DNA of 64,000 nt from Pseudohongiella acticola. GTDB lineage: Bacteria; Pseudomonadota; Gammaproteobacteria; Pseudomonadales; Pseudohongiellaceae. The notes below the pieces were generated by a model that worked only from the letters and a program-made list of their open reading frames with translations, was not told the origin of the DNA and made no database searches. This document shows positions 1-64,000 of the stretch, piece after piece (the stretch's first letter is position 1; the number at the start of each line of letters is the position of its first letter). A program made the translations under genes and the position numbers. The DNA is taken from NCBI RefSeq assembly GCF_001758195.1, contig NZ_MASR01000001.1, positions 1,550,001-1,614,000 of the forward strand. The letters are read 5' to 3'.

Positions 1-127
1 TGTTGTTCAGCCCGATAGTATCAAAACTGCATAAATAAACATCCATCGGATACGTTACCGACAGGAAATTTGCTCAATCTGCATGGGGGGCATCGGGGGC
101 ATCGGGGTACCGGGGTTAGCTCACGGG

Positions 128-976
128 TCAATTGTCTGAAATCACCGACTCGATCCATTCCAGATGCCGACTCACCCGTTCGTACACCACGATGGCACCA
201 TAGCGACCGGCACCGGTGCCGTCTGCGGTGCGGGCAAGCTCACCGATGGCGATGCCCGCCAGCTGCAATTCCCCGTCTTCCAGAATCAACGCTGGTCCGC
301 CACTGTCGTCCAGCCCGGGTATGCCTTCGAACTCCAGTGCCCGCCCATCCCGATTGCGCGGATCGTTGAACTCGAAGCGAAGACGATCATCCGCCTGCAT
401 CACTGTATTCTGCGCGAAGCGCAGGCGCCCGTCAGCGACAGAGGTCCCGGTTGTGCCGATTCCGGTGTAGCCCCAGCCCAGAAAGGTCATGGCCTGCGCC
501 GATTCACTGTTGCCGCGATAGGGCGCCAGTACTGACGCCGTTGACGGGGTCGACAGATGCAACAGGGCCAGATCAAACTGACGTGAATGTAATCGCCCCG
601 ACATATCGCCAGACCAGCCCGGGTGCAGAAAAACTGAATCAATATCATGCACCTGGCGATCAACCTCGACGGCGTATACGTCATTATCCGCCAGCGCCGC
701 CTGCATCGGTGTTTCGGAAACACAATGCGCAGCGGTCAACGCCCATTGTGGTGCCACCAGCGTTGCTACGCAGACTTTGCGACGCCCCTGTTGTGCCAGC
801 GGAAATACCCCCGGGTACTCGCCTTCGCTGGCGAGATAACGGGTATATCCGGTATCATGCCTGATCACGATCGCGTCCGCAGGCACCAACACAAATGCCA
901 GCAGCGCGAGCCAGATCGCGACTCTGTTTGCTGATCCGGATTTTTCAGGCCAAGTGTTCTGACAGGAGTTTGTCAT
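128..976 (-). CDS. Secreted trypsin-like (S1) serine protease
   Basis: This is an extracytoplasmic S1-family protease of 282 residues. The ATG at 976 is preferred over an in-frame TTG seven codons upstream. A hydrophobic stretch at about residues 19-35 ending PADA looks like a signal peptide. The family's catalytic triad is complete: His84 in TAAHC, Asp135 in FDLALL and Ser225 in DDSGGPAL. No PDZ domain or transmembrane anchor follows, and the protein ends soon after the last protease strand, so it is probably soluble in the periplasm or secreted. The start codon overlaps the start of the small divergent gene at 975. I see no clear Shine-Dalgarno sequence. The substrate cannot be inferred. 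Confidence is high for the family and moderate for the start. Confidence 0.85.
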   Translation of the reverse strand: MTNSCQNTWPEKSGSANRVAIWLALLAFVLVPADAIVIRHDTGYTRYLASEGEYPGVFPLAQQGRRKVCVATLVAPQWALTAAHCVSETPMQAALADNDVYAVEVDRQVHDIDSVFLHPGWSGDMSGRLHSRQFDLALLHLSTPSTASVLAPYRGNSESAQAMTFLGWGYTGIGTTGTSVADGRLRFAQNTVMQADDRLRFEFNDPRNRDGRALEFEGIPGLDDSGGPALILEDGELQLAGIAIGELARTADGTGAGRYGAIVVYERVSRHLEWIESVISDN

Positions 977-1154
977 GAGCGAGAGCAACCAGTCCAAATC
1001 GACACCAAACGCCGAAGAGCGCGAATACGAGAAGTCCGGGCTATATCCGGAAAATGAAAAACCTTTCCGTATCCTGGCACTGCTGGGCTGGCTTGGCGTT
1101 GTTGTGATCTGCCTGGCCGGTGCTGCGGCTGTGCTGGATTTTGTGCTGTTGTAA
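975..1154 (+). CDS. Small single-pass membrane protein (59 aa), unrecognised
   Basis: This short gene begins at an ATG placed six bases after a good AGGAG ribosome site (964-968). The product has a hydrophilic, charged N-terminal half of about 30 residues, rich in Glu, Lys and Ser. One hydrophobic helix follows (about residues 34-58, LALLGWLGVVVICLAGAAAV and on), and the protein ends FVLL. This predicts an inner-membrane protein with a cytoplasmic N-terminus. The first bases overlap the start codon of the divergent protease, so the two genes must share or interleave promoter elements. I do not recognise the family and assign no function. Confidence 0.6.
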   Translation: MSESNQSKSTPNAEEREYEKSGLYPENEKPFRILALLGWLGVVVICLAGAAAVLDFVLL

Positions 1155-1165
1155 ACATCCGGGGG

Positions 1166-1348
1166 TCAGCGACGGGGACGTCGACCCGGGCGCAGGTTCG
1201 GGCGCTCACGCTTGCTGTTGACGCTTCGCAGGATCCGGGCCAGACGATAAATGACTAGAACAACGGCCAGCACAACAAATCCAAGAATACTCGCGACCAG
1301 CCATTGTTCATGGCTCCAGGTACCCGGATTTGACAAGACTTCCGACAT
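1166..1348 (-). CDS. Small membrane protein with basic tail (60 aa), unrecognised
   Basis: The start at 1348 is fixed by a strong AGGAGGT ribosome site just upstream on the minus strand; a longer reading frame to 1402 lacks such support. The product has a short N-terminus with a WSHEQW segment and one transmembrane helix at about residues 17-36 (VASILGFVVLAVVLVIYRLA). A very basic tail of about 20 residues ends RPGRRPRR, which should stay in the cytoplasm by the positive-inside rule and could touch nucleic acid or phospholipid. It converges on the small gene at 975-1154, with 11 bases between the stops. The family is not recognised. Confidence 0.6.
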   Translation of the reverse strand: MSEVLSNPGTWSHEQWLVASILGFVVLAVVLVIYRLARILRSVNSKRERPNLRPGRRPRR

Positions 1349-1533
1349 TGCACAACCTCCTGCTGCAGTTTCCAATACCCGGTCATTATGCGGCAAGCTC
1401 AAAAACTTGGCCAGTGTAGGCCGGATGATGTCACCCTCAATTTTTGGCCAGACCTGCCGCTAGATCATACAGACCCGCAAGATTCGGTACGGGTAGCCAA
1501 CTCTCAGCAGCATGCAGGGCAGGAAAATACGAT

Positions 1534-2019
1534 ATGACAAATGCACTCGTCGCAGCCCGCGACCATGATGATGCAGACGACAACGCTGCACATTTGATCA
1601 AACACGTCAGCTTCACGCTGGGCGAGGAAACCTATGCCATCAACGCTGCCCGCGTCAACGAAGTCCTGCGTTATACCGAAGTCACTCCGGTCCCGGGTGC
1701 ACCGTCATTCATACTCGGCATCATCAATCTGCGGGGTAATGTGGTAACGGTCATCAATGGTCGCGGTGTGTTTGGCCTGCCCAACCACACCATTTCCGAA
1801 CACTCACGCATCATCGTGGTAGACATTGAAGACTTTGCTCTTGGCATCGTGGTCGACAAAGTGTCGGCGATTGTTGATCTGAACGCGGAAGAAATAGAAA
1901 CCCCGCCGGCGACCGGTGATGAAGCGGGAGCCCGCTTTATTCAGGGTGTCTACAATGAGGATGATGAACTGTTGATTCTGGTGGACTTCAGTCGTGTCAC
2001 CGAGTTGCTGCCCCGCTAG
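1534..2019 (+). CDS. CheW-like chemotaxis coupling protein
   Basis: The 161-residue product matches the CheW fold, which couples chemoreceptors to the CheA kinase in the cytoplasm. Signature segments are FTLGEETYAINAARVNEVLRY near residue 25, the conserved GIINLRGNVVTVINGR, and the C-terminal DELLILVDFSRV strand. The ATG at 1534 follows AGGAAA and begins with a poorly conserved acidic leader. An upstream extension in the same frame to 1444 looks non-coding in composition. No cheA, receptor or flagellar gene is adjacent, so this is an orphan CheW, perhaps serving a type IV pilus or other chemosensory array encoded elsewhere. The neighbouring LON-domain gene converges on it. Confidence 0.9.
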   Translation: MTNALVAARDHDDADDNAAHLIKHVSFTLGEETYAINAARVNEVLRYTEVTPVPGAPSFILGIINLRGNVVTVINGRGVFGLPNHTISEHSRIIVVDIEDFALGIVVDKVSAIVDLNAEEIETPPATGDEAGARFIQGVYNEDDELLILVDFSRVTELLPR

Positions 2020-2070
2020 GTACATCGCCAGTAACATTGATAGCGCCTTTGACAGCAACAGCCAGGGACA

Positions 2071-2694
2071 TCAGCCCTGGTGCATCACCGATGCGACCAG
2101 GTTCTCGATCTCCTGCAGACGCTCATCGGTATCATTCAGTGCCAGCAATTGTTGCTTCTGATGCATCGGCACCGGCAGCAGCTCACTGAGCCGCCAGGCA
2201 AGTTGGCGACTGTCATCAAAATCGATGTCCAGATCCAGACTCTCAATCATCGGGTGCGCCGCCAGGTCCCGCAGCAAGTCCACCAGTGACTGATGCTCCT
2301 CGCTAAGTGGCAACGCCGGCTGACCTAAATAGTCTTCGGCAGCAAATTGCACAGCCGCCATCAGCAGTTTGTCGTCGCGCGCCCAGCAATCCTGCACGCT
2401 GAACTTGTGCCGCCCTTCCACGGTAATGCCCAACAACCCGTTAGGCAGTTGATCCCAATCGACAATCCGGACATAGGTGCCAACCCGTTCTACCTGCTGA
2501 TGAACACCTGGACGAACCGTTTCTTCGCCCTGACTGATCAGACAGATGCCAAAGCCAGAGTCGGTTTTCATGCAATGACTGACCAGATCGATATAACGCT
2601 GCTCAAAAATCTGCAGTGGCAGGCGCCCACCAGGAAACAGCACCGAACGTAGCGGGAACAAGGGTATCAATTCAGGCTCACTGATCGCACCCAT
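2071..2694 (-). CDS. Stand-alone LON N-terminal (substrate-binding) domain protein
   Basis: The 207-residue protein starts ISEPELIPLFPLRSVLFPGG, typical of the LON N-terminal domain. It then carries FEQRYIDLV, CLISQGEE and a helical C-terminal half, but no AAA+ or protease domain of Lon itself. Stand-alone proteins of this type occur widely in gammaproteobacteria; their role is unproven, presumably peptide or protein recognition. Its ATG overlaps the mpl stop by one base (TGATG), so translation is very probably coupled and the two genes share a transcript. A CCAGGG-N7-CCCTGG hairpin spans its stop codon. Confidence 0.88.
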   Translation of the reverse strand: MGAISEPELIPLFPLRSVLFPGGRLPLQIFEQRYIDLVSHCMKTDSGFGICLISQGEETVRPGVHQQVERVGTYVRIVDWDQLPNGLLGITVEGRHKFSVQDCWARDDKLLMAAVQFAAEDYLGQPALPLSEEHQSLVDLLRDLAAHPMIESLDLDIDFDDSRQLAWRLSELLPVPMHQKQQLLALNDTDERLQEIENLVASVMHQG

Positions 2695-4157
2695 CAGGAC
2701 TCTCCGCGCCCCAGTGCCGTCAGCAATTTGCCATGAATACCACCAAAACCCCCATTGCTCATGATCACGATATGATCCCCGGTCCGGCAATGCCGGCTGA
2801 GATAGGCCACAATGTCATCAACGCTGTTGAAGTTCAGCGCAGGCACCGGGCTCTCCGCAATAATACCTTCTATATTCAGACCGTTACCGGCACCCGACAT
2901 CCACAGGCACAGATCGGCAGCGCGGCAAGAAGCCGCCAGACAGCTCTGGTGAACGCCCATTTTCATGGTCGCCGAGCGCGGCTCGATGACGGCCACCAGG
3001 CGACTGCCGGGAATATCATTGAGCCGCTGCCGGATACCGTCCAAAGTAGTTTCAATGGCGGTAGGGTGATGGGCAAAATCGTCATAGACGTGAATGCCCC
3101 GTACTTCACCCAGGAATTCCATGCGTCGTTTGACACTGGCAAACCTGCCCAATGCGTCGCAGGCGACACTGAGGTCGACGCCAACATGATGTGCAGCGGC
3201 AATTGCAGCGACAGCATTGCCGACATTGTGGCGACCGGTCAGGGACCACTGCAGCCTCGCGCTCACCGTCTCGCCCAGGTGACTGGTCTTGCTGATCTCA
3301 CAGAGCCCGCCATCGGCCTGCAGCAGCCGTACTCCCCAGCCGCTGGGGCCCGTGCTGGTGTCGCTGTCGTAACGGGTGTCAGCAGCATCCGGCTGAACCG
3401 GTCCCGCAGGCACACCTGGCCCATCGAGCAGGGCAAAGCTCTGCGTGGGCGTCCAGCAGCCCTGCTCCAGCACTTGTGCCAGCGCTTCATCAAAGCGTGG
3501 TCGTATGATCAATCCGTCACCGGGCACCGTTCTGACCAGGTGATGGAATTGCCGTTGAATCGACGCAAGATCGGGGAAAATGTCGGCATGGTCATATTCC
3601 AGATTGTTCAGGATCAGGGTTCGCGGCCGGTAATGGACGAACTTAGAGCGCTTGTCAAAAAAGGCACTGTCGTATTCGTCGGCCTCAACAACAAAAAAAT
3701 CGGTGCCACCGAGCCGCGCAGACACCGGGAAGTTCTTTAACACGCCACCAATCAGATAACCTGGCTGCATGCCGGCGCATTCAAGTATCCACGCCAGCAT
3801 GGCACTGGTGGTAGTTTTGCCGTGAGTACCGGCAACAGCGAGTACCCACTTACCCTGCAGCACATAACGCGACAGCCACTCCGGTCCGGAACAATAGGCA
3901 AGCCCCTGGTTCAGTACGTACTCCACGGCCGGGTTGCCGCGCGACATGGCATTGCCGACAACAACAAGATCCGGGTGCGGGTGCAGATGCGCCGGATCAA
4001 AGCCTTCACAGAGGCGAATGCCCTGTTCTTCCAGCTGTGTGCTCATGGGTGGGTAGACATTGGCATCGGAGCCACTGACCGTGTGACCCAGCTCTTTCGC
4101 CAGTACTGCCAGACTGCCCATGAAGGTGCCGCAGATACCAAGGATATGAATATGCAT
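2694..4157 (-). CDS. mpl: UDP-MurNAc:L-Ala-D-Glu-meso-DAP ligase (murein recycling)
   Basis: Mpl joins the recovered murein tripeptide to UDP-MurNAc in the cytoplasm, bypassing three Mur ligase steps. The 487-residue length fits the family. The N-terminus MHIHILGICGTFMG is the Mur-ligase nucleotide fold. GTHGKTTTS at residues 110-118 is the ATP-binding loop, and VYDDFAHHPTAIETTL is a diagnostic Mpl segment in the C-terminal half. The ATG at 4157 is preceded by AGGAAG, which excludes a longer frame to 4208. It is first in a two-gene operon with the LON-domain protein and is transcribed divergently from the gene at 4338. Confidence 0.96.
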   Translation of the reverse strand: MHIHILGICGTFMGSLAVLAKELGHTVSGSDANVYPPMSTQLEEQGIRLCEGFDPAHLHPHPDLVVVGNAMSRGNPAVEYVLNQGLAYCSGPEWLSRYVLQGKWVLAVAGTHGKTTTSAMLAWILECAGMQPGYLIGGVLKNFPVSARLGGTDFFVVEADEYDSAFFDKRSKFVHYRPRTLILNNLEYDHADIFPDLASIQRQFHHLVRTVPGDGLIIRPRFDEALAQVLEQGCWTPTQSFALLDGPGVPAGPVQPDAADTRYDSDTSTGPSGWGVRLLQADGGLCEISKTSHLGETVSARLQWSLTGRHNVGNAVAAIAAAHHVGVDLSVACDALGRFASVKRRMEFLGEVRGIHVYDDFAHHPTAIETTLDGIRQRLNDIPGSRLVAVIEPRSATMKMGVHQSCLAASCRAADLCLWMSGAGNGLNIEGIIAESPVPALNFNSVDDIVAYLSRHCRTGDHIVIMSNGGFGGIHGKLLTALGRGES

Positions 4158-4337
4158 ATAACTTCCTGTAAGCTGATTAACCTGAATGTTATGGCTGCCA
4201 ACGGGCAACCATCAGGCTGTTGCGAAACTGTAGCAAATCTGTAACAGGCAAACCTGAAAAATTTGGCGAAATTTTATGATAACACCGGTCTTTTTTTGGT
4301 TCGGGCCTTGGCATTTACCACAGCGATCAACCCAGCG

Positions 4338-4907
4338 ATGACCTCAGATGCCATGACACCGTCCAACGATGACCTGCTGCGATTCGCGAGCTCAGTGTAC
4401 GCCCAACCCGGCATTCAGGCGCTGTGCCTGCGCCTTCAGGATGAAGGCAACGCTGATGTCGTTATGCTGTTGACGTGTTGCTGGTACGGCCGCTGCTACG
4501 GCAGACTGACAGACGACCAGCTGACCAGGGCAATGGCGTTCAGTGAGTCGTGGCGAGCCCAGCTGGTGGCGCCGCTGCGTCAGGCCAGGCGTTGGCTCAA
4601 GCCTCATCCCGCAACTGCCTTTGCCATGAAAGGCGCCGATCAGGAAGCTCTGCGGCAACGCATCAAAGCAATCGAGCTGGACGCTGAATTCGTGCAACTG
4701 CGCACGCTGGCCGGGGTTCTGGTTGAAAGTTCGACTGCAGCCAGGCCGGAACACAATACTGATCCGTTGGTCAGCATACAGTCCAACTTGATACTTTATG
4801 CACAACGAGCCGGCATGGACGTGGATGAGCCTGAGTCATCCGCCCTCAACGAGGCCGACCTGGCAGCACTGGCGCAGGCGGCGTTGACACAGGGCCCGCT
4901 GACATAG
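4338..4907 (+). CDS. TIGR02444/DUF2390-type conserved hypothetical protein
   Basis: The product (about 189 residues) resembles the TIGR02444 family of small, mostly helical gammaproteobacterial proteins. The recognisable core is LLRFASSVYAQPGIQALCLRLQ, followed by a hydrophobic patch with VVMLLTCCWYGRCYG and a WRAQLVAPLRQARRWLK segment. No signal peptide or enzymatic motif is evident and the family function is unknown. The start is uncertain: ATGs at 4338 and 4353 are both plausible, and a TTG at 4263 is less so. It is divergent from mpl and converges on ubiX with only 14 bases between them. Confidence 0.75.
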   Translation: MTSDAMTPSNDDLLRFASSVYAQPGIQALCLRLQDEGNADVVMLLTCCWYGRCYGRLTDDQLTRAMAFSESWRAQLVAPLRQARRWLKPHPATAFAMKGADQEALRQRIKAIELDAEFVQLRTLAGVLVESSTAARPEHNTDPLVSIQSNLILYAQRAGMDVDEPESSALNEADLAALAQAALTQGPLT

Positions 4908-4921
4908 CCCCAGCCTTCGGC

Positions 4922-5506
4922 TCAATCCTCGACCGTGCCTGCAGCGGCACCCTGCCAGCGCTTCACCAGGCCCGATTCGATATCAAACAGATCCAGTACC
5001 CGGCCGACACTGTGGTTGATGATGTCGTCAACGCTTTGGGGTTTGGTATACAACGCAGGCATCGGCGGTGCCACAATGGCGCCAAGTTGGCAGGCTTTCA
5101 GCAGCAACTCGCAATGCCCCACGTGCAATGGCGTTTCACGCGGCATCAGCACCAGCCGCCGCCGTTCTTTCAGTACCACATCGGCGGCGCGCGTGAGCAG
5201 GTTATCGGCGTAGGAATGCACAATCGCCGACAGGGTTTTCATCGAACACGGGGCGACTATCATGCCGTCGGTACGAAAAGAGCCACTGGCGATACTGGCG
5301 GCCAGATCCTTGACCGAATGTACCTCGTCGGCCATGGCCATGACCGCATCTGCCTGCCAGTCAGTCTCCAGGCTGATATTTAAACGAGCAGCGCCCGTCA
5401 GCACCAGGTGCGTTTCTATGTCCGGGGCGCTTTTTAATACGTCCAGTAGACGGATCCCGTAAATCAGGCCGCTGGCGCCGGACATCCCTATAATGAGTCG
5501 TTTCAT
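4922..5506 (-). CDS. ubiX: Flavin prenyltransferase UbiX
   Basis: UbiX makes prenylated FMN, the cofactor of the UbiD decarboxylase in ubiquinone synthesis. The 194-residue sequence starts MKRLIIGMSGASGLIYG, the FMN-binding signature. It continues with SGSFRTDGMIVAPCSMKTLSAI and RRRLVLMPRETPLH, both strongly diagnostic, and LGAIVAPPMPA near the C-terminus. The ATG at 5506 sits 4 bases after AGGAAG, and that ribosome site is itself the proximal copy of a four-unit 14-bp tandem repeat. It is transcribed away from the PPi-phosphofructokinase gene. No ubiD is in the window. Confidence 0.96.
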   Translation of the reverse strand: MKRLIIGMSGASGLIYGIRLLDVLKSAPDIETHLVLTGAARLNISLETDWQADAVMAMADEVHSVKDLAASIASGSFRTDGMIVAPCSMKTLSAIVHSYADNLLTRAADVVLKERRRLVLMPRETPLHVGHCELLLKACQLGAIVAPPMPALYTKPQSVDDIINHSVGRVLDLFDIESGLVKRWQGAAAGTVED

Positions 5507-5508
5507 TC

Positions 5509-5564
5509 TGCTTCCTGTGTGGTGCTTCCTGTGTGGTGCTTCCTGTGTGATGCTTCCTGTATAG
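5509..5564. repeat. Four 14-bp tandem repeats carrying the ubiX ribosome site
   Basis: Four head-to-tail units with plus-strand consensus TGCTTCCTGTGTGG occupy 5509-5522, 5523-5536, 5537-5550 and 5551-5564. The first two are identical; the third differs at its last base and the fourth at three bases. On the ubiX strand each unit contains AGGAAG, so the leader holds four successive Shine-Dalgarno-like sequences with only the proximal one correctly spaced. The array suggests slippage expansion. Confidence 0.9.
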
Positions 5565-5603
5565 TCTGCTGGCCGACTGGCGACAACAATTCATCGGCAT
5601 TGA

Positions 5604-5632
5604 TTGCCAAGCCAGCGGGCACTTTGTAACAT
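5604..5632 (+). promoter_or_regulatory. Putative sigma-70 promoter for the phosphofructokinase gene
   Basis: TTGCCA (5604-5609) and TAACAT (5627-5632) are separated by 17 bases and match four of six consensus positions at each element. The predicted start near 5639 would give an untranslated leader of about 140 bases before the ATG at 5782. This is a pattern match only. Confidence 0.35.
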
Positions 5633-5781
5633 TATGCCCGACACAGCCCACATTGCACTACCCGTACTCCCCCGCCGTGACCGCAGAGGCCACCGCGGGC
5701 CAACGCCGGTCGACAACACCGGCACGGCAAACGCGGGCAGCGCACAGACACCATACACGCAGGCAGCACACAGGTTTTTCC

Positions 5782-7044
5782 ATGGCTAAAGCTAATCTAT
5801 TCTACGCCCAATCCGGGGGCGTCACCGCTGTCATCAATGCCAGCGCCTGTGGGGTTATCGAAACCGCACGTCAGCACAAGGCCGAGATCGGCAAAGTCTA
5901 TGCGGGCCGAAACGGCATTATTGGCGCGCTCACCGAAGAACTCATTGATACCAGCAAAGAAACCGCCGCCACCGTTGCCGCGCTGCGACATACACCAGCA
6001 GGCGCCTTTGGCTCATGCCGCTATAAATTAAAAAGCCTGGAAGATAACCGGGCCGAGTACCAACGCCTGATGGACGTGTTCCGGGCTCATAATATCCGCT
6101 ACTTTCTGTACAACGGCGGTGGCGATTCCCAGGACACCGCCAACAAGGTGTCCATGCTGAGCCAGAAAGAAGGCTTCCCGATCACCTGCATTGGCATCCC
6201 CAAGACCGTGGACAACGATCTGCCGGTCACGGATAACTGCCCCGGGTTCGGGTCGGTCGCCAAGTACGTTGCCGTCTCCATCCGCGAAGCCGGACTTGAT
6301 GTCGCGTCCATGTGTGAAAGCTCAACCAAGGTATTTGTCATGGAAGTCATGGGTCGTCATGCCGGCTGGATTGCCGGGGCCGCAGGCCTGGCTGCCGAGA
6401 AGGAAGGAGACGCGCCGCATATTATCATTTTCCCTGAAATCGCTTTTAACAAGGCTGCGTTCATGCGCAAAGTGAAAGCCTGCGTCAAACGTCATGGTTA
6501 TTGCGCCGTTGTTGTCTCTGAGGGCGCGCATTACAAAGACGGCAAGTTCCTCGCCGACGCCGGCGGCACAGATGCATTTGGCCACACGCAACTGGGTGGC
6601 GTGGCACCTTTCCTGGCCAACCTGATCAAACAGGAACTGGGATACAAGTATCACTGGGCCGTTGCTGATTATCTGCAACGTTCCGCCCGTCACATTGCCT
6701 CTGCGACAGATGTGGAACAGGCCTATGCCATGGGCAAGGCGGCCGTGGATTTTGCGCTGGCCGGGAAAAACGCGGTGATGCCCACCATTGTTCGCAAGCC
6801 TGGCAAAAGCTACCGCTGGACAGTCGGCGAAGCATCGCTGGCCGAAGTGGCCAATGTAGAGAAACCGATGCCACGGGACTATATTACCCGGGATGGCTTC
6901 GGCATCACGCAGAAGGCACGCGATTATTTTTCACCACTGATTCGCGGCGAAGATTACCCGCCATTCAAGAACGGACTGCCTGATTATGCCCGCCTGAAGA
7001 ATGTCCTGGTTACCAAAAAGCTACCGATCTGGAAAGCACCTTAA
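5782..7044 (+). CDS. 6-phosphofructokinase, pyrophosphate-dependent type
   Basis: The 420-residue protein phosphorylates fructose 6-phosphate in glycolysis, probably with PPi as donor. The family's N-terminal AQSGGVTAVIN is present. NGGGDSQDTA at 111-120 lies at the phosphoryl-donor site, and GIPKTVDNDLP has lysine where ATP enzymes have glycine (PGTIDND), the usual mark of PPi specificity. MGRHAGW is the substrate site. At about 420 residues it is longer than ATP-type bacterial enzymes. The ATG at 5782 is chosen because the 43 upstream in-frame residues have no PFK similarity. It stands alone. PPi use makes the step reversible and could replace fructose bisphosphatase; this is inferred from motifs, not shown. 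Confidence 0.93.
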   Translation: MAKANLFYAQSGGVTAVINASACGVIETARQHKAEIGKVYAGRNGIIGALTEELIDTSKETAATVAALRHTPAGAFGSCRYKLKSLEDNRAEYQRLMDVFRAHNIRYFLYNGGGDSQDTANKVSMLSQKEGFPITCIGIPKTVDNDLPVTDNCPGFGSVAKYVAVSIREAGLDVASMCESSTKVFVMEVMGRHAGWIAGAAGLAAEKEGDAPHIIIFPEIAFNKAAFMRKVKACVKRHGYCAVVVSEGAHYKDGKFLADAGGTDAFGHTQLGGVAPFLANLIKQELGYKYHWAVADYLQRSARHIASATDVEQAYAMGKAAVDFALAGKNAVMPTIVRKPGKSYRWTVGEASLAEVANVEKPMPRDYITRDGFGITQKARDYFSPLIRGEDYPPFKNGLPDYARLKNVLVTKKLPIWKAP

Positions 7045-7076
7045 GCGCGCCGCAGACTGACACGGGTAGCCGTGGA

Positions 7077-7715
7077 TCAGGGTGCCAGCCGGTCTATCTG
7101 CCAGTGCCCGTCAACACAGTTTGAGTACTGAAAGCGATCATGCAGACGGTTGGCGCCACCCTGCCAGAACTCGACCCGAACGGGGCGAACCCGAAACCCG
7201 CCCCAGAACGTCGGCAACGGAATGTCCTGGTCGGCAAAGCGTGCCTTGACCGACTCAAACTGCTCCATCATTGCTTCACGCGACGCCAGCACCCGGCTTT
7301 GCGGCGACGCCCAGGCACCCAGCTGACTCTCGCGGGGGCGGCTCTGGAAATATGCTCTGGACTCGTCGGCACTGACCTTTTCTGCCACGCCACACACCAG
7401 CACCTGACGCTCAACAGGGTACCAGGGGAAATGCAGACTGACCTTGGCATTGGCGGCGATATCAAGTGACTTGCGGCTTTCATAGTTGGTAAAAAACACA
7501 AAACCCTGTGCATCAAAGCCCTTCAGCAGAACCACGCGCTGATTGGGCTGCCCGTCCGCATCGGTAGTTGCCAGCACCATGGCTGTAGGGTCAACCATTT
7601 CCATTTTGATGGCCTGGTCCAGCCACAGCCCGAACTGAGCGACCGGATCGGCATTCAGTTGCTCTCGCGTCAGACTGCCGGTGAGATACTCACGCCGAAT
7701 TGATTGCAAATCCAT
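7077..7715 (-). CDS. pdxH: Pyridoxine/pyridoxamine 5'-phosphate oxidase
   Basis: PdxH is the FMN enzyme that oxidises PNP or PMP to pyridoxal 5'-phosphate. The 212-residue length is standard. Family segments are present in order: the N-terminal SIRREY, the FMN-contacting RVVLLKGFDAQGFVFFTNYESRK, WYPVERQVLVCG, SRPRESQLGAWASPQS, and the C-terminal WGGFRVRPVRVEFWQGGANRLHDR. It is the last gene of a minus-strand run, 11 bases after the MORN-repeat gene. The pathway partner pdxJ lies 6 kb away in a different operon. Confidence 0.97.
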   Translation of the reverse strand: MDLQSIRREYLTGSLTREQLNADPVAQFGLWLDQAIKMEMVDPTAMVLATTDADGQPNQRVVLLKGFDAQGFVFFTNYESRKSLDIAANAKVSLHFPWYPVERQVLVCGVAEKVSADESRAYFQSRPRESQLGAWASPQSRVLASREAMMEQFESVKARFADQDIPLPTFWGGFRVRPVRVEFWQGGANRLHDRFQYSNCVDGHWQIDRLAP

Positions 7716-7726
7716 AACCTGAACCC

Positions 7727-8350
7727 TTAGCGGATAAATCGACCATACTGCCAGTACTGGTCTCTGCGACTGCCAGTGGAATAATAGAAGGTGCCGTTGC
7801 CATGTTTTTCATTGGCGTAAAACTCACCTTCATAACGCTCGCCGTCGGGCCAGCGGTAAGTGCCATCACCCTCATACAGATCCTCAACAAACTCGCCCGT
7901 GTAGTTCTCAACATTGTTCTGTAACCAGTGCTCAGAATGCTTGTTGGGGGTCCAGTCCTGCACACCAAAGAAATAGGCGCCACGACCATGGCGCAGGTCA
8001 TTCTGCCACTGACCTATATACAAATCTGACACACCGTTCCAGTAGGTACCTCGCCCCTCGCGGACACCCATGACCCAGTCTCCTTCATAGTAGGCTCGAG
8101 CGCTACGACTGACCATGACCTCGTAACGCCCCTGACCGTGGAATTCGCCGTCCTGAAAGGTACCCTCATATCGATTGGTGCCTATCTCGGTTCGTACCTC
8201 AAGAATGCCGTATCCGTCTTCGCAATCCCCGTACGCGCACTCGCGACTCAATTCCGCTGGCGGATTGACCAGCCAGTTCTGCGCCGACGCAGTGGACACA
8301 CAGGCCATTGCACTAAACAGTGTCAATGCAGCTGCTATTTTCAGATTCAT
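7727..8350 (-). CDS. Exported MORN-repeat protein
   Basis: The 207-residue protein begins with a clear signal peptide (MNLKIAAALTLFSAMACVSTASA, cleavage near residue 23). About five MORN-type repeats follow, each of the form YxGxxxxGxxxGxGxY, such as YEGTFQDGEFHGQGRY, YEGDWVMGVREGRGTY and YEGEFYANEKHGNGTF. MORN repeats form beta-hairpin arrays that mediate protein or lipid contacts. A periplasmic location is predicted here, and no enzymatic domain is attached. It lies between the ABC permease (81 bases upstream) and pdxH (11 bases downstream) on one strand, so it is probably co-transcribed. The specific function is unknown. Confidence 0.85.
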   Translation of the reverse strand: MNLKIAAALTLFSAMACVSTASAQNWLVNPPAELSRECAYGDCEDGYGILEVRTEIGTNRYEGTFQDGEFHGQGRYEVMVSRSARAYYEGDWVMGVREGRGTYWNGVSDLYIGQWQNDLRHGRGAYFFGVQDWTPNKHSEHWLQNNVENYTGEFVEDLYEGDGTYRWPDGERYEGEFYANEKHGNGTFYYSTGSRRDQYWQYGRFIR

Positions 8351-8431
8351 GTTTCACTCCTGTAAACCAGATGGCGTTTCGCCACCCTACTTTGCCTGCG
8401 ATTGCGCTGAGACATCAACCAATCATCCGTG

Positions 8432-11080
8432 TCAGGCGGACAGTTGTCTGAGTACTGCCAGCGGACTGCTGTTGACAACTTTACGGGTAGCGGCAAAACC
8501 CAGCCCGGCAATGATGACTGTACCTGCCACAGGACCGGCAATCCACACCCAATAGTGCATGGCGAAGGTCTGCTGGAACACTTCCGACTGCAGGTAGTAC
8601 AGGCTGAGTTCTGCGCCGACGGTAGCAATCACCCCCGCCAGCAGGCCAATAAAGGCAAACTCTATTACCAGCGAGGTCATGATCAGTTTGCGTCCCGCGC
8701 CCAGCGTACGCAGGATGGCATTCTCCCGGAAGCGTTCATCAAGGGTGGCGTTGACGCATGACAGCAATACCAGCGCACCTGCAAGCAGCACCAGCGCCGC
8801 AATCAATTCAATCGCTGAGCTGACCTGGGCAATGATACTCTGGATCTGCTCGATCAGGGCATCTACTTCGAGCACTACGATGGTCGGGAATTGTCGCAGC
8901 AGGTCGTTGAGCAACAGTTTCTCTTCCCCTTCCAGTAACAACGTGGACAAGTAGGTCGCACCCAGATGGTCCAGTGTGCCCGGCGAGAAGATGAAAAAGA
9001 AGTTTGGCTGCATATTGTCCCAGCGCACAGTACGCATGTTGTCGACAATCGCAGTGACCTCTTGTTCATTGATGCGGAACACCAGCTCGTCGCCCAGGTT
9101 GACGTCAATGCGTTCAGCGTAATCCTGCTCTACTGACACGCGACCAGGGCTGTTGCTGTCACCCCACCAATAGCCGGCTACCACTTCGTTATCAGGCGGG
9201 AGCTGAGCAGTCCAGGTGACCTGACGATTTTCAATACGCTGTGGCCGTTCTGCATCGCCAGCGCCAGAAGAGCCCGTGTCGGACGACTCCGCATCAGCGG
9301 TGTCAGTCCCTGTTTCCTGCTGGTCGGCGCCAGCGCGTTCAGTCATGGTTGAGCGGCCCTGTTCGCCATCATCGTCGTCCCATGGGTGCGGTGCCGGTTC
9401 GCCGTTTACCGTCAGCAGGCCAGCCGACACCATGGGGTAAAACGGGTTGGCGGCGACCTCATTTTCCTGCAGGAATGCCTGCATGCCCGCAACCTGACTG
9501 TCGCTGATATTCATCATGAAATGATTGGGCGTATCTTCCGGCAGTTGCGCTTGCCAGTCATTGATCAGGTCTGTGCGCAACAATGCCAGCGTCAGCAATG
9601 ACATGATGGTCAGTGAAAACACCAGCACCTGCAGCACGCTCTGCCGCCGTCGTCGGCGCACGGCTGACATCGCCAGCATCCACGCACTGCCCGCGCGCAT
9701 ACCAGCAGCAGAGCCTGTCCGCAGGAAAACATAAGACATGGCACTCAGCACCAGTGCCACGCCCGCCACAGCAGCGATCAGAATAACGCTGATCAGCACA
9801 TCCTGGCTGTACCAGAGAATCAGTGCCAGTGCGCCGGCAATACCAAAAACATAGGGCAGTGACGTACTGAGCGGCGCATCGGCCAGGTCCTTGCGCAATA
9901 CCCGCAGTGGCGAGGTGTGCTTCAGCGCCAGCAACGGCGGCATGGCAAATGCGAACAGGCAAATGCAGGCGGTCAGCGCGCCCAGCCAGAAAGGCATCAG
10001 CGAAGCAGGTGGCAACGCAATGGGGATCACGGATTGCAGCAGCACCAGAATGCCTTCGTGCACCAGCCAACCCAGACCCGATCCCAGCACAATAGCGATC
10101 AAAAGCAGCGAAAACAGAATGCCAAAATAGATCACCGATATCTGGTTGGAGGTGCAACCCAGCGTTTTAAGAATGGCGGCATAGTCAAAATGGCGTTCAC
10201 TGTACCGCCGCGCCGTCAGGGCAATCGCGATACCGGCCAGCAATACCGCAAACAGACTGCCCAAGAGCAGGAAACTCTCGCCGCGCGCCAGCGCATCACT
10301 TACTTCCTGACTCTCATCACGCACATCTCGCAGGCGGTAGTCATTGTCAGACTGCTGCCGCACCCAGTCGGCAAACACATCCAGCACTGCCAGCTCGCCA
10401 GCAAACAGGTACCGGTAAGTTACCCGACTGCCCGGCTGAATGATATTGGTCACCGGCACGTCATCCAGATGCATCAGTACCCGAGGGCCGGCATTGTCCA
10501 TCATGTCGCCTTGTTGCCGGTCAGGCTCCTGTACCAGTACGCGCGAGACCACAAACTCACCATCGCCGACATAAAGCGTATCGCCAATATCAATGCCCAG
10601 GCTGGGCAGAACACGCGACTCAACCCACACCTCACCCCGTGCCGGCCCCCCGGTCTCGGTATAGGCGGCGCCAAACGGCTGGTCAGCCACGCGCAGCTCG
10701 CCGCGCAACGGATATCTCTCGCTGACTGCCTTGGCTGCCACCAGCAGATTGCCCTGATCAGAGAAAACCATTGAGGCAAACGCCTGAACTTCGGCCGTGG
10801 CCAGACCCCGCTGTGATGCCTCCGCCAGCCATTCGCGTGGCGGCTGCTGACGACCACTGAGCACACGGTCTGCAGCCAGCATGGTGGCCGACTCCTGCAC
10901 CAGTGCACGCTCCAGGCGATCGGTAAACAGGGCGATACCGCTGACCGAGGTTACCGCCATCACCATGGCCAGCAACAACAAGCGCAGCTCGCCGCCGCGC
11001 CAGTCACGCCACAACAGGCGCAGGGCAACTCTGAACAGCGTCGTCGGTGTGGCAGAGACCGTCTGCGCTGAGTCAGACAT
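8432..11080 (-). CDS. YbbP-like FtsX-family ABC transporter permease
   Basis: This 882-residue inner-membrane protein has an N-terminal transmembrane helix ([22 protein letters not shown]), a large periplasmic domain, two FtsX/MacB-type membrane blocks and a second periplasmic domain. The architecture is that of YbbP, partner of the ATPase YbbA. Tellingly, tesA lies divergently beside ybbA, as in E. coli. Such transporters are thought to extract or move envelope lipids or proteins, with a thioesterase/lysophospholipase neighbour, but the substrate is not established. An acidic low-complexity insertion (DDDDGEQG to GDAERPQ, DNA about 9240-9385) interrupts the second periplasmic domain. Its ATG overlaps the ATPase stop by 8 bases. 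Confidence 0.92.
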
Positions 11081-11771
11081 GGGCGGGCTCTCCGGTAGTC
11101 ACGTCCTCAGTGATCTCACCGGCCACCAGTCGCACCAGGCGGCCACACCGCTGCGCCAGCCGGTCATCGTGGGTGACCAGCACAAGGGTGGTGCCGAATT
11201 CAGCGTTGAGCGAAAACAGCAGATCAATAACTTTGGCCCCGGTGGCGGCATCCAGATTACCGGTGGGCTCATCGGCAAACAGGATTTTGGCTTCAGAGGC
11301 AAATGCACGGGCAATGGCAACGCGTTGCTGTTCGCCACCGGAGAGCTGATTGGGGTAGTGCTGAAGGCGCGACTCCAGGCCGACCCGCTGTAACAGATTA
11401 GCTGCCTTGCTGCGGGCATCACGGTCATTTTTCAGCTCAATGGGCAACATCACGTTTTCCAGAGCCGTCAGACTGGGCAACAATTGAAACGACTGGAACA
11501 CAAAACCCACAGATCGACCACGCAACTGGGCGCGCTCTTCTTCATCCATGGCACTCAGGTTCTGGCCATCGAGCAGCATGTCACCGGTGCTGGCGCTGTC
11601 CAGTCCGGCCATCAGGCCCAGTAAGGTCGACTTGCCTGACCCCGAGACTCCGACAATAGCCACCGCCTCTGCAGCTTCAATGCTCAACGAAATATCCTTC
11701 AGGATGACCAGTTGGCCCTCGCTGGTTGCCACCTGTTTGCACAGATTCCTGGCTTCAATCATTGCTGTCAT
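11073..11771 (-). CDS. YbbA-like ABC transporter ATPase
   Basis: This is a LolD/MacB-class ATPase of about 232 residues that powers the YbbP-like permease encoded immediately downstream. The Walker A motif is GVSGSGKST, the signature is [14 protein letters not shown], the Walker B is [12 protein letters not shown] and the H-loop is LVTHD. A Q-loop is present in [16 protein letters not shown]. ATGs at 11780, 11771 and 11762 are all possible; AGAGG upstream spaces best with 11771. It is first in a likely ybbA-ybbP-MORN-pdxH transcript and divergent from tesA. Confidence 0.93.
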
Positions 11772-11978
11772 ACAGACCATTGCCTCTGAGTAGATACGGG
11801 GGAGCTGAATGACCGCCCCGGGAATTAAATAATACGTCCACGCGCCTGTAACCGGTTCATTACATCAGTGGACCGGGATTGAATCCCGATCGTATAAACA
11901 GTACTTTACCCTGTATTGACATGTTGCGGAGACCAACTGTCGCCGGAAACCGCCATTGTAACGAGATTGTACGGACTT

Positions 11979-12683
11979 ATGACCCCTATGGCCCTGAATT
12001 GCAAAATACCAGCACAACCACAACCGGCTCGCCTCGACCGCACCCGGTATGGCGCCCTGCTGGGCCTGCTTTTGCTGATCGCGGGTGTTTTCAGCAACGT
12101 CAATGCAGAAGCAGACAACACTCGCGTGCTGCTGGTGTTCGGTGACAGCCTGAGCGCCGCCTATCGTATGGAAGAACGTGACGGCTGGGTCGCTCGCCTG
12201 CAACAACGCCTGCATGACCAGCCCGCGCCGGTGCAGGTCGTCAACGGCAGTGTCAGTGGCGAAACCACCGCCGGCGGCCGCGCCCGACTGCCGGCCATGC
12301 TCAGCGCCCACAGCCCGGACATCGTGATTCTGGAACTGGGCGGTAATGATGGTCTGCGCGGCTTGCCTGTGACCAGCATCCGCGAGAACCTCGAACACAT
12401 GATTCAGCTAAGTCAGCAGGCCGGTGCCCAGGTGATATTGGCCGGCATCCAGATTCCACCCAATTATGGCCCTCGCTACACAGCGCCGTTCTACGCACAG
12501 TATGAAGAGCTGGCAGAACAATATGACCTGGTACGTATCCCCTTCCTGCTTGAAGGTATTGCCGACAATGCCGCCCTGATGCAGGACGATGGCATTCACC
12601 CCACGGCCGAGGCGCAACCGATGATAGTCGACTCCGTCTGGCCGGTGCTTCAGCAAGTACTCAGGGCAGAGGTTTCACCCTGA
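11979..12683 (+). CDS. tesA: Periplasmic SGNH esterase / acyl-CoA thioesterase I TesA
   Basis: TesA-type enzymes are multifunctional thioesterase/lysophospholipase L1/arylesterases in the periplasm. The SGNH blocks are visible: FGDSLSAAY (nucleophile Ser), the Gly of NGSVSGETT, ELGGNDGLRG (Asn) and DGIHPTAEAQ (Asp/His dyad). A hydrophobic signal segment (ALLGLLLLIAGVFSNVNA) precedes the mature domain. Starts at 11979 or 11988 are equally plausible; a GTG/ATG further upstream would give an unusually long leader. It is divergent from ybbA, the classical arrangement, and its last 23 bases overlap the end of the convergent MFS gene. Confidence 0.94.
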   Translation: MTPMALNCKIPAQPQPARLDRTRYGALLGLLLLIAGVFSNVNAEADNTRVLLVFGDSLSAAYRMEERDGWVARLQQRLHDQPAPVQVVNGSVSGETTAGGRARLPAMLSAHSPDIVILELGGNDGLRGLPVTSIRENLEHMIQLSQQAGAQVILAGIQIPPNYGPRYTAPFYAQYEELAEQYDLVRIPFLLEGIADNAALMQDDGIHPTAEAQPMIVDSVWPVLQQVLRAEVSP

Positions 12684-13935
12684 TCACAGGTCTCTGATCC
12701 GACATCAGCATCAGCATCACGGCCGCCCCCAGATTACAGAACGCCATCAGTAGAAAGGCATTGTCATAGTTGCCGAAGCGGTCATAGTAAGCGGCAGCCA
12801 GCACAGGCCCCAATGCGGTCATAGCGAAGGTGAACGGCATCGCTGTGGCACGCACAGCTCCCAGATAACGACGGCCAAAAAACGTGGCCCAGATCACCTC
12901 CTGCAGCGGGATCAATCCACCCCAGCCCACCCCCATGATCAGAAATGCGGCATAGACCAGAAAATCGTTCTGCGCCTGCACCGCCAACACAATGATGATC
13001 AGCGAAAAGCCGGTGATGCCAGCACCGATGGCTGCCAGTGGCCGGGCGCTGTAGCGATCGATGAACAGCCCCCAGAATGGTTTGCTGATAAACGATGGTA
13101 TCGAACTCAGAGAAATCATGGAGGCGGCAACAATGCGCGAATAACCGGCATCGGTCATGAACGGCACAGTCTGCAACAACATCACCGTAATCGAAATCTG
13201 GAACAGACCAAAGGCCACCACCAGCGCATAAAAGCGTCCCGTGCGCATGGCCTGGCGCCGCGTCATCGAACTGGCAAAGTCCAGGCGTGCCTTGTCACCC
13301 ATTTCTGACGCCATTTCATCGGCCGTGTGTCCATCCGGGTTCATGGCATAGTCTTCCGGGCTGCGGCGAATAACCAGTGCGGCTGGCAGCGTCAACACGG
13401 CAGCACCAATACCCAGCACGTGCCATGCCTGCCGCCAGCCGAACATATCAACCAGCCAGGTCGTCAGAGGCGGCAATAATACCCCGCTCAGTGATATTCC
13501 CATGGCCGCCAGAGCAACCGCCCGCCCCCGGCGCTCGACAAACCATTTGCCCAGCGTGACATTAACCACCAGGTTGCCAATCATGGCTGCACCGATGGTC
13601 AGGATGACACCGTTGATCAGCACCCACTGCGTCAAGGTCTGAACGCTGCCCAGAAAGTAAACGGCAATTGAAAGAACAATCAGGCCGAAAAGGATAAACG
13701 GTCGGCCGCCGTATTTATCAACGCCGGCGCCAATAAAAAAGCCGGTAAATGCCGCCACCATCTGTCCGATGGAACGCGCCGAGGTGAATTCGGCACGTGT
13801 CCAGTCGAAGGTTTCGGTCATTGGAATCGTGAACGGACCGATAATGTAATTCTGCAGACCAACGGCCACAAACTGGGTGACAAAGGCAGCCGCAATAATC
13901 CAGTAGCCGTAAAAGACCGGTTGTTTATCCGCCAC
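12661..13935 (-). CDS. Major facilitator superfamily transporter
   Basis: This 424-residue inner-membrane carrier has about twelve hydrophobic segments and a central cytoplasmic loop (residues about 190-225). Its start, GYWIIAAAFVTQFVAVGLQNYIIGPF, with the later WTRAEF segment, resembles the monocarboxylate/oxalate-formate-type MFS carriers. The substrate is not predictable. The GTG start at 13935 overlaps the end of pdxJ by 11 bases, so it is the last gene of the bcp-hydrolase-pdxJ-MFS run. The 3' end overlaps tesA in a convergent tail-to-tail arrangement. Confidence 0.9.
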   Translation of the reverse strand: MADKQPVFYGYWIIAAAFVTQFVAVGLQNYIIGPFTIPMTETFDWTRAEFTSARSIGQMVAAFTGFFIGAGVDKYGGRPFILFGLIVLSIAVYFLGSVQTLTQWVLINGVILTIGAAMIGNLVVNVTLGKWFVERRGRAVALAAMGISLSGVLLPPLTTWLVDMFGWRQAWHVLGIGAAVLTLPAALVIRRSPEDYAMNPDGHTADEMASEMGDKARLDFASSMTRRQAMRTGRFYALVVAFGLFQISITVMLLQTVPFMTDAGYSRIVAASMISLSSIPSFISKPFWGLFIDRYSARPLAAIGAGITGFSLIIIVLAVQAQNDFLVYAAFLIMGVGWGGLIPLQEVIWATFFGRRYLGAVRATAMPFTFAMTALGPVLAAAYYDRFGNYDNAFLLMAFCNLGAAVMLMLMSDQRPVIRVKPLP

Positions 13936-14701
13936 GGCTGGCGCTACTCAGATCGGGCGCCGGCGCTGCTGCGATTATCGCCTGATAGCGGCGCAACACT
14001 TCGTCCATGCCCAGCTCCAGAGATTCGACAACCAATGCATGACCGATGGATACCTCCAGCACCTGACCGCCTGACAGAAACAGCGCCAGGTTGTCCAGAT
14101 TGAGGTCATGACCAGCGTTTACCCCCAGACCGCACGCTACGGCGCGGTCGGCGGTCTCTAAATAGTCCTGCAATACTGCCTGAGTTTGCGCACCATCGCC
14201 GGCAGCAAAAATGCGGGCAAAGTGTTCCGTGTATAACTCGATTCGATCAGCGCCAACTTCTGCTGCCAGTTCAGCGGCTGCCGGCACGGGATCCAGAAAC
14301 AGGCTGCTGCGCACACCCCACTGTCGCAACAGGGGAAGGACCTGACCCAGTAGTTCCCGGTTTTTTGCCACCTGCCAGCCATGGTCCGAGGTCAGTTGAC
14401 CCGGTTCGTCGGGCACCAGCGTACATTGCGCCGGTCGCAGGGCATCGATCAGCGCCATAAAATCAGACGAAGGATAACCCTCGACATTGAACTCCACGTC
14501 AGGATGGTCCTTAAGAAAGGCAGCAAGATCACGCGCATCCTGTCGGGTAATATGTCGCTCATCCGGACGCGGATGCACAGTAATCCCTTTGATACCGTGA
14601 CCGATGATTTTGCGCACAAAATGCAGCAGATCAGGATAATTGGTGCCGCGGGAATTTCGCAGCAACGCGATCTTGTTTACATTGACACTGAGGACAGTCA
14701 T
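13925..14701 (-). CDS. pdxJ: Pyridoxine 5'-phosphate synthase
   Basis: PdxJ condenses 1-deoxyxylulose 5-phosphate with 3-amino-2-oxopropyl phosphate to form PNP, the last de novo step of vitamin B6 synthesis. The 258-residue TIM-barrel protein shows VNVNKIALLRNSRGTNYPD, GITVHPRPDERHI with the catalytic His region, VEFNVEGYP, CTLVPDEPGQLTSDHGW, IELYTEHFA and GLGVNAGHDLNLDNL. The ATG overlaps the upstream hydrolase stop (ATGA) and its TAA lies within the MFS start region, so translation is coupled on both sides. Confidence 0.97.
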   Translation of the reverse strand: MTVLSVNVNKIALLRNSRGTNYPDLLHFVRKIIGHGIKGITVHPRPDERHITRQDARDLAAFLKDHPDVEFNVEGYPSSDFMALIDALRPAQCTLVPDEPGQLTSDHGWQVAKNRELLGQVLPLLRQWGVRSSLFLDPVPAAAELAAEVGADRIELYTEHFARIFAAGDGAQTQAVLQDYLETADRAVACGLGVNAGHDLNLDNLALFLSGGQVLEVSIGHALVVESLELGMDEVLRRYQAIIAAAPAPDLSSASRGG

Positions 14702-15504
14702 GAGCTTGCCTGTGGTTTTCCGGAAGAGTTTTCAGAGAGAAAGTCGAGTACCAGACGATTAAACGTTTCGGGTTTTTCCGCATGCAGCCAATGGCCGGCC
14801 TGCATCAGCGTTTTGATGGTCGCACGCGGAAAATGTCGCAGGGTTTCATCGCGGTGCGAGGTGTTGATATAGTCAGACAGGTCTCCTCGAATGAACAGTA
14901 CGTCCCCGTCGAAAACACCGTCACTTTCCGGTTTGTCCCGCAATGCCGGATAACTGTCTCGCAATACCGGCAGGTTGATACGCCAACTGTAATTGCCTTC
15001 ACTGTCTCGCGTCAGATTGCTGAGCAGGAACTGCCTGACCACTTCGTCTTCAACCCAGGAGGCCAGCTGCTGCTCTGCCTGCGACCGGCTCGTCAACGCC
15101 TCAACATCCAGTGCGCACATACCGTCAAAGATTTCATCATGCTCGCCACGCTCACCACCGTACTTCACCGGTGCGATATCGGCGATCACCAGACGCCTGA
15201 TGCGTCCAGGATGATCCATGGCCAGCTGCATGGCAACCTTTCCACCCATCGAATGCCCCAGCACATGCGCAGACTCAAGTCCCTGGTCTTCCATGAAGGC
15301 GAGCACGTCCTGCGCCATGACGGGATAGGACATGGCATCGTCATGCGGTGAACCACCATGGTTGCGCAGATCGAGGGCGTAGACGGTGTAGTGATCGGCC
15401 AGCTTGCGACTGTGCCATGCCCAGTTGCTCAGGCTGCCAAACAGCCCGTGCAATATAAGCAGGGGTTCGCCGGTTTCACCATTCCGCCGAAAGTTCAGCT
15501 TCAC
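14698..15504 (-). CDS. Alpha/beta-hydrolase, YbfF-like esterase
   Basis: The 268-residue cytoplasmic alpha/beta-hydrolase has LLILHGLFGSLSNW (oxyanion region), LDLRNHGGSPH, the nucleophile elbow GHSMGGKVAM and a C-terminal GHWLHAEKPE carrying the catalytic His. This pattern is closest to the YbfF esterase group, which acts on short acyl thioesters or esters in vitro; the natural substrate is unknown. It overlaps bcp by 4 bases upstream and pdxJ by 4 bases downstream (both ATGA), inside a four-gene run. Confidence 0.92.
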   Translation of the reverse strand: MKLNFRRNGETGEPLLILHGLFGSLSNWAWHSRKLADHYTVYALDLRNHGGSPHDDAMSYPVMAQDVLAFMEDQGLESAHVLGHSMGGKVAMQLAMDHPGRIRRLVIADIAPVKYGGERGEHDEIFDGMCALDVEALTSRSQAEQQLASWVEDEVVRQFLLSNLTRDSEGNYSWRINLPVLRDSYPALRDKPESDGVFDGDVLFIRGDLSDYINTSHRDETLRHFPRATIKTLMQAGHWLHAEKPETFNRLVLDFLSENSSGKPQASS

Positions 15505-15974
15505 AGGTTGCCCCTGATCCAGCCCAGCACTTCATCATGATGGGTCTTGGTTTTGACCTTGTTGATAACATGCCGCAGCTTGCCGTCCTTGTCGATGATG
15601 TAAGTCTGGCGCAGGATGCCATCATATTCCCGGCCCATGAATTTTTTCAGGCCCCAGGCACCGTATTTGTCGGCCACAGCATGATCTTCATCGGATAGCA
15701 GGCTGAAATTCAGGGACTCCTTGTCGATGAACTTCTGCAACCTGTTGACCGGGTCCGGACTCACACCCAGAACCACCGTGTCCTGGGCGGCGAGCTCCGC
15801 CTCGCTGTCTCGCAGGCCACATGCCTGCACCGTGCAACCGGGTGTCATGGCTTTGGGATAAAAGTACAGAATGACATTCTTTTTGCCCTTGAAATCAGCC
15901 AGCGCAACCGTGTTTGCGTCCTGATCCTGCAACCTGAATGCCGGTGCTGACTTGCCAATAGCGGGAATAGACAT
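15501..15974 (-). CDS. bcp: Thioredoxin-dependent peroxiredoxin Bcp
   Basis: Bcp/PrxQ reduces hydroperoxides in the cytoplasm. The 157-residue sequence contains LYFYPKAMTPGCTVQACGLRD, where the first Cys is the peroxidatic residue and the second, five residues later, the resolving Cys of the PrxQ type. VVLGVSPDPV and the FMGREYDGILRQTYIIDKDGK segment also fit. The ATG at 15974 follows GAGGAG by nine bases and is preferred over a longer frame to 16016. It is the first gene of the bcp-hydrolase-pdxJ-MFS operon and divergent from cobB. Confidence 0.96.
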   Translation of the reverse strand: MSIPAIGKSAPAFRLQDQDANTVALADFKGKKNVILYFYPKAMTPGCTVQACGLRDSEAELAAQDTVVLGVSPDPVNRLQKFIDKESLNFSLLSDEDHAVADKYGAWGLKKFMGREYDGILRQTYIIDKDGKLRHVINKVKTKTHHDEVLGWIRGNL

Positions 15975-16146
15975 AAATTTGCTCCTCGAATATTGGCAGT
16001 AGTATACCGTCACCATTGGTTTGCTTCATCCCCTGGCTTGAGACTGGCGGGGTTAACAGGCCATAATGCCATTGCTACACAGCAATGCACGCACGACAGA
16101 ACAAGATAGAACAAGACAAAACAGTATAAAAAGGCAGCAGACATTT

Positions 16147-16869
16147 ATGGCAGCAGCCAGACGCATCGTGGTGTTAACCGGCGCCGGCATTTCCGCCGAG
16201 TCCGGCATCCAGACTTTCAGAGCCAGCGACGGTCTGTGGGAGAATCACCGCATCGAGGACGTAGCAACGCCAGAGGGTTTTGCCGCCAACCCGGTGGCGG
16301 TGCACCAGTTCTACAACGACCGGCGCCAAAGGCTGCTGGACACGGACATTCGCCCCAACCCGGCGCACAGTGCGCTGGCGCGACTGGAACACACTGTTGT
16401 CGATCGCCCAGAGCATGACTTTCTGCTGGTCACGCAGAATATCGACAACCTGCATGAACGCGCGGGCAGTCAGGCCCTGGTGCATATGCATGGCGAGCTA
16501 CTAAAAATTCGCTGCGAGCAAAGCGGACTGATCTTTGATACACGCGAAGACCTGACATTGGATACTTGTTGCCGGTGCTGCCGCGAACCTGGCAACCTGC
16601 GCCCACACGTGGTCTGGTTTGGTGAAATTCCGCTGGCCATGGCCAAAATCAGCAAGGCACTGGAACAGTGCGACCTCTTTGTTGCCATCGGCACGTCCGG
16701 CAACGTCTACCCGGCCGCCGGTTTTTTTGAACTGGCACGTGACCATGGTGCGCACACCGTAGAGCTGAACCTGGAATCAACCAACGCTGCGTTTGACGAA
16801 CACATCTGTGGCCCGGCAAGTACCGTGGTACCCGAGTTTGTTGAGCGCCTGCTCAGGCGTGCAAACTGA
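16147..16869 (+). CDS. cobB: NAD-dependent protein deacylase (sirtuin, CobB-like)
   Basis: The 240-residue sirtuin has [16 protein letters not shown] for NAD binding, [12 protein letters not shown] with the family Asn-Asp, the catalytic His in [10 protein letters not shown], and [15 protein letters not shown] contains the Tyr-xx-Arg pair associated with recognition of succinyl/malonyl-lysine in class III sirtuins. The zinc region has CCRCC with one upstream Cys (RCEQSG), resembling E. coli CobB. The ATG at 16147 is used because the longer frame adds 27 non-homologous residues. It is a single gene ending at a bidirectional terminator. Confidence 0.95.
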
Positions 16870-16940
16870 CCTGGAAGTTGCTGATTGTAGTGGCTGACGG
16901 TAGTGGGGGATTTTTGCTGGAGCACGATTCGAAGGAATAA

Positions 16941-16969
16941 AAAAAGGCGAACCGAAGTTCGCCTTTTTT
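16941..16969. terminator. Bidirectional rho-independent terminator, cobB / TonB receptor
   Basis: AAAAAGGCGAAC (16941-16952) pairs perfectly with GTTCGCCTTTTT (16957-16968) around a CGAA tetraloop. A T-run on either strand makes it usable in both directions between the convergent cobB and receptor genes. A second perfect inverted repeat, AGCCGGGTT-A-AACCCGGCT, follows at 16975-16993 without a T-run. Confidence 0.9.
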
Positions 16970-17001
16970 GTTCGAGCCGGGTTAAACCCGGCTGAATCCC
17001 C

Positions 17002-19947
17002 TTACATGCTGTAGCGCAATGTCAGGGAATAACGGCGACCCAATGGATCGTACGTAGACGGGTACACGTTACCTGTATTGTAGGCAGTAGCACCGATGTT
17101 GGAACCGACAACGTCAGGCTCGCGGTCAGCCAGGTTGAGGATGCCCAATGTCACTTCAAACTCTTCAGTGACGCTACCACGCACTGTCAGGTCAAAGTAG
17201 TTGGCTGCGTCCATAGACCTGAACTGGGGCTGGTAGGTACCAGAACCGGGCTCAACGTCCATCTCAGACAGGTATCTCCACAGCAGTGACACATCCACGT
17301 TGCGGTCCAGTACATTGGTCTGCAGCGTGGCACGCTGGTTCGCCATGAAGTCAGGCTGGGGTGATGCACAGTTGCCGCTGTAGAAGCCGGTGCACTCACG
17401 ATTCAGGCCGGTCGGGCTGGCCTGGAACAGAGACTGCTCAGTCCAGTTAAGGCTGCCGTTGTAGCTCAGCGACCCAATACCACCGAGATCAAACGTGTAG
17501 CTTGCAGTCGCGTCGATACCGGAAGTTTCCAACGTACCCTGGTTGCTCAGCACCAGTGGCAGACCAGCTGTTGTGGCAACGTTGCCGAACAGGTTGCCGG
17601 TTTCAGGGTTACGACGGATACCAGTACAGGCCGGGTTTGAAGCGGATGCACCTGACACAGCGATGCTGCCGGAAGCAAAGTTAGGCCCGAAACAGGCTGA
17701 GAATACGTCATCCGGTGTCGGATCAGTAATCGCGTCCTCAACCATGATGCTGTAGTAATCCAGCGTCAATGAAAGGCCGGGAATCGCTGATGGCTGCCAG
17801 ATCGCACCAATTGTCCAGGTTTCCGCATCTTCAGCTGCCAGATCGGGGTTACCACCGGTAGTCACGTTCACCTGACCAGCTGGATCGACAATGATACTGC
17901 CGATCGTATTGGAAGGCGCGCCTTGAGCCAGACACACGGCCAGCAGATCTGGATTGCCGTTAGGCGCAGCGCCAGCACATGGGTCAGAAGAGAAGTTATC
18001 CAGGCCGGTGACGGCCGGATCGAACAACTCGCTGATGTTAGGTGCACGCGTTACTTTCTGGAAGTTACCGCGGAATTGCAGATCTTCCGTTGGTGACCAG
18101 GTACCGCCGATTTTCCAGGTATCCTCAACACCCGTAGTCGAGTAGTCAGAAGAACGGAAACCGAGCTGGAGAGTCAGCTCTTCGATCAATGCCATGTTCT
18201 GCAGAACTGGAACGTTGGCTTCGAGGAAGAATTCAGACACGTCATATGTGCCGAATGTGTTAGGTGCGGCAGCACCATTACCCAGAACTTCACCCGGTGT
18301 CTGCGTCAGCAGGTCGTTGGTCAGGCCAGCCGTGTAGTCGCGGTGCTCGTAACCGACAACACCTGAGATTGGCGCATCAACGGTAGGCAATGCCCATGGC
18401 AGGTCACCACTGACAAAGGCCTGGAACTGATCAAGCTCGGTGAACTCAGAACCGCCGTTACCCACATCGAGGAATTGACCAACTTCTGGTGTAATGCTGC
18501 CCAGAGGACCCCAGAGATCGATTGGCACACATCCGCCAGATGTATCCAGACAGGTATCTGGATTAGTGGCGCGAACGGCCTGAGTCAGACGTGACCGAGT
18601 ACCGTTACCACCCTGCTGCTGACGCAGGTCAGATTGACCGGTGGCGTAGAACAGGTCCCATGACAGGGTGTCAGTGAGATCGCCACGGGCGCCGGTTTTG
18701 AACTGCCACGCGGTAGTTTTGCGCTCATTGGTACGAGGACCCAGTTCAAGGAAACGACGCGCGTAGTTGACATTCACTTCCTGGTAAGCAGGATCACTTG
18801 GGTCGGTTGCGCCAGCAGCCGCAGAACATTCAGCCGCACTGATCTGGTACGCGCCACACAACTGATTACGCGTCGTAGTCGCGATAAACGGATTCGACAG
18901 CGGCGTCATGGCAGAAAAACCGAAACTGCCCGAGGGCGCAAGGTTGGTGATGTTTGAGCTTTGCACAAACAGCATTTCAGAATACCACTCAACATCATCT
19001 GTCAGCTGGTAGTTCGCGCTGCCGTAGGCACGATACTGCTCCAGAGGAAGCTGGAAGAGGTTGAACGGGTTGAAGTTAAAATCCTGATAATACGGCTCGA
19101 GGCTGGAACCGTCTGGCGACGACTGCAGGAAGCCACCCGTGTAGCCCGGCACCACAGCAGCAATATCAGCAGTCTCAGCGCCCGGCAGTGTAAAGCGGGT
19201 CGGTATTGTTGTAGATGAACCACCAGCGTTGCCGCTGATTGACGAGATATTGTCGATACTGTAGTCACGCTCACCTTGAGTCAGCGCTGTACGATCAGTG
19301 TAACCCATGCTGATAACAGCGTTACCACGGTTGTCGTCAAAGTTGCCACCCAGTGTCAGATCGAAACGGTTTGATTCGCCACCACCTTCAAATGTATCGG
19401 CTTGAGAAACACGGATGTCCAAGCCTTCAAAATCGGTACGGGTGCGGAAGTTGATAACACCGGAGATAGCGTCGGCACCGTAAGCAGTGCCCGCACCGCC
19501 AGTCAGTACGTCTACACGCTCAAGCAGCGCTACCGGGATGATGTCAAGGTTTGTGCGACCCTGAAGGTCGGCTGGCACAACGCGAGTGCCGTTCAGCAGG
19601 GTGATGTTACGATTGCTGCCAAGGCCACGCAGATCGATAAACGTAGAACCACCGTTACCGTTGTTTACTGAGGCGCCAATGTTGGGTACTACACCTGGAA
19701 TTTCACGCAGGAATTCTTCAACAACGTTGACCTGACGCAGTTCAATGGTTTCAGCGTCAACTGACGCTACTGGGCTCGACAGAGTCAGGTTCGGGCTGGT
19801 AATACGCGACCCGGTAACAACCACTTCTTCGAGTTCCGCAACTTCCGGCTGAGCCTGGGCTACAGACATCGCCCCCATGCCTACGGTGTACGCACCCGAC
19901 AGCATGGCCAGCTGGATAGCCCGGCTTAGTTTTGTATTTTTTATCAT
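17002..19947 (-). CDS. TonB-dependent outer-membrane receptor
   Basis: The 981-residue protein has a signal peptide (cleavage near AQAQ, about residue 33), a TonB-box-like LEEVVVTGSRI, a plug domain (VVEEFLREIPGV, FIDLRGLGSNRNITLLNGTRV, LLERVDVLTGGAGTAYGADAISGVINF) and a long beta-barrel ending RYSLTLRYSM. This Asn/Gly-rich class is common in marine Gammaproteobacteria and often takes up oligosaccharides, peptides or other large substrates, but the ligand cannot be named. The C-terminal residue is Met, not the usual Phe. AAGGTGAG precedes the ATG. No sigma/anti-sigma pair, transporter or hydrolase is adjacent. The 265-base upstream gap holds short palindromes (see 20040-20064). Confidence 0.95.
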   Translation of the reverse strand: MIKNTKLSRAIQLAMLSGAYTVGMGAMSVAQAQPEVAELEEVVVTGSRITSPNLTLSSPVASVDAETIELRQVNVVEEFLREIPGVVPNIGASVNNGNGGSTFIDLRGLGSNRNITLLNGTRVVPADLQGRTNLDIIPVALLERVDVLTGGAGTAYGADAISGVINFRTRTDFEGLDIRVSQADTFEGGGESNRFDLTLGGNFDDNRGNAVISMGYTDRTALTQGERDYSIDNISSISGNAGGSSTTIPTRFTLPGAETADIAAVVPGYTGGFLQSSPDGSSLEPYYQDFNFNPFNLFQLPLEQYRAYGSANYQLTDDVEWYSEMLFVQSSNITNLAPSGSFGFSAMTPLSNPFIATTTRNQLCGAYQISAAECSAAAGATDPSDPAYQEVNVNYARRFLELGPRTNERKTTAWQFKTGARGDLTDTLSWDLFYATGQSDLRQQQGGNGTRSRLTQAVRATNPDTCLDTSGGCVPIDLWGPLGSITPEVGQFLDVGNGGSEFTELDQFQAFVSGDLPWALPTVDAPISGVVGYEHRDYTAGLTNDLLTQTPGEVLGNGAAAPNTFGTYDVSEFFLEANVPVLQNMALIEELTLQLGFRSSDYSTTGVEDTWKIGGTWSPTEDLQFRGNFQKVTRAPNISELFDPAVTGLDNFSSDPCAGAAPNGNPDLLAVCLAQGAPSNTIGSIIVDPAGQVNVTTGGNPDLAAEDAETWTIGAIWQPSAIPGLSLTLDYYSIMVEDAITDPTPDDVFSACFGPNFASGSIAVSGASASNPACTGIRRNPETGNLFGNVATTAGLPLVLSNQGTLETSGIDATASYTFDLGGIGSLSYNGSLNWTEQSLFQASPTGLNRECTGFYSGNCASPQPDFMANQRATLQTNVLDRNVDVSLLWRYLSEMDVEPGSGTYQPQFRSMDAANYFDLTVRGSVTEEFEVTLGILNLADREPDVVGSNIGATAYNTGNVYPSTYDPLGRRYSLTLRYSM

Positions 19948-20039
19948 CAGTTTCTCACCTTTGATTGTAGGGGCCGCGCCAAATTTTTAACCTGCAAATC
20001 AGTCGTCAACGCCCTATACAGTAGATATTTATTTTAGTT

Positions 20040-20064
20040 GTGACGTCACCATTACAATTTGTAA
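20040..20064. promoter_or_regulatory. Two short palindromes upstream of the TonB receptor
   Basis: GTGACGTCAC (20040-20049) is a perfect 10-bp palindrome. TTACAA-T-TTGTAA (20052-20064) is a perfect 6-1-6 inverted repeat three bases further on. They lie about 100 bases upstream of the receptor start and could be operators, but I recognise no regulator consensus. Confidence 0.25.
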
Positions 20065-20212
20065 CACCACAGTACCGGGCATTTTTACCACAGCGGTGCT
20101 CACATTGGAATATGCATATCGTCATATTGACTGACAAAAATGAACTAATTCACATTTGCGAGGTCGAAGTCAGGATAATTTCATCTCAAAACCGGGTCGG
20201 GTCACGACAGCG

Positions 20213-20605
20213 TCAGCCTAGCAACACCTGTAATGCCGTCGGCAGATAGGGGCGGCCCCGCTCATTAACCGCGGTCGTAATGACCCTCGCGCGCAGCATC
20301 ATTTCCGCAGTTTCAGCATGCACAATGGTCTGCTCAAAGGCCAACCTGATTTTTGATTCCCTGACCGGCGCGACGCTGACCTCAAACGCGTCGCCACTGC
20401 GCAGTGAGCGCAGAAAATCAATTTCAGCACGCACCACAACCACGATGATGCCATCAGCGGTAAGCCGGGCAAAATCGAGACCGCGGGTTTTGAGGAATTC
20501 ATGCCGGGCGTGTTCAAGGTAATTCTGGTAAACAGCGTTGTTCACCACACCCTGCATATCACATTCATAATCGCGAACCGTCATGCGATGTTTGAACAGG
20601 GTCAT
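20213..20605 (-). CDS. Hotdog-fold acyl-CoA thioesterase (4HBT/YbgC type)
   Basis: The 130-residue protein has the 4-hydroxybenzoyl-CoA thioesterase signature near its N-terminus, RDYECDMQGVVNNAVYQNYLEHAR. This contains the catalytic Asp of the D-x-x-G-x-V-x-x-x-x-Y pattern. It is followed by a long helix and beta strands such as DAFEVSVAPVRESKIRLAFEQ. It would hydrolyse an acyl-CoA or acyl-ACP in the cytoplasm; the specific substrate is unknown. The gene stands alone between the receptor and tRNA-Thr, without tol-pal genes, so it is not the YbgC of the tol operon. Confidence 0.9.
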   Translation of the reverse strand: MTLFKHRMTVRDYECDMQGVVNNAVYQNYLEHARHEFLKTRGLDFARLTADGIIVVVVRAEIDFLRSLRSGDAFEVSVAPVRESKIRLAFEQTIVHAETAEMMLRARVITTAVNERGRPYLPTALQVLLG

Positions 20606-20710
20606 AAGAGACCTATAGGGGAATAACCATCAACAAAGTGTCACTAGCCGGAAGAAGTGCCACTAGCAGAAAGAAAAGAGCCATTGGCGAAAAATGCCGC
20701 CTGTGAAAAG

Positions 20711-20788
<78 letters not shown>

Positions 20789-20957
20789 GTCTTCAAAAGC
20801 GTGCGACCGTAGACATTTGGTCAACACTTTCAGGCCGCGCATACTAACAGTGAAAAAATCGTTCGGCAACATTTTTTTATCAAAACCCGATCAACCCGGC
20901 AAAGGATCAATTGAACACCCGGGGATTATAAGATAACTTACTGATTTAACCGCACTC

Positions 20958-22637
20958 ATGGCAGACAGTACGATGGTAAGGGCTCTCCAGACGGAAGCAT
21001 GGCGTCAGCTTCAGGCTCATCAGTCACAGCTTTCCAACTCGGGCACGCGGATTACTGAACTGTTTGCTCAAGACCCCCAGCGATCTGCGACATTGGGACT
21101 TACCTGCGGCAACATCCACGTCGATTTCTCCAAACACCTGCTGACGACGCAAACGCTGATGTTGCTGGTGCAGTTGGCAGAAGCCGTCGATTTACCGCAG
21201 GCGATTACAGATCTGTTTCGTGGCGATGCAGTAAACAACACCGAATGCAGACCAGCCTTGCACATGGCGCTGCGGGGGCTGGATGTCGAGACACACCCCG
21301 ACATCAAACCGGACGTCGACGACGCTCTGGCCCGAATGCAGACGCTGGTTGACGCGGTGCATTCGGGCACCTGGCGCGGCTACTCCGGGAAGATCATTCG
21401 CGATGTGGTGAACATTGGCATCGGCGGCTCCGACCTGGGTCCTGCCATGGTCACCCGGGCACTGCGGGCAAACCACCTGGATGGCATTCGCAGCCATTTT
21501 GTATCCAATGTTGACCCGGCACATTTGAGCAACTGCCTGTCCCAACTGAACCCTGAAACCACGTTATTTGTGGTGGCCTCAAAGTCATTTGGCACACTGG
21601 AAACCATGCAGAACGCCGGACAGGCCAGACGCTGGCTGATCGCTGCGGCTGATGATCAGGAACAGGTCAGGGTCAACCTGCACAAACACTTCATTGCCGT
21701 ATCAGCAAACAAACAGGCCGCCGTCGACTTTGGCATTGAGGCCAGTCAGGTATTCCCCGTATGGGATTGGGTTGGCGGACGCTTTTCACTCTGGTCAGCC
21801 ATCGGCTTGCCCATAGCCATGGCCGTCGGCATGCCCCGGTTCCGCGAACTGCTTGCCGGTGCCGAACTGGTTGACCAGCACGTGGCAACCACACCTCTTG
21901 CCTCCAATGTACCTGTGCTGATGGGGCTGCTTGCAGTCTGGTATCGCAACTTCTGGGATGCCGGCAGCCATGCCGTCCTGCCTTATGCACAGGACCTAGA
22001 GCTGTTGCCGGGATTTCTGCAGCAACTGGAAATGGAAAGCCTGGGCAAGTCTGTCGACCGCGACGGCGAAGCTGTCGCTATCAGTACCGGCCCGGTGATC
22101 TGGGGCAGCGCCGGCACCAACGGCCAGCACTCATTTCATCAGTTATTGCACCAGGGAACCGGGTTTGTGCCCGCCGACTTTATTGCTATCGCCAGCCCGA
22201 GTGTCGCTGATAACCTGCAGCAACACCAGCACCTGCTGGCCAACTGTTTCAGCCAGAGTCGCGCCCTGATGGAAGGCAAAACCAGTCAGCAGGCAGAACA
22301 GGAACTGCTGGGCGCTGGCGAAGACGGCGCCCGTGCGGCCAGCCTGGCGAAACACAAGGCTGTTCCAGGCAATCGGCCCAGCACCACGTTTTTGCTCGAC
22401 AATTTGAACGCATTTAATCTTGGCAGCCTGATCGCCTTGTATGAGCACAAGGTCTTCGTGCAAAGTGTGGCCTGGAACATTAACGCCTTCGATCAATGGG
22501 GCGTCGAAATTGGCAAGCAACTCAGCGCGTCTGCATTCGCTGCGCTGAATGGCGACGAAGCAGCCGCCCAGACACTGGATCCGTCAAGTCAGGCCTTGAT
22601 CGGACTCTGTCTGCGCCAGGCCGGGAGCACAACATGA
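20958..22637 (+). CDS. pgi: Glucose-6-phosphate isomerase
   Basis: Pgi interconverts glucose 6-phosphate and fructose 6-phosphate. The 559-residue protein has the N-terminal GNIHVDFSKHLLT, the phosphate-binding NIGIGGSDLGPAMVTRAL, VASKSFGTLETM, VWDWVGGRFSLWSAIGLP (PGI signature 1 region), GTNGQHSFHQLLHQGT and the C-terminal QWGVEIGKQL. With the PPi-phosphofructokinase at 5782 it gives an entry to glycolysis; with the algC/manB-type mutase and manC it supplies sugar nucleotides. Its stop overlaps the following RimK-like gene (ATGA), suggesting translational coupling. No strong ribosome site precedes 20958. Confidence 0.97.
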   Translation: MADSTMVRALQTEAWRQLQAHQSQLSNSGTRITELFAQDPQRSATLGLTCGNIHVDFSKHLLTTQTLMLLVQLAEAVDLPQAITDLFRGDAVNNTECRPALHMALRGLDVETHPDIKPDVDDALARMQTLVDAVHSGTWRGYSGKIIRDVVNIGIGGSDLGPAMVTRALRANHLDGIRSHFVSNVDPAHLSNCLSQLNPETTLFVVASKSFGTLETMQNAGQARRWLIAAADDQEQVRVNLHKHFIAVSANKQAAVDFGIEASQVFPVWDWVGGRFSLWSAIGLPIAMAVGMPRFRELLAGAELVDQHVATTPLASNVPVLMGLLAVWYRNFWDAGSHAVLPYAQDLELLPGFLQQLEMESLGKSVDRDGEAVAISTGPVIWGSAGTNGQHSFHQLLHQGTGFVPADFIAIASPSVADNLQQHQHLLANCFSQSRALMEGKTSQQAEQELLGAGEDGARAASLAKHKAVPGNRPSTTFLLDNLNAFNLGSLIALYEHKVFVQSVAWNINAFDQWGVEIGKQLSASAFAALNGDEAAAQTLDPSSQALIGLCLRQAGSTT

Positions 22638-24085
22638 CAACACAGGAAAATCATCCTGCCAACAGTGCTGACAAGATCATCGTTGGCAGTGAAGAGTGGT
22701 GCGCATTGCCGACGCTGGGCATCCCGGCGGTCAAGGTTCGCGTCGACTCAGGTGCCAAGACATCCTCCCTGCACGCCTTCAACATCCGCCCGTTCCTGCG
22801 GGCGGGCAGCTCCTGGGTCAGCTTTGAAGTACATCCGTTACAAAACAACCGGCGCACAATTATTCGCTGTGAAGCCGAAGTCATTGACAAACGAGTGATC
22901 AAAAGCTCCAGCGGCATCGGCGAGAAACGCTACGTTGTGCGAACCAGCCTGCAACACCGCAGCGAACAGTGGGACATTGAACTGACGCTGACCAATCGCG
23001 ACTCCATGGGGTATCGCATGCTGCTGGGAAGAGAGGCCATGAACGGTCGCATTCTGGTGGACCCCGCGGCGGGTTTTCTGGGCGGAGATATAAAGAGCAA
23101 ACAGATTGAGGCGATGTATCAGGAACACACGCGCGAGACGTCGGGGCTGCGTATCGGCCTGCTCGCCAGCAATCCGGATTTGCCCAGCAACCAACGCATC
23201 ATGGAAGCGGGCGAGGAGCGCGGACACCGAATACGTTTCTACGATGTACGGCAGTGCTACATAAAACTGGATGCCGAGCATCCGGAGATTCACTACCGCG
23301 GTGGTCGCCTGCTGAATGGACTTGATGCCGTTATCCCGCGCATCAGGCCGGATCTCACATTTTATGGCTGCGCACTGGTCCGCCAGTTCGAAAATCTGGG
23401 TATCTACTCACTGAACAGCGCTGCGGCCATCAGTCATTCCCGGGACAAGCTGCATTCGTTGCAACATTTGCTGCAGCAGGGCCTGCCCATTCCTACCACC
23501 GGTTTTGCCGACAGCCCGCTTGATTCTGATGATCTTATCGACATGGTCAATGGCGCGCCCCTGGTGGTAAAACTGCTGGAAGGCCCACAACGGCGAGGCG
23601 TGGTATTGGCAGAGTCGAAAACCGCAGCCGAAAGTCTGATCAATGCATTCAAGTCGCTGCAGGCGAACCTGCTGGTACAGGAATATGTCAAGGAAGCGGA
23701 CGGCAAGTCGTTACGCCTGCTGGTGGTCGACAATAAAGTTGCCTGTGCCGTAGAGCGGCAGGCACTGCCCGGTCAATTCCGCAGCAACAAACAGCACGGC
23801 ACCAGCATCGTTGCCGCGCGCATCAGCAGCGAAGAACGCAGAATCGCCATTAAGGCCGCCAAAAGCATGGGCCTGCGGGTCGCCGGCGTTGATATTATCC
23901 GCGCACGCAAGGGACCATTGCTGCTGGAAGTCAGCAGCTCGCCATCACTGGATGACATGGAAGATGTCTGCGGCAAAGACCTTGCAGGCGCATTGATCAG
24001 TGCCATTGAAAAACAGCTGGGCTGGAAACGCAGGCTGGCAAGCCCGATTGGCACCAGCGATGCCTCATCGAATCTGACACAGTGA
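22634..24085 (+). CDS. RimB-like retropepsin-fold domain fused to RimK-like ATP-grasp ligase
   Basis: The 483-residue protein has two parts. Residues about 15-155 match the ATP-dependent zinc protease/RimB family (Pfam Zn_protease): VRVDSGAKTSSLHA carries the aspartic-protease-like Asp-Ser-Gly, and YRMLLGREAMNGRILVDP closes the domain. Residues about 170-470 match RimK: LRIGLLASNPDL, a pre-ATP-grasp domain, then VVKLLEGPQRRGV, LVQEYVKEADGKSLRLLVV, AAKSMGLRVAGVDIIR and GPLLLEVSSSPSLDDME with the Mg-binding Glu/Asn-equivalent region. RimK adds glutamates to ribosomal protein S6, and RimB, known from Pseudomonas, acts with it as a separate protein. Here both are one chain, coupled to pgi. The substrate is inferred only. 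Confidence 0.85.
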   Translation: MTTQENHPANSADKIIVGSEEWCALPTLGIPAVKVRVDSGAKTSSLHAFNIRPFLRAGSSWVSFEVHPLQNNRRTIIRCEAEVIDKRVIKSSSGIGEKRYVVRTSLQHRSEQWDIELTLTNRDSMGYRMLLGREAMNGRILVDPAAGFLGGDIKSKQIEAMYQEHTRETSGLRIGLLASNPDLPSNQRIMEAGEERGHRIRFYDVRQCYIKLDAEHPEIHYRGGRLLNGLDAVIPRIRPDLTFYGCALVRQFENLGIYSLNSAAAISHSRDKLHSLQHLLQQGLPIPTTGFADSPLDSDDLIDMVNGAPLVVKLLEGPQRRGVVLAESKTAAESLINAFKSLQANLLVQEYVKEADGKSLRLLVVDNKVACAVERQALPGQFRSNKQHGTSIVAARISSEERRIAIKAAKSMGLRVAGVDIIRARKGPLLLEVSSSPSLDDMEDVCGKDLAGALISAIEKQLGWKRRLASPIGTSDASSNLTQ

Positions 24086-24128
24086 CTTCTGACATCGCAA
24101 CTCCTGACAAAAAGCGGCTCCTGATACA

Positions 24129-24626
24129 GTGACTTTGGCCAGCAACAAAAATCACAGCCTGACTTATCGCAAGGCGCAACCCTGGGAAATGGACTGGGCA
24201 TACCAGATATTCAAGACCGGCATGCAGTCCTACATAACCCGAACCTGGGGCTGGAATGAACTGTTTCAGGAACACAGCTTCTATGCCAACCTGCCGCCCT
24301 CAAGCTTTATCATTGCCAGTACGGCAACGCAGACGCTGGAAACGGTCGACCCAGAACAACCCGCTGGCGTGGACATTGGTGGCTACTGTCTGAAGCAGAA
24401 AGCCGACCACCTTTACCTGGAGATGCTGCTTGTTGACCCAGCCTGGCAACGCCAGGGTTACGGGTCAACCATCATGACAGAAGTGCTGAAACAGGCAGAC
24501 AGCGTGGATCTGCCCGTTCGCCTTAGTGTGTTAAAAATCAACCCCGCTTTCCGTTTCTACCACCGCCTGGGTTTTGTCATCGAGACCGAAGACGAGATTC
24601 GCTACCGTATGGTCAGGGCTGCATAA
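24129..24626 (+). CDS. GNAT-family N-acetyltransferase
   Basis: The 165-residue protein has the GNAT core. [21 protein letters not shown] contains the acetyl-CoA pyrophosphate-binding Q-x-x-G-x-G motif, and [15 protein letters not shown] is the C-terminal motif B. The N-terminal part ([12 protein letters not shown]) suggests the small-molecule or ribosomal-protein acetyltransferase branch. The start is a GTG at 24129, 43 bases after the RimK-like gene, so co-transcription is likely. Its end overlaps the convergent mutase by 14 bases. The acceptor is unknown. Confidence 0.85.
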
Positions 24627-25959
24627 GCGCCAGCAGCTCTGCCGTTTTTGCCTGCATCAGCGCTGTGTCCCGGCGTGACTCGACATTCAGCCGCACAACG
24701 GGCTCGGTGTTAGACATGCGCATGTTGAAACGCCATTGCTCGAACTCCATGCTGAGCCCATCGGTACGATCCACCGCCTTCGCCTGTGGCGCGTACACTT
24801 TCTCGACCGCAGCCAGCAAGGCCGCGGCATCAGCGACAGTACGATTGATCTCGCCACTGGCAGGGAATGCGGCCATGCGTTCGGCAACCAGTTGTGACAA
24901 GGGTTTGCCTTTGCGGGATATCAGGTCACATACTAACAGCCAGGGAATCATGCCACTGTCACAATAGGCAAAATCACGGAAGTAGTGATGCGCGCTCATC
25001 TCGCCACCGTAGGCTGCGTCTTCCTGACGCATACGCTCCTTGATGAACGCGTGTCCGGTTTTGCACTGCACAGCTTTGCCGCCCAGTTGCTCGCAGATTT
25101 CAATGGTATTCCACGTCAGCCGGGGATCATGGATAATTCTGGCACCCGCCTCAAACTCCAGAAAACTTTGCGCCAACAGACCGACAATGTAGTAGCCCTC
25201 GACGAAGTCGCCGTTTTCATCAAAAAAGAAGCACCGGTCAAAATCGCCATCCCAGGCGATACCCATATCAGCCTTGTTGGCCTTGATGGCATCAATCGTA
25301 GGCGCGCGATTTTCTTCCAGCAGCGGATTGGGCACACCGTTGGGAAAATGACCATCAGGCTCATGATGGACACGCACAAACTCAAATGGCAGTTTTGCAG
25401 CCAGCGCGTCAGCCACCGGGCCCGCGCCGCCATTGCCGGCATTGATCACCAGCCGCAAAGGCTTCAATGCAGCAACGTCAATGTATGACAGCAAATGCGC
25501 AATATACGCGTCTCGAGTATCTTCCTGACGCAGACTTCCGATGGCGCCGAGCGCTGGGAACTCGCCCGCCTCGGCCAGCCGTTTGATGTCATGCAGGCCG
25601 GTGTCACCACTGATCGGACGCGAACCCTCGCGCACCAGCTTCATGCCGTTGTAGTCCATCGGGTTGTGACTGGCAGTGACCACAATACCGCCTGCCGTTT
25701 TCAGGTGGGAGGTGGCAAAATAGATTTCTTCGGTGCCGCACTGACCAATATCAATAACGTCGGCACCGCCCTCGGTCAAACCGCGTATCAGCGCATCACA
25801 CAGCTCACGGCTGCTGAGCCGGATATCATGCCCTACAACCACGTCCCTGGGCTCAAGATAGGCCGCATAAGCGCGACCTATGCGATAGGCAATGTCAGCA
25901 TTTAGCTGATCAGGCACCCGGCCCCGGATGTCGTACGCTTTGAAACAGCTAATGTCCAT
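24613..25959 (-). CDS. Phosphomannomutase/phosphoglucomutase (AlgC/ManB type)
   Basis: The 448-residue alpha-D-phosphohexomutase interconverts mannose or glucose 6-phosphate and 1-phosphate. [13 protein letters not shown] opens the protein. [17 protein letters not shown] contains the phosphorylated serine, [18 protein letters not shown] is the metal-binding loop, [10 protein letters not shown] is the sugar-binding loop and [14 protein letters not shown] the phosphate-binding loop. The start at 25959 follows GAGGG and removes 40 non-homologous upstream residues. It forms a unit with galU (19 bases) and manC (15 bases), all on the minus strand. Confidence 0.95.
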
Positions 25960-25978
25960 ATCAAACCCTCGCCAACGC

Positions 25979-26806
25979 TCAGCGGCGCGAATAGATGTTC
26001 TGGTAATTGTAGTTGGTGGCTTCAACAAAACCTTCGACGCTGCCGCAGTCAAAGCGCTTGCCCTTGAAGCGGAACCCAAGCACTTTGCCCTGCTCTGCCT
26101 GTGTCATCAGGGCATCGGTAATCTGCAGCTCCCCGTTTCGGCCAGGAGGTGTGGTTCGAAGGATGTCAAAAATGTCCGGCGTGAGAATGTAACGCCCTAT
26201 GATGGCAAGATTGGACGGGGCATCTTCTGGCTCAGGTTTCTCCACCATCTGGCTGATGCGGAAAACGCCGGGCTCAACCTCGTCACCGTCGATCACCCCG
26301 TATTTGTATGTTTCCTCACGCGGGACTTCTTCAATGGCAACAATGCTGCATTGATACTTTTCATACAGGGCCACCATTTGCGCCAGCACGCCGTCGGCCT
26401 CGGTGACACAATAGTCATCTGCCAGCACCACACCAAAAGGCTCGTTGCCAATCAGGGTTTCGCCGGTGAGGATGGCGTGTCCCAGGCCCTTCATCTGCAC
26501 CTGCCGGGTATAAGAGAACGTGCACTCTTTCATGACATGACGCACTTCTTTCAGGGCGTCCTCTTTTGAGGTGCCGGCAATCTGGGCTTCAAGCTCAAAA
26601 CTGATATCGAAGTGATCTTCAATCGCGCGCTTGCCGCGGCCAGTCACAATGGCGATCCCCGCCATACCAGCAGCCAGCGCCTCCTCGACGCCGTACTGAA
26701 TCAGAGGTTTGTTTACCAACGGCAACATTTCCTTGGGCATGGCCTTGGTGACGGGCAGAAAGCGGGTACCGTAACCGGCCGCAGGAAACAGACATTTCTT
26801 GATCAT
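25979..26806 (-). CDS. galU: UTP-glucose-1-phosphate uridylyltransferase
   Basis: GalU makes UDP-glucose from UTP and glucose 1-phosphate. The 275-residue protein starts [27 protein letters not shown], with the nucleotide-binding loop. It continues with [21 protein letters not shown] and [13 protein letters not shown], ending [18 protein letters not shown]. It sits between manC and the mutase that supplies its glucose 1-phosphate, 15 and 19 bases from its neighbours. Products feed polysaccharide, LPS or glucan synthesis encoded elsewhere. Confidence 0.97.
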
Positions 26807-26821
26807 CGCGAGTAAACTCCT

Positions 26822-28333
26822 TTATTTGACGGTCGGGACGCGACCGTACACATCCTCAAATCTGACGATATCGTCTTCACCCAGATAATCTCCGGTCTGA
26901 ACTTCAATCAATTCAATCCATTCATCACTGTTGTTCTGCAGCCGGTGCTTGCAGCCCAGCGGCAGAAACGTTGACTGATTGGCTGTCAGTGTAAAAACGC
27001 GCTCGTCACAGGTCACCGTTGCCTCGCCGCTGATCACCACCCAGTGCTCTGCCCTATGATGGTGCATCTGCAAGGACAGGGCTGCACCAGGACGGACCCT
27101 GATATGTTTGACCTGAAACCCCGGCCCATGCGCCAGGCTTTCGTAAGACCCCCAGGGCCTGTACACCAGCGTATGGCTGACGGCTTCCGGGCGTTCCTGC
27201 TGCTCCAGCCATTGCACAATCTGTTTGACGTTCTGTACCTGATCCTTGTTTGCCACCAGCACAGCATCAGCAGTTTCCACGATGACTGCATTTTCAATGC
27301 CAACCGCCGTCACCAGCCGTGATTCCGATCGCAGATAACTGTCTTTGACGTCTACACAGTGCACATCACCTATGACCACGTTGTTATCTTCGGTCTTGTG
27401 CTCACTGACGTCCCAGAGCGCACTCCAGGCGCCCATGTCACTCCACGCCGCAGACATCGGTATGACAACGGCATCGGCGGTTTTCTCCATCACTGCGTAG
27501 TCGATTGAATCCGCTGGGCAGCTGGCAAATACGTCGGCATCGATTCTGACAAAATCGCCATCCTGATGCGTCTGCTGGCAGGCGTCCCGGCACACGGACA
27601 CCATTTCGGGTTGCAGACGCGTCAACTCCTGCAGCCATTTATCAGCCGTGAACACAAACATGCCACTGTTCCAGTAATAGGAGCCATCAGCCAGATAGGC
27701 AGCGGCGGTTTTGGCATCAGGCTTTTCGACAAATCGTGCCACTGCAAACGCGTCTACATCGCCCGTTGGCGCCAGATTCTGACCTTGCTGCCGGTCACCT
27801 GATGTATCGCGTTTGACATAACCATAACCGGTTTCAGGATAGCTGGCCTCAATACCAAAGGTGACCAGGCGGCCGGCCCTTGCCTGCTCAGCACCGGTCT
27901 CTACGCATCGACGGAAAATGGCTGGATCGCGAATGATATGATCGGCTGGCAACACCAAAAGAACCGGCTCATCGGACTCATGTGAACCAGGCACCGTCTG
28001 CAATTCAGCATGGCGGGCGGCGAGCAGGCTGGCGAGCGTAACCGCAGGCGCGGTGTTGCGCCCTTCGGGCTCAAGCAGGATACTGGCATTGTTTATCCCC
28101 AGCACCCGCAGTTGCTCGGCGACCAGAAAGCGGTGCTCTTCATTGCATATCACGATGGGAGCGGCCAACCCGGTGATGCCGTCAAGCCTCGCCAGCGTTG
28201 CCTGGAACAGGGTCTGGCTATCGACATCGGTAGCGGAAGCGGAAAATGCGATAAACTGCTTGGGGTTAAGCTGGCGCGAGAGTGGCCACAGGCGGGATCC
28301 AACGCCACCAGCCAGAATTACCGGGATGATCAT
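26822..28333 (-). CDS. manC: Mannose-1-phosphate guanylyltransferase / mannose-6-phosphate isomerase
   Basis: The 503-residue bifunctional type II enzyme makes GDP-mannose. The N-terminal guanylyltransferase begins IPVILAGGVGSRLWPLSRQLNPKQF, with EPEGRNTAPAVTLA, LVLPADHIIRD and ETGYGYV, then a FVEKPD motif. The C-terminal isomerase cupin has RPWGSYESLAHG, VKHIRVRPGAALSLQMHHHRAEHWVVISGEA (metal-binding His) and PLGCKHRLQN. AAGGAA precedes the ATG at 28333. It is first in the manC-galU-mutase operon and divergent from fabA. Confidence 0.97.
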   Translation of the reverse strand: MIIPVILAGGVGSRLWPLSRQLNPKQFIAFSASATDVDSQTLFQATLARLDGITGLAAPIVICNEEHRFLVAEQLRVLGINNASILLEPEGRNTAPAVTLASLLAARHAELQTVPGSHESDEPVLLVLPADHIIRDPAIFRRCVETGAEQARAGRLVTFGIEASYPETGYGYVKRDTSGDRQQGQNLAPTGDVDAFAVARFVEKPDAKTAAAYLADGSYYWNSGMFVFTADKWLQELTRLQPEMVSVCRDACQQTHQDGDFVRIDADVFASCPADSIDYAVMEKTADAVVIPMSAAWSDMGAWSALWDVSEHKTEDNNVVIGDVHCVDVKDSYLRSESRLVTAVGIENAVIVETADAVLVANKDQVQNVKQIVQWLEQQERPEAVSHTLVYRPWGSYESLAHGPGFQVKHIRVRPGAALSLQMHHHRAEHWVVISGEATVTCDERVFTLTANQSTFLPLGCKHRLQNNSDEWIELIEVQTGDYLGEDDIVRFEDVYGRVPTVK

Positions 28334-28496
28334 ATCGTTTCCTTGGAAAATCAGGGCCGCAAGTCTAACCCAGAATAACCATTGCCGTCAGTCAGTCACA
28401 AGACGGCAACAGGCATTACGGTAAAATAGTATCGATTATTTCGCCCGCTCGCGATAATATTGCACGCTTTGCGACAATCTGGTGCCAAAATAGCTT

Positions 28497-29024
28497 ATGA
28501 ATACAGGATTTACGCCCAAAAGCTCCTACGAACGTGACGAACTGCTCGACTGTGGTTTCGGCCGCATGTTTGGTCCTGGCAATGCCAGGCTGCCCGTTGG
28601 CAACATGCTGATGATGGACAGGATCGTCGACATCAACAGTACCGGTGGAGAGCACGGCAAAGGCCTGATCATTGCGGAACTCGACATTCGGCCCGACCTC
28701 TGGTTTTTCGACTGTCATTTCCCGGAAGACCCGGTCATGCCGGGCTGTCTGGGGCTCGATGCCATGTGGCAACTGGTCGGATTCTATCTGGGCTGGCGTG
28801 GCAATCTGGGCAAAGGCCGTGCGCTGGGCTCTGGCGAAGTCAAGTTCAGTGGCGAAATTCTGCCCTCAGCCAGCAAAGTAACCTACGAAATTTCACTCAG
28901 CCGCATTATTGAGCGTAAACTTGTGATGGGTGTTGCCGATGGCACAGTCGCGGTAGATGGCAAAGTCATTTACACCGCCAAGTCCCTCAAAGTCGGCCTG
29001 TTCACCCCTGACACAAATTTCTGA
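28497..29024 (+). CDS. fabA: 3-hydroxydecanoyl-ACP dehydratase/isomerase FabA
   Basis: FabA dehydrates 3-hydroxydecanoyl-ACP and isomerises trans-2 to cis-3 decenoyl-ACP, the branch point to unsaturated fatty acids. The 175-residue length fits. [19 protein letters not shown] and the active-site stretch [24 protein letters not shown] hold the catalytic His and, 14 residues on, Asp. [13 protein letters not shown] and [11 protein letters not shown] close the hotdog fold. It is paired with fabB 50 bases downstream. I could not find a convincing FabR/DesT-like operator in the 163-base gap to manC. Confidence 0.98.
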
Positions 29025-29074
29025 CAGACTGAAATATCTGCATTACAGCACCAATAGGTTCTAACGAGGTAATT

Positions 29075-30292
29075 ATGAAACGCGTTGTTGTCACCGGTAT
29101 CGGTATTGTTTCCTGTATAGGTAATGACCAGCAGACCGTGCTGGACGCACTGCGTGATGGGCGCAGCGGCATCAGCTACAATCCGGAATATGAAGAGATG
29201 GGCCTGCGCGCGCACATTTCCGGTCGGGTCGACATCAATTTTGAAGAGCATATCGACCGCAAGGTTCTGCGTTTCATGGGCGATGCGGCAGCGTATGGCT
29301 ATATCGCCATGGACCAGGCCATCAAGGATGCCGGTCTGGAAGACAGCGATGTTTCCAACGAACGCACTGGCATCATCATGGGTGCGGGTGGTTCTTCCTC
29401 TCAGGACCAGGTGGAAGCGGCTGACATCCTGCGCACCAAGGGTCTTCGCAAAATTGGCCCATACCGCGTGCCACGCACCATGGGCAGCACCGTATCAGCC
29501 TGTCTGGCGACACCTTACAAAATCAAGGGCGTGAACTATTCCATTTCATCCGCCTGCGCCACCAGCGCACACTGCATCGGTAACGCAGTTGAATTGATCC
29601 AGTTGGGCAAACAGGACGTTGTATTCGCCGGTGGTGGCGAATCAGAACACTGGACACTGACCAACCTGTTTGATGCCATGGGCGCCTTGACCACCACACA
29701 CAACGATGAACCTGAAAAAGCATCGCGCCCCTTTGATGTATCGCGGGACGGCTTTGTCATCGCCGGCGGTGGCGCCGTTCTGGTTATCGAATCACTGGAG
29801 CACGCCCAGGCCCGTGGCGCCAAGATCTATGCAGAAATCACTGGCTACGGAGCCACATCGGACGGCTACGACATGGTAGCGCCATCCGGCGAAGGCGCCA
29901 TCCGCTGCATGAAGATGGCACTGGCCACTGTCAACAAACCCATCGACTACCTGAACACGCACGGCACCAGCACACCGGTCGGTGATGTCAGTGAATTGAG
30001 GGCAATCAGGGAAGTGTTTGGCGACAAATCGCCGATCATCAACTCGACCAAATCACAAACCGGTCACTCGCTGGGCGCGACCAGTGCCCAGGAAGCCATA
30101 TACAGCCTGCTGATGATGAAGAACAATTTTGTCAGCGCCTCCATCAACGTTACGGAACTTGCACCCGAAGCAGCAGGCCTGAACATAGCAACGCGTCGTC
30201 TCGACGATGCCAAGCTCGACTGCATCATGTCCAATAGCTTCGGCTTCGGCGGTACCAATGCGACCTTGGTGTTTGAACGTTATCAGGACTGA
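29075..30292 (+). CDS. fabB: 3-oxoacyl-ACP synthase I FabB
   Basis: FabB elongates unsaturated acyl-ACPs made by FabA. The 405-residue thiolase-fold protein has [17 protein letters not shown], the nucleophile Cys161 in [14 protein letters not shown], and the two active-site His in [12 protein letters not shown] and [13 protein letters not shown]. It ends with [19 protein letters not shown] precedes the ATG at 29075. The pairing with fabA is the standard gammaproteobacterial arrangement. The 3' end overlaps the DsbD-domain gene by about 35 bases, so that gene may depend on fabB translation. Confidence 0.98.
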
Positions 30293-30755
30293 AGCGGCCC
30301 GCCACTGCCGCGCAGGGTTGTTGCTGCTGGCAACAGCGCTGATCAGTGCGCCGCTGGCAGCTCAGCCGAGCGGACTGTTCGGCGACAGCCGACCGCAGTT
30401 TCTGGACGTGGACGCGGCGTTTGCCTTTTACACCAGCCTTGACGCCAGCGACACCGTATCAGTTCACTGGACGATTGCACCGGACTACTACCTGTACCAG
30501 GACAAGTTCGGCTTCAGCCTGGTGGGTTCCGACGGCAGCACCCGTGAACTGGCGGTCGCACTGCCCGACGGATCCTCCCATCACGATGAGTTTTTTGGTG
30601 ATGTTGAAGTTTATTACAACAGCCTGACGACCACCATCCAACTGCCGGACGAGAGCCAGGACCAACACTACCGTCTGCAAATCCAGTATCAGGGTTGTGC
30701 CGAAGCCGGGCTTTGTTACCCGCCCCAAACACGGCTACTGGAAATATCGCCCTGA
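30258..30755 (+). CDS. Stand-alone DsbD N-terminal (alpha) domain, exported; truncated DsbD
   Basis: The protein (about 165 residues) has a signal peptide ([19 protein letters not shown]) and one domain matching the periplasmic alpha domain of the thiol reductase Dsb[38 protein letters not shown] and [16 protein letters not shown]. Cys147 and Cys153 correspond to the redox pair of DsbD-alpha (Cys-x5-Cys). The membrane beta domain and the thioredoxin-like gamma domain are absent, since the frame stops after LLEISP. In Pseudomonas the full dsbD (dipZ) precedes aroQ-accB-accC-prmA, so this looks like a shortened relic or a domesticated carrier. The start at 30258, after GGCGG, is uncertain. Confidence 0.82.
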
Positions 30756-30883
30756 CCCGCACCCTCGGCAACAGCCCGAAAACAGAAAAGATCAGAGAAA
30801 AGCCACAATTTGAAGGTGAAAATCTGTGAAAAATCTGACAAAATGCCGCCATTAAAGCAAAAATCCGAATCGCGGAAACGACT

Positions 30884-31324
30884 ATGGCGACCATTCTTGT
30901 GCTGCACGGCCCCAATCTCAATCTTTTGGGCACCCGTGAACCCGAGGTTTACGGCTCGGAAACACTGGACGATATCAACGCCCGTCTCAGTAACACCTGT
31001 CTGGATGCCGGCCACCACCTGATGCATCTGCAGAGCAATGCAGAATACGAGTTGATCGACCGTATTCACGACGCCCGCCGTGAAGGCATCAATTTCATCA
31101 TAATCAACCCGGCCGCCCTGACCCATACCAGCGTTGCGCTGCGGGATGCGCTGCTGGCTGTCGACATTCCGTTTATTGAGGTGCATTTATCCAATGTGCA
31201 CAGGCGGGAAAGCTTTCGCCATCATTCGTATTTTTCCGACATCGCCGTTGGCACCATTACCGGACTTGGCTCACAAAGCTATGATCTGGCGCTGCAGGCG
31301 GCACTGCAACACGCTGAAAATTAA
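30884..31324 (+). CDS. aroQ: Type II 3-dehydroquinate dehydratase
   Basis: AroQ removes water from 3-dehydroquinate in the shikimate pathway. The 146-residue sequence has [21 protein letters not shown] (with the catalytic loop Arg and Tyr), [32 protein letters not shown] and [21 protein letters not shown] with the catalytic His. It begins a dense biosynthetic run and lies 50 bases before accB, the arrangement common in Pseudomonas-type genomes. Confidence 0.98.
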
Positions 31325-31374
31325 AGAAATAAACAACCTAAAAAGAAGCAAATCCCAGGTAAAGAGACATTATT

Positions 31375-31836
31375 ATGGATATCAGAAAAGTAAAAAAACT
31401 CATTGAACTGCTCGAATCGTCCGATGTCGCGGAAATCGAGATCAAGGAAGGCGAAGAAGCCGTTCGTATCAGCCGCGCCAGCAAGGTGACTCCTCAACCC
31501 GTGCAGTATCAGAGCGCACCCGCGCCGGCTGCTCCCGCGCCAGCGCCATCAGCACCCGCTGCGCCAGCACCGGACGCAGGCAAGGACACCCAAAAGGTTC
31601 GTGGCAATGTCGTAAAGTCGCCCATGGTTGGGACCTTCTACCGGTCACCCTCGCCGTCATCACCCGCGTTTGTTGAAGTCGGCCAGCATGTAAAAGTGGG
31701 CGATGTCATCTGTATCGTAGAAGCCATGAAGATGATGAATCAGATCGAATCCGATCACAGTGGTGTAGTGGAAGCGATACTTGTCCAGGACGGCGAGCCC
31801 GTTGAATTCGACCAGGCACTGGTCACCATTGTTTAA
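31375..31836 (+). CDS. accB: Acetyl-CoA carboxylase biotin carboxyl carrier protein
   Basis: AccB carries biotin for malonyl-CoA synthesis. The 153-residue protein has an N-terminal dimerisation helix ([15 protein letters not shown]) and an Ala/Pro linker (about residues 44-65). The biotinyl domain has [14 protein letters not shown], the biotinylated Lys in [11 protein letters not shown], and the end FDQALVTIV. It sits 12 bases before accC, so co-expression is certain in practice. Confidence 0.98.
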
Positions 31837-31848
31837 GGGTTAACACCA

Positions 31849-33201
31849 ATGCTTGAGAAAGTCCTGATAGCCAATCGAGGCGAGATAGCCCTTCGAATCC
31901 TGCGGGCCTGCAAAGAGCTTGGCATTAAAACCGTGGCGGTTCATTCCAGCGCTGATCGCGACCTGATGCATGTGCGTCTGGCCGACGAGTCGGTCTGCAT
32001 TGGTCCCGCCAGTGCCGCCAAGAGTTACCTCAATGTGCCTGCCATCATCAGCGCCACGGAAGTCACCGACGCCGTCGCCATTCACCCGGGTTACGGCTTC
32101 CTGTCTGAAAATGCCGATTTTGCCGAACAGGTTGAACGCAGCGGATTTGTTTTTATTGGCCCACGCGCAGAAACCATTCGCCTGATGGGAGACAAAGTTT
32201 CTGCCATCAAGGCCATGATTGAAGCCGGCGTACCGACGGTGCCCGGCTCTGACGGGCCACTGGACAATGACTCCGATCGAACCCTGAGCATTGCCAAGCG
32301 CATCGGTTATCCGGTGATCATCAAGGCCGCTGCTGGTGGTGGCGGTCGCGGCATGCGTGTGGTGCACAGCGAAGCAGCACTGCTGAAAGCTATTTATGTG
32401 ACCCAGTCCGAAGCCAAGGCGGCATTTGGCAGTGATGTTGTGTATCTGGAAAAATTCCTGGAAAACCCGCGTCACGTGGAAATTCAGGTGCTCGGCGATG
32501 GCCAGGGTAACGCAGTTTATCTGGGCGATCGTGACTGCTCAATGCAACGACGCCACCAGAAAGTGATTGAAGAAGCACCTGCACCCGGCATCCCCGACCA
32601 TGTCCGGGCCGCCGTGGCAGAGACCTGCATTAAGGCCTGTAAACTGATGAAGTATCGCGGCGCCGGCACTCTGGAGTTCCTGTACCAGGATGAGCAGTTC
32701 TTTTTTATCGAAATGAACACGCGCGTTCAGGTTGAGCACCCGGTCACTGAAATGGTGACTGGCATTGATATCGTCAAGGAACAACTGAAGATTGCCAGTG
32801 GCATGCCACTGTCCATCAAACAGGAAGATGTCAAAATCAAGGGCCATGCCTTCGAGTGCCGTATTAACGCCGAAGACCCTTCATCTTTTATGCCCTGTCC
32901 CGGCAAGATCAACCTGTTCCACGCCCCGGGTGGCAACGGCATACGGGTCGATTCGCACATTTACAGTGGTTACACTGTGCCGCCGTATTACGACTCACTG
33001 ATCGCCAAGCTGATCAGCTACGGTGTCGACCGCGACGAAGCCCTGGTGCGCATGCAGAACGCGCTGGACGAGCTTCTGATCGATGGTATTCGCACCAACA
33101 CGCCGCTGCACAAGGACATACTGCGAGATCATAATTTCCGCAAAGGTGGTGTCAACATTCACTATCTGGAAAACATGCTTAATGGTCACAAAAAGGCCTG
33201 A
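31849..33201 (+). CDS. accC: Acetyl-CoA carboxylase biotin carboxylase subunit
   Basis: AccC carboxylates the biotin of AccB with ATP and bicarbonate. The 450-residue ATP-grasp enzyme shows [50 protein letters not shown] (glycine-rich ATP lid), [38 protein letters not shown] and [20 protein letters not shown] (metal site). Length and motif order are normal. It follows accB and precedes prmA by 35 bases. Confidence 0.98.
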
Positions 33202-33236
33202 CGGCTGAGCCCGATTCCCGGGAAGCGGATATTCCT

Positions 33237-34124
33237 ATGCCATGGTTACAAATCAAGGCGCGCATCACCGACGCTGAAGCGCCCCTGATGGAACAGCTGT
33301 TCCAGTCAGCGGGCGCGGTCTCGGTGACGCTGCTCGACGCCGAAGACGAAGCGGTTTTCCAACTGGACCCCGATAGCACCCCTTTGTGGCAACAGACCAT
33401 GCTGTGCGCGCTGTACGAATCCGACGCTGATGCCGATAGCATAATCGCCCTGATCACTGCCGGTAGCCGTTTGCAGGAAAGCGATCTGCTGACAGAAAAC
33501 ATTGCCGACCAGGACTGGGAACGCGCCTGGATGTCGGACTTCAAACCCATGCGTTTTGGCGACCGGCTCTGGGTCTGTCCCAGCTGGAGCGAACCGCCGG
33601 AACCAGAGGCAGTCAATATCATGCTTGATCCGGGCCTGGCATTTGGCTCAGGCACTCACCCCACGACTGCGCTGTGTCTGGCCTGGCTCGATAGCCAAGA
33701 GCTGACCAACAAACGTGTTATCGATTACGGCTGCGGTTCCGGCATTCTTGCCATCGCCGCCGCCCTGCTCGGCGCCTCGAGCGTGGTGGCCGTGGATAAC
33801 GACCCACAGGCAGTGACCGCCAGTGGCAACAACCGTGACATGAATGGCGTCTCGCCCGAGCTGATGACTGTGCATCTGCCGGGTGAATCACATGAACCGG
33901 CCGACGTGGTCGTGGCCAATATCCTGTCTGGCCCGCTAGCGGAATTAACGCCAGTGCTCGCCAGTCTGACGCTGCCAGGTGGCAAACTTATTCTGTCCGG
34001 CGTCCTCTCTGAGCAGACAGAAACCCTGATGGCATCCTATGCACCTTATTTTGCCATGCAGCCACCTGTCATCAGCGACGAATGGGTGCGAATCGAGGGC
34101 ACCCGTCTGAACACGGTGGTCTGA
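33237..34124 (+). CDS. prmA: Ribosomal protein L11 methyltransferase
   Basis: PrmA trimethylates ribosomal protein L11 using S-adenosylmethionine. The 295-residue protein has the N-terminal L11-binding domain beginning PWLQIKARITDAEAP. A linker with DQDWERAWMSDFKPMRFGDRLWV follows. The methyltransferase core shows MLDPGLAFGSGTHPTTALCLAWL, VIDYGCGSGILAIAAALLGA and the NPPY-like VVANILSGPL. It lies between accC and the DUF3426 gene, two bases from the latter. Confidence 0.97.
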   Translation: MPWLQIKARITDAEAPLMEQLFQSAGAVSVTLLDAEDEAVFQLDPDSTPLWQQTMLCALYESDADADSIIALITAGSRLQESDLLTENIADQDWERAWMSDFKPMRFGDRLWVCPSWSEPPEPEAVNIMLDPGLAFGSGTHPTTALCLAWLDSQELTNKRVIDYGCGSGILAIAAALLGASSVVAVDNDPQAVTASGNNRDMNGVSPELMTVHLPGESHEPADVVVANILSGPLAELTPVLASLTLPGGKLILSGVLSEQTETLMASYAPYFAMQPPVISDEWVRIEGTRLNTVV

Positions 34125-34126
34125 TT

Positions 34127-34747
34127 ATGTGGACTGTGATTGACACAACAAAAGCCGCTGACAGGGGCAGCAGAACTGCCACAACGCTGGCATCCCAGTT
34201 GCCCGAACTGGAAGATGGCGACCAGATTATTGCTGGCACGGTTGCACATCGTCAGAAAACATCTGCCTGGCGCAGCGCCGGCTACGCGGTTCTGAGCCTG
34301 CTGTTGGCAGCAAGCCTGATTGCTCAGATCGGCTACCCGCATCTGGACCGACTCAGCCAGCATGAAACCCTGCGGCCATGGCTGTTGTCGTTTTGCCAAA
34401 CCCTGCAATGCATATTGCCCATCCGCCAGGACAGCAGCCTGATCGCGAGCCGAGGCCTGTCCATTGGCCCGCATCCCGATTACCAGAACCTGTCGCTGAT
34501 GACCCTCACATTTACCAACACGGCTGACTTTCCACAACCGCTACCCGCGATCGAGCTCAACTATTCTGATGTTGCGGGCCAGACCGTTGCCGCTCGACGC
34601 GTTTATCCGCGCCAGTACCTGAGTGAATCGTCTGCGGCGCAGGCGGCATTTGCGCTGTCACCCGGCGAGAACGTCAACGCACACCTTGAATTTGCCACGC
34701 CGACTGCCGATGCGGTGAATTATCAGGTACGATTTGTTTATGAGTAG
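34127..34747 (+). CDS. DUF3426 single-pass membrane protein, zinc-ribbon part absent
   Basis: The 206-residue protein has a hydrophilic start, one transmembrane helix (GYAVLSLLLAASLIAQIGY, about residues 56-74) and an extracytoplasmic domain with the DUF3426 pattern (SLMTLTFTNTADFPQPLPAIEL, RRVYPRQYL, ALSPGENVNAHLEF). In many relatives the N-terminus is a CxxC zinc ribbon (MJ0042 type); here no CxxC pairs are seen, so the ribbon appears lost. Its position between prmA and dusB is conserved in Pseudomonas. It overlaps dusB by 8 bases. Function unknown. Confidence 0.8.
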   Translation: MWTVIDTTKAADRGSRTATTLASQLPELEDGDQIIAGTVAHRQKTSAWRSAGYAVLSLLLAASLIAQIGYPHLDRLSQHETLRPWLLSFCQTLQCILPIRQDSSLIASRGLSIGPHPDYQNLSLMTLTFTNTADFPQPLPAIELNYSDVAGQTVAARRVYPRQYLSESSAAQAAFALSPGENVNAHLEFATPTADAVNYQVRFVYE

Positions 34748-35795
34748 TTTTACCCTCGGTCGACATACGCTGCGGCAGCCCCTGATCCTGGCCCCCATGG
34801 TCGGCGTCAGCGATCTGCCGTTCCGTGAAATCTGCCTGCAACAAGGGGCGACCCTGACGGTTGCGGAGATGGTTACGTCCAACCCCGAGCTCTGGCACAG
34901 TGAGAAAAACCGCCTGCGCCTGAAACGCTCGTCGACCTGCGGCCCCGACATCGTGCAGATTGCTGGCTTCGACCCGCAGATGATGGCGGACGCTGCCCGT
35001 ATCAACGCAGATCAGGGCGCCGAAGTGATCGACATCAACATGGGATGCCCAGCCAAGAAAGTGTTGAAAAAAGCTGCCGGTTCCGCGCTGCTGAAAGATC
35101 CCGCACTTGTCGAGCGCATCCTGCTGGCTGTCACCGCCGCTGTTGACGTTCCCGTCACCTTAAAGATTCGCACGGGCTGGTGCCGCGACAACCGCAATGG
35201 CCTGGACATCGCCCGAATCGCAGAAGACTGCGGCATCGCCATGCTCAGCGTGCATGGTCGGACCCGGGAGTGCCGTTTTCTGGGCGACGCCGAATACGAC
35301 ACCATTGCCGAGATAAAACAACGCGTCTGCATTCCTGTTATTGCCAACGGCGACATTGATAGCCCCCGTAAAGCCCGCTACGTGCTCGATCACACACAGG
35401 CTGATGGCCTCATGATAGGGCGTGCGGCACAGGGCAGTCCCTGGATCTTCAGGCAGATCCGTCAATATCTGGATACCGGGTCGGTGTGTGACAAACCTTC
35501 AACGCAGGATATCTGCAACCTGATGCTGGATCATATTCGCGCCCTGCATGCATTCTATGGTGATTTTCGTGGCGCACTCTTTGCCCGTAAACACATAGGC
35601 TGGTACAGTAAGGACCTGCCGAGCGGCGAGTCACTCAAGCAGCAGTTCATGCAACTTGAGGATGCCAGATCGCAACTTGATTTGCTGACAGCGTACCTGA
35701 ACGCGGGCATCGGCAATCAACCCGATACCAATGCCTGGCCGATGTCTGTGCCGCGCCCGACTGATAACCGGAGACCGCAGGTAATTGCCCGATGA
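34740..35795 (+). CDS. dusB: tRNA-dihydrouridine synthase B
   Basis: DusB reduces uridine to dihydrouridine in the tRNA D loop with FMN. The 351-residue protein has LILAPMVGVSDLPFR, EMVTSNPELW, VQIAGFDPQMMADAARI and IDINMGCPAKKVLKKAAGSALL with the catalytic Cys. It continues with VTLKIRTGW, LSVHGRTRECRF and GLMIGRAAQGSPWIF. The ATG at 34740 is preferred to a TTG two codons earlier. It overlaps the upstream gene by 8 bases and fis by 4, the classical dusB-fis operon. Confidence 0.97.
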   Translation: MSSFTLGRHTLRQPLILAPMVGVSDLPFREICLQQGATLTVAEMVTSNPELWHSEKNRLRLKRSSTCGPDIVQIAGFDPQMMADAARINADQGAEVIDINMGCPAKKVLKKAAGSALLKDPALVERILLAVTAAVDVPVTLKIRTGWCRDNRNGLDIARIAEDCGIAMLSVHGRTRECRFLGDAEYDTIAEIKQRVCIPVIANGDIDSPRKARYVLDHTQADGLMIGRAAQGSPWIFRQIRQYLDTGSVCDKPSTQDICNLMLDHIRALHAFYGDFRGALFARKHIGWYSKDLPSGESLKQQFMQLEDARSQLDLLTAYLNAGIGNQPDTNAWPMSVPRPTDNRRPQVIAR

Positions 35796-36127
35796 AAAAA
35801 GAAGATCCGACTAACGGACTGCCCGCAGAGGTGCTGCTACCCCCTACCGAACCAACGGCATTCAGTCTTGAAAGCAGCCACTGCAGTTTGCGCGAAGCCG
35901 TGGAAAGAGCGATGGCAAATTACTTCGCGGACGTCGACGATGAAGGGATGATCAGTGACCTGTATGAGCTGGTATTGAGCGAAGTTGAAGCACCATTACT
36001 GCAGGCAGTTCTCAAGCACACCGACGGCAACCGCAGCCGGGCCTCTACCATGCTGGGCCTGAATCGTGGTACTCTACGCAAAAAATTGAAGCAGCACGGC
36101 CTGCTGGATTATAACCAGCGCCGATAG
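35792..36127 (+). CDS. fis: Nucleoid-associated DNA-binding protein Fis
   Basis: Fis bends DNA and regulates rRNA and many other promoters in fast growth. The 111-residue protein has a variable N-terminus, the dimer helices [19 protein letters not shown] and [24 protein letters not shown], and a C-terminal helix-turn-helix (QSRA-like [25 protein letters not shown]). It is translationally coupled to dusB through ATGA. It is slightly longer than E. coli Fis (98) because of the N-terminal tail. Confidence 0.97.
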
Positions 36128-36224
36128 CATTGCTCCCAGCGTCAGCAGTCGCCGCTATTGTCAAATTGACTTAGAACTGCCCCACCCCACCTTTTTAACA
36201 CTGCATTCAAGTAAAGATTACGTT

Positions 36225-37796
36225 ATGTCTACAGATAACCCTGCTGTCATCCGACGCGCCCTGATCAGCGTCTCGGACAAAACCGGTATTGCCGACTTCG
36301 CTCGCTCCCTGCATCAGGCGGGCGTGGAAATTCTGTCAACCGGAGGTACCTTCCGTCTGTTACAGGAAGAAAAAATCCCCGCCATCGAGATTGCTGACCA
36401 CACCGGCTTCCCGGAAATGATGGACGGTCGGGTCAAGACCCTGCACCCAAAAGTACATGGCGGTATACTGGCGCGCCGCGACATTGATGGTGATGTGATG
36501 CAGGAACACGACATTCCGCCCATCGACCTGGTTGTGGTCAACCTGTACCCGTTTGAAGCCACCGTCGCCCGGCCTGACTGTGATCTGCCCACAGCCATAG
36601 AGAACATCGACATTGGCGGCCCTACCATGCTGCGCGCAGCGGCCAAGAACCACGCCTGGGTTGCCGTGGTCACCAACCCGGAAGACTACGTCTGTATTAT
36701 CGCCGAAATGAAACTGAACAATGGCGGCCTGAATCAGGCAACCCGGTTCAACCTGGCCGTGAAAACCTTCGAGCATACCGCCGCGTACGATGGCGCGATC
36801 GCCAATTATCTCGGACGCATCGTCTCCGGCAGCGACTACCCGCGCACCTTCAGCACGCAATTCCATAAGCGGCAGGAGCTGCGTTACGGCGAGAATCCAC
36901 ACCAAAGCGCCGCCTTCTACAGCGAAGCATCGCCACAGGAAGCCAGTGTCAGCACTGCCTCACAATTGCAGGGCAAAGAACTGTCCTACAACAATATTGC
37001 CGACACTGACGCCGCCCTGGAGTGCGTCAAGAGCTTCTCCCAGCCGGCCTGCGTTATTGTCAAACACGCAAACCCCTGCGGTGTTGCGCTAGCCGACAAC
37101 ATTGAAGCAGCTTATCAGCTCGCCTTCCAGACCGACCCAACGTCAGCATTCGGCGGTATTATCGCGTTCAATCGCGAGCTTGATGCAGCAACGGCAAAGG
37201 CCATCATTGATCAACAGTTCAGTGAAGTGATCATTGCCCCTAACGTAGCCGATGACGCACTGACCGTGCTTGCAGCCAAACCCAATGTCCGCGTTCTGAG
37301 TTGCGGTGAGTGGGCGGCACAGGCATTGCCAGCCTGGGACTTCAAACGTGTTAATGGTGGTTTGCTGGTGCAGGATCGTGACACCCATCAGATCAGTCGG
37401 GACGACCTGACCGTGGTCAGTAAGCGCCAGCCCAGCGAACAGGAGTTGAATGACCTGATGTTTGCCTGGACGGTGGCGCAGTTTGTTAAATCCAATGCCA
37501 TCGTCTATTGCAAGAACCAGCAGACCATTGGCGTCGGCGCCGGCCAGATGAGCCGGGTGTACAGTGCCAAAATTGCCGGCATCAAGGCCGCCGATGAGAA
37601 TCTGACCGTGGCGGGTTCAGTGATGGCGTCAGACGCCTTCTTCCCGTTCCGTGACGGTATTGATGCTGCTGCAGCGGCCGGCATTACTGCGGTCATCCAG
37701 CCCGGCGGCTCAATGCGTGATGCCGAAGTCATCGCAGCGGCTGATGAAGCTGACATGGCGATGGTTTTCACGGGTATAAGACACTTCAGACACTAA
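36225..37796 (+). CDS. purH: Bifunctional AICAR transformylase / IMP cyclohydrolase
   Basis: PurH performs the last two steps of IMP synthesis. The 523-residue length is typical. The N-terminal cyclohydrolase has [46 protein letters not shown] and [17 protein letters not shown]. The transformylase half has [14 protein letters not shown], the active-site Lys-His in [12 protein letters not shown], and [28 protein letters not shown]. It is followed 19 bases later by purD. No PurR-type operator was recognised in the 97-base upstream gap. Confidence 0.98.
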
Positions 37797-37815
37797 AACG
37801 AAGCGGACTGGGTTT

Positions 37816-39123
37816 ATGAATATTCTGGTACTTGGCAATGGCGGGCGTGAACATGCGCTGGCCTGGAAAATGGCGCAGTCGTCCAATATAGAGACGGTGT
37901 TTGTTGCCCCGGGCAATGCCGGTACGGCTACCGAAACCGGCATTGAGAATGTCGCCATCGATCCGCTGGATTTTCCGGCCCTGGCTGATTTTGCCAGGAA
38001 CAACAACGTCGGGTTGACGGTTGTGGGTCCCGAAGCGCCTCTGGTGGCCGGTGTCGTCGATTATTTCACGGAGCAGGGCCTGCGTTGTTTTGGCCCCAGC
38101 AAAGGCGCAGCGCAACTGGAAGGATCCAAAGCCTTTACCAAGGATTTCCTGGCACGACACAAGATTCCCACCGCCAGCTACCAGAACTTCACCGACGCCG
38201 ACGCTGCCATCGCCTATGTCAAGGCTCAGGGCACCCCCATTGTGATCAAAGCCGATGGCCTGGCAGCGGGCAAAGGCGTCATCATTGCAGAGAATCAGGA
38301 CGACGCCGAAGTCACCATTCGCGATATGCTGTCTGGCAACAGTTTTGGCGATGCCGGCAGCCGTGTGGTCATAGAGACATTTCTGCAGGGCGAAGAAGCC
38401 AGCTTTATTGTCATGGTTGACGGTGAACATGTGCTGCCGCTGGCAACATCACAGGACCATAAACGCCGCGACGAAGGCGACAAAGGACCCAACACGGGCG
38501 GCATGGGTGCATACTCTCCAGCGCCGGTTGTCACACAGGATACCCACGACCGGATCATGGCCGAAGTCATTATGCCCACGGTGCAGGGCATGGCCGCGGA
38601 AGGCAACCCCTATACCGGTTTCCTGTATGCCGGGGTGATGATCTCCGATCAGGGTGCCGTCAATGTCATCGAATTTAACTGCCGCTTTGGTGACCCCGAA
38701 GCACAACCAGTGATGATGCGCCTGCAATCAGACCTCAGCGACCTGTGCGAGGCAGCGCTGGACCAGCGTCTGCATCAGGTTCAGGCACACTGGGATGATC
38801 GCGCCAGTATTGGAGTGGTACTGGCCAGCGGCGGTTACCCCGAAGCGTACGAGAAAGGTGCGGTCATCAACGGCCTGCAGAATACCGTCGGTGATGAAAG
38901 CAACGCCAAAGTGTTCCATGCCGGTACCACGCTGAAAGATGGTAAGGTAGTCACTAACGGTGGGCGCGTGCTGTGCGCCGTGGCGCTTGGCGACACCGTG
39001 ACCCAGGCACAGCAGGCCGCCTATGCGCTGGCTGACCGAATCAGCTGGGACAAAATGATGTGCCGGCGTGACATTGGTCACCGCGCCATCACCCGGGAAA
39101 TGCAACGGGCCACGCCCGCCTGA
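37816..39123 (+). CDS. purD: Phosphoribosylamine-glycine ligase
   Basis: PurD (GAR synthetase) joins glycine to phosphoribosylamine using ATP. The 435-residue ATP-grasp protein begins MNILVLGNGGREHALAWK. It has VVGPEAPLVAGVVDYF, FGPSKGAAQLEGSKAFTKDFL, IVIKADGLAAGKGVIIAE, the DHKRRDEGDKGPNTGGMGAY signature and EFNCRFGDPEAQPVMMRL at the metal site. It is the second gene of the purHD operon; 136 bases with a tandem repeat follow before coq7. Confidence 0.98.
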   Translation: MNILVLGNGGREHALAWKMAQSSNIETVFVAPGNAGTATETGIENVAIDPLDFPALADFARNNNVGLTVVGPEAPLVAGVVDYFTEQGLRCFGPSKGAAQLEGSKAFTKDFLARHKIPTASYQNFTDADAAIAYVKAQGTPIVIKADGLAAGKGVIIAENQDDAEVTIRDMLSGNSFGDAGSRVVIETFLQGEEASFIVMVDGEHVLPLATSQDHKRRDEGDKGPNTGGMGAYSPAPVVTQDTHDRIMAEVIMPTVQGMAAEGNPYTGFLYAGVMISDQGAVNVIEFNCRFGDPEAQPVMMRLQSDLSDLCEAALDQRLHQVQAHWDDRASIGVVLASGGYPEAYEKGAVINGLQNTVGDESNAKVFHAGTTLKDGKVVTNGGRVLCAVALGDTVTQAQQAAYALADRISWDKMMCRRDIGHRAITREMQRATPA

Positions 39124-39180
39124 CGACTCGAAAAGCAACAGATCCAACTGTCAGGCAGGTGTGTGTAATCAGAGCAGGCT

Positions 39181-39230
39181 TGAACTGGCTTTAACTGGCT
39201 TTAACTGGCTTTAACTGGCTTTAACTGGCT
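39181..39230. repeat. Five 10-bp tandem repeats upstream of coq7
   Basis: Five direct units of TTAACTGGCT run without interruption from 39181 to 39230; the first unit has TG in place of TT. The tract ends 29 bases before the coq7 ATG and immediately upstream of its AAGGAGG ribosome site. The 10-base unit is close to one helical turn, so copy changes would alter leader length without changing helical phase. Confidence 0.95.
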
Positions 39231-39259
39231 GACAAGGACACAGGGGAAGGAGGCATACC

Positions 39260-39916
39260 ATGGATACGAAACAGGATTTATTGTCATTCGATCTGGCTGA
39301 CCGACTGGTTCTGCAGCTCGACCAGGCCCTGCACACACTGATTCCTGGCAGCAGCACCGCCAATCGGCATTCACCGGCGCTCGCTGCCGACGATGCTGAA
39401 CTGTCCGATAGCGAGCGCCAGCAGGCCGCTGCATTAATGCGCATCAACCATACCGGAGAGGTGTGTGCCCAGGCACTGTATCAGGGACAGTCCCTGACTG
39501 CCCGGCTGCCCGATGTGCGTGCCAGCATGGATCATGCTGCGCGGGAAGAAGTTGACCACCTGGCCTGGTGCGAAAGCCGCCTGCAGGATCTGGACAGTCG
39601 CACCAGCCTGCTTAATCCGGTCTGGTATGCCATGTCTTTTGGCATGGGCGCCGCCGCAGGACTGGTTGGCGACAAATGGAGCCTGGGCTTTGTTGGCGAA
39701 ACCGAACGTCAGGTATGTGACCACCTGGAAGATCACCTCGACCGATTGCCGGCCAACGATCAGAAAAGTCGTGCGGTGCTGACGCAGATGATTGTTGATG
39801 AGCGCACTCACGGTGACGCGGCCATGGCCGCCGGCGGCGCTGAACTGCCCTTACCCGTCAAGGCGGGTATGAAACTGATGGCAGGGGTCATGAAAACATT
39901 GACCTACCGGATCTGA
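39260..39916 (+). CDS. coq7: 2-polyprenyl-3-methyl-6-methoxy-1,4-benzoquinone monooxygenase Coq7
   Basis: Coq7 is the di-iron hydroxylase of ubiquinone synthesis, used in place of the flavoprotein UbiF. The 218-residue protein shows the four-helix di-iron ligands: Glu in [16 protein letters not shown]-x-x-H in [13 protein letters not shown], Glu in [15 protein letters not shown] and E-x-x-H in [18 protein letters not shown] stands seven bases before the ATG. The next gene is ubiB, another ubiquinone gene, 10 bases away. Oxygen is required for the reaction, which suggests aerobic quinone synthesis. Confidence 0.97.
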
Positions 39917-39926
39917 GACCATAGCG

Positions 39927-41495
39927 GTGTCCCATCTCCCCCGTCTATTAAAGATTTTTGCGGTTGCCGCCAAGTACCGCCTGCATACACTCAGCCCGTT
40001 GACGGCGCGCTCATGGCTGGTACGTCTGTTTATGGCCATTATCGGCCTGCCCTGGACAGGCAGCGCCGCGCGTCGGTTGTCACCGGAACAGCGCCTGCGC
40101 AGGGCACTGGAAGAGCTGGGTCCGATTTACATCAAATTTGGTCAACTGCTGTCGACGCGGCGTGACTTTTTGCCGCATGCGCTCGCTGATGAACTGCAGA
40201 GCCTTCAGGACCGGGTGCCCGGTTTCACCTCACCCAGCATCACCACGATTGTTGAGGCCGCGCTGGAGAGCCCCTGGCAGAACCATTTCAGTCATATCAA
40301 TAATAATGCACTGGCATCCGCATCCATTGCCCAGGTGCACGAAGCGACGCTGCTGAACGGTGATCAGGTCGTCATCAAAGTGCTTCGACCCGGCATCAGT
40401 GAAACCATCCGCCAGGACATTGTTGTACTCAAGTGGCTGGCCCGGCTGATCGAGAGACATGTTCCAGATGGCCGCCGTTTGCGCCCGCGGGAAGTAATCG
40501 CAGACTATGAGCACGTCATTCTGGGCGAACTCAACCTGATGTCAGAGGGCGCCAACACCACCCTGCTGCGCCGCAACTTTGAACACTCATCCCTGCTTTA
40601 TGTGCCTCAGGTTTACTGGGATGTCAGCCGTGATGGCATGCTGGTGACCGAACGCATCAATGGCATTCCGGTGTCTGACGTCACACAACTGACTGCGCGC
40701 CAGGTCGATCTGAAAAAGCTGGCAGAAACCGGTGTCGAGATTTTTTTCACCCAGGTATTTGAGCACAGCTTTTTCCATGCCGACATGCATCCCGGCAATA
40801 TCTTTGTTGATGCTACGGACCCACAAAACCCGCGCTACATTGCCATCGACTGTGCCATCATTGGTTCACTGAGTCGCGAAGATCAGCAATACCTGGCGCG
40901 CAACCTGTTGGCCATTTTCAAGCGCGATTATCGTAAAGTGGCTGAACTTCACGTCGAATGTGGCTGGGTGCCCAAAACCACCAAAGTCGTTGAGTTCGAA
41001 GCGGCCATGCGCACCGTGTGTGAACCCATTTTTGAAAAACCGCTCAAGGACATATCGTTTGGCTACCTGCTGGTACAACTGTTCCGCACCGCCGGGCGTT
41101 TCAATATGGAGGTTCAGCCGTCCCTGGTGTTGCTGCAAAAAACGCTGCTCAACGTTGAAGGACTGGGTCGCCAGTTGTACCCGGAGCTGGATCTGTGGCA
41201 GACTGCGCTACCGTTTCTGGAGAGCTGGAACCGTCGCCGCATGAAACCCTCGTTCCTGTGGCGCGAGTTGAAAAATCATGTGCCCGACTGGGTCGAGCAA
41301 TTCCCGCACCTGCCGCAACTGGTACTGAACAGCCTGCATCAGCAGGACAAACTGCAGGCGCTTAATGACACCCTGCAAACCGTTATCGGGCAACAGCGGC
41401 AACAGGAAAAGCGACGGCGACGGAACACAAAACGCCTTGTCACGGCGACTGTGGTGATCGTATTGCTGGCCGCATTTTTGTATTTTACGCAGTGA
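39927..41495 (+). CDS. ubiB: ABC1/ADCK-family atypical kinase UbiB
   Basis: UbiB is a membrane-bound atypical kinase/ATPase needed for ubiquinone synthesis. The 522-residue protein has the diagnostic KxGQ motif KFGQ (residues 70-73) in [20 protein letters not shown]. It also has the Ala-rich loop [24 protein letters not shown], the catalytic [14 protein letters not shown] and the metal-binding [10 protein letters not shown]-terminal hydrophobic helix ([17 protein letters not shown]) anchors it. The start is a GTG 10 bases after coq7. Its stop overlaps a possible GTG of hisI; co-transcription with hisIE and tatABC is likely. Confidence 0.97.
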
Positions 41496-41512
41496 AAGAG
41501 CATACTGGTAAC

Positions 41513-41926
41513 ATGATTCATACAGCCTGGCTGGATCAGATCAAGTGGAATGACGATGGTCTGGTCCCTGTTGTAACACAGGACCGCCAATCCCGTCGTC
41601 TGCTTACCCATGCCTGGATAAATCGTGAAGCGCTGGCACTGACGCTGGCGGAAGGCCGCGCCGTGTATTGGTCGCGCTCGCGCCAGAAAATCTGGCGCAA
41701 AGGCGAAGAATCCGGCAATGTGCAGCGTATTCATGACATTCTGCTGGATTGTGATGGCGACACCGTCTGTTACCTGGTTGAACAGATTGGCGGTATTGCC
41801 TGCCATACCGGGCGTGAAAGCTGTTTTTACCGGACATTGACGACGGTTGACGGCGAGCCGGGCTGGCAGATCAGCGATCCCGTGTTAAAAGAGCCATCGG
41901 CCATGTATACAAAACCCGGCCACTGA
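41513..41926 (+). CDS. hisI: Phosphoribosyl-AMP cyclohydrolase
   Basis: HisI opens the purine ring of phosphoribosyl-AMP, step three of histidine synthesis. The product of 137 residues starts [19 protein letters not shown]. It contains [22 protein letters not shown], the zinc/magnesium site [15 protein letters not shown] and [19 protein letters not shown] at 41492 overlapping the ubiB stop would add seven residues, but alignment favours 41513. HisI and HisE are separate genes here, as in Pseudomonas, and not a fused HisIE. Confidence 0.96.
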
Positions 41927-41974
41927 CATCAGCCCCGGATTTGAGTTAACAGAAACGTCATAAAGCAATCGACT

Positions 41975-42352
41975 ATGATTACAACCAAGAATACATCAGA
42001 GGGCACACCCACCAACACATCAGGGGCCGATGTGCTGGCACAACTGGCCACCGTCCTGGCTGAACGCAAGCAGGCTTCTGCCGATGCGTCATACGTCGCC
42101 AGCCTGCACCAGAAAGGCCTGAACAAGATACTGGAAAAAGTCGGCGAAGAGGCCGTAGAGACCATTCTGGCAGCGCGCGATGCGGAGGCCGGCGGCGATG
42201 CTGCCGCATTGATCAGCGAAACCGCCGATCTGTGGTTTCACAGCATGGTCATGCTGAGTCACCTGAACCTGAGCCATGAGCAGGTATTGGAAGAACTGGC
42301 AAAGCGATTTAACATGTCTGGCCTGGTGGAAAAAGCATCCAGGGCCGGTTAG
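41975..42352 (+). CDS. hisE: Phosphoribosyl-ATP pyrophosphatase
   Basis: HisE hydrolyses phosphoribosyl-ATP in the second histidine step. The 125-residue all-helical MazG-type protein has a Thr-rich N-terminal extension of about 17 residues, then [43 protein letters not shown] with the metal-binding Glu cluster (E-x-x-E) and [15 protein letters not shown]. It lies 48 bases after hisI and 63 bases before tatA. Confidence 0.95.
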
Positions 42353-42415
42353 ATAACAGCAACATCATATTCAGCGTCACTCAGGTGACAACTTTTAGGG
42401 TATATCGGAGGAAAC

Positions 42416-42661
42416 ATGGGTATCGGCGGCATCAGTATCTGGCAATTGCTAATCATCGCACTGATCATAGTGCTGTTGTTTGGCACCAAGAAGCTGCGCA
42501 CATTGGGCTCCGACCTGGGCGGTGCGCTCAAGGGCTTTAAGCAGGCAGTTAAAGACAAGGACGACGACAGTGAAGAAGACGAGCCCGGGCAGCTGAACTC
42601 CGAGGCCATGCACAACGAGGCGCACACTGACGCCCAGGCCGACAAAACGAAAGACAAGTAA
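42416..42661 (+). CDS. tatA: Twin-arginine translocase subunit TatA
   Basis: TatA oligomers form the membrane-weakening element of the Tat pathway. The 81-residue protein has the short N-terminal helix [18 protein letters not shown], the hinge FGTKKL, and the amphipathic helix [18 protein letters not shown]. An acidic, disordered tail follows. GGAGG lies five bases before the ATG. A strong stem-loop begins directly after the stop codon, between tatA and tatB. Confidence 0.96.
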
Positions 42662-42707
42662 GCGCAACGATGCCGGAAGCCACAATGGCGCTTTCGGTTA
42701 ATTGCGC
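42662..42707 (+). other. Nested stem-loop in the tatA-tatB intergenic region
   Basis: GCGCAA (42662-42667) pairs with TTGCGC (42702-42707). Inside it, CCGGAAGC (42673-42680) pairs with GCTTTCGG (42690-42697) through seven Watson-Crick pairs and one G-U pair. There is no T-run, so it looks like an mRNA stability or processing element and not a terminator. It may help keep TatA more abundant than TatB/C. Confidence 0.55.
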
Positions 42708-42819
42708 CTCTCGACGCGACAACTGCTTCATCCTGGCAAAGGTTTTCAAGGCCCGGCTCCGGATTAAGAGATCTGCTTCGTGAGTTCATCTTCATGGTAA
42801 CAGCACGTGGAACGCAGCA

Positions 42820-43449
42820 ATGTTTGATATAGGCTTTATGGAGCTGCTGCTCATCGGCATCGTAGCGCTGCTGGTACTGGGCCCTGACAAACTGCCTGGC
42901 GCCATCCGCACTGGCGCTCTGTGGTTTGGTCGCGCCAAACGCAGCTTCAATAACGTCAAAGCCGAGATCGAGCAACAGATCAACACCGATGAGATTCGAC
43001 GTCAATTACATAACGAATCCATTCTGGGCGATATCGAAAAGGCCCGAAAGAACGCCGATAAACTGATCAAAGACACACAAGCAGATATCAAGAGCACTGA
43101 AGAAAGTGTCAAGCGCTCAATCAATCCGGACAGTAACAACAAGGTAGCTGGTAAAACCACATCCAGCGCCGACGAAGGCGTACCCACGCCGCCCCCCGAA
43201 GGCTATCAGGTGCCGGAGAAGGCAAAAACCGCGCCGCCAAAAACTGCCAATACGGAACCGGAAACACCTGAAGAACCCGCACCCGCTATTGACGATGAGC
43301 AGGCAAATCCCAGCGAAGACTCTGACGACACAACATCGCAGGATATCTATAGCACCCCACCAACCGGCATCGTTAGTATGCAAAACGGGAAGTTTTCCGC
43401 CACTGATGATAAACCGAAGAACTCGGACTCATCTTCCGGCGAGAAATGA
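42820..43449 (+). CDS. tatB: Sec-independent translocase subunit TatB
   Basis: TatB with TatC forms the twin-arginine signal receptor. The 209-residue protein starts [21 protein letters not shown], with the membrane-embedded Glu of TatB. The amphipathic [19 protein letters not shown] follows, then a long charged and Pro-rich tail. The tail (residues about 100-209) is of low complexity and longer than in E. coli TatB (171). It precedes tatC by nine bases. Confidence 0.94.
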
Positions 43450-43458
43450 GAGACTGAC

Positions 43459-44322
43459 ATGACGCAAGAGCCTTCAGCGGATAAAGAGCCTTCAGCGGGC
43501 AAAGAGCCTTCAGCTGGCAAAGAGCCTTCAGCGGGCAAAGAGCCTTCAGCCGGTAAAAGTAAACACCACTCCGAGGTAACGGGCGACCTGACCCTCGTTG
43601 GCCACCTGGTCGAGCTTCGCGATCGCCTCCTGCGCTGCATTGCCGCCTTGCTCGTGATTTTTCTCGGCCTGATCTATTTTGCCAACGACATTTACACCTT
43701 CGTTGCCTCGCCACTGGTCTCCGTGTTGCCCCCAGACACCAGCATGATCGCGATTGATCCGACGTCACCCTTTTTTACGCCTTTCAAACTGACGTTCTAT
43801 GCGTCGCTGTTTATCTGCGCACCCTACCTTCTGTTTCAGATCTGGGCATTCATCGCACCCGGCCTGTACAGAAATGAAAAATCACTGGCCATCCCGCTGT
43901 TTGTTTCCAGCGTCCTGCTGTTTTATGCCGGCATGGCCTTCGCCTACTACGTTCTGTTTGGCGTTGTGTTCAGCTTTTTTGTTTCCGTGGCTCCCGAAGA
44001 CATTGCCGTCGCCCCCGACATTGCCAGTTACCTGAGCTTCGTATTAAAAATATTCTTTGCCTTCGGCTTTGCCTTTGAAATTCCCATCGCCGTTTTCCTG
44101 TTTATGTGGGCAGGCCTGATTGAGCCGGAAAGCCTCAAGAAAAAGCGTCCCTACGTCGTGGTCGGATGTTTTGTTGTGGCCATGCTGCTAACGCCGCCTG
44201 ACCCGTTCACGCAATCCCTGCTGGCACTTCCCATGTGGATGCTGTTCGAACTCGGTGTGTTTTTTGGTACCGCCTTCCTGAAGAAGAAAGCAACGGAAGA
44301 GGCACAGAATCCCGACGCCTGA
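43459..44322 (+). CDS. tatC: Twin-arginine translocase subunit TatC with N-terminal EPSAGK repeats
   Basis: TatC is the six-helix core that recognises twin-arginine signal peptides. After residue 33 the protein is normal: LVGHLVELRDRLLRCI, the cytoplasmic FAPGLYRNEKS-like IAPGLYRNEK loop, KIFFAFGFAFEIPIAVF and RPYVVVGCFVVAMLLTPPDPFTQ. The 33-residue extension consists of MTQ, one EPSADK and four EPSAGK units encoded by an 18-bp tandem repeat. It should be cytoplasmic. No such repeat exists in characterised TatC proteins that I know of. Length is 287 residues against about 258 in E. coli. Confidence 0.96.
   Translation: MTQEPSADKEPSAGKEPSAGKEPSAGKEPSAGKSKHHSEVTGDLTLVGHLVELRDRLLRCIAALLVIFLGLIYFANDIYTFVASPLVSVLPPDTSMIAIDPTSPFFTPFKLTFYASLFICAPYLLFQIWAFIAPGLYRNEKSLAIPLFVSSVLLFYAGMAFAYYVLFGVVFSFFVSVAPEDIAVAPDIASYLSFVLKIFFAFGFAFEIPIAVFLFMWAGLIEPESLKKKRPYVVVGCFVVAMLLTPPDPFTQSLLALPMWMLFELGVFFGTAFLKKKATEEAQNPDA
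43468..43557 (+). repeat. Five 18-bp in-frame repeats at the start of tatC
   Basis: Five direct units of GAGCCTTCAGCGGGCAAA (EPSAGK) occupy 43468-43557 with few changes: GAT for GGC in unit 1, GCT in unit 3 and GCCGGT in unit 5. Because the unit is a multiple of three, slippage would change repeat number without breaking the frame. Confidence 0.95.
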
Positions 44323-44340
44323 CCTGCGTCGATAGAGAAC

Positions 44341-44778
44341 TTATTGCCGCAGAAGAAACGTGACCGGCCCGTCATTCTCCAGCAGGACTTTCATATCCGC
44401 ACCGAACACGCCTGTCACCGTATCAGTGTGCTGTAGCCGCAACCACTCAACCAGGTCATCATACAGGGCTTCAGCCTCTGCAGGCGGCATTGCTGAAGAG
44501 AACCCCGGCCGCAATCCTTTGTCGGTTGACGCAGCCAGCGTGAACTGCGACACCAGCATCACCTCAGCAGCAACGTCTGTGGCACTGCAATTCATGCGTC
44601 CTTCAGCATCCGCAAACACCCGGTAGTTGAGCACCTTGCTTAGCAACTTCTCGCCGGTTGCAAACGAATCGGTTTTTTCGATACCCAGAAAAACAACAAG
44701 CCCCCGACCGATGGCGCAATGTTCAGCGCCATCAATACGGAGGCTTGCATGATTAACCCGCTGTATCAAAGCTATCAT
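44341..44778 (-). CDS. dtd: D-aminoacyl-tRNA deacylase
   Basis: Dtd hydrolyses D-aminoacyl-tRNA and glycyl-tRNA-Ala. The 145-residue product starts MIALIQRVNHASLRIDG. It has IGRGLVVFLGIEKTDS, the SQFTLAAST motif with the catalytic Thr, the GPVT motif DGPVTFLL at the C-terminus, and MPPAEAEALYDDLV. The ATG at 44778 is preferred over a TTG four codons earlier. It converges on tatC with 18 bases between stops and lies 138 bases downstream of typA on the same strand. Confidence 0.97.
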   Translation of the reverse strand: MIALIQRVNHASLRIDGAEHCAIGRGLVVFLGIEKTDSFATGEKLLSKVLNYRVFADAEGRMNCSATDVAAEVMLVSQFTLAASTDKGLRPGFSSAMPPAEAEALYDDLVEWLRLQHTDTVTGVFGADMKVLLENDGPVTFLLRQ

Positions 44779-44916
44779 GGAATACACCAATGTCAGTTAT
44801 CTGCGCACGATGCCCAGTAGTGAGGGGTTGTGAGCGAGGGTGTACCCGAGGAACCTCCCCTTGCTGCTGGGCAGCGTACGCCACCACTGCCAGGAGACTC
44901 CTCGTGGAGCGCTCAC

Positions 44917-46743
44917 TTAACCCCGAGCCAGCCCACCACGGCTGGCACGCTTGCGATCACTCTCCGTCAGATGCTTTTTACGGATGCGAACACTTGCCGG
45001 GGTAATTTCGACCAGCTCATCCTCATCAATAAACTCCATCGCCTGCTCCAGCGTGTGCCTGACCGGTGGCGTCAAGGTGATGTTTTCGTCGGTACCCGAG
45101 GCGCGAACGTTAGTCAGCTGCTTGCCTTTGATGGGGTTGACCACCAGGTCATTGTCACGGCTGTGCAGGCCGATGATCATGCCTTCGTACACTTCCACGT
45201 TTGGCTCAATGAACAGACGACCACGCTCCTGCAACGCCCACAGCGAATAACCCAGCGCCTTGCCAGTGACCATCGAGACCAGCACGCCATTTTTGCGCGC
45301 CGCCAGATCGCCGGGTTTGGCCGGACCATAATGATCAAACACGTGGTTCATCATGCCAGTGCCCGACGTCATGCTCAGGAACATGGAGCGGAAACCTATC
45401 AGACCGCGCGTGGGCACGGTAAAGGTCAGACGCACACGGCCTTTGCCATCCGGCAACATGTCGGTCATCTCCGCGCGGCGCAGGCCCAGCTCTTCGATGA
45501 TGGAACCCTGATGCTCGTCGTTACAGTCGATCATCAGAACCTCGAATGGCTCGCTGACAACACCATCGATTTCTTTCATGATTACCTGCGGACGAGAAAC
45601 CGCCAGCTCAAAACCTTCTCGACGCATGGTTTCGATCAATACCGACAGGTGCAATTCACCACGACCAGACACTTTGTACTTATCAGGTGTTTCACCCTGT
45701 TCAACGCGCAGCGCTACGTTGTGAATCAGCTCGCGATCCAGGCGCTCCCTGATATTACGCGTGGTGACAAATTTGCCCTCACGGCCGGCAAACGGTGAAT
45801 CGTTGACCTGAAAGGTCATGGTAATGGTGGGCTGATCCACGGTCAGTGGTGTCATCGCCTCAACATGGTCCGGGTCACACAGGGTGTCGGAAATGTTCAG
45901 CCTGTCCAGACCGGTAATGCAGATAATCTCGCCCGCGCTCGCCTCGGTCACATCCACCCGATCCAGGCCGAGGTGGCTTTTTACCTGTAAAATCTTGCCT
46001 TTACGGGTTTCACCGTCCTTATCAATCACAGTCACCTGCATATTGGGTTTTGCAACACCGCCGGTGATTCGACCGATACCGATAACACCGACATAGCTGT
46101 TGTAGTCCAGGGCACTGATCTGCATCTGAAAAGGTGCATCGGCATTTACCGGGGGTGGTGGCACTTTATCAATGATGGTCTGGAACAACGGATTCATGTC
46201 ATCGGCCAGATCATCAGCTTCCATACCGGCAATGCCGTTCAAGGCTGAGGCGTAGATCACCGGGAAGTCCAGTTGCTCATCGGTGGCACCGAGTCGATCG
46301 AACAGGTCGAATACTTCGTTCAGCACCCAGTCAGGGCGTGCGCCGGGGCGATCCACCTTGTTGATAACAACAATCGGGTGCAGGCCCTGGGCAAAGGCTT
46401 TCATGGTCACAAAACGGGTCTGGGGCATGGGTCCGTCCACGGCGTCCACCAGCAGCAACACGCTATCCACCATGGACATCACGCGCTCGACTTCACCGCC
46501 AAAATCAGCGTGTCCGGGAGTGTCCACGATGTTGATATGGTAGCCATTCCAGTTAATCGCGGTGTTTTTGGCGAGAATGGTGATGCCGCGCTCTTTTTCC
46601 TGGTCGTTTGAGTCCATAACCCGCTCTACGGAACCACCGCGATCTCCCAGCGTACCGGACTGTTGCAGGAGTTTGTCGACCAACGTGGTTTTACCGTGGT
46701 CAACGTGGGCGATAATGGCGATATTGCGGATCTTCTCAATCAC
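44917..46743 (-). CDS. typA: Ribosome-associated translational GTPase TypA/BipA
   Basis: BipA is an EF-G-like GTPase that acts on the 50S subunit in stress and cold. The 608-residue length is right. The G1 motif is [10 protein letters not shown], followed by [12 protein letters not shown], the G3 [12 protein letters not shown] and the G4 [11 protein letters not shown]. The C-terminal domain carries [20 protein letters not shown]. The start is taken as GTG 46743 because AGGTG lies six bases upstream and known BipA proteins start IEKxRNIAII; a GTG at 46752 lacks a ribosome site. Downstream is dtd. In Pseudomonas typA is followed by thiI, but here the DUF4331 module intervenes. Confidence 0.97.
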
Positions 46744-46793
46744 TGGGGACACCTATTACAAAAAGGGGGGCACTGCCGAAAAAAAGGTGGGCG

Positions 46794-46822
46794 ATTATAC
46801 ATCAGCTATCTTGACAATTCCA
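46794..46822 (-). promoter_or_regulatory. Putative sigma-70 promoter of typA
   Basis: On the minus strand a perfect TATAAT (46799-46794) lies 17 bases after TGGAAT (46822-46817), which matches three of six -35 positions. The expected start near 46787 gives a leader of about 44 bases to the GTG at 46743. Confidence 0.5.
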
Positions 46823-47130
46823 TTACATGGGCTGCATTCACTCAGAAATTCGACCTACCAATGATTATCACTGACAGTGATCTCCGAAGACCCTGAAGCC
46901 ACGATCGGCCGTTGCAACACCCCTGAATGCCACACCTGACCGCTTCGAGCTCCCTGACGACAACCTTTCAGACTGTGACGCAACGCACATTGTATTTTCC
47001 TATTCTGCGGGGTCCATCACAGTTTCTCCAACAAACGACCAATTCGTTCAAATATAACGATCCAAAGACAAACCGCCGCCCGTAACAGAACTGACGACAA
47101 ATTTCACAGCCATAAAGGAGGAAAACACTG

Positions 47131-47160
47131 GTGTGTTTTTCAGGCGCTGTGAGGAAATGA
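47131..47160 (+). other. Possible nine-codon leader peptide before the DUF4331 gene
   Basis: A perfect AAAGGAGG (47114-47121) is followed nine bases later by GTG at 47131, opening a frame of nine codons (MCFSGAVRK) ending TGA at 47158-47160, 24 bases before the DUF4331 ATG and in the same frame. A second GTG at 47133 opens a 72-codon frame overlapping the DUF4331 signal peptide. Neither is supported beyond the ribosome site. Confidence 0.3.
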
Positions 47161-47184
47161 ACACCACGTCACATGGAGTTAAAT

Positions 47185-48615
47185 ATGAAAGCGAACAAGA
47201 TCAATCGATCGAAATGGACACGTTATGCACTGGCGGCAGCCATCACCAGTGCCTCCGCACTGGGCTACGCCTCAAGTCACCGCGAAGCACCGATGATCGC
47301 AGGCATGCCACGACTGGATGCAACCGATCTGTATATGTTTCGCAGTTATGAAGAGGGTCGGGAAGACTACGTCACCATCATTGCCAACTACTTTCCACTG
47401 CAGGCTGCCTATGGCGGTCCCAACTATTTTGACCTGGAAACGGCTGGCCTGTATGAAATTCATATCGACAACGATGGCGACTCAATTGAAGATCTGACTT
47501 TCAGCTTCGATTTCTCCACGATCCTGGCGGGTGTTTCAGTACCCGTCAATGGTGTTGATATCCCGATTCCATTGATCAATGCTGGCGGCATCGGCCCGGA
47601 TGCAACCGACACCGCCAATGTCAATTCACGACAGGAGTATCAGCTCAGCGTGATTCGTGGTCCCAGCCGTGCCGGCGCCAAAGAGATTGCGGTAAACGCC
47701 AATACTAGCGACACAATGTTCCGTAAACCGGTAGATAACATTGGCACCAAGTCAATTCCGGAGTATGCGCAGTACGCCAACTCTCACATCTACCCGGTCA
47801 GCATCCCGAACTGCAGCACGGCTGGCAGAGTTTTTGTGGGGCAGCGTAATGAGGGTTTCGCGGTTAATCTGGGACAGGTTTTCGACCTGGTCAATCTGAA
47901 CCCGCTGGGCTCTGAGGATGCGGTTGCCAATCCCATTGGCGCTGCCAGTGTTACCTCGCTGGCACTGGAAGTACCAATCTCCTGCCTGACCGAAGAAGAT
48001 CCGGTTATTGGCGCATGGACGACGTCGAGTCTTAATATGGGCGACCAGGAACCAATGCAGGTTTCACGACTGGGCTTCCCACTGGTTAACGAAGTGATTA
48101 TCGGCCTGCCTGACAAGGACAAGTTCAACAGCAGCCATCCGCATGATGATGCTCAGTTTGTTCATTATGTGGAGAACCCATCACTGCCGTTCCTGCTGGA
48201 ACTGCTGTTCTCGGACGCGGGCGCTGTTGCTCCCAAGAACTTCCCCCGCGCTGACGTGATTGCTGCGGTAACGGGCGTGCCCGGTCTTAACCTGCCGGCC
48301 AATATTGCCAGCGACATGTTCCCGCGCAGTGAGATGCTGCGATTGAACACCAGCATTGCGCCCAAGCCTGCTGCTGAGCAGTTGAACATGGGTGTGCTTG
48401 CCAACGACACTGCCGGCTTCCCCAACGGTCGCCGTCCCGGTGATGACGTTGTCGACATTGCTCTGCGTGTCATGATGGGCGCACTGGTTGACGATGCCGA
48501 AGTGGCACCGAACAACAAAGCCCCCTTTACTGACCAGACTACGGTCAGCGCGGCAGACTTTAAAACCACGTTCCCCTACCTCAACGAACCGCTGCCCGGC
48601 TCGGCAGTGCAGTGA
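47185..48615 (+). CDS. Exported DUF4331 protein
   Basis: The 476-residue protein has a signal peptide (RYALAAAITSASALGYA, cleavage near residue 29) and opens its mature part with SSHREAPMIAGMPRLDATDLYMFRSYE, the hallmark of the DUF4331 family. IHIDNDGDSIEDLTFSF (D95, D97, D99, D103) resembles a DxDxDG calcium loop. The rest includes AIPEV-like IGLPDKDKFNSSHPHDDAQF and RRPGDDVVDIALRVMMG. No enzyme motif is seen and the family's role is unknown. GGAG precedes the ATG at 47185. It is followed by a hairpin, then a TPR-like protein and a HupE/UreJ-like membrane protein on the same strand. Confidence 0.88.
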   Translation: MKANKINRSKWTRYALAAAITSASALGYASSHREAPMIAGMPRLDATDLYMFRSYEEGREDYVTIIANYFPLQAAYGGPNYFDLETAGLYEIHIDNDGDSIEDLTFSFDFSTILAGVSVPVNGVDIPIPLINAGGIGPDATDTANVNSRQEYQLSVIRGPSRAGAKEIAVNANTSDTMFRKPVDNIGTKSIPEYAQYANSHIYPVSIPNCSTAGRVFVGQRNEGFAVNLGQVFDLVNLNPLGSEDAVANPIGAASVTSLALEVPISCLTEEDPVIGAWTTSSLNMGDQEPMQVSRLGFPLVNEVIIGLPDKDKFNSSHPHDDAQFVHYVENPSLPFLLELLFSDAGAVAPKNFPRADVIAAVTGVPGLNLPANIASDMFPRSEMLRLNTSIAPKPAAEQLNMGVLANDTAGFPNGRRPGDDVVDIALRVMMGALVDDAEVAPNNKAPFTDQTTVSAADFKTTFPYLNEPLPGSAVQ

Positions 48616-48659
48616 GTTGTTGAACCCCCTCTGAAATAAATTTTTTGGAGACTATGCAC

Positions 48660-48685
48660 GGTGCGGAGCAGGGAAGCTCCGCACC
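48660..48685 (+). terminator. Hairpin after the DUF4331 gene (partial terminator or RNA-stability element)
   Basis: GGTGCGGAGC (48660-48669) pairs perfectly with GCTCCGCACC (48676-48685) around a six-base loop. What follows is ATGTTTC, not a T-run, so termination may be incomplete. It could let the abundant first gene be decoupled from the two downstream genes. It also abuts an ATG at 48686, making that start unlikely for the next gene. Confidence 0.5.
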
Positions 48686-48727
48686 ATGTTTCTAAATCAA
48701 ACTACCCAAACACAGGTCAAACTGATT

Positions 48728-50008
48728 ATGTCCGCGAACATCAACGGTCTCGCATGTATCCTTTTTGCGCGTCGCATACTGCTGACCGCGGGAGCGATAG
48801 CGTGTGCGATATTGCCTCTGACCGGGAACACACAACCTTACACGCCCGATAGCGCTGACAGAATTGTGGAAACCCTGCCAACGGCTATTGTTGAACTGGC
48901 GGCAGACATCCGCCGCACACAGAGATCGCCATCAAATTCGACCACAGAAAATAACGCCGACATCATGCAACGCGCCATGGACTCGTATCAGGTAGCATTG
49001 GCGACAGGCGAGGCGCGCGCCTACGGCCGCACCCTTTCAATTCTGCATAGTTGGCCTGAACGTGAAAACAAGCCTGTCATGTACCATATCCTGTTGGCGG
49101 CGGTACTCCAGCACAACCATGAGTTTGACGCTGCTCTTGAGCAGCTACAGCCTGTTCTGGCCGCAGAGACCAACGGCACCGACCGCTTGTCGCCATCACA
49201 GGCCCAGGCACAGACCCAGGCACTGATGATGCAGTCACAGATTGGCCTGGTCACGGCAGACTATGCGCTTGTTAAGCAAAGCTGCAACAGATTGCAGGAC
49301 TCGGCCCGACGCCCGGTTTTTGTCAACTGCCAGGCCCAGTTGGATGGTGTTACCGGTAATACCGGCGCCGCGCTGACCCTGATAGCTGACACGTTTAGGA
49401 CCGGCACAGATCTCAACACCCTCGATTACCAGGAGTTGCTGACCACAGCAGCCGTTGTCGCCCATCGCACAGGCGAGCAGTCACAGGCAGAGGCTTATTA
49501 TCAGGGCGCCATGCGTTTTGCGCCTGACAATAACTACCTGAACGTCAACTACAGCAACCTGCTGCTGGAACAAAACCGGTTAGACGAACTGATTGCGTTA
49601 CTGTCACCAGATGCCGATAGCACAATGAACGCCGAACTTCGCATTTTGCTCGCCAGAGCACTACGCGCGCGCGGAGCTGAGCCCGATCGCGAACAGGCGG
49701 CTGAAATCATCGACGTGCTGACGCAGGAATTCGAACTGGCCTTGATGCGCAACGAAGCCATTCCGCATAAAGAGTTTGCCCAACACTCGCTTTACCTGGT
49801 TGATTCACCCGTAGCCGCCCTCAGCGCCGCCAGAGAAAACTGGATGTTACAGAAAGAGCCTTCCGACACTCGCCTGCTCGCGCAGGCTGCCGTTGCCAAC
49901 GATGACCAGGAAACGCTGTCGGAGATCGAACAGTGGATCAATGACGTTGGCACGCAAGATGTCAGATTGCAGGCTATCCTGACGGCCAACCGGGAGCCAC
50001 GCTCATGA
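48728..50008 (+). CDS. Exported tetratricopeptide-like protein, unrecognised family
   Basis: The protein of about 426 residues has an N-terminal hydrophobic helix (RILLTAGAIACAILPLTG) likely to be a signal peptide or anchor. The rest is alpha-helical and Ala/Leu-rich, with TPR-like pairs such as VMYHILLAAVLQHNHEFDAA, AYYQGAMRFAPDNNYLNVNY and LRILLARALRARG. Two cysteines (CNRLQD, VNCQAQ) are 16 residues apart and might pair in the periplasm. An upstream ATG at 48686 directly abuts a hairpin, so 48728 is chosen. It is coupled to the HupE-like gene by ATGA overlap, suggesting that the two proteins are needed together. Function unknown. Confidence 0.7.
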   Translation: MSANINGLACILFARRILLTAGAIACAILPLTGNTQPYTPDSADRIVETLPTAIVELAADIRRTQRSPSNSTTENNADIMQRAMDSYQVALATGEARAYGRTLSILHSWPERENKPVMYHILLAAVLQHNHEFDAALEQLQPVLAAETNGTDRLSPSQAQAQTQALMMQSQIGLVTADYALVKQSCNRLQDSARRPVFVNCQAQLDGVTGNTGAALTLIADTFRTGTDLNTLDYQELLTTAAVVAHRTGEQSQAEAYYQGAMRFAPDNNYLNVNYSNLLLEQNRLDELIALLSPDADSTMNAELRILLARALRARGAEPDREQAAEIIDVLTQEFELALMRNEAIPHKEFAQHSLYLVDSPVAALSAARENWMLQKEPSDTRLLAQAAVANDDQETLSEIEQWINDVGTQDVRLQAILTANREPRS

Positions 50009-51135
50009 TAAAAAGAATTCTTCTGGCAGCCCTGCTGATATGGCCCGCGCTGGCATCCGGCCACAGCCTGAGCGACAGCTTTATCGACCTTTCAGTTGAG
50101 AACCAACAGGTTTCAGGTCACTGGCTCATCGCCGTGCGCGATCTGGAACTCGCCGTGGGCGTTGACCAGAACATGGATCGCCAGGTTACCTGGGGCGAGA
50201 TACTGCAACAACGTGATGCGATCAATGAGTATGCACTCGCACGCCTTCAGCTGACCATGGCCGGCGCTGAGTGCCCGTTGCAAACAGGTGAGTTTCAACT
50301 GGAGCAACGCAATTCAGGTGTATTTTTGTATCTTCCGCTCAGTGGCAGCTGCAGCAGCCCTGGTGAGCTCGCCATAGACTACAACCTGTTGTTTGACATA
50401 GATGCCTCGCATCGCGGCATCCTCAACATCGCCTACAATTCCGAATCCTATCTGCGCCTGTTTTCACCGTCAGAGCCCACACACCAGCTTGAGCAAACTG
50501 GCTCAGCGGCGGCACTGGCAAATCTGTGGACCTTTCTGATCGAAGGTGTCTGGCACATCTGGATAGGCCTGGATCACATTCTGTTCCTGTGTGCGCTGAT
50601 CATTCCCATCATGCTGGGCAGAAGCCGCGCAGAACGCCCCGGTGAGCCCTCCGCTGCAGCGTCATCATCAGCAATATTTGTTGATATTTTTAAAGTCGTA
50701 ACCGCATTTACGGTAGCCCACTCCATAACCCTGATTCTGGCAACGTTGCAGATAGTGGTGCTGCCAGCGCGACTGGTGGAATCGGTAATCGCCCTGTCAG
50801 TGGCGGTGACCGGCCTCAACATCATTTTCCCGATCTTCCGTGGCCGCAGCTGGCAGATAGCGTTTGGCTTTGGCCTTATTCACGGCTTCGGATTTGCTGG
50901 CGTGCTCGGAGACCTGGCACTGCCAACGCACCTGTTTATCAGCAGCCTGTTAAGTTTCAATGTGGGCGTCGAAATCGGGCAACTGGTCATTGTTGCCGTG
51001 CTGGTGCCAGTGCTGTGGTTGCTGGACAAAACCGCACTCACACGCCGCCTGACAACGATCGCCAGCGGCATCGTGATTACCGGGTTTGGATTGTTGTGGC
51101 TGGTCGAGCGCTCTCTGCCAATGCTGTTAAGCTGA
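50005..51135 (+). CDS. HupE/UreJ-like membrane protein with periplasmic EF-hand-like domain
   Basis: The 376-residue protein has a signal peptide (MIKRILLAALLIWPALASG), a periplasmic domain of about 150 residues and a C-terminal bundle of about seven helices. In that half, GVWHIWIGLDHILFLCALI, AFTVAHSITLILAT and GLIHGFGFAGVLGDL have the conserved His of the HupE/UreJ_2 family. Some members transport nickel or other metals, and many have unknown function. DQNMDRQVTWGE (residues 54-65) has the spacing of an EF-hand loop. The ATG overlaps the stop of the TPR-like gene. Its end overlaps convergent thiI by 9 bases. Confidence 0.85.
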   Translation: MIKRILLAALLIWPALASGHSLSDSFIDLSVENQQVSGHWLIAVRDLELAVGVDQNMDRQVTWGEILQQRDAINEYALARLQLTMAGAECPLQTGEFQLEQRNSGVFLYLPLSGSCSSPGELAIDYNLLFDIDASHRGILNIAYNSESYLRLFSPSEPTHQLEQTGSAAALANLWTFLIEGVWHIWIGLDHILFLCALIIPIMLGRSRAERPGEPSAAASSSAIFVDIFKVVTAFTVAHSITLILATLQIVVLPARLVESVIALSVAVTGLNIIFPIFRGRSWQIAFGFGLIHGFGFAGVLGDLALPTHLFISSLLSFNVGVEIGQLVIVAVLVPVLWLLDKTALTRRLTTIASGIVITGFGLLWLVERSLPMLLS

Positions 51136-52587
51136 GGGCCGGTAGACGCCGACGTTCTGGTAGCCGGCGTCTTTCAGGTGAGAGGCATGCAGGCGACTCA
51201 TCATGCCTTTGTCGCAGTACAACAGATATTGTCGGGACGCATCCATCATCGCAAATTGTGTGCTCAGCTGATAGAAAGGAACCACCGCTACCTCGTAGTG
51301 CTCATCGCTCAATGGCGCCCGTTCCTGCTCTTGCGGGTGACGTATATCAATCACCATCGCTCCGGCAGGCACGTCTGTGACCTGCTCGGGCTCAACGTCA
51401 CGGTGCTCGAGCACTTCGACCACCCGGTCAATCATCTGAACTTCACGCTCAGCCACTGCTGCGCTTATCAGTTCAATATCCAGTTTCGCCTCTTCCTCAA
51501 GCACTCGCTGAAGCTTCGCATTTGTGGTCGGTTTTACTGATACCACACCACAATACTCTGGCACCTGAGCCGAGAACTCCTCAGTACCAATGCGCCGCGC
51601 CATGTCAATAATGTCCTGTTTGTCGGTCACAATCAGGGGTCGCAATACAAGCATATCCGTTACCTGATCGATCACATTCAGATTGGGCAGGGTCTGACTG
51701 GCAACCTGCGCTACGCACTCGCCGGTTACCAGTGCCGACAGCTTCATTTCGCGGGCGATCTGATCAGCCGCACGAATCATCATGCGCTTTAGCACAACAG
51801 CCATGTGGCCGCTGTCTACCCGGGTCAGTATCTCGCCCAACAACGGCTCAAACGGTACACTGATGAATTTGACACGATGGGAGGCTCCGAACCGCATCCA
51901 CAGATACAATGCGACCTCCTTTACCGCCAGTTCATGCTCCTTGCCACCCAGGTTAAAAAACAGAAAATGAGTCTGTACGCCACGACGCATGAACAGATAA
52001 CTCGACACCGCCGAATCAAAGCCGCCTGAAATCAGCGACAACACCGGCTCCTGCGTCCCCATGGGGTATCCGCCCAACCCGCGCCATTGCTGCGTTACCA
52101 CATACAGGGTCTGTTGACGGATTTCCAGACGCACGGTGACGTCCGGCTGCCTCAGATCGACCCCGGACGCGCCGGTCTCGCGCAACAGAGCCGCGCCCAG
52201 GTAACGCTCCAGCTCCATGGAGCTGAAGTCATGATTGCCTTGACGTTTACTGCGTACAGCAAAGCTGCGGCCCTGCAATTGATCGCGATAATGAGGCAAA
52301 ATTTCTGTCAATATGCCGTCAAAATCCGGCAACGGCTGTTTACTCACCTGACTGATCAGCGAAATTCCCGGCGTATTGCGTAACACGTCGACGACCTGGG
52401 CCAGAAGAGTTTCATCTGCAGTGTTGGTTTCCACTTCCAGAATGTCCCAGTCACCGGTTACACTGATCCGCGAATCGATCCGGCCCATCAGTATCCGCAG
52501 ATTACGCCGCAGTGTCTTGATCAGTCGTTGACGCACCGAACGCGTCTTGATGGTAATTTCAGGGAAAAAGCGGATAACATAAAGCAT
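51127..52587 (-). CDS. thiI: tRNA 4-thiouridine synthase ThiI with rhodanese domain
   Basis: ThiI thiolates U8 of tRNA and, in its long form, relays sulfur for thiazole synthesis. The 486-residue protein has an N-terminal ferredoxin-like/THUMP region, the PP-loop SLISGGFDSAVSSY, and PEYCGVVSV with the Cys that pairs with the rhodanese. The C-terminal rhodanese domain has the active Cys in LLYCDKGMMSRLHA. The full-length form, with the sulfurtransferase domain, matches E. coli. The stop overlaps the convergent HupE-like gene. It is divergent from glnA across 429 bases. Confidence 0.97.
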   Translation of the reverse strand: MLYVIRFFPEITIKTRSVRQRLIKTLRRNLRILMGRIDSRISVTGDWDILEVETNTADETLLAQVVDVLRNTPGISLISQVSKQPLPDFDGILTEILPHYRDQLQGRSFAVRSKRQGNHDFSSMELERYLGAALLRETGASGVDLRQPDVTVRLEIRQQTLYVVTQQWRGLGGYPMGTQEPVLSLISGGFDSAVSSYLFMRRGVQTHFLFFNLGGKEHELAVKEVALYLWMRFGASHRVKFISVPFEPLLGEILTRVDSGHMAVVLKRMMIRAADQIAREMKLSALVTGECVAQVASQTLPNLNVIDQVTDMLVLRPLIVTDKQDIIDMARRIGTEEFSAQVPEYCGVVSVKPTTNAKLQRVLEEEAKLDIELISAAVAEREVQMIDRVVEVLEHRDVEPEQVTDVPAGAMVIDIRHPQEQERAPLSDEHYEVAVVPFYQLSTQFAMMDASRQYLLYCDKGMMSRLHASHLKDAGYQNVGVYRPSA

Positions 52588-52685
52588 GGTACTGACCTTG
52601 TGTTCGAAATGGACGACAACCGGTGACAGCTGACGGAATTAATTCGGTTGTAATAGTGAGACGGACGCATCAAAAAAGGGCATTA

Positions 52686-52732
52686 TGCACCAAAAAGGCG
52701 CCAACTCGAATTTGGCGCACTTTTTTGGTGCG
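52686..52732 (+). promoter_or_regulatory. Tandem NtrC enhancer sites upstream of glnA
   Basis: Two 17-mers match the NtrC consensus TGCACYANNNTGGTGCA. TGCACCAAAAAGGCGCC (52686-52702) and CGCACTTTTTTGGTGCG (52716-52732) each have three mismatches. Their centres are 30 bp apart, about three helical turns, and lie near -137 and -107 from the predicted start. That is almost the layout of E. coli glnAp2. The pair lies inside a larger imperfect palindrome that mimics a terminator. Confidence 0.8.
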
Positions 52733-52804
52733 CTTTTGCGCATTAGCCTGACACGGGTTATCAGCAAGCACCGCGTATACAGGGGCTCTGGGCAGCAACA
52801 GGAA

Positions 52805-52820
52805 TGGCATATATCTTGCT
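52805..52820 (+). promoter_or_regulatory. Sigma-54 promoter of glnA
   Basis: TGGCATATATCTTGCT matches the -24/-12 consensus TGGCAC-N5-TTGCW with exact GG-N10-GC spacing. The predicted transcription start is near 52831. NtrC sites sit at enhancer distance upstream, and the activator ntrC is encoded in the same cluster. Confidence 0.85.
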
Positions 52821-53016
52821 CATTCACTGCTACTCGGGCATGGTATGCGAGCGCCATTATAATGCCGAATGCCCGGTTTGTTGAGTGCTGAACCAGCACA
52901 CGACCGGCATATAAGAAAATAAACACTGAGCAACGGCAGCAATCAGCGGCTGTGTCAGATTTTAAAACTGTGACTTTAAACCGTCACCCAATTCTCGATC
53001 ACACGGAGGATCAGGA

Positions 53017-54426
53017 ATGTCTGAGAAGACTTTAAATTTAATCAAAGAGAACGACGTCAAGTGGGTAGATCTTCGCTTCACCGACACCAAGGGTAAGGAG
53101 CAGCACGTTACTTTCCCGGCGGCGGTTGTAGATGAAGGCTTCATGGACGGCGTTATGTTTGACGGCTCCTCAGTCGCTGGCTGGAAGGGCATCAACGAAT
53201 CAGACATGATCCTGAAGCCGGACGACACCACAGCGGTGCTGGATCCGTTTGCTGACGAGATACAGGTTAACCTGCGCTGCGACATCATCGAGCCGCGCAC
53301 CATGCAGGGTTACAACCGTGACCCGCGCTCCGTGGCACGTCGCGCTGAAGAATACCTGAAATCAACCGGCATCGGTGATCAGGCGTTTTTTGGACCGGAG
53401 CCCGAGTTCTTTGTCTTTGACGAAGTCAAATGGAACGTGGCAATGGACGGCGCTTTCTTCAAGATTGGCAGCGAAGAAGCAGCCTGGTCGTCAGGCAAGA
53501 GCATTGACGGCGGCAACATGGGTCACCGCCCTAAAGTGAAAGGCGGCTATTTCCCCGTGCCTCCGGTTGACTCGCTGAGCGACCTGCGCGGCGCAATGTG
53601 CGACACAATGGAATCCATGGGTCTGGAAATTGAACTGCATCACCACGAAGTGGGCAACGCAGGTCAGTGCGAAATCGGCACCAAATTCAACTCACTGGTC
53701 TACAAGGCAGATGAAGTTCAGATCCTGAAATACTGCGTGCTGAATACAGCTCACGCGTTTGGCAAGACTGCCACCTTCATGCCCAAGCCACTGGTTGGCG
53801 ACAACGGCTCAGGCATGCATGTTCACATGTCCATCTCCAAAGATGGCAAGAACATGTTTGCTGGCGACGGTTATGCAGGCCTGTCCGAAACCGCCCTGTT
53901 CTACATCGGCGGTATCATCAAGCACGCCCAGGCACTGAATGCCTTCGGCAATGCCTCTACCAACAGCTACAAGCGTCTGGTTAAAGGTTTTGAGGCACCC
54001 ACACTGCTGGCGTACTCATCGCGTAACCGTTCAGCTTCCATCCGTATTCCGTACGTGCTTGGCGGCAACCCGAAAGCCATCCGTATCGAAGTGCGTTTCG
54101 GTGACTGCACAGCCAACCCTTACCTGTACTTCGCCGCGCTGCTGATGGCCGGCCTGGACGGCATCAAGAACAAGATCCACCCTGGCGACCCCGCCAGCAA
54201 GGACCTGTACGACCTGGAGCCGGAAGAAGAAGCGGAAATTCCAAAGGTTTGTTACTCACTGGATCAGGCACTGGAATCACTGGACAAGGATCGCGAATTC
54301 CTCAAGCAGGGCGGCGTATTCTGCGACGACCTGATTGATGGCTACATCGCGCTGAAGCAGCAAGACTGCACTCGCCTGAACATGTCAGCCCACCCGGTTG
54401 AGTTTGATATGTACTACAGCTGCTAA
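53017..54426 (+). CDS. glnA: Glutamine synthetase type I
   Basis: GlnA makes glutamine from glutamate, ammonia and ATP. The 469-residue class I-beta enzyme has [20 protein letters not shown] and [19 protein letters not shown]. The catalytic [26 protein letters not shown] and [17 protein letters not shown] follow, then [11 protein letters not shown]. The adenylylation loop [15 protein letters not shown] retains the Tyr (about residue 397) modified by GlnE. It follows a sigma-54/NtrC promoter and ends before a strong terminator, with ntrBC downstream. Confidence 0.99.
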
Positions 54427-54477
54427 GTAAGAACGCCCACGCCACGCCGGCAAATACGATCACCGGTGTACGTGGAT

Positions 54478-54517
54478 AAAAAAGCGCCTGTCGGAATATC
54501 CGATGGGCGTTTTTTTT
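54478..54517 (+). terminator. Rho-independent terminator of glnA
   Basis: A-run and GCGCCTGTCGGA (54484-54495) pair with TCCGATGGGCGT through a three-base loop (ATA), with three G-U pairs, followed by eight T. It separates glnA from ntrBC, so ntrBC needs its own promoter or read-through. Confidence 0.92.
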
Positions 54518-54556
54518 GCTTTGCCAAAGAGCACGCATGCCTGCAAAATTGCGCGA

Positions 54557-54573
54557 CGCACCAACATAGTGCA
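54557..54573 (+). promoter_or_regulatory. NtrC-like binding site upstream of ntrB
   Basis: CGCACCAACATAGTGCA matches TGCACYANNNTGGTGCA with two mismatches, better than either glnA enhancer site. Its place just upstream of ntrB recalls the E. coli glnLp site, where NtrC represses its own operon. Confidence 0.65.
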
Positions 54574-54743
54574 TAGTTCGATGTATCACGCGCGCCCTGA
54601 GATCACCATCAATACCGGTAAACGCTAAAAAACGCGCCATAAATGTTCATTCACTGCACAACGCTCCGGAATGAACCAATTTACTGAAAGTGGTTTGTTT
54701 ATTGCATGACCTTGCCCCATATAACGAGGTATTCCGACATATC

Positions 54744-55901
54744 ATGCAATCCAGTAGTAATTCTTACAGACGATTATTGGACACTCTGGCAAGCTCCATT
54801 CTGGTGCTGGACCAGGATCTGCGCCTGCAATATATCAATCTTGCAGCAGAGAGCCTGCTGGCTATCAGCGGCCGACAGGTCAACAATGCCTTTGTCGGCG
54901 ATATTTTCCTGAACGCGGATGATGATGTTGCCGATATCCGACAGGCAATTGTTGGACACCACAGCTTTACCAAGCGCAAAACCCAGTTGCACCTGGCGAA
55001 TGGCAAGAGCCTGCAGGTGGACTATACCGTGACGCCACTGACCGACTTTCCGGACGCGGCAGTGGTCATAGAAATTCAGAGCATGAACTATGCTGAGCGA
55101 ATCAGCCGCGATGAAACCCTGATTTCAACTCATGAAACGACCCGCGAGCTTGTGCGCGGCCTTGCGCATGAAATCAAAAATCCGCTTGGCGGCATCCGGG
55201 GTGCGGCGCAATTGCTCGCCAGTGAGCTGCCCAACTCCGAGCTGGCTGACTATACCAATGTCATCATTGAAGAGGCGGATCGCCTTCACAAACTGGTGGA
55301 CCGCCTGGTTGGCTCGCGCAAACCCATGGAGTACAGCTCACTCAACGTTCATGAAGTGCTGGAACGTGTCCGCAATCTGGTTGATGCTGAAGTCAGTGAC
55401 AGAGACATTACCCTGGTGCGTGACTACGATCCCAGTATTCCGGAGTTGCAAGGAGACTTCGAACAACTTATTCAGGCAGTGCTCAACATCGTGCGCAATG
55501 CGGTGCAGGCACTGGACAGCCCGCACGTCAGACATCGCTCGGGATTGATCGAACTGAAGACCCGGGTTATGCGCAACGTTACCATCGGCACCGTGTTTCA
55601 TCGCCTGGTAGCACGACTTGAAATCGTGGATAACGGGCCCGGTGTACCACCGGAATTGATCGACAATATCTTTTTTCCGATGATCAGTGGCCGCGCCGAG
55701 GGCACCGGCCTGGGCCTGTCCATTGCTCACTCCATCGTGAACCAGCACAAAGGCATTATCGAGTGCAGCAGCGAGCCTGGCCGCACACGTTTTTCCATGT
55801 ACCTGCCAGTCATTACGCAGGCACAGGCAACGTCGGACCATCACGGCAATGGCTCGGGCAAACAGAGCGCAGGTGTATTTAGTGGCCAGTTTGGCAAGTA
55901 G
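54744..55901 (+). CDS. ntrB: Nitrogen regulation sensor kinase NtrB
   Basis: NtrB phosphorylates or dephosphorylates NtrC under PII control. The cytoplasmic 385-residue protein has a PAS domain (about residues 9-120, LASSILVLDQDLRLQYIN). The H-box is LVRGLAHEIKNPLGGIRGAAQ, with the phosphorylated His. N-box and G-boxes follow: VLNIVRNAVQAL, IVDNGPGVPPEL and EGTGLGLSIAHSIV. No transmembrane segment is present, as expected. The ATG at 54744 is preferred to a GTG at 54690. ntrC follows 21 bases later. Confidence 0.96.
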   Translation: MQSSSNSYRRLLDTLASSILVLDQDLRLQYINLAAESLLAISGRQVNNAFVGDIFLNADDDVADIRQAIVGHHSFTKRKTQLHLANGKSLQVDYTVTPLTDFPDAAVVIEIQSMNYAERISRDETLISTHETTRELVRGLAHEIKNPLGGIRGAAQLLASELPNSELADYTNVIIEEADRLHKLVDRLVGSRKPMEYSSLNVHEVLERVRNLVDAEVSDRDITLVRDYDPSIPELQGDFEQLIQAVLNIVRNAVQALDSPHVRHRSGLIELKTRVMRNVTIGTVFHRLVARLEIVDNGPGVPPELIDNIFFPMISGRAEGTGLGLSIAHSIVNQHKGIIECSSEPGRTRFSMYLPVITQAQATSDHHGNGSGKQSAGVFSGQFGK

Positions 55902-55922
55902 TTTAAATGGGGTATTGATACC

Positions 55923-57344
55923 ATGAGCAAACATAATACGGTCTGGGTACTGGATGACGATAAATCCATCCGCTGGGTATTGGAAAAGTCCCTCACCCGT
56001 TCTGGCCTGAGCACTCATTGTTTTGACAATGGTGATGACCTTCTACACCGCCTGGAAAAGGATAGACCTGACGCTATCATCAGTGACATCCGCATGCCCG
56101 GTATTAACGGCCTGGACCTGCTATCAACAGTTCATGAGCGCTTCCCCCAGCTTCCGGTCATCATCATGACTGCGCATTCGGACCTGGACAGTGCCGTATC
56201 ATCCTACAGCCGTGGCGCTTTTGAATATCTGCCCAAACCGTTCGACATTGATGAAGCAGTGGCGATGACACAACGGGCACTGGAGCATGCGCGCGAACAG
56301 GACATCGACATACCCGCGCCAATACTGGAGAACAGCAAGGAAATTATTGGCGAAGCGCCGGCCATGCAGGAAGTATTTCGTGCCATCGGCCGCCTGTCGC
56401 AATCCAATATCACCGTTCTGATCAATGGCGAATCCGGAACCGGTAAAGAACTGGTGGCGCACGCGCTACACAAACACAGCCCACGGCGCGAGAAGCTTTT
56501 CGTCGCGCTGAACGTGGCAGCAATTCCAAAGGAGCTGATCGAGTCGGAGCTGTTCGGCCATGAAAAAGGCTCCTTCACCGGCGCGACAGCACATCGAACC
56601 GGCCGCTTCGAACAGGCCAATGGCGGCACGCTGTTCCTCGACGAAATCGGTGACATGCCGGCCGATACCCAGACCCGCCTGTTACGCGTGTTGTCTGACG
56701 GCGAATTCTATCGGGTTGGCGGCACCACACCAATCAAGGTCGATGTGCGCATCATCGCAGCAACGCACCAGAATCTGGAAAAGCTGGTGGCTCAGCATTT
56801 ATTTCGTGAGGACCTGTTTCACCGTCTCAACGTTATCCGCATCCATATCCCTCGCCTTCGCGACCGCCGCGAAGATATTCCTACGCTGGGTCGCCACTTT
56901 CTGGCCCGAGCCGCTGAGGAACTGGATGTGGAGGCAAAGGTCCTGCGCCCTGAAACCGAAAAATACATCACCGGCCTGAACTGGCCAGGCAACGTGCGGC
57001 AGCTGGAGAACTTCTGTCGCTGGGTCACGGTGATGGCTTCCAGCCGCGAAGTTCGAATCGATGATCTGCCTCCGGAACTGATGGAACATCAGGCGCAGAA
57101 CAGTAGCGCTCGCGACTGGACTCAGCTGCTGGAGGAATGGGCTGACCAGGAATTGAATCTGGGCCACAAGGGTATTCTGGAGCAGGCCACGCCTGAGTTC
57201 GAACGCACCATGATCCAGGTTGCGCTTAAACATACATTGGGACGCCGTCGCGATGCAGCCTTGCTGCTGGGCTGGGGTCGCAACACCCTGACCCGGAAAA
57301 TCAAGGAACTCAACATCGAGGATGCGGGCAGCGACGACGACTGA
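55923..57344 (+). CDS. ntrC: Sigma-54-dependent response regulator NtrC
   Basis: NtrC activates sigma-54 promoters when phosphorylated by NtrB. The 473-residue protein has a receiver domain (acidic pocket DDD 11-13, phospho-acceptor Asp55 in IISDIRMPG, Lys in PKPFD). The AAA+ domain has Walker A GESGTGKE, the sigma-54-contact loop GSFTGA where many have GAFTGA, Walker B GTLFLDEIGD, and the WPGNVRQLENF sensor II region. A Fis-type helix-turn-helix at the C-terminus (RRRDAALLLGWGRNTLTRKIKEL) completes it. Its targets in this window are the 17-mers at 52686-52732 and 54557-54573. Confidence 0.97.
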   Translation: MSKHNTVWVLDDDKSIRWVLEKSLTRSGLSTHCFDNGDDLLHRLEKDRPDAIISDIRMPGINGLDLLSTVHERFPQLPVIIMTAHSDLDSAVSSYSRGAFEYLPKPFDIDEAVAMTQRALEHAREQDIDIPAPILENSKEIIGEAPAMQEVFRAIGRLSQSNITVLINGESGTGKELVAHALHKHSPRREKLFVALNVAAIPKELIESELFGHEKGSFTGATAHRTGRFEQANGGTLFLDEIGDMPADTQTRLLRVLSDGEFYRVGGTTPIKVDVRIIAATHQNLEKLVAQHLFREDLFHRLNVIRIHIPRLRDRREDIPTLGRHFLARAAEELDVEAKVLRPETEKYITGLNWPGNVRQLENFCRWVTVMASSREVRIDDLPPELMEHQAQNSSARDWTQLLEEWADQELNLGHKGILEQATPEFERTMIQVALKHTLGRRRDAALLLGWGRNTLTRKIKELNIEDAGSDDD

Positions 57345-57493
57345 TCAACGCCCAATTGTCACGATCTGTGGGGGCAGGTTGAAAAATCACCCCCATGCAC
57401 CTATATTTGCCCCTCAGCTATTGCCCTGCACCTGTATCATGCACTTCTGCCAGGCACTTTTTGACAGTCTCTCTTTGACAGGCAAATAACAAT

Positions 57494-58249
57494 ATGATTG
57501 AAATCAGTCACCTGACTCGAAAGTTCGAGCATTTCACCGCCGTTGACGACCTCAGCTTTACGGTTGCAGAGGGCGAAGTTCTTGGATTTCTTGGCCCCAA
57601 TGGCGCTGGCAAGTCGACAACCATGAAAATCATCACTGGTTTTCTTGCACCCAGCGCCGGTACCGTCAAGGTTGACGGCCATGACATCAACGAAAACCCA
57701 ATCGCCGTCAAAGCGTTGGTGGGCTACCTGCCTGAAGGCGCTCCCAGCTACCCCGATATGACCGTCCGGGATTTTCTGGACTTTATCGCCGAGATTCGTG
57801 GCTTCAGCGGCCAGGAGAAGACCCAACGAATCGCACAGGTAATCGCTGATGTTGCGCTGGACAGCGTTTGCGACCAGACCATTGATACACTGTCGAAAGG
57901 CTTTAAACGCCGCGTAGGGCTTGCCCAGGCCATCCTGCATGATCCCAAAGTGCTGATCCTGGACGAACCCACCGATGGCCTGGACCCAAACCAGAAGCAT
58001 CAGGTGAGGCAACTGATCCGCAATCTGGCAAAAGACAAAATTGTTATTGTGTCCACGCATATCCTGGAAGAAGTCAGCGCTGTCTGCACTCGCGCCATCA
58101 TCATTGCCAATGGCCGCATCGTGGCAGATGGCTCGCCGCAGGAACTGGAGGCGCGCGCACCGGCAGATACCGCCCTGATGGAGATGCCATCTGCGCCAGG
58201 CCGACTGGAAGCCTTCTTCCGCAGCGTCACTGAACAGGGAGCACTGTGA
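57494..58249 (+). CDS. ABC transporter ATPase (GldA/NosF-like)
   Basis: The 251-residue ATPase has Walker A GPNGAGKST, a Q-loop region with YLPEGAPSYPDMTVRDFLDF, signature LSKGFKRRVGLAQA, Walker B VLILDEPTDGLD and H-loop VSTHILEE. Together with the permease and GldG-like protein it matches the GldA-GldF-GldG set, known from Bacteroidetes gliding and common, with unknown role, in Proteobacteria. The start lacks a good ribosome site. The 149-base gap from ntrC suggests an independent transcript. Confidence 0.9.
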   Translation: MIEISHLTRKFEHFTAVDDLSFTVAEGEVLGFLGPNGAGKSTTMKIITGFLAPSAGTVKVDGHDINENPIAVKALVGYLPEGAPSYPDMTVRDFLDFIAEIRGFSGQEKTQRIAQVIADVALDSVCDQTIDTLSKGFKRRVGLAQAILHDPKVLILDEPTDGLDPNQKHQVRQLIRNLAKDKIVIVSTHILEEVSAVCTRAIIIANGRIVADGSPQELEARAPADTALMEMPSAPGRLEAFFRSVTEQGAL

Positions 58250-58983
58250 TGGGAACCACCGGTATTATTTTCAAGCGCGAGCTGGCTGCGTATTTCAGCA
58301 CCCCTCTGGCCTATGTGTTTATTGTTATCTTTCTGATCATGAACGGCATTGCCACGTTCGACCTGGGCGGCTTCTATCAGCGTGGCCAGGCCGACTTGCA
58401 GCCATTCTTCAACTTTCACCCCTGGCTGTACCTGTTCATGATCCCGGCCCTGGCAATGGGGCTGTGGGCCGACGAGCGCAAAACCGGCACCATCGAGTTG
58501 CTGTTGACGTTACCGATTCAGTTACATGAAGCCGTCATTGGCAAATTCCTCGCCGCCTGGGCTTTGAGCGGCAGCGCACTGCTGCTGACCTTCCCACTCT
58601 GGCTCACTGTTAACTATCTGGGCGAACCCGATAATGGCGTCATTCTCGCCGCCTATATTGGCAGCTGGCTTATGGCCGGCGGGTTTCTGGCTATTGGCTC
58701 CTGCATGTCGGCACTGACGCGCAACGCCGTCATCGCCTTTATCCTGACCGCAGCCATCTGTTTCCTGTTTGTTGTTTCCGGCTCTCCCATCGTCATGAAC
58801 GCCTTTACCGGCTGGGCACCGCAAACCCTGATAGACGCCGTCGCCACGCTCAGCTTTCTGACCCACTTCGAAGCGATCAGCAAGGGGGTGCTGGATATCC
58901 GGGACCTGCTGTTCTTTGCTGCTGCCATTGTCGCCTGGCTGCTGGCCAGCGCGGTTGTTATCGAAATCAAGAAAGCGAACTAG
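58249..58983 (+). CDS. ABC-2 type permease (GldF-like)
   Basis: The 244-residue protein has six predicted helices and begins GIIFKRELAAYFSTPLAYVFIV, the classical ABC-2 permease start. It continues with ERKTGTIELLLTLPI, a segment usual in such permeases. The ATG at 58249 is chosen because AGGGAG lies seven bases upstream; a GTG three bases earlier is possible. The start overlaps the ATPase stop by one base (TGATG). It pairs with the ATPase and the following GldG-like protein. Confidence 0.9.
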   Translation: MGTTGIIFKRELAAYFSTPLAYVFIVIFLIMNGIATFDLGGFYQRGQADLQPFFNFHPWLYLFMIPALAMGLWADERKTGTIELLLTLPIQLHEAVIGKFLAAWALSGSALLLTFPLWLTVNYLGEPDNGVILAAYIGSWLMAGGFLAIGSCMSALTRNAVIAFILTAAICFLFVVSGSPIVMNAFTGWAPQTLIDAVATLSFLTHFEAISKGVLDIRDLLFFAAAIVAWLLASAVVIEIKKAN

Positions 58984-58992
58984 GAGCTGGTC

Positions 58993-60930
58993 ATGAAGAA
59001 CAAAGCATTATTTTCACCCGCCGGCCTCGCATTGATTGGTATTGCCCTGCTCATTAGCGTTGTTGTCATCAGCAGCCTGCCACGGCTGCGTATCGACCTG
59101 ACGCAGGATGATCTCTATACCCTTAGCGATGGTACCCGTGAGGTGCTGGACAATCTTGAACGCCCTATCGAACTGACGTTTTTCTATTCGGAAGAAGCCA
59201 TCGGCCAGATGCCGCAGGTCAGGGCTTATGGCAATCGCGTGCAGGAATTGTTGCGGGAAATGGTCATTGCCAGCAATGGCAACCTGACTCTGGAAGTCAT
59301 CGATCCTGAAGCGTTTTCGGCGCAGGAAGATCTGGCAACCAGCTACGGCATTCAGGCCGTCCCCCTGGCGGCTGGCCGCGAAGAAGTCTATTTCGGCGTA
59401 GTAGCGGCTGACCCGGGCACCCGGGTTGACGGCGAAACCGAGGTTTATGAAGCCATCCCGCTGGTGCGTCCGGATCAGGAAGAGTTTCTGGAGTACGAAT
59501 TTTCACGCCTGATAAACCGGGTTCTGGACCCGGAGCCGACCGTGGTCGGGCTTATTACCTCACTCGACATTGATGGCGGTTTTAATCCGGCGACCGAACA
59601 GGCCACCGGGGCCTGGGCAATCATGGACACCGTACGTTACATGTACGACGTGCGCCGCCTTCAGAACGACGTCAGCAGCATTGATGAGGAAATCGATATC
59701 CTGATGCTGGTGCACCCGCAGGAGCTGTCGGAAACGACGCTGTACGCCATTGACCAGTTTGTCATGCGGGGTGGCCGCGCGCTGGTATTTGTCGACCCAA
59801 ACTCTGATACCCAGACCCAGATCATGGTAGGTGGTGGTGGTTACCGCGACAACCTGGGCTCCGAACTGCCCGGTCTGCTGAGCGCCTGGGGCATCGACTA
59901 TGATGCGACGCAGGTCGTCACTGACCAGGACCTGGCGCTGTTTGTGACCCTGGCTCAGGGCCAGCGTCCTACTGCACACTATGGCATGCTGGGTGTACCG
60001 CGCGAACATTTTGCCAACGACATTGTCAGCGGCCAGCTGCAGGTGATGAACTTATCGTCTGCAGGTTCACTCAACCCCGCAGATGCCTCACAAACCAACT
60101 TTGAACCGCTGATTCAGACCAGCGAACAGACCATGATGATGGGCACCGACTTTTTCCGTGAAATGGGTGATCCGACACTGCTGATCGATGACTTTGTGTC
60201 TGAAGAACAGAATCGCACGCTTGCGGCCCGGGTCTCGGGTCCAGCATCCAGCGCCTTCCCTGACGGTCCACCATCAACGGAGACAGCAGCCACTGATGCT
60301 GATGCTGATGCCAGCGAGACAGAACAGGCCGCAGCAGACAGCGACAGCAGTGAAACCGCATCGCAGGAGCACCTGAGCGCCTCTGTCAGCGATATTGGCG
60401 TAATTGTAGTGGCAGACTCTGATGTACTGGCTGATCGCATGTGGGCACAGTCACGGCAGGTTGCCGGACAACGCGTGATCAACGCCTTCGCCAGCAATGG
60501 CGACTTTGTCATCAATGCTCTGGACAACCTCAGCGGTAGCACGGAGCTGATCAACATTCGCAGCCGGGGTCGCTATGCACGTCCCTTCACACGAGTATTG
60601 GCCTTGCAGCGCGAAGCCGATGAACGCCTGCGCGAACGCGAAACCAACCTGCTGGAAAGGCTGTCCGAAACCGAGGAGCAACTCCAGGCACTCAACCAAG
60701 GCAGTGGCACCATTTCGCCGGAACAGGAAGCCGAGATCGAACGTTTTATTCAGTTACAGCTCGATACCCGTCGCGATCTGCGAGAAGTGCAGTTTGAGCT
60801 TAACAACGAGATCGACAGACTGGGTGCGGTGCTGAAAGCCATCAATACCGCCCTGATCCCTGCGCTGATCATCATCGCAGTGCTGATCGCCACATTGCTG
60901 CGCAATCGTCGTCGGAAGCAAACCCGCTAG
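58993..60930 (+). CDS. GldG-like auxiliary ABC transporter protein
   Basis: The 645-residue protein has an N-terminal helix (ALIGIALLISVVVISSL), a large extracytoplasmic region of the ABC_transp_aux/GldG type (RIDLTQDDLYTLSDGTREVLDNLERPIELTFFYS, ALVFVDPNSD) and a C-terminal helix (ALIPALIIIAVLIATLL) ending in basic residues. A run rich in Asp, Ala, Glu, Ser and Thr at about residues 430-460 is low-complexity. A coiled-coil-like segment precedes the last helix. AGGAG precedes the ATG. The fourth gene often found after it, a DUF4340 protein, is missing: the next gene is on the other strand. Confidence 0.88.
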   Translation: MKNKALFSPAGLALIGIALLISVVVISSLPRLRIDLTQDDLYTLSDGTREVLDNLERPIELTFFYSEEAIGQMPQVRAYGNRVQELLREMVIASNGNLTLEVIDPEAFSAQEDLATSYGIQAVPLAAGREEVYFGVVAADPGTRVDGETEVYEAIPLVRPDQEEFLEYEFSRLINRVLDPEPTVVGLITSLDIDGGFNPATEQATGAWAIMDTVRYMYDVRRLQNDVSSIDEEIDILMLVHPQELSETTLYAIDQFVMRGGRALVFVDPNSDTQTQIMVGGGGYRDNLGSELPGLLSAWGIDYDATQVVTDQDLALFVTLAQGQRPTAHYGMLGVPREHFANDIVSGQLQVMNLSSAGSLNPADASQTNFEPLIQTSEQTMMMGTDFFREMGDPTLLIDDFVSEEQNRTLAARVSGPASSAFPDGPPSTETAATDADADASETEQAAADSDSSETASQEHLSASVSDIGVIVVADSDVLADRMWAQSRQVAGQRVINAFASNGDFVINALDNLSGSTELINIRSRGRYARPFTRVLALQREADERLRERETNLLERLSETEEQLQALNQGSGTISPEQEAEIERFIQLQLDTRRDLREVQFELNNEIDRLGAVLKAINTALIPALIIIAVLIATLLRNRRRKQTR

Positions 60931-62240
60931 GTTATGGGGATGGAAACAGTCACCCGGGTACCCCGCTCGGGCTGACTGTCTATCTTCAGGGTGCCGCCAT
61001 GGGCATCAACGATCAGGTTACACAGATACAGCCCCAGACCAAAACCACCCGTATTACGCTGACGCGCACTGTCGACCCGATAGAAGGGCTCGGTGATATG
61101 ACGCAGATGCTCTGCAGCAATACCTTCCCCCTGATCAATGATCTGCAGCACGGCCCGCTGCTCACCCTCGAAAGCCACCTTTATCGTGACGGGCTGGCCC
61201 CGGCCATGACGAATCGCATTATTGACGATATTGGCCATCAACAGGCGAATGCGCAGTTTGTCGAGACGCATGGAATAATCGGTGTCGGGCAGGTCCACTT
61301 CCAGGCCGCCTTCGTAATGCTGAAACTGCTCTGCCAGCATGCGGATGTAGTCAGCAAAGTCGACATCATCCAGAATCAGGGCTGAGTGCTGTGTGCTCAG
61401 TCGCTCAGCCTCAATCAGGTCGCTGATCAACAGATCAATTTCATTGATATCGTCACTCAGATTTTCACGCAGATCACCGTCTTCCATGAACTCAAGCTGC
61501 AACTTGGCGCGCGTGACCGGGGTCCGCAACTCATGGCTGATAGCCAGCAGCAACTGTCGCTTGGCTTCCAGCATGGACTGCAGGGAATCGGCCATGTGGT
61601 TGATACTTTCGGTCAGCTCACCCAACTCATCTTCGCGGGTTACTTCAACCCGGTAGCCCAAATCGCCGGCGCAGATTTTTTCAGCCCCTTCACGCAGTTT
61701 TGCAACCGGCTCCATCAGGCGACGGACCAGCCAGTAGTTGGAGAACAGGATAAATAACGCAAAACCAAGTCCGAGATAAACAACAATGTAGTCGTAGTCA
61801 CTGAGCGACGGTGCCTTGCGGTTCAGGAAGTACTCATAGCCGCCGCGAGCAACACGAATCACCTGCTCGTTGCCGGCAGCAAGCATCTGCGAGTCATCGG
61901 ACAGCGTGCGCACAAACACGGTACTGGAGATATCCAGATCCGACTCGTCATCGGATTGCCAGTTGATATGGGGACTGCGGATGATGATGGTCAGTGACAG
62001 GTCGCGCGCCAGTTCCGCCGCGCGCTGCAGATCCGGCGGAATGCCGATGGCATCAACCAGCAAACGCACATTGTCCAGATAGAACACCGGCAACGGATTC
62101 AGTCGCTCCCGGCGCCAGTTCTCATCAATCTGGCGAATGGAAAAGGTAATAACAAAAAAGAAAAGAATAACGGTCGCACTGAAAATCAGAAAGAGCCGGA
62201 AGAACAGAGATCCGGTCACTTTCGGCAGCAGGGATTTCAT
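60927..62240 (-). CDS. Two-component sensor histidine kinase
   Basis: The 437-residue membrane kinase has two helices (FRLFLIFSATVILFFFVITF near residue 13, and YIVVYLGLGFALFILFSNYWLV) enclosing a periplasmic sensor region of about 120 residues. A HAMP domain follows, then the H-box LLLAISHELRTPVTRAKLQ, the N-box NIVNNAIRHG, and G-boxes IIDQGEGIAAEH and GGFGLGLYLCNLIVDAHGG. The organisation resembles the CpxA/RstB group, but the stimulus is unknown. It overlaps its regulator by ATGA, and its stop overlaps the GldG-like gene by four bases on the opposite strand. Confidence 0.93.
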   Translation of the reverse strand: MKSLLPKVTGSLFFRLFLIFSATVILFFFVITFSIRQIDENWRRERLNPLPVFYLDNVRLLVDAIGIPPDLQRAAELARDLSLTIIIRSPHINWQSDDESDLDISSTVFVRTLSDDSQMLAAGNEQVIRVARGGYEYFLNRKAPSLSDYDYIVVYLGLGFALFILFSNYWLVRRLMEPVAKLREGAEKICAGDLGYRVEVTREDELGELTESINHMADSLQSMLEAKRQLLLAISHELRTPVTRAKLQLEFMEDGDLRENLSDDINEIDLLISDLIEAERLSTQHSALILDDVDFADYIRMLAEQFQHYEGGLEVDLPDTDYSMRLDKLRIRLLMANIVNNAIRHGRGQPVTIKVAFEGEQRAVLQIIDQGEGIAAEHLRHITEPFYRVDSARQRNTGGFGLGLYLCNLIVDAHGGTLKIDSQPERGTRVTVSIPIT

Positions 62241-62938
62241 TGCAATTGACCGACAAAAGTATAGCCGCGCCCCCACACAGTCTTGATGAATCGCGGCGTT
62301 TTGGAGGTGTCTTTAAGTTTGTGACGCAAGCGGCTGACCAGGGTATCCACGGCCCGTGAGAACAGTTCAGCATCGATGCCGCGCAGGCGGTTCATCAACT
62401 CGTCCCGGGTAAACGTCTTGTTGGGAGACTGGATGAACAGCACCAGCAACTCGTACTCCATAGTCGTCAGCTCAACCAGTTCACTGTCCAGATGGACGGT
62501 ACGGCGGCTGGTATCAACGTCCAGCCCCTCAATACGAGGCAGATCATTGTCCGCCCGGATTTCGTCGCCAGCGCGGCGCAGAATATTGGTGATGCGGGCC
62601 ACCAGCTCTCTTGGCTCAAAAGGCTTGGGCAGATAATCGTCCGCGCCCAGTTCCAGGCCCACAATACGATCAGTGACTTCGCCATGGGCGGTCAGCATCA
62701 TGATCGGCAAATGGCCATACACTGAGGTTTTAGCGCGGATTTCGCGGCAGATTTCAAAGCCGTCTTTTTCAGGTAACATGACGTCCAGAATCAGCAGATC
62801 AGGCTTGGAACGCTTGAGCAGCTCAAATCCCTTGCTCGGCGTGTGGGCAACCGTGACCTTCATGTCATAACGGTCCAGATACTGCGTCAGCAATTGGCCC
62901 AGTTTTTCGTCATCATCTATTATTAGTATCTGCTTCAT
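62237..62938 (-). CDS. OmpR/PhoB-family response regulator
   Basis: The 233-residue protein has a receiver domain (IIDDDEKL; phospho-acceptor Asp52 in LLILDVMLP; Lys in LPKPFEP) and a winged-helix DNA-binding domain (LTTMEYELLVLFIQSPNKTFTRDEL, DTLVSRLRHKL, VWGRGYTFVG). It is the partner of the kinase encoded immediately downstream. ATGs at 62938 and 62968 are possible; neither has a clear ribosome site, and 62938 gives the normal N-terminus. It is divergent from the ABC-F gene. Confidence 0.93.
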   Translation of the reverse strand: MKQILIIDDDEKLGQLLTQYLDRYDMKVTVAHTPSKGFELLKRSKPDLLILDVMLPEKDGFEICREIRAKTSVYGHLPIMMLTAHGEVTDRIVGLELGADDYLPKPFEPRELVARITNILRRAGDEIRADNDLPRIEGLDVDTSRRTVHLDSELVELTTMEYELLVLFIQSPNKTFTRDELMNRLRGIDAELFSRAVDTLVSRLRHKLKDTSKTPRFIKTVWGRGYTFVGQLQ

Positions 62939-63047
62939 AGGGCAGGAGTTTACGAATTTGCCGGACATAAATCAATCTGTGATGGCGCTCTGGCGTATAA
63001 TGCCCGTTTTCAAACATACACCCACTGGTACAAACCTCGGTTGACGC

Positions 63048-64000
63048 ATGATCAGTCTTAACAACGCCCGCCTGATGCGCGGTGAGCACACGCTGCTCGA
63101 CAGCGCCAGCATCACCATCCACAAAGGCCAGAAAACCGGTGTCATCGGCCGCAATGGCAGCGGCAAATCCAGCCTTTTCGCCTGCCTGACCGGGCAGATT
63201 GCACTGGACGCCGGTGATCTGTTCATTCCGGATGGCCTGCGCTGCGCCTGGATGAAACAGGAGACCGCGGGGGCCAGGCGATCGGCGCTGGATTATGTAA
63301 TCGACGGCGATGAACGCTACCGCCAGATCGAAGACCAGTTAGCTCGCGCTGAAGACAACAATGACGGTCATGCCATTGCCAATCTGCATAACGAACTGGA
63401 CAAGATAGACGGTTATGATGTGCAGGTACGTGCTGAGCAGCTGTTGTCCGGCCTGGGTTTTGCCATCGACAGCTTTCAGCAGCCGGTTTCTGCCTTCTCC
63501 GGTGGCTGGCGGGTGCGCCTGAACCTGGCCGCTGCCTTGATGGCGCCCTCGGATTTATTGCTGCTCGACGAGCCCACCAACCACCTGGACCTGGAAGCAA
63601 CCATCTGGCTGGAGCAATGGCTTAATCGTTATCAGGGCACACTGTTGTTGATTTCGCATGACCGCAGCTTCCTCGACAAGGTCATCGACCACGTCGTCAG
63701 TTTCGAGCAGAACAACCTGTTCATGTACAAAGGCAATTTCACTGCTTACGAAATTCAGCGCGCCGAACGTCTGGCTCAACTGCAGGCGGCGGCCGAGAAA
63801 CAGATGCGGCGTAAAGCCGAGATCGAAGACTTTGTGCGCCGCTTCCGGGCCAAGGCCAGTAAAGCCAAACAGGCACAAAGTCGCCTCAAGGAACTGTCGC
63901 GTATGGAAGCGATTGCACCAGCGCACATCGATTCACCTTTCAGGTTCGAATTTCTGACACCTGAAAAAACCGCCAGTGATCTGCTCAATTTCAAGAAAGT
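63048..64000 (+). CDS. ABC-F family ATPase (YheS-like), truncated by the window end
   Basis: The first 317 codons are present. The protein starts with an ABC domain without transmembrane partners: Walker A GRNGSGKSS, signature FSGGWRVRLNLAAALM, Walker B LLLLDEPTNHLD and LISHDRSFLDKV. The linker has the ABC-F arm-like RAERLAQLQAAAEKQMRRKAEIEDFVRRFRAKASKAKQ segment. This order resembles YheS, a ribosome-associated translation factor class, though Uup or another ABC-F is possible. The start has no strong ribosome site. The second ABC domain lies outside the window. Confidence 0.92.
   Translation, partial: MISLNNARLMRGEHTLLDSASITIHKGQKTGVIGRNGSGKSSLFACLTGQIALDAGDLFIPDGLRCAWMKQETAGARRSALDYVIDGDERYRQIEDQLARAEDNNDGHAIANLHNELDKIDGYDVQVRAEQLLSGLGFAIDSFQQPVSAFSGGWRVRLNLAAALMAPSDLLLLDEPTNHLDLEATIWLEQWLNRYQGTLLLISHDRSFLDKVIDHVVSFEQNNLFMYKGNFTAYEIQRAERLAQLQAAAEKQMRRKAEIEDFVRRFRAKASKAKQAQSRLKELSRMEAIAPAHIDSPFRFEFLTPEKTASDLLNFKK

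Follow-up and report, generated by a model that had tools for sequence, protein, structure and literature searches.

What three neighbouring genes for exported or membrane proteins do together, and whether they belong together at all, is the question raised by the interval between typA and thiI in the window, the 64,000-nucleotide stretch of Pseudohongiella acticola DNA that we analysed.

Organization of the locus and its insertion site

The locus comprises three plus-strand open reading frames (47173-48615, 48686-50008 and 50005-51135), the second and third of which are joined by an ATGA overlap (50008/50005), as a first, sequence-only reading of this DNA had described. They encode an exported DUF4331 protein (47185..48615, + strand), an exported TPR-like protein (48728..50008, + strand) and an anglerase-like permease of the HupE/UreJ_2 family (50005..51135, + strand). 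The first frame opens at 47173, and the DUF4331 start is probably its second ATG, at 47185, because GGAG lies six bases upstream of this codon and the first ATG is missing in the aligned congener L014. Likewise, the TPR-like protein probably starts at 48728 rather than at 48686, since the ATG at 48686 borders a strong hairpin. Upstream, the module is flanked by typA (44917-46752, - strand); downstream, the permease frame converges with thiI (51127-52587, - strand) in a 9-bp overlap, followed by glnA (53017-54426, + strand; named from sequence). The window's thiI encodes a rhodanese-like domain at its C-terminal end, and the start of tatC (43459-43560) encodes a tandem repeat, (K)EPSAG about five times over, which makes an unusual low-complexity N-terminus.

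Eight congeners that are free of the module have typA and thiI adjacent with nothing inserted, and the order typA-thiI-glnA is kept in other families also. This order is ancestral, which bears out the earlier claim that the module is lodged in a conserved block. Between the window and the empty site of congener G011 (L096), the match runs as far as 46826 and resumes at 51137, which delimits the insert to 46827..51136. The module occupies the typA-thiI site in five genomes, the window's included, and lies at other positions in two carriers from another genus of the family. As G011 is nested among module-bearing species in a thiI tree, the module has been lost at least once. The tree would fit either two gains with a single loss or a single gain with about four losses; because the insertion site is shared, a single gain is favoured.

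The three genes form a unit

Since the 80 DUF4331 loci analysed had been picked by similarity to the window, co-occurrence was assessed in 369 evenly sampled gammaproteobacterial genomes. Of these, 31 encode DUF4331, 26 the full-length permease and 23 the specific TPR-like protein, and 21 have all three. Fisher tests, uncorrected for shared ancestry, gave 9e-27 for DUF4331 with the permease, 3e-27 for DUF4331 with the TPR-like protein and 2e-30 for the TPR-like protein with the permease. DUF4331 and the permease are encoded on the same strand within 2.1 kb in 20 of the 23 genomes that have both, and on separate contigs in the remaining three. About 50 of the 80 close DUF4331 loci, drawn from all bacteria by window similarity, adjoin relatives of both other genes. 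The module is also found in beta- and alphaproteobacteria, Myxococcota and Verrucomicrobia, and on plasmids (e.g. pHP-187 of Marinobacter adhaerens HP15). Gene order varies between lineages, being TPR-permease-DUF4331 in Myxococcales and divergent in one further locus, and the linkage has therefore outlived rearrangement. Divergence of the three proteins is correlated (r 0.67-0.83 over pairwise distances), to which the common descent of their hosts contributes. The three genes are a real unit: the one-strand arrangement proposed from the letters alone agrees with the reading frames, the co-occurrence and the linkage, and the genes do co-occur elsewhere, both in the 80-locus set and in the 369-genome sample. 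DUF4331 also occurs with neither partner beside it: this is so for many Rhodobacteraceae and for 7 of the 31 sampled gammaproteobacteria that have it, and the protein is therefore able to work alone.

Some loci carry a small fourth gene between those for DUF4331 and the TPR-like protein, encoding a lipoprotein-like product of about 80 residues (L020, L021, L036, L047, L053, L054, L059, L068 and L092; L160 7431-7676 may be the same gene); it is not in the window. The module is also present on a contig labelled Akkermansia muciniphila (L041), likely mis-binned, where DUF4331 has a stop or frame break.

The permease resembles anglerases in its predicted fold

The permease consists of a signal peptide, an Ig-like ectodomain and seven predicted membrane helices (model pLDDT 85.6). 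Residues 177-342 match PF13795 (HupE_UreJ_2; Pfam E 1.8e-45), and PF04955 matches weakly; an MFS- or ZIP-like identity of the membrane domain was rejected, the structural matches being at noise level. This domain has both motifs of HupE/UreJ proteins, HX5DH and HG, as H184-x5-D190-H191 in its first helix (50554..50577, + strand) and H293-G294 (50881..50886, + strand), each invariant in 28 sequences. In 46/46 aligned permeases a histidine directly follows the signal-peptide-like stretch, with A, G, S or P before it. Cleavage is predicted from sequence, and H20 (codon 50062..50064, + strand) would be the first mature residue; model residues 13-21 are of low confidence, and the model does not fix the exact place of this histidine.

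The best PDB match of the ectodomain model, at rank 1 in both the Foldseek and the VIA searches, is 9GCE (Foldseek E 2.3e-5; VIA Z 11.8, r.m.s.d. 3.1 over 132 residues, model 19-165 on chain 1-157), followed by the zinc-binding proteins ZrgA and PA4063 (Z 9.5 to 10.7). The 9GCE structure is that of RbAng-1a, which binds Cu2+ (74 nM) and Ni2+ (220 nM) through His1 and Asn41; HupE/UreJ-2 proteins with a histidine after the signal peptide were named anglerases in the same 2025 study (PMC12537917). Sequence searches with the window permease or its profile did not match 9GCE. It is recovered by sequence when the query is the protein of the Aquicoccus locus L040, in which the gene immediately preceding DUF4331 encodes a close relative of 9GCE. 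On sequence and model together, the window permease is best called anglerase-like and is not filed as Ang-1, because its ectodomain has no recognisable sequence similarity to Ang-1. The window's genome encodes four more HupE_UreJ_2 proteins (G000 C1:1017518, C1:1238149, C1:1323557 and C4:7468), some with a histidine soon after the signal peptide.

Calcium-type loops in two of the proteins

Calcium-loop-like motifs had been noted in DUF4331 and in the permease, and both are real and conserved. The permease loop D54-QNMDRQVTWGE65-I (50164..50202, + strand) is of EF-hand type, with D54, D58 and E65 each conserved at 90% or more. The full PROSITE EF-hand pattern occurs in 26 of 46 permease relatives versus 0 of 9,200 shuffles and is degenerate in the other 20. 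In the model, the 12-residue loop is flanked by helices 44-51 and 63-68 and is single, with no paired EF-hand. It falls in the same sequence region as the RbAng-1a loop with the copper ligand Asn41, and could either help to order the copper site or contribute the oxygen ligand of that site. The DUF4331 loop, D99-N-D-G-D-S-I-E106 (47467..47490, + strand), is placed by the model between two predicted strands, and its D99, N100, D101 and E106 are invariant in 51/51 sequences. The role of calcium is probably structural or modulating.

A candidate chelating N-terminus on DUF4331

The window protein matches PF14224 (DUF4331) over its full length (Pfam E 9e-128; 427.5 bits versus a cut-off of 27). 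The sequence leading into the conserved HREAP is x-A|S-S-H: serine directly precedes the histidine in 79/79 DUF4331 proteins, and in all 79 residue -3 from the histidine is A, G or S and residue -5 only A, V, S, T, G, L or I, with -4 free. Because this -5/-4/-3 pattern is a signal-peptidase signature, cleavage would leave X-Ser-His; the same rule is also satisfied in 79/79 by a cut that leaves His36 first, but the position statistics favour the former. The mature N-terminus is probably Ser-Ser-His here (S34-S35-H36, numbered from 47173; codons 47272..47280, + strand), which would be a Cu/Ni-binding site of ATCUN type. That an X-X-His N-terminus forms such a site is established chemistry (PMC7701195).

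DUF4331 is the most conserved member of the module, and its roughly 80 invariant residues suggest something beyond a mere metal carrier. Fold homology was sought and not accepted: the model is Ig-like (pLDDT 81.5), and Foldseek and VIA-align returned Ig-like chains only, a set that includes many antibodies, at Z of 6.0 or less. PDB sequence searches gave no match for DUF4331 or for the TPR-like protein, and we found no paper naming DUF4331 in the openly accessible literature searched. At 20 alphaproteobacterial loci (L039, L040, L049-L051, L055-L065 and others) DUF4331 lies between a prepilin peptidase gene and the type II secretion operon, which suggests export beyond the periplasm in those alphaproteobacteria.

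The TPR-like protein and the intergenic hairpin

We call the middle protein TPR-like only, since its TPR matches (PF13429 and others) stay below every Pfam cut-off (best 19.8 bits versus 26.2), and its assignment as a true TPR protein was rejected. Its Q142, H145 and C200 are invariant and C215 nearly so. Between the DUF4331 and TPR-like genes lies a hairpin with a T-rich tail, TGTTTCTA (48659..48686, + strand; -22.2 kcal/mol, z -3.36). In the window's family, 6/6 loci have a strong hairpin after DUF4331; their sequences are unrelated, the energies range from -14.7 to -23 kcal/mol, and four of the hairpins have T-rich tails. The window hairpin is likely a partial terminator, which probably lowers expression of the two downstream genes.

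An ECF sigma factor link in relatives

In many relatives, DUF4331 has as neighbours a gene for a SigK-like ECF factor and one for an anti-sigma factor of RskA or ChrR type. In most ECF-linked loci the pattern GCATC(C/T)-N16-CGTA, with few exceptions 26 bases in length, precedes DUF4331 by 51-112 bp, and another copy is directed towards the sigma gene; the pattern is present in 0.7% of shuffled sequences. A stricter scan with TGCATCC-N16-CGTA in 11 genomes found few sites beyond the module, and a wider ECF regulon was discarded on this result. ECF control was also rejected for the window's organism, whose genome has no RskA_C protein and no such motif upstream of the module. The ECF factors of this genome are at most 33% identical to that of Alcanivorax. 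Within the family, a conserved CACA patch lies upstream of the module.

The Roseobacter-group loci (L051, L056-L061, L065, L073, L083 and L088) have, upstream of DUF4331, an ECF factor, a ChrR-like cupin anti-sigma, a second small protein, a molybdopterin oxidoreductase and a cytochrome b561, with a fasciclin-domain gene on the other strand.

A model for metal capture and import

The best explanation of the module, to which we give an even chance, is the capture of a transition metal at the envelope, most likely copper or nickel, and its import. Computation shows that the genes form a unit and provides the conserved residues, the match in fold, the hairpin and the relatives' ECF promoter; from these we infer the metal, the direction of transport and the roles of DUF4331 and the TPR-like protein. 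DUF4331 would be the abundant exported partner, its N-terminus, probably Ser-Ser-His, binding Cu(II) or Ni(II) and carrying the metal to the permease, with the hairpin after the first gene keeping DUF4331 in excess over the membrane pair. The TPR-like protein would act as a periplasmic scaffold on which DUF4331 and the permease dock. In the inner-membrane permease, the N-terminal histidine of the periplasmic Ig-like domain would chelate the ion and pass it to the membrane helices at their HX5DH and HG residues, and the calcium loop beside the ectodomain would stabilise or gate this step. The fullest version of this scheme, in which an ECF factor controls uptake and secreted DUF4331 serves as a proteinaceous Cu/Ni carrier with an N-terminal chelating motif that delivers the ion, via the TPR dock, to a calcium-gated permease of anglerase type at its N-terminal histidine, is tentative and rather unlikely. 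No known metal-regulated gene or metalloenzyme was found to recur beside the module.

DUF4331 genes in genomes that lack the pair, together with the enzyme-like conservation of the protein, lead us to keep as first rival a scheme in which DUF4331 is itself an exported metalloenzyme whose metal is supplied or loaded by the TPR-like protein and the permease, so that the goal would be to make DUF4331 and not to feed the cell. Its invariant H36, H97, D99, D101 and E106 could form sites, and the hairpin would make it the abundant product. Against this, the Rhodobacteraceae proteins would need other loading factors, and Foldseek and VIA-align recognised no enzyme fold; we consider the scheme unlikely. 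The ECF and anti-sigma genes beside DUF4331 could instead sense oxidative or envelope damage, the three proteins repairing or protecting the envelope and the permease being no metal importer. The oxidoreductase, cytochrome b561 and fasciclin genes of the Roseobacter loci would fit such a function, yet in the scanned genomes the promoter pattern hardly occurs outside the module, unlike that of a stress regulon, the metal motifs of the permease are invariant and RskA_C is missing from the window's genome, and this reading is distinctly improbable.

A system centred on calcium is a further rival; the sequence-only reading had guessed at envelope metal or calcium handling. DUF4331 would then be a calcium-dependent extracellular binder and the permease would move or sense calcium, in line with the two loops, the type II secretion neighbourhood and the Ig-like strands. 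The permease, however, combines the N-terminal histidine and fold of a Cu/Ni protein with the motifs of Ni/Co HupE permeases, and it keeps that histidine in all relatives, including the 20 of 46 in which the EF-hand pattern is degenerate. This makes calcium the least likely of the rivals. The metal-handling part of the guess thus stays plausible, and copper or nickel is better supported than calcium because the fold and N-terminal histidine of Ang-1 and the HupE motifs are kept. New relative to the sequence-only reading are the tie to anglerases, the X-Ser-His N-terminus, the connection with ECF sigma factors and the hairpin that separates the first two genes.

Comparison with known systems

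Taken singly, the parts of the module belong to known families or lie close to them; their combination, an anglerase domain with an EF-hand and control by an ECF factor did not turn up in the openly accessible papers searched. With this model DUF4331, an exported family that is widespread but lacks a described function, gains a first testable role and a connection to the recently described anglerases. If it is true, many marine and soil bacteria hold an unrecognised, self-regulated route for copper or nickel uptake, and the EF-hand loop is a case of calcium shaping transition-metal capture.

With the HupE/UreJ nickel/cobalt permeases, the window permease shares HX5DH, HG and PF13795, and differs in its added ectodomain of metal-binding type; no hydrogenase, urease or B12 genes were seen among the clustered neighbours of the module. 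The periplasmic zinc proteins ZrgA of Vibrio cholerae and PA4063 of Pseudomonas aeruginosa have the same ectodomain fold but no fused permease, and we know of no role for an N-terminal histidine in either. Ang-1 and the window permease have in common the signal peptide, N-terminal histidine, Ig-like ectodomain, linker and PF13795 membrane domain. Unlike Ang-1, the window permease has an EF-hand-type loop and no detectable ectodomain sequence similarity, and its type is linked to DUF4331, a TPR protein and an ECF factor; the text of the anglerase paper (PMC12537917) does not mention DUF4331. The YcnI-YcnJ copper uptake system of B. subtilis (PMC8424229, PMC12362106) differs from the module in its protein families and in having no TPR partner, but is alike in principle, pairing an exported copper-binding protein with a membrane importer.
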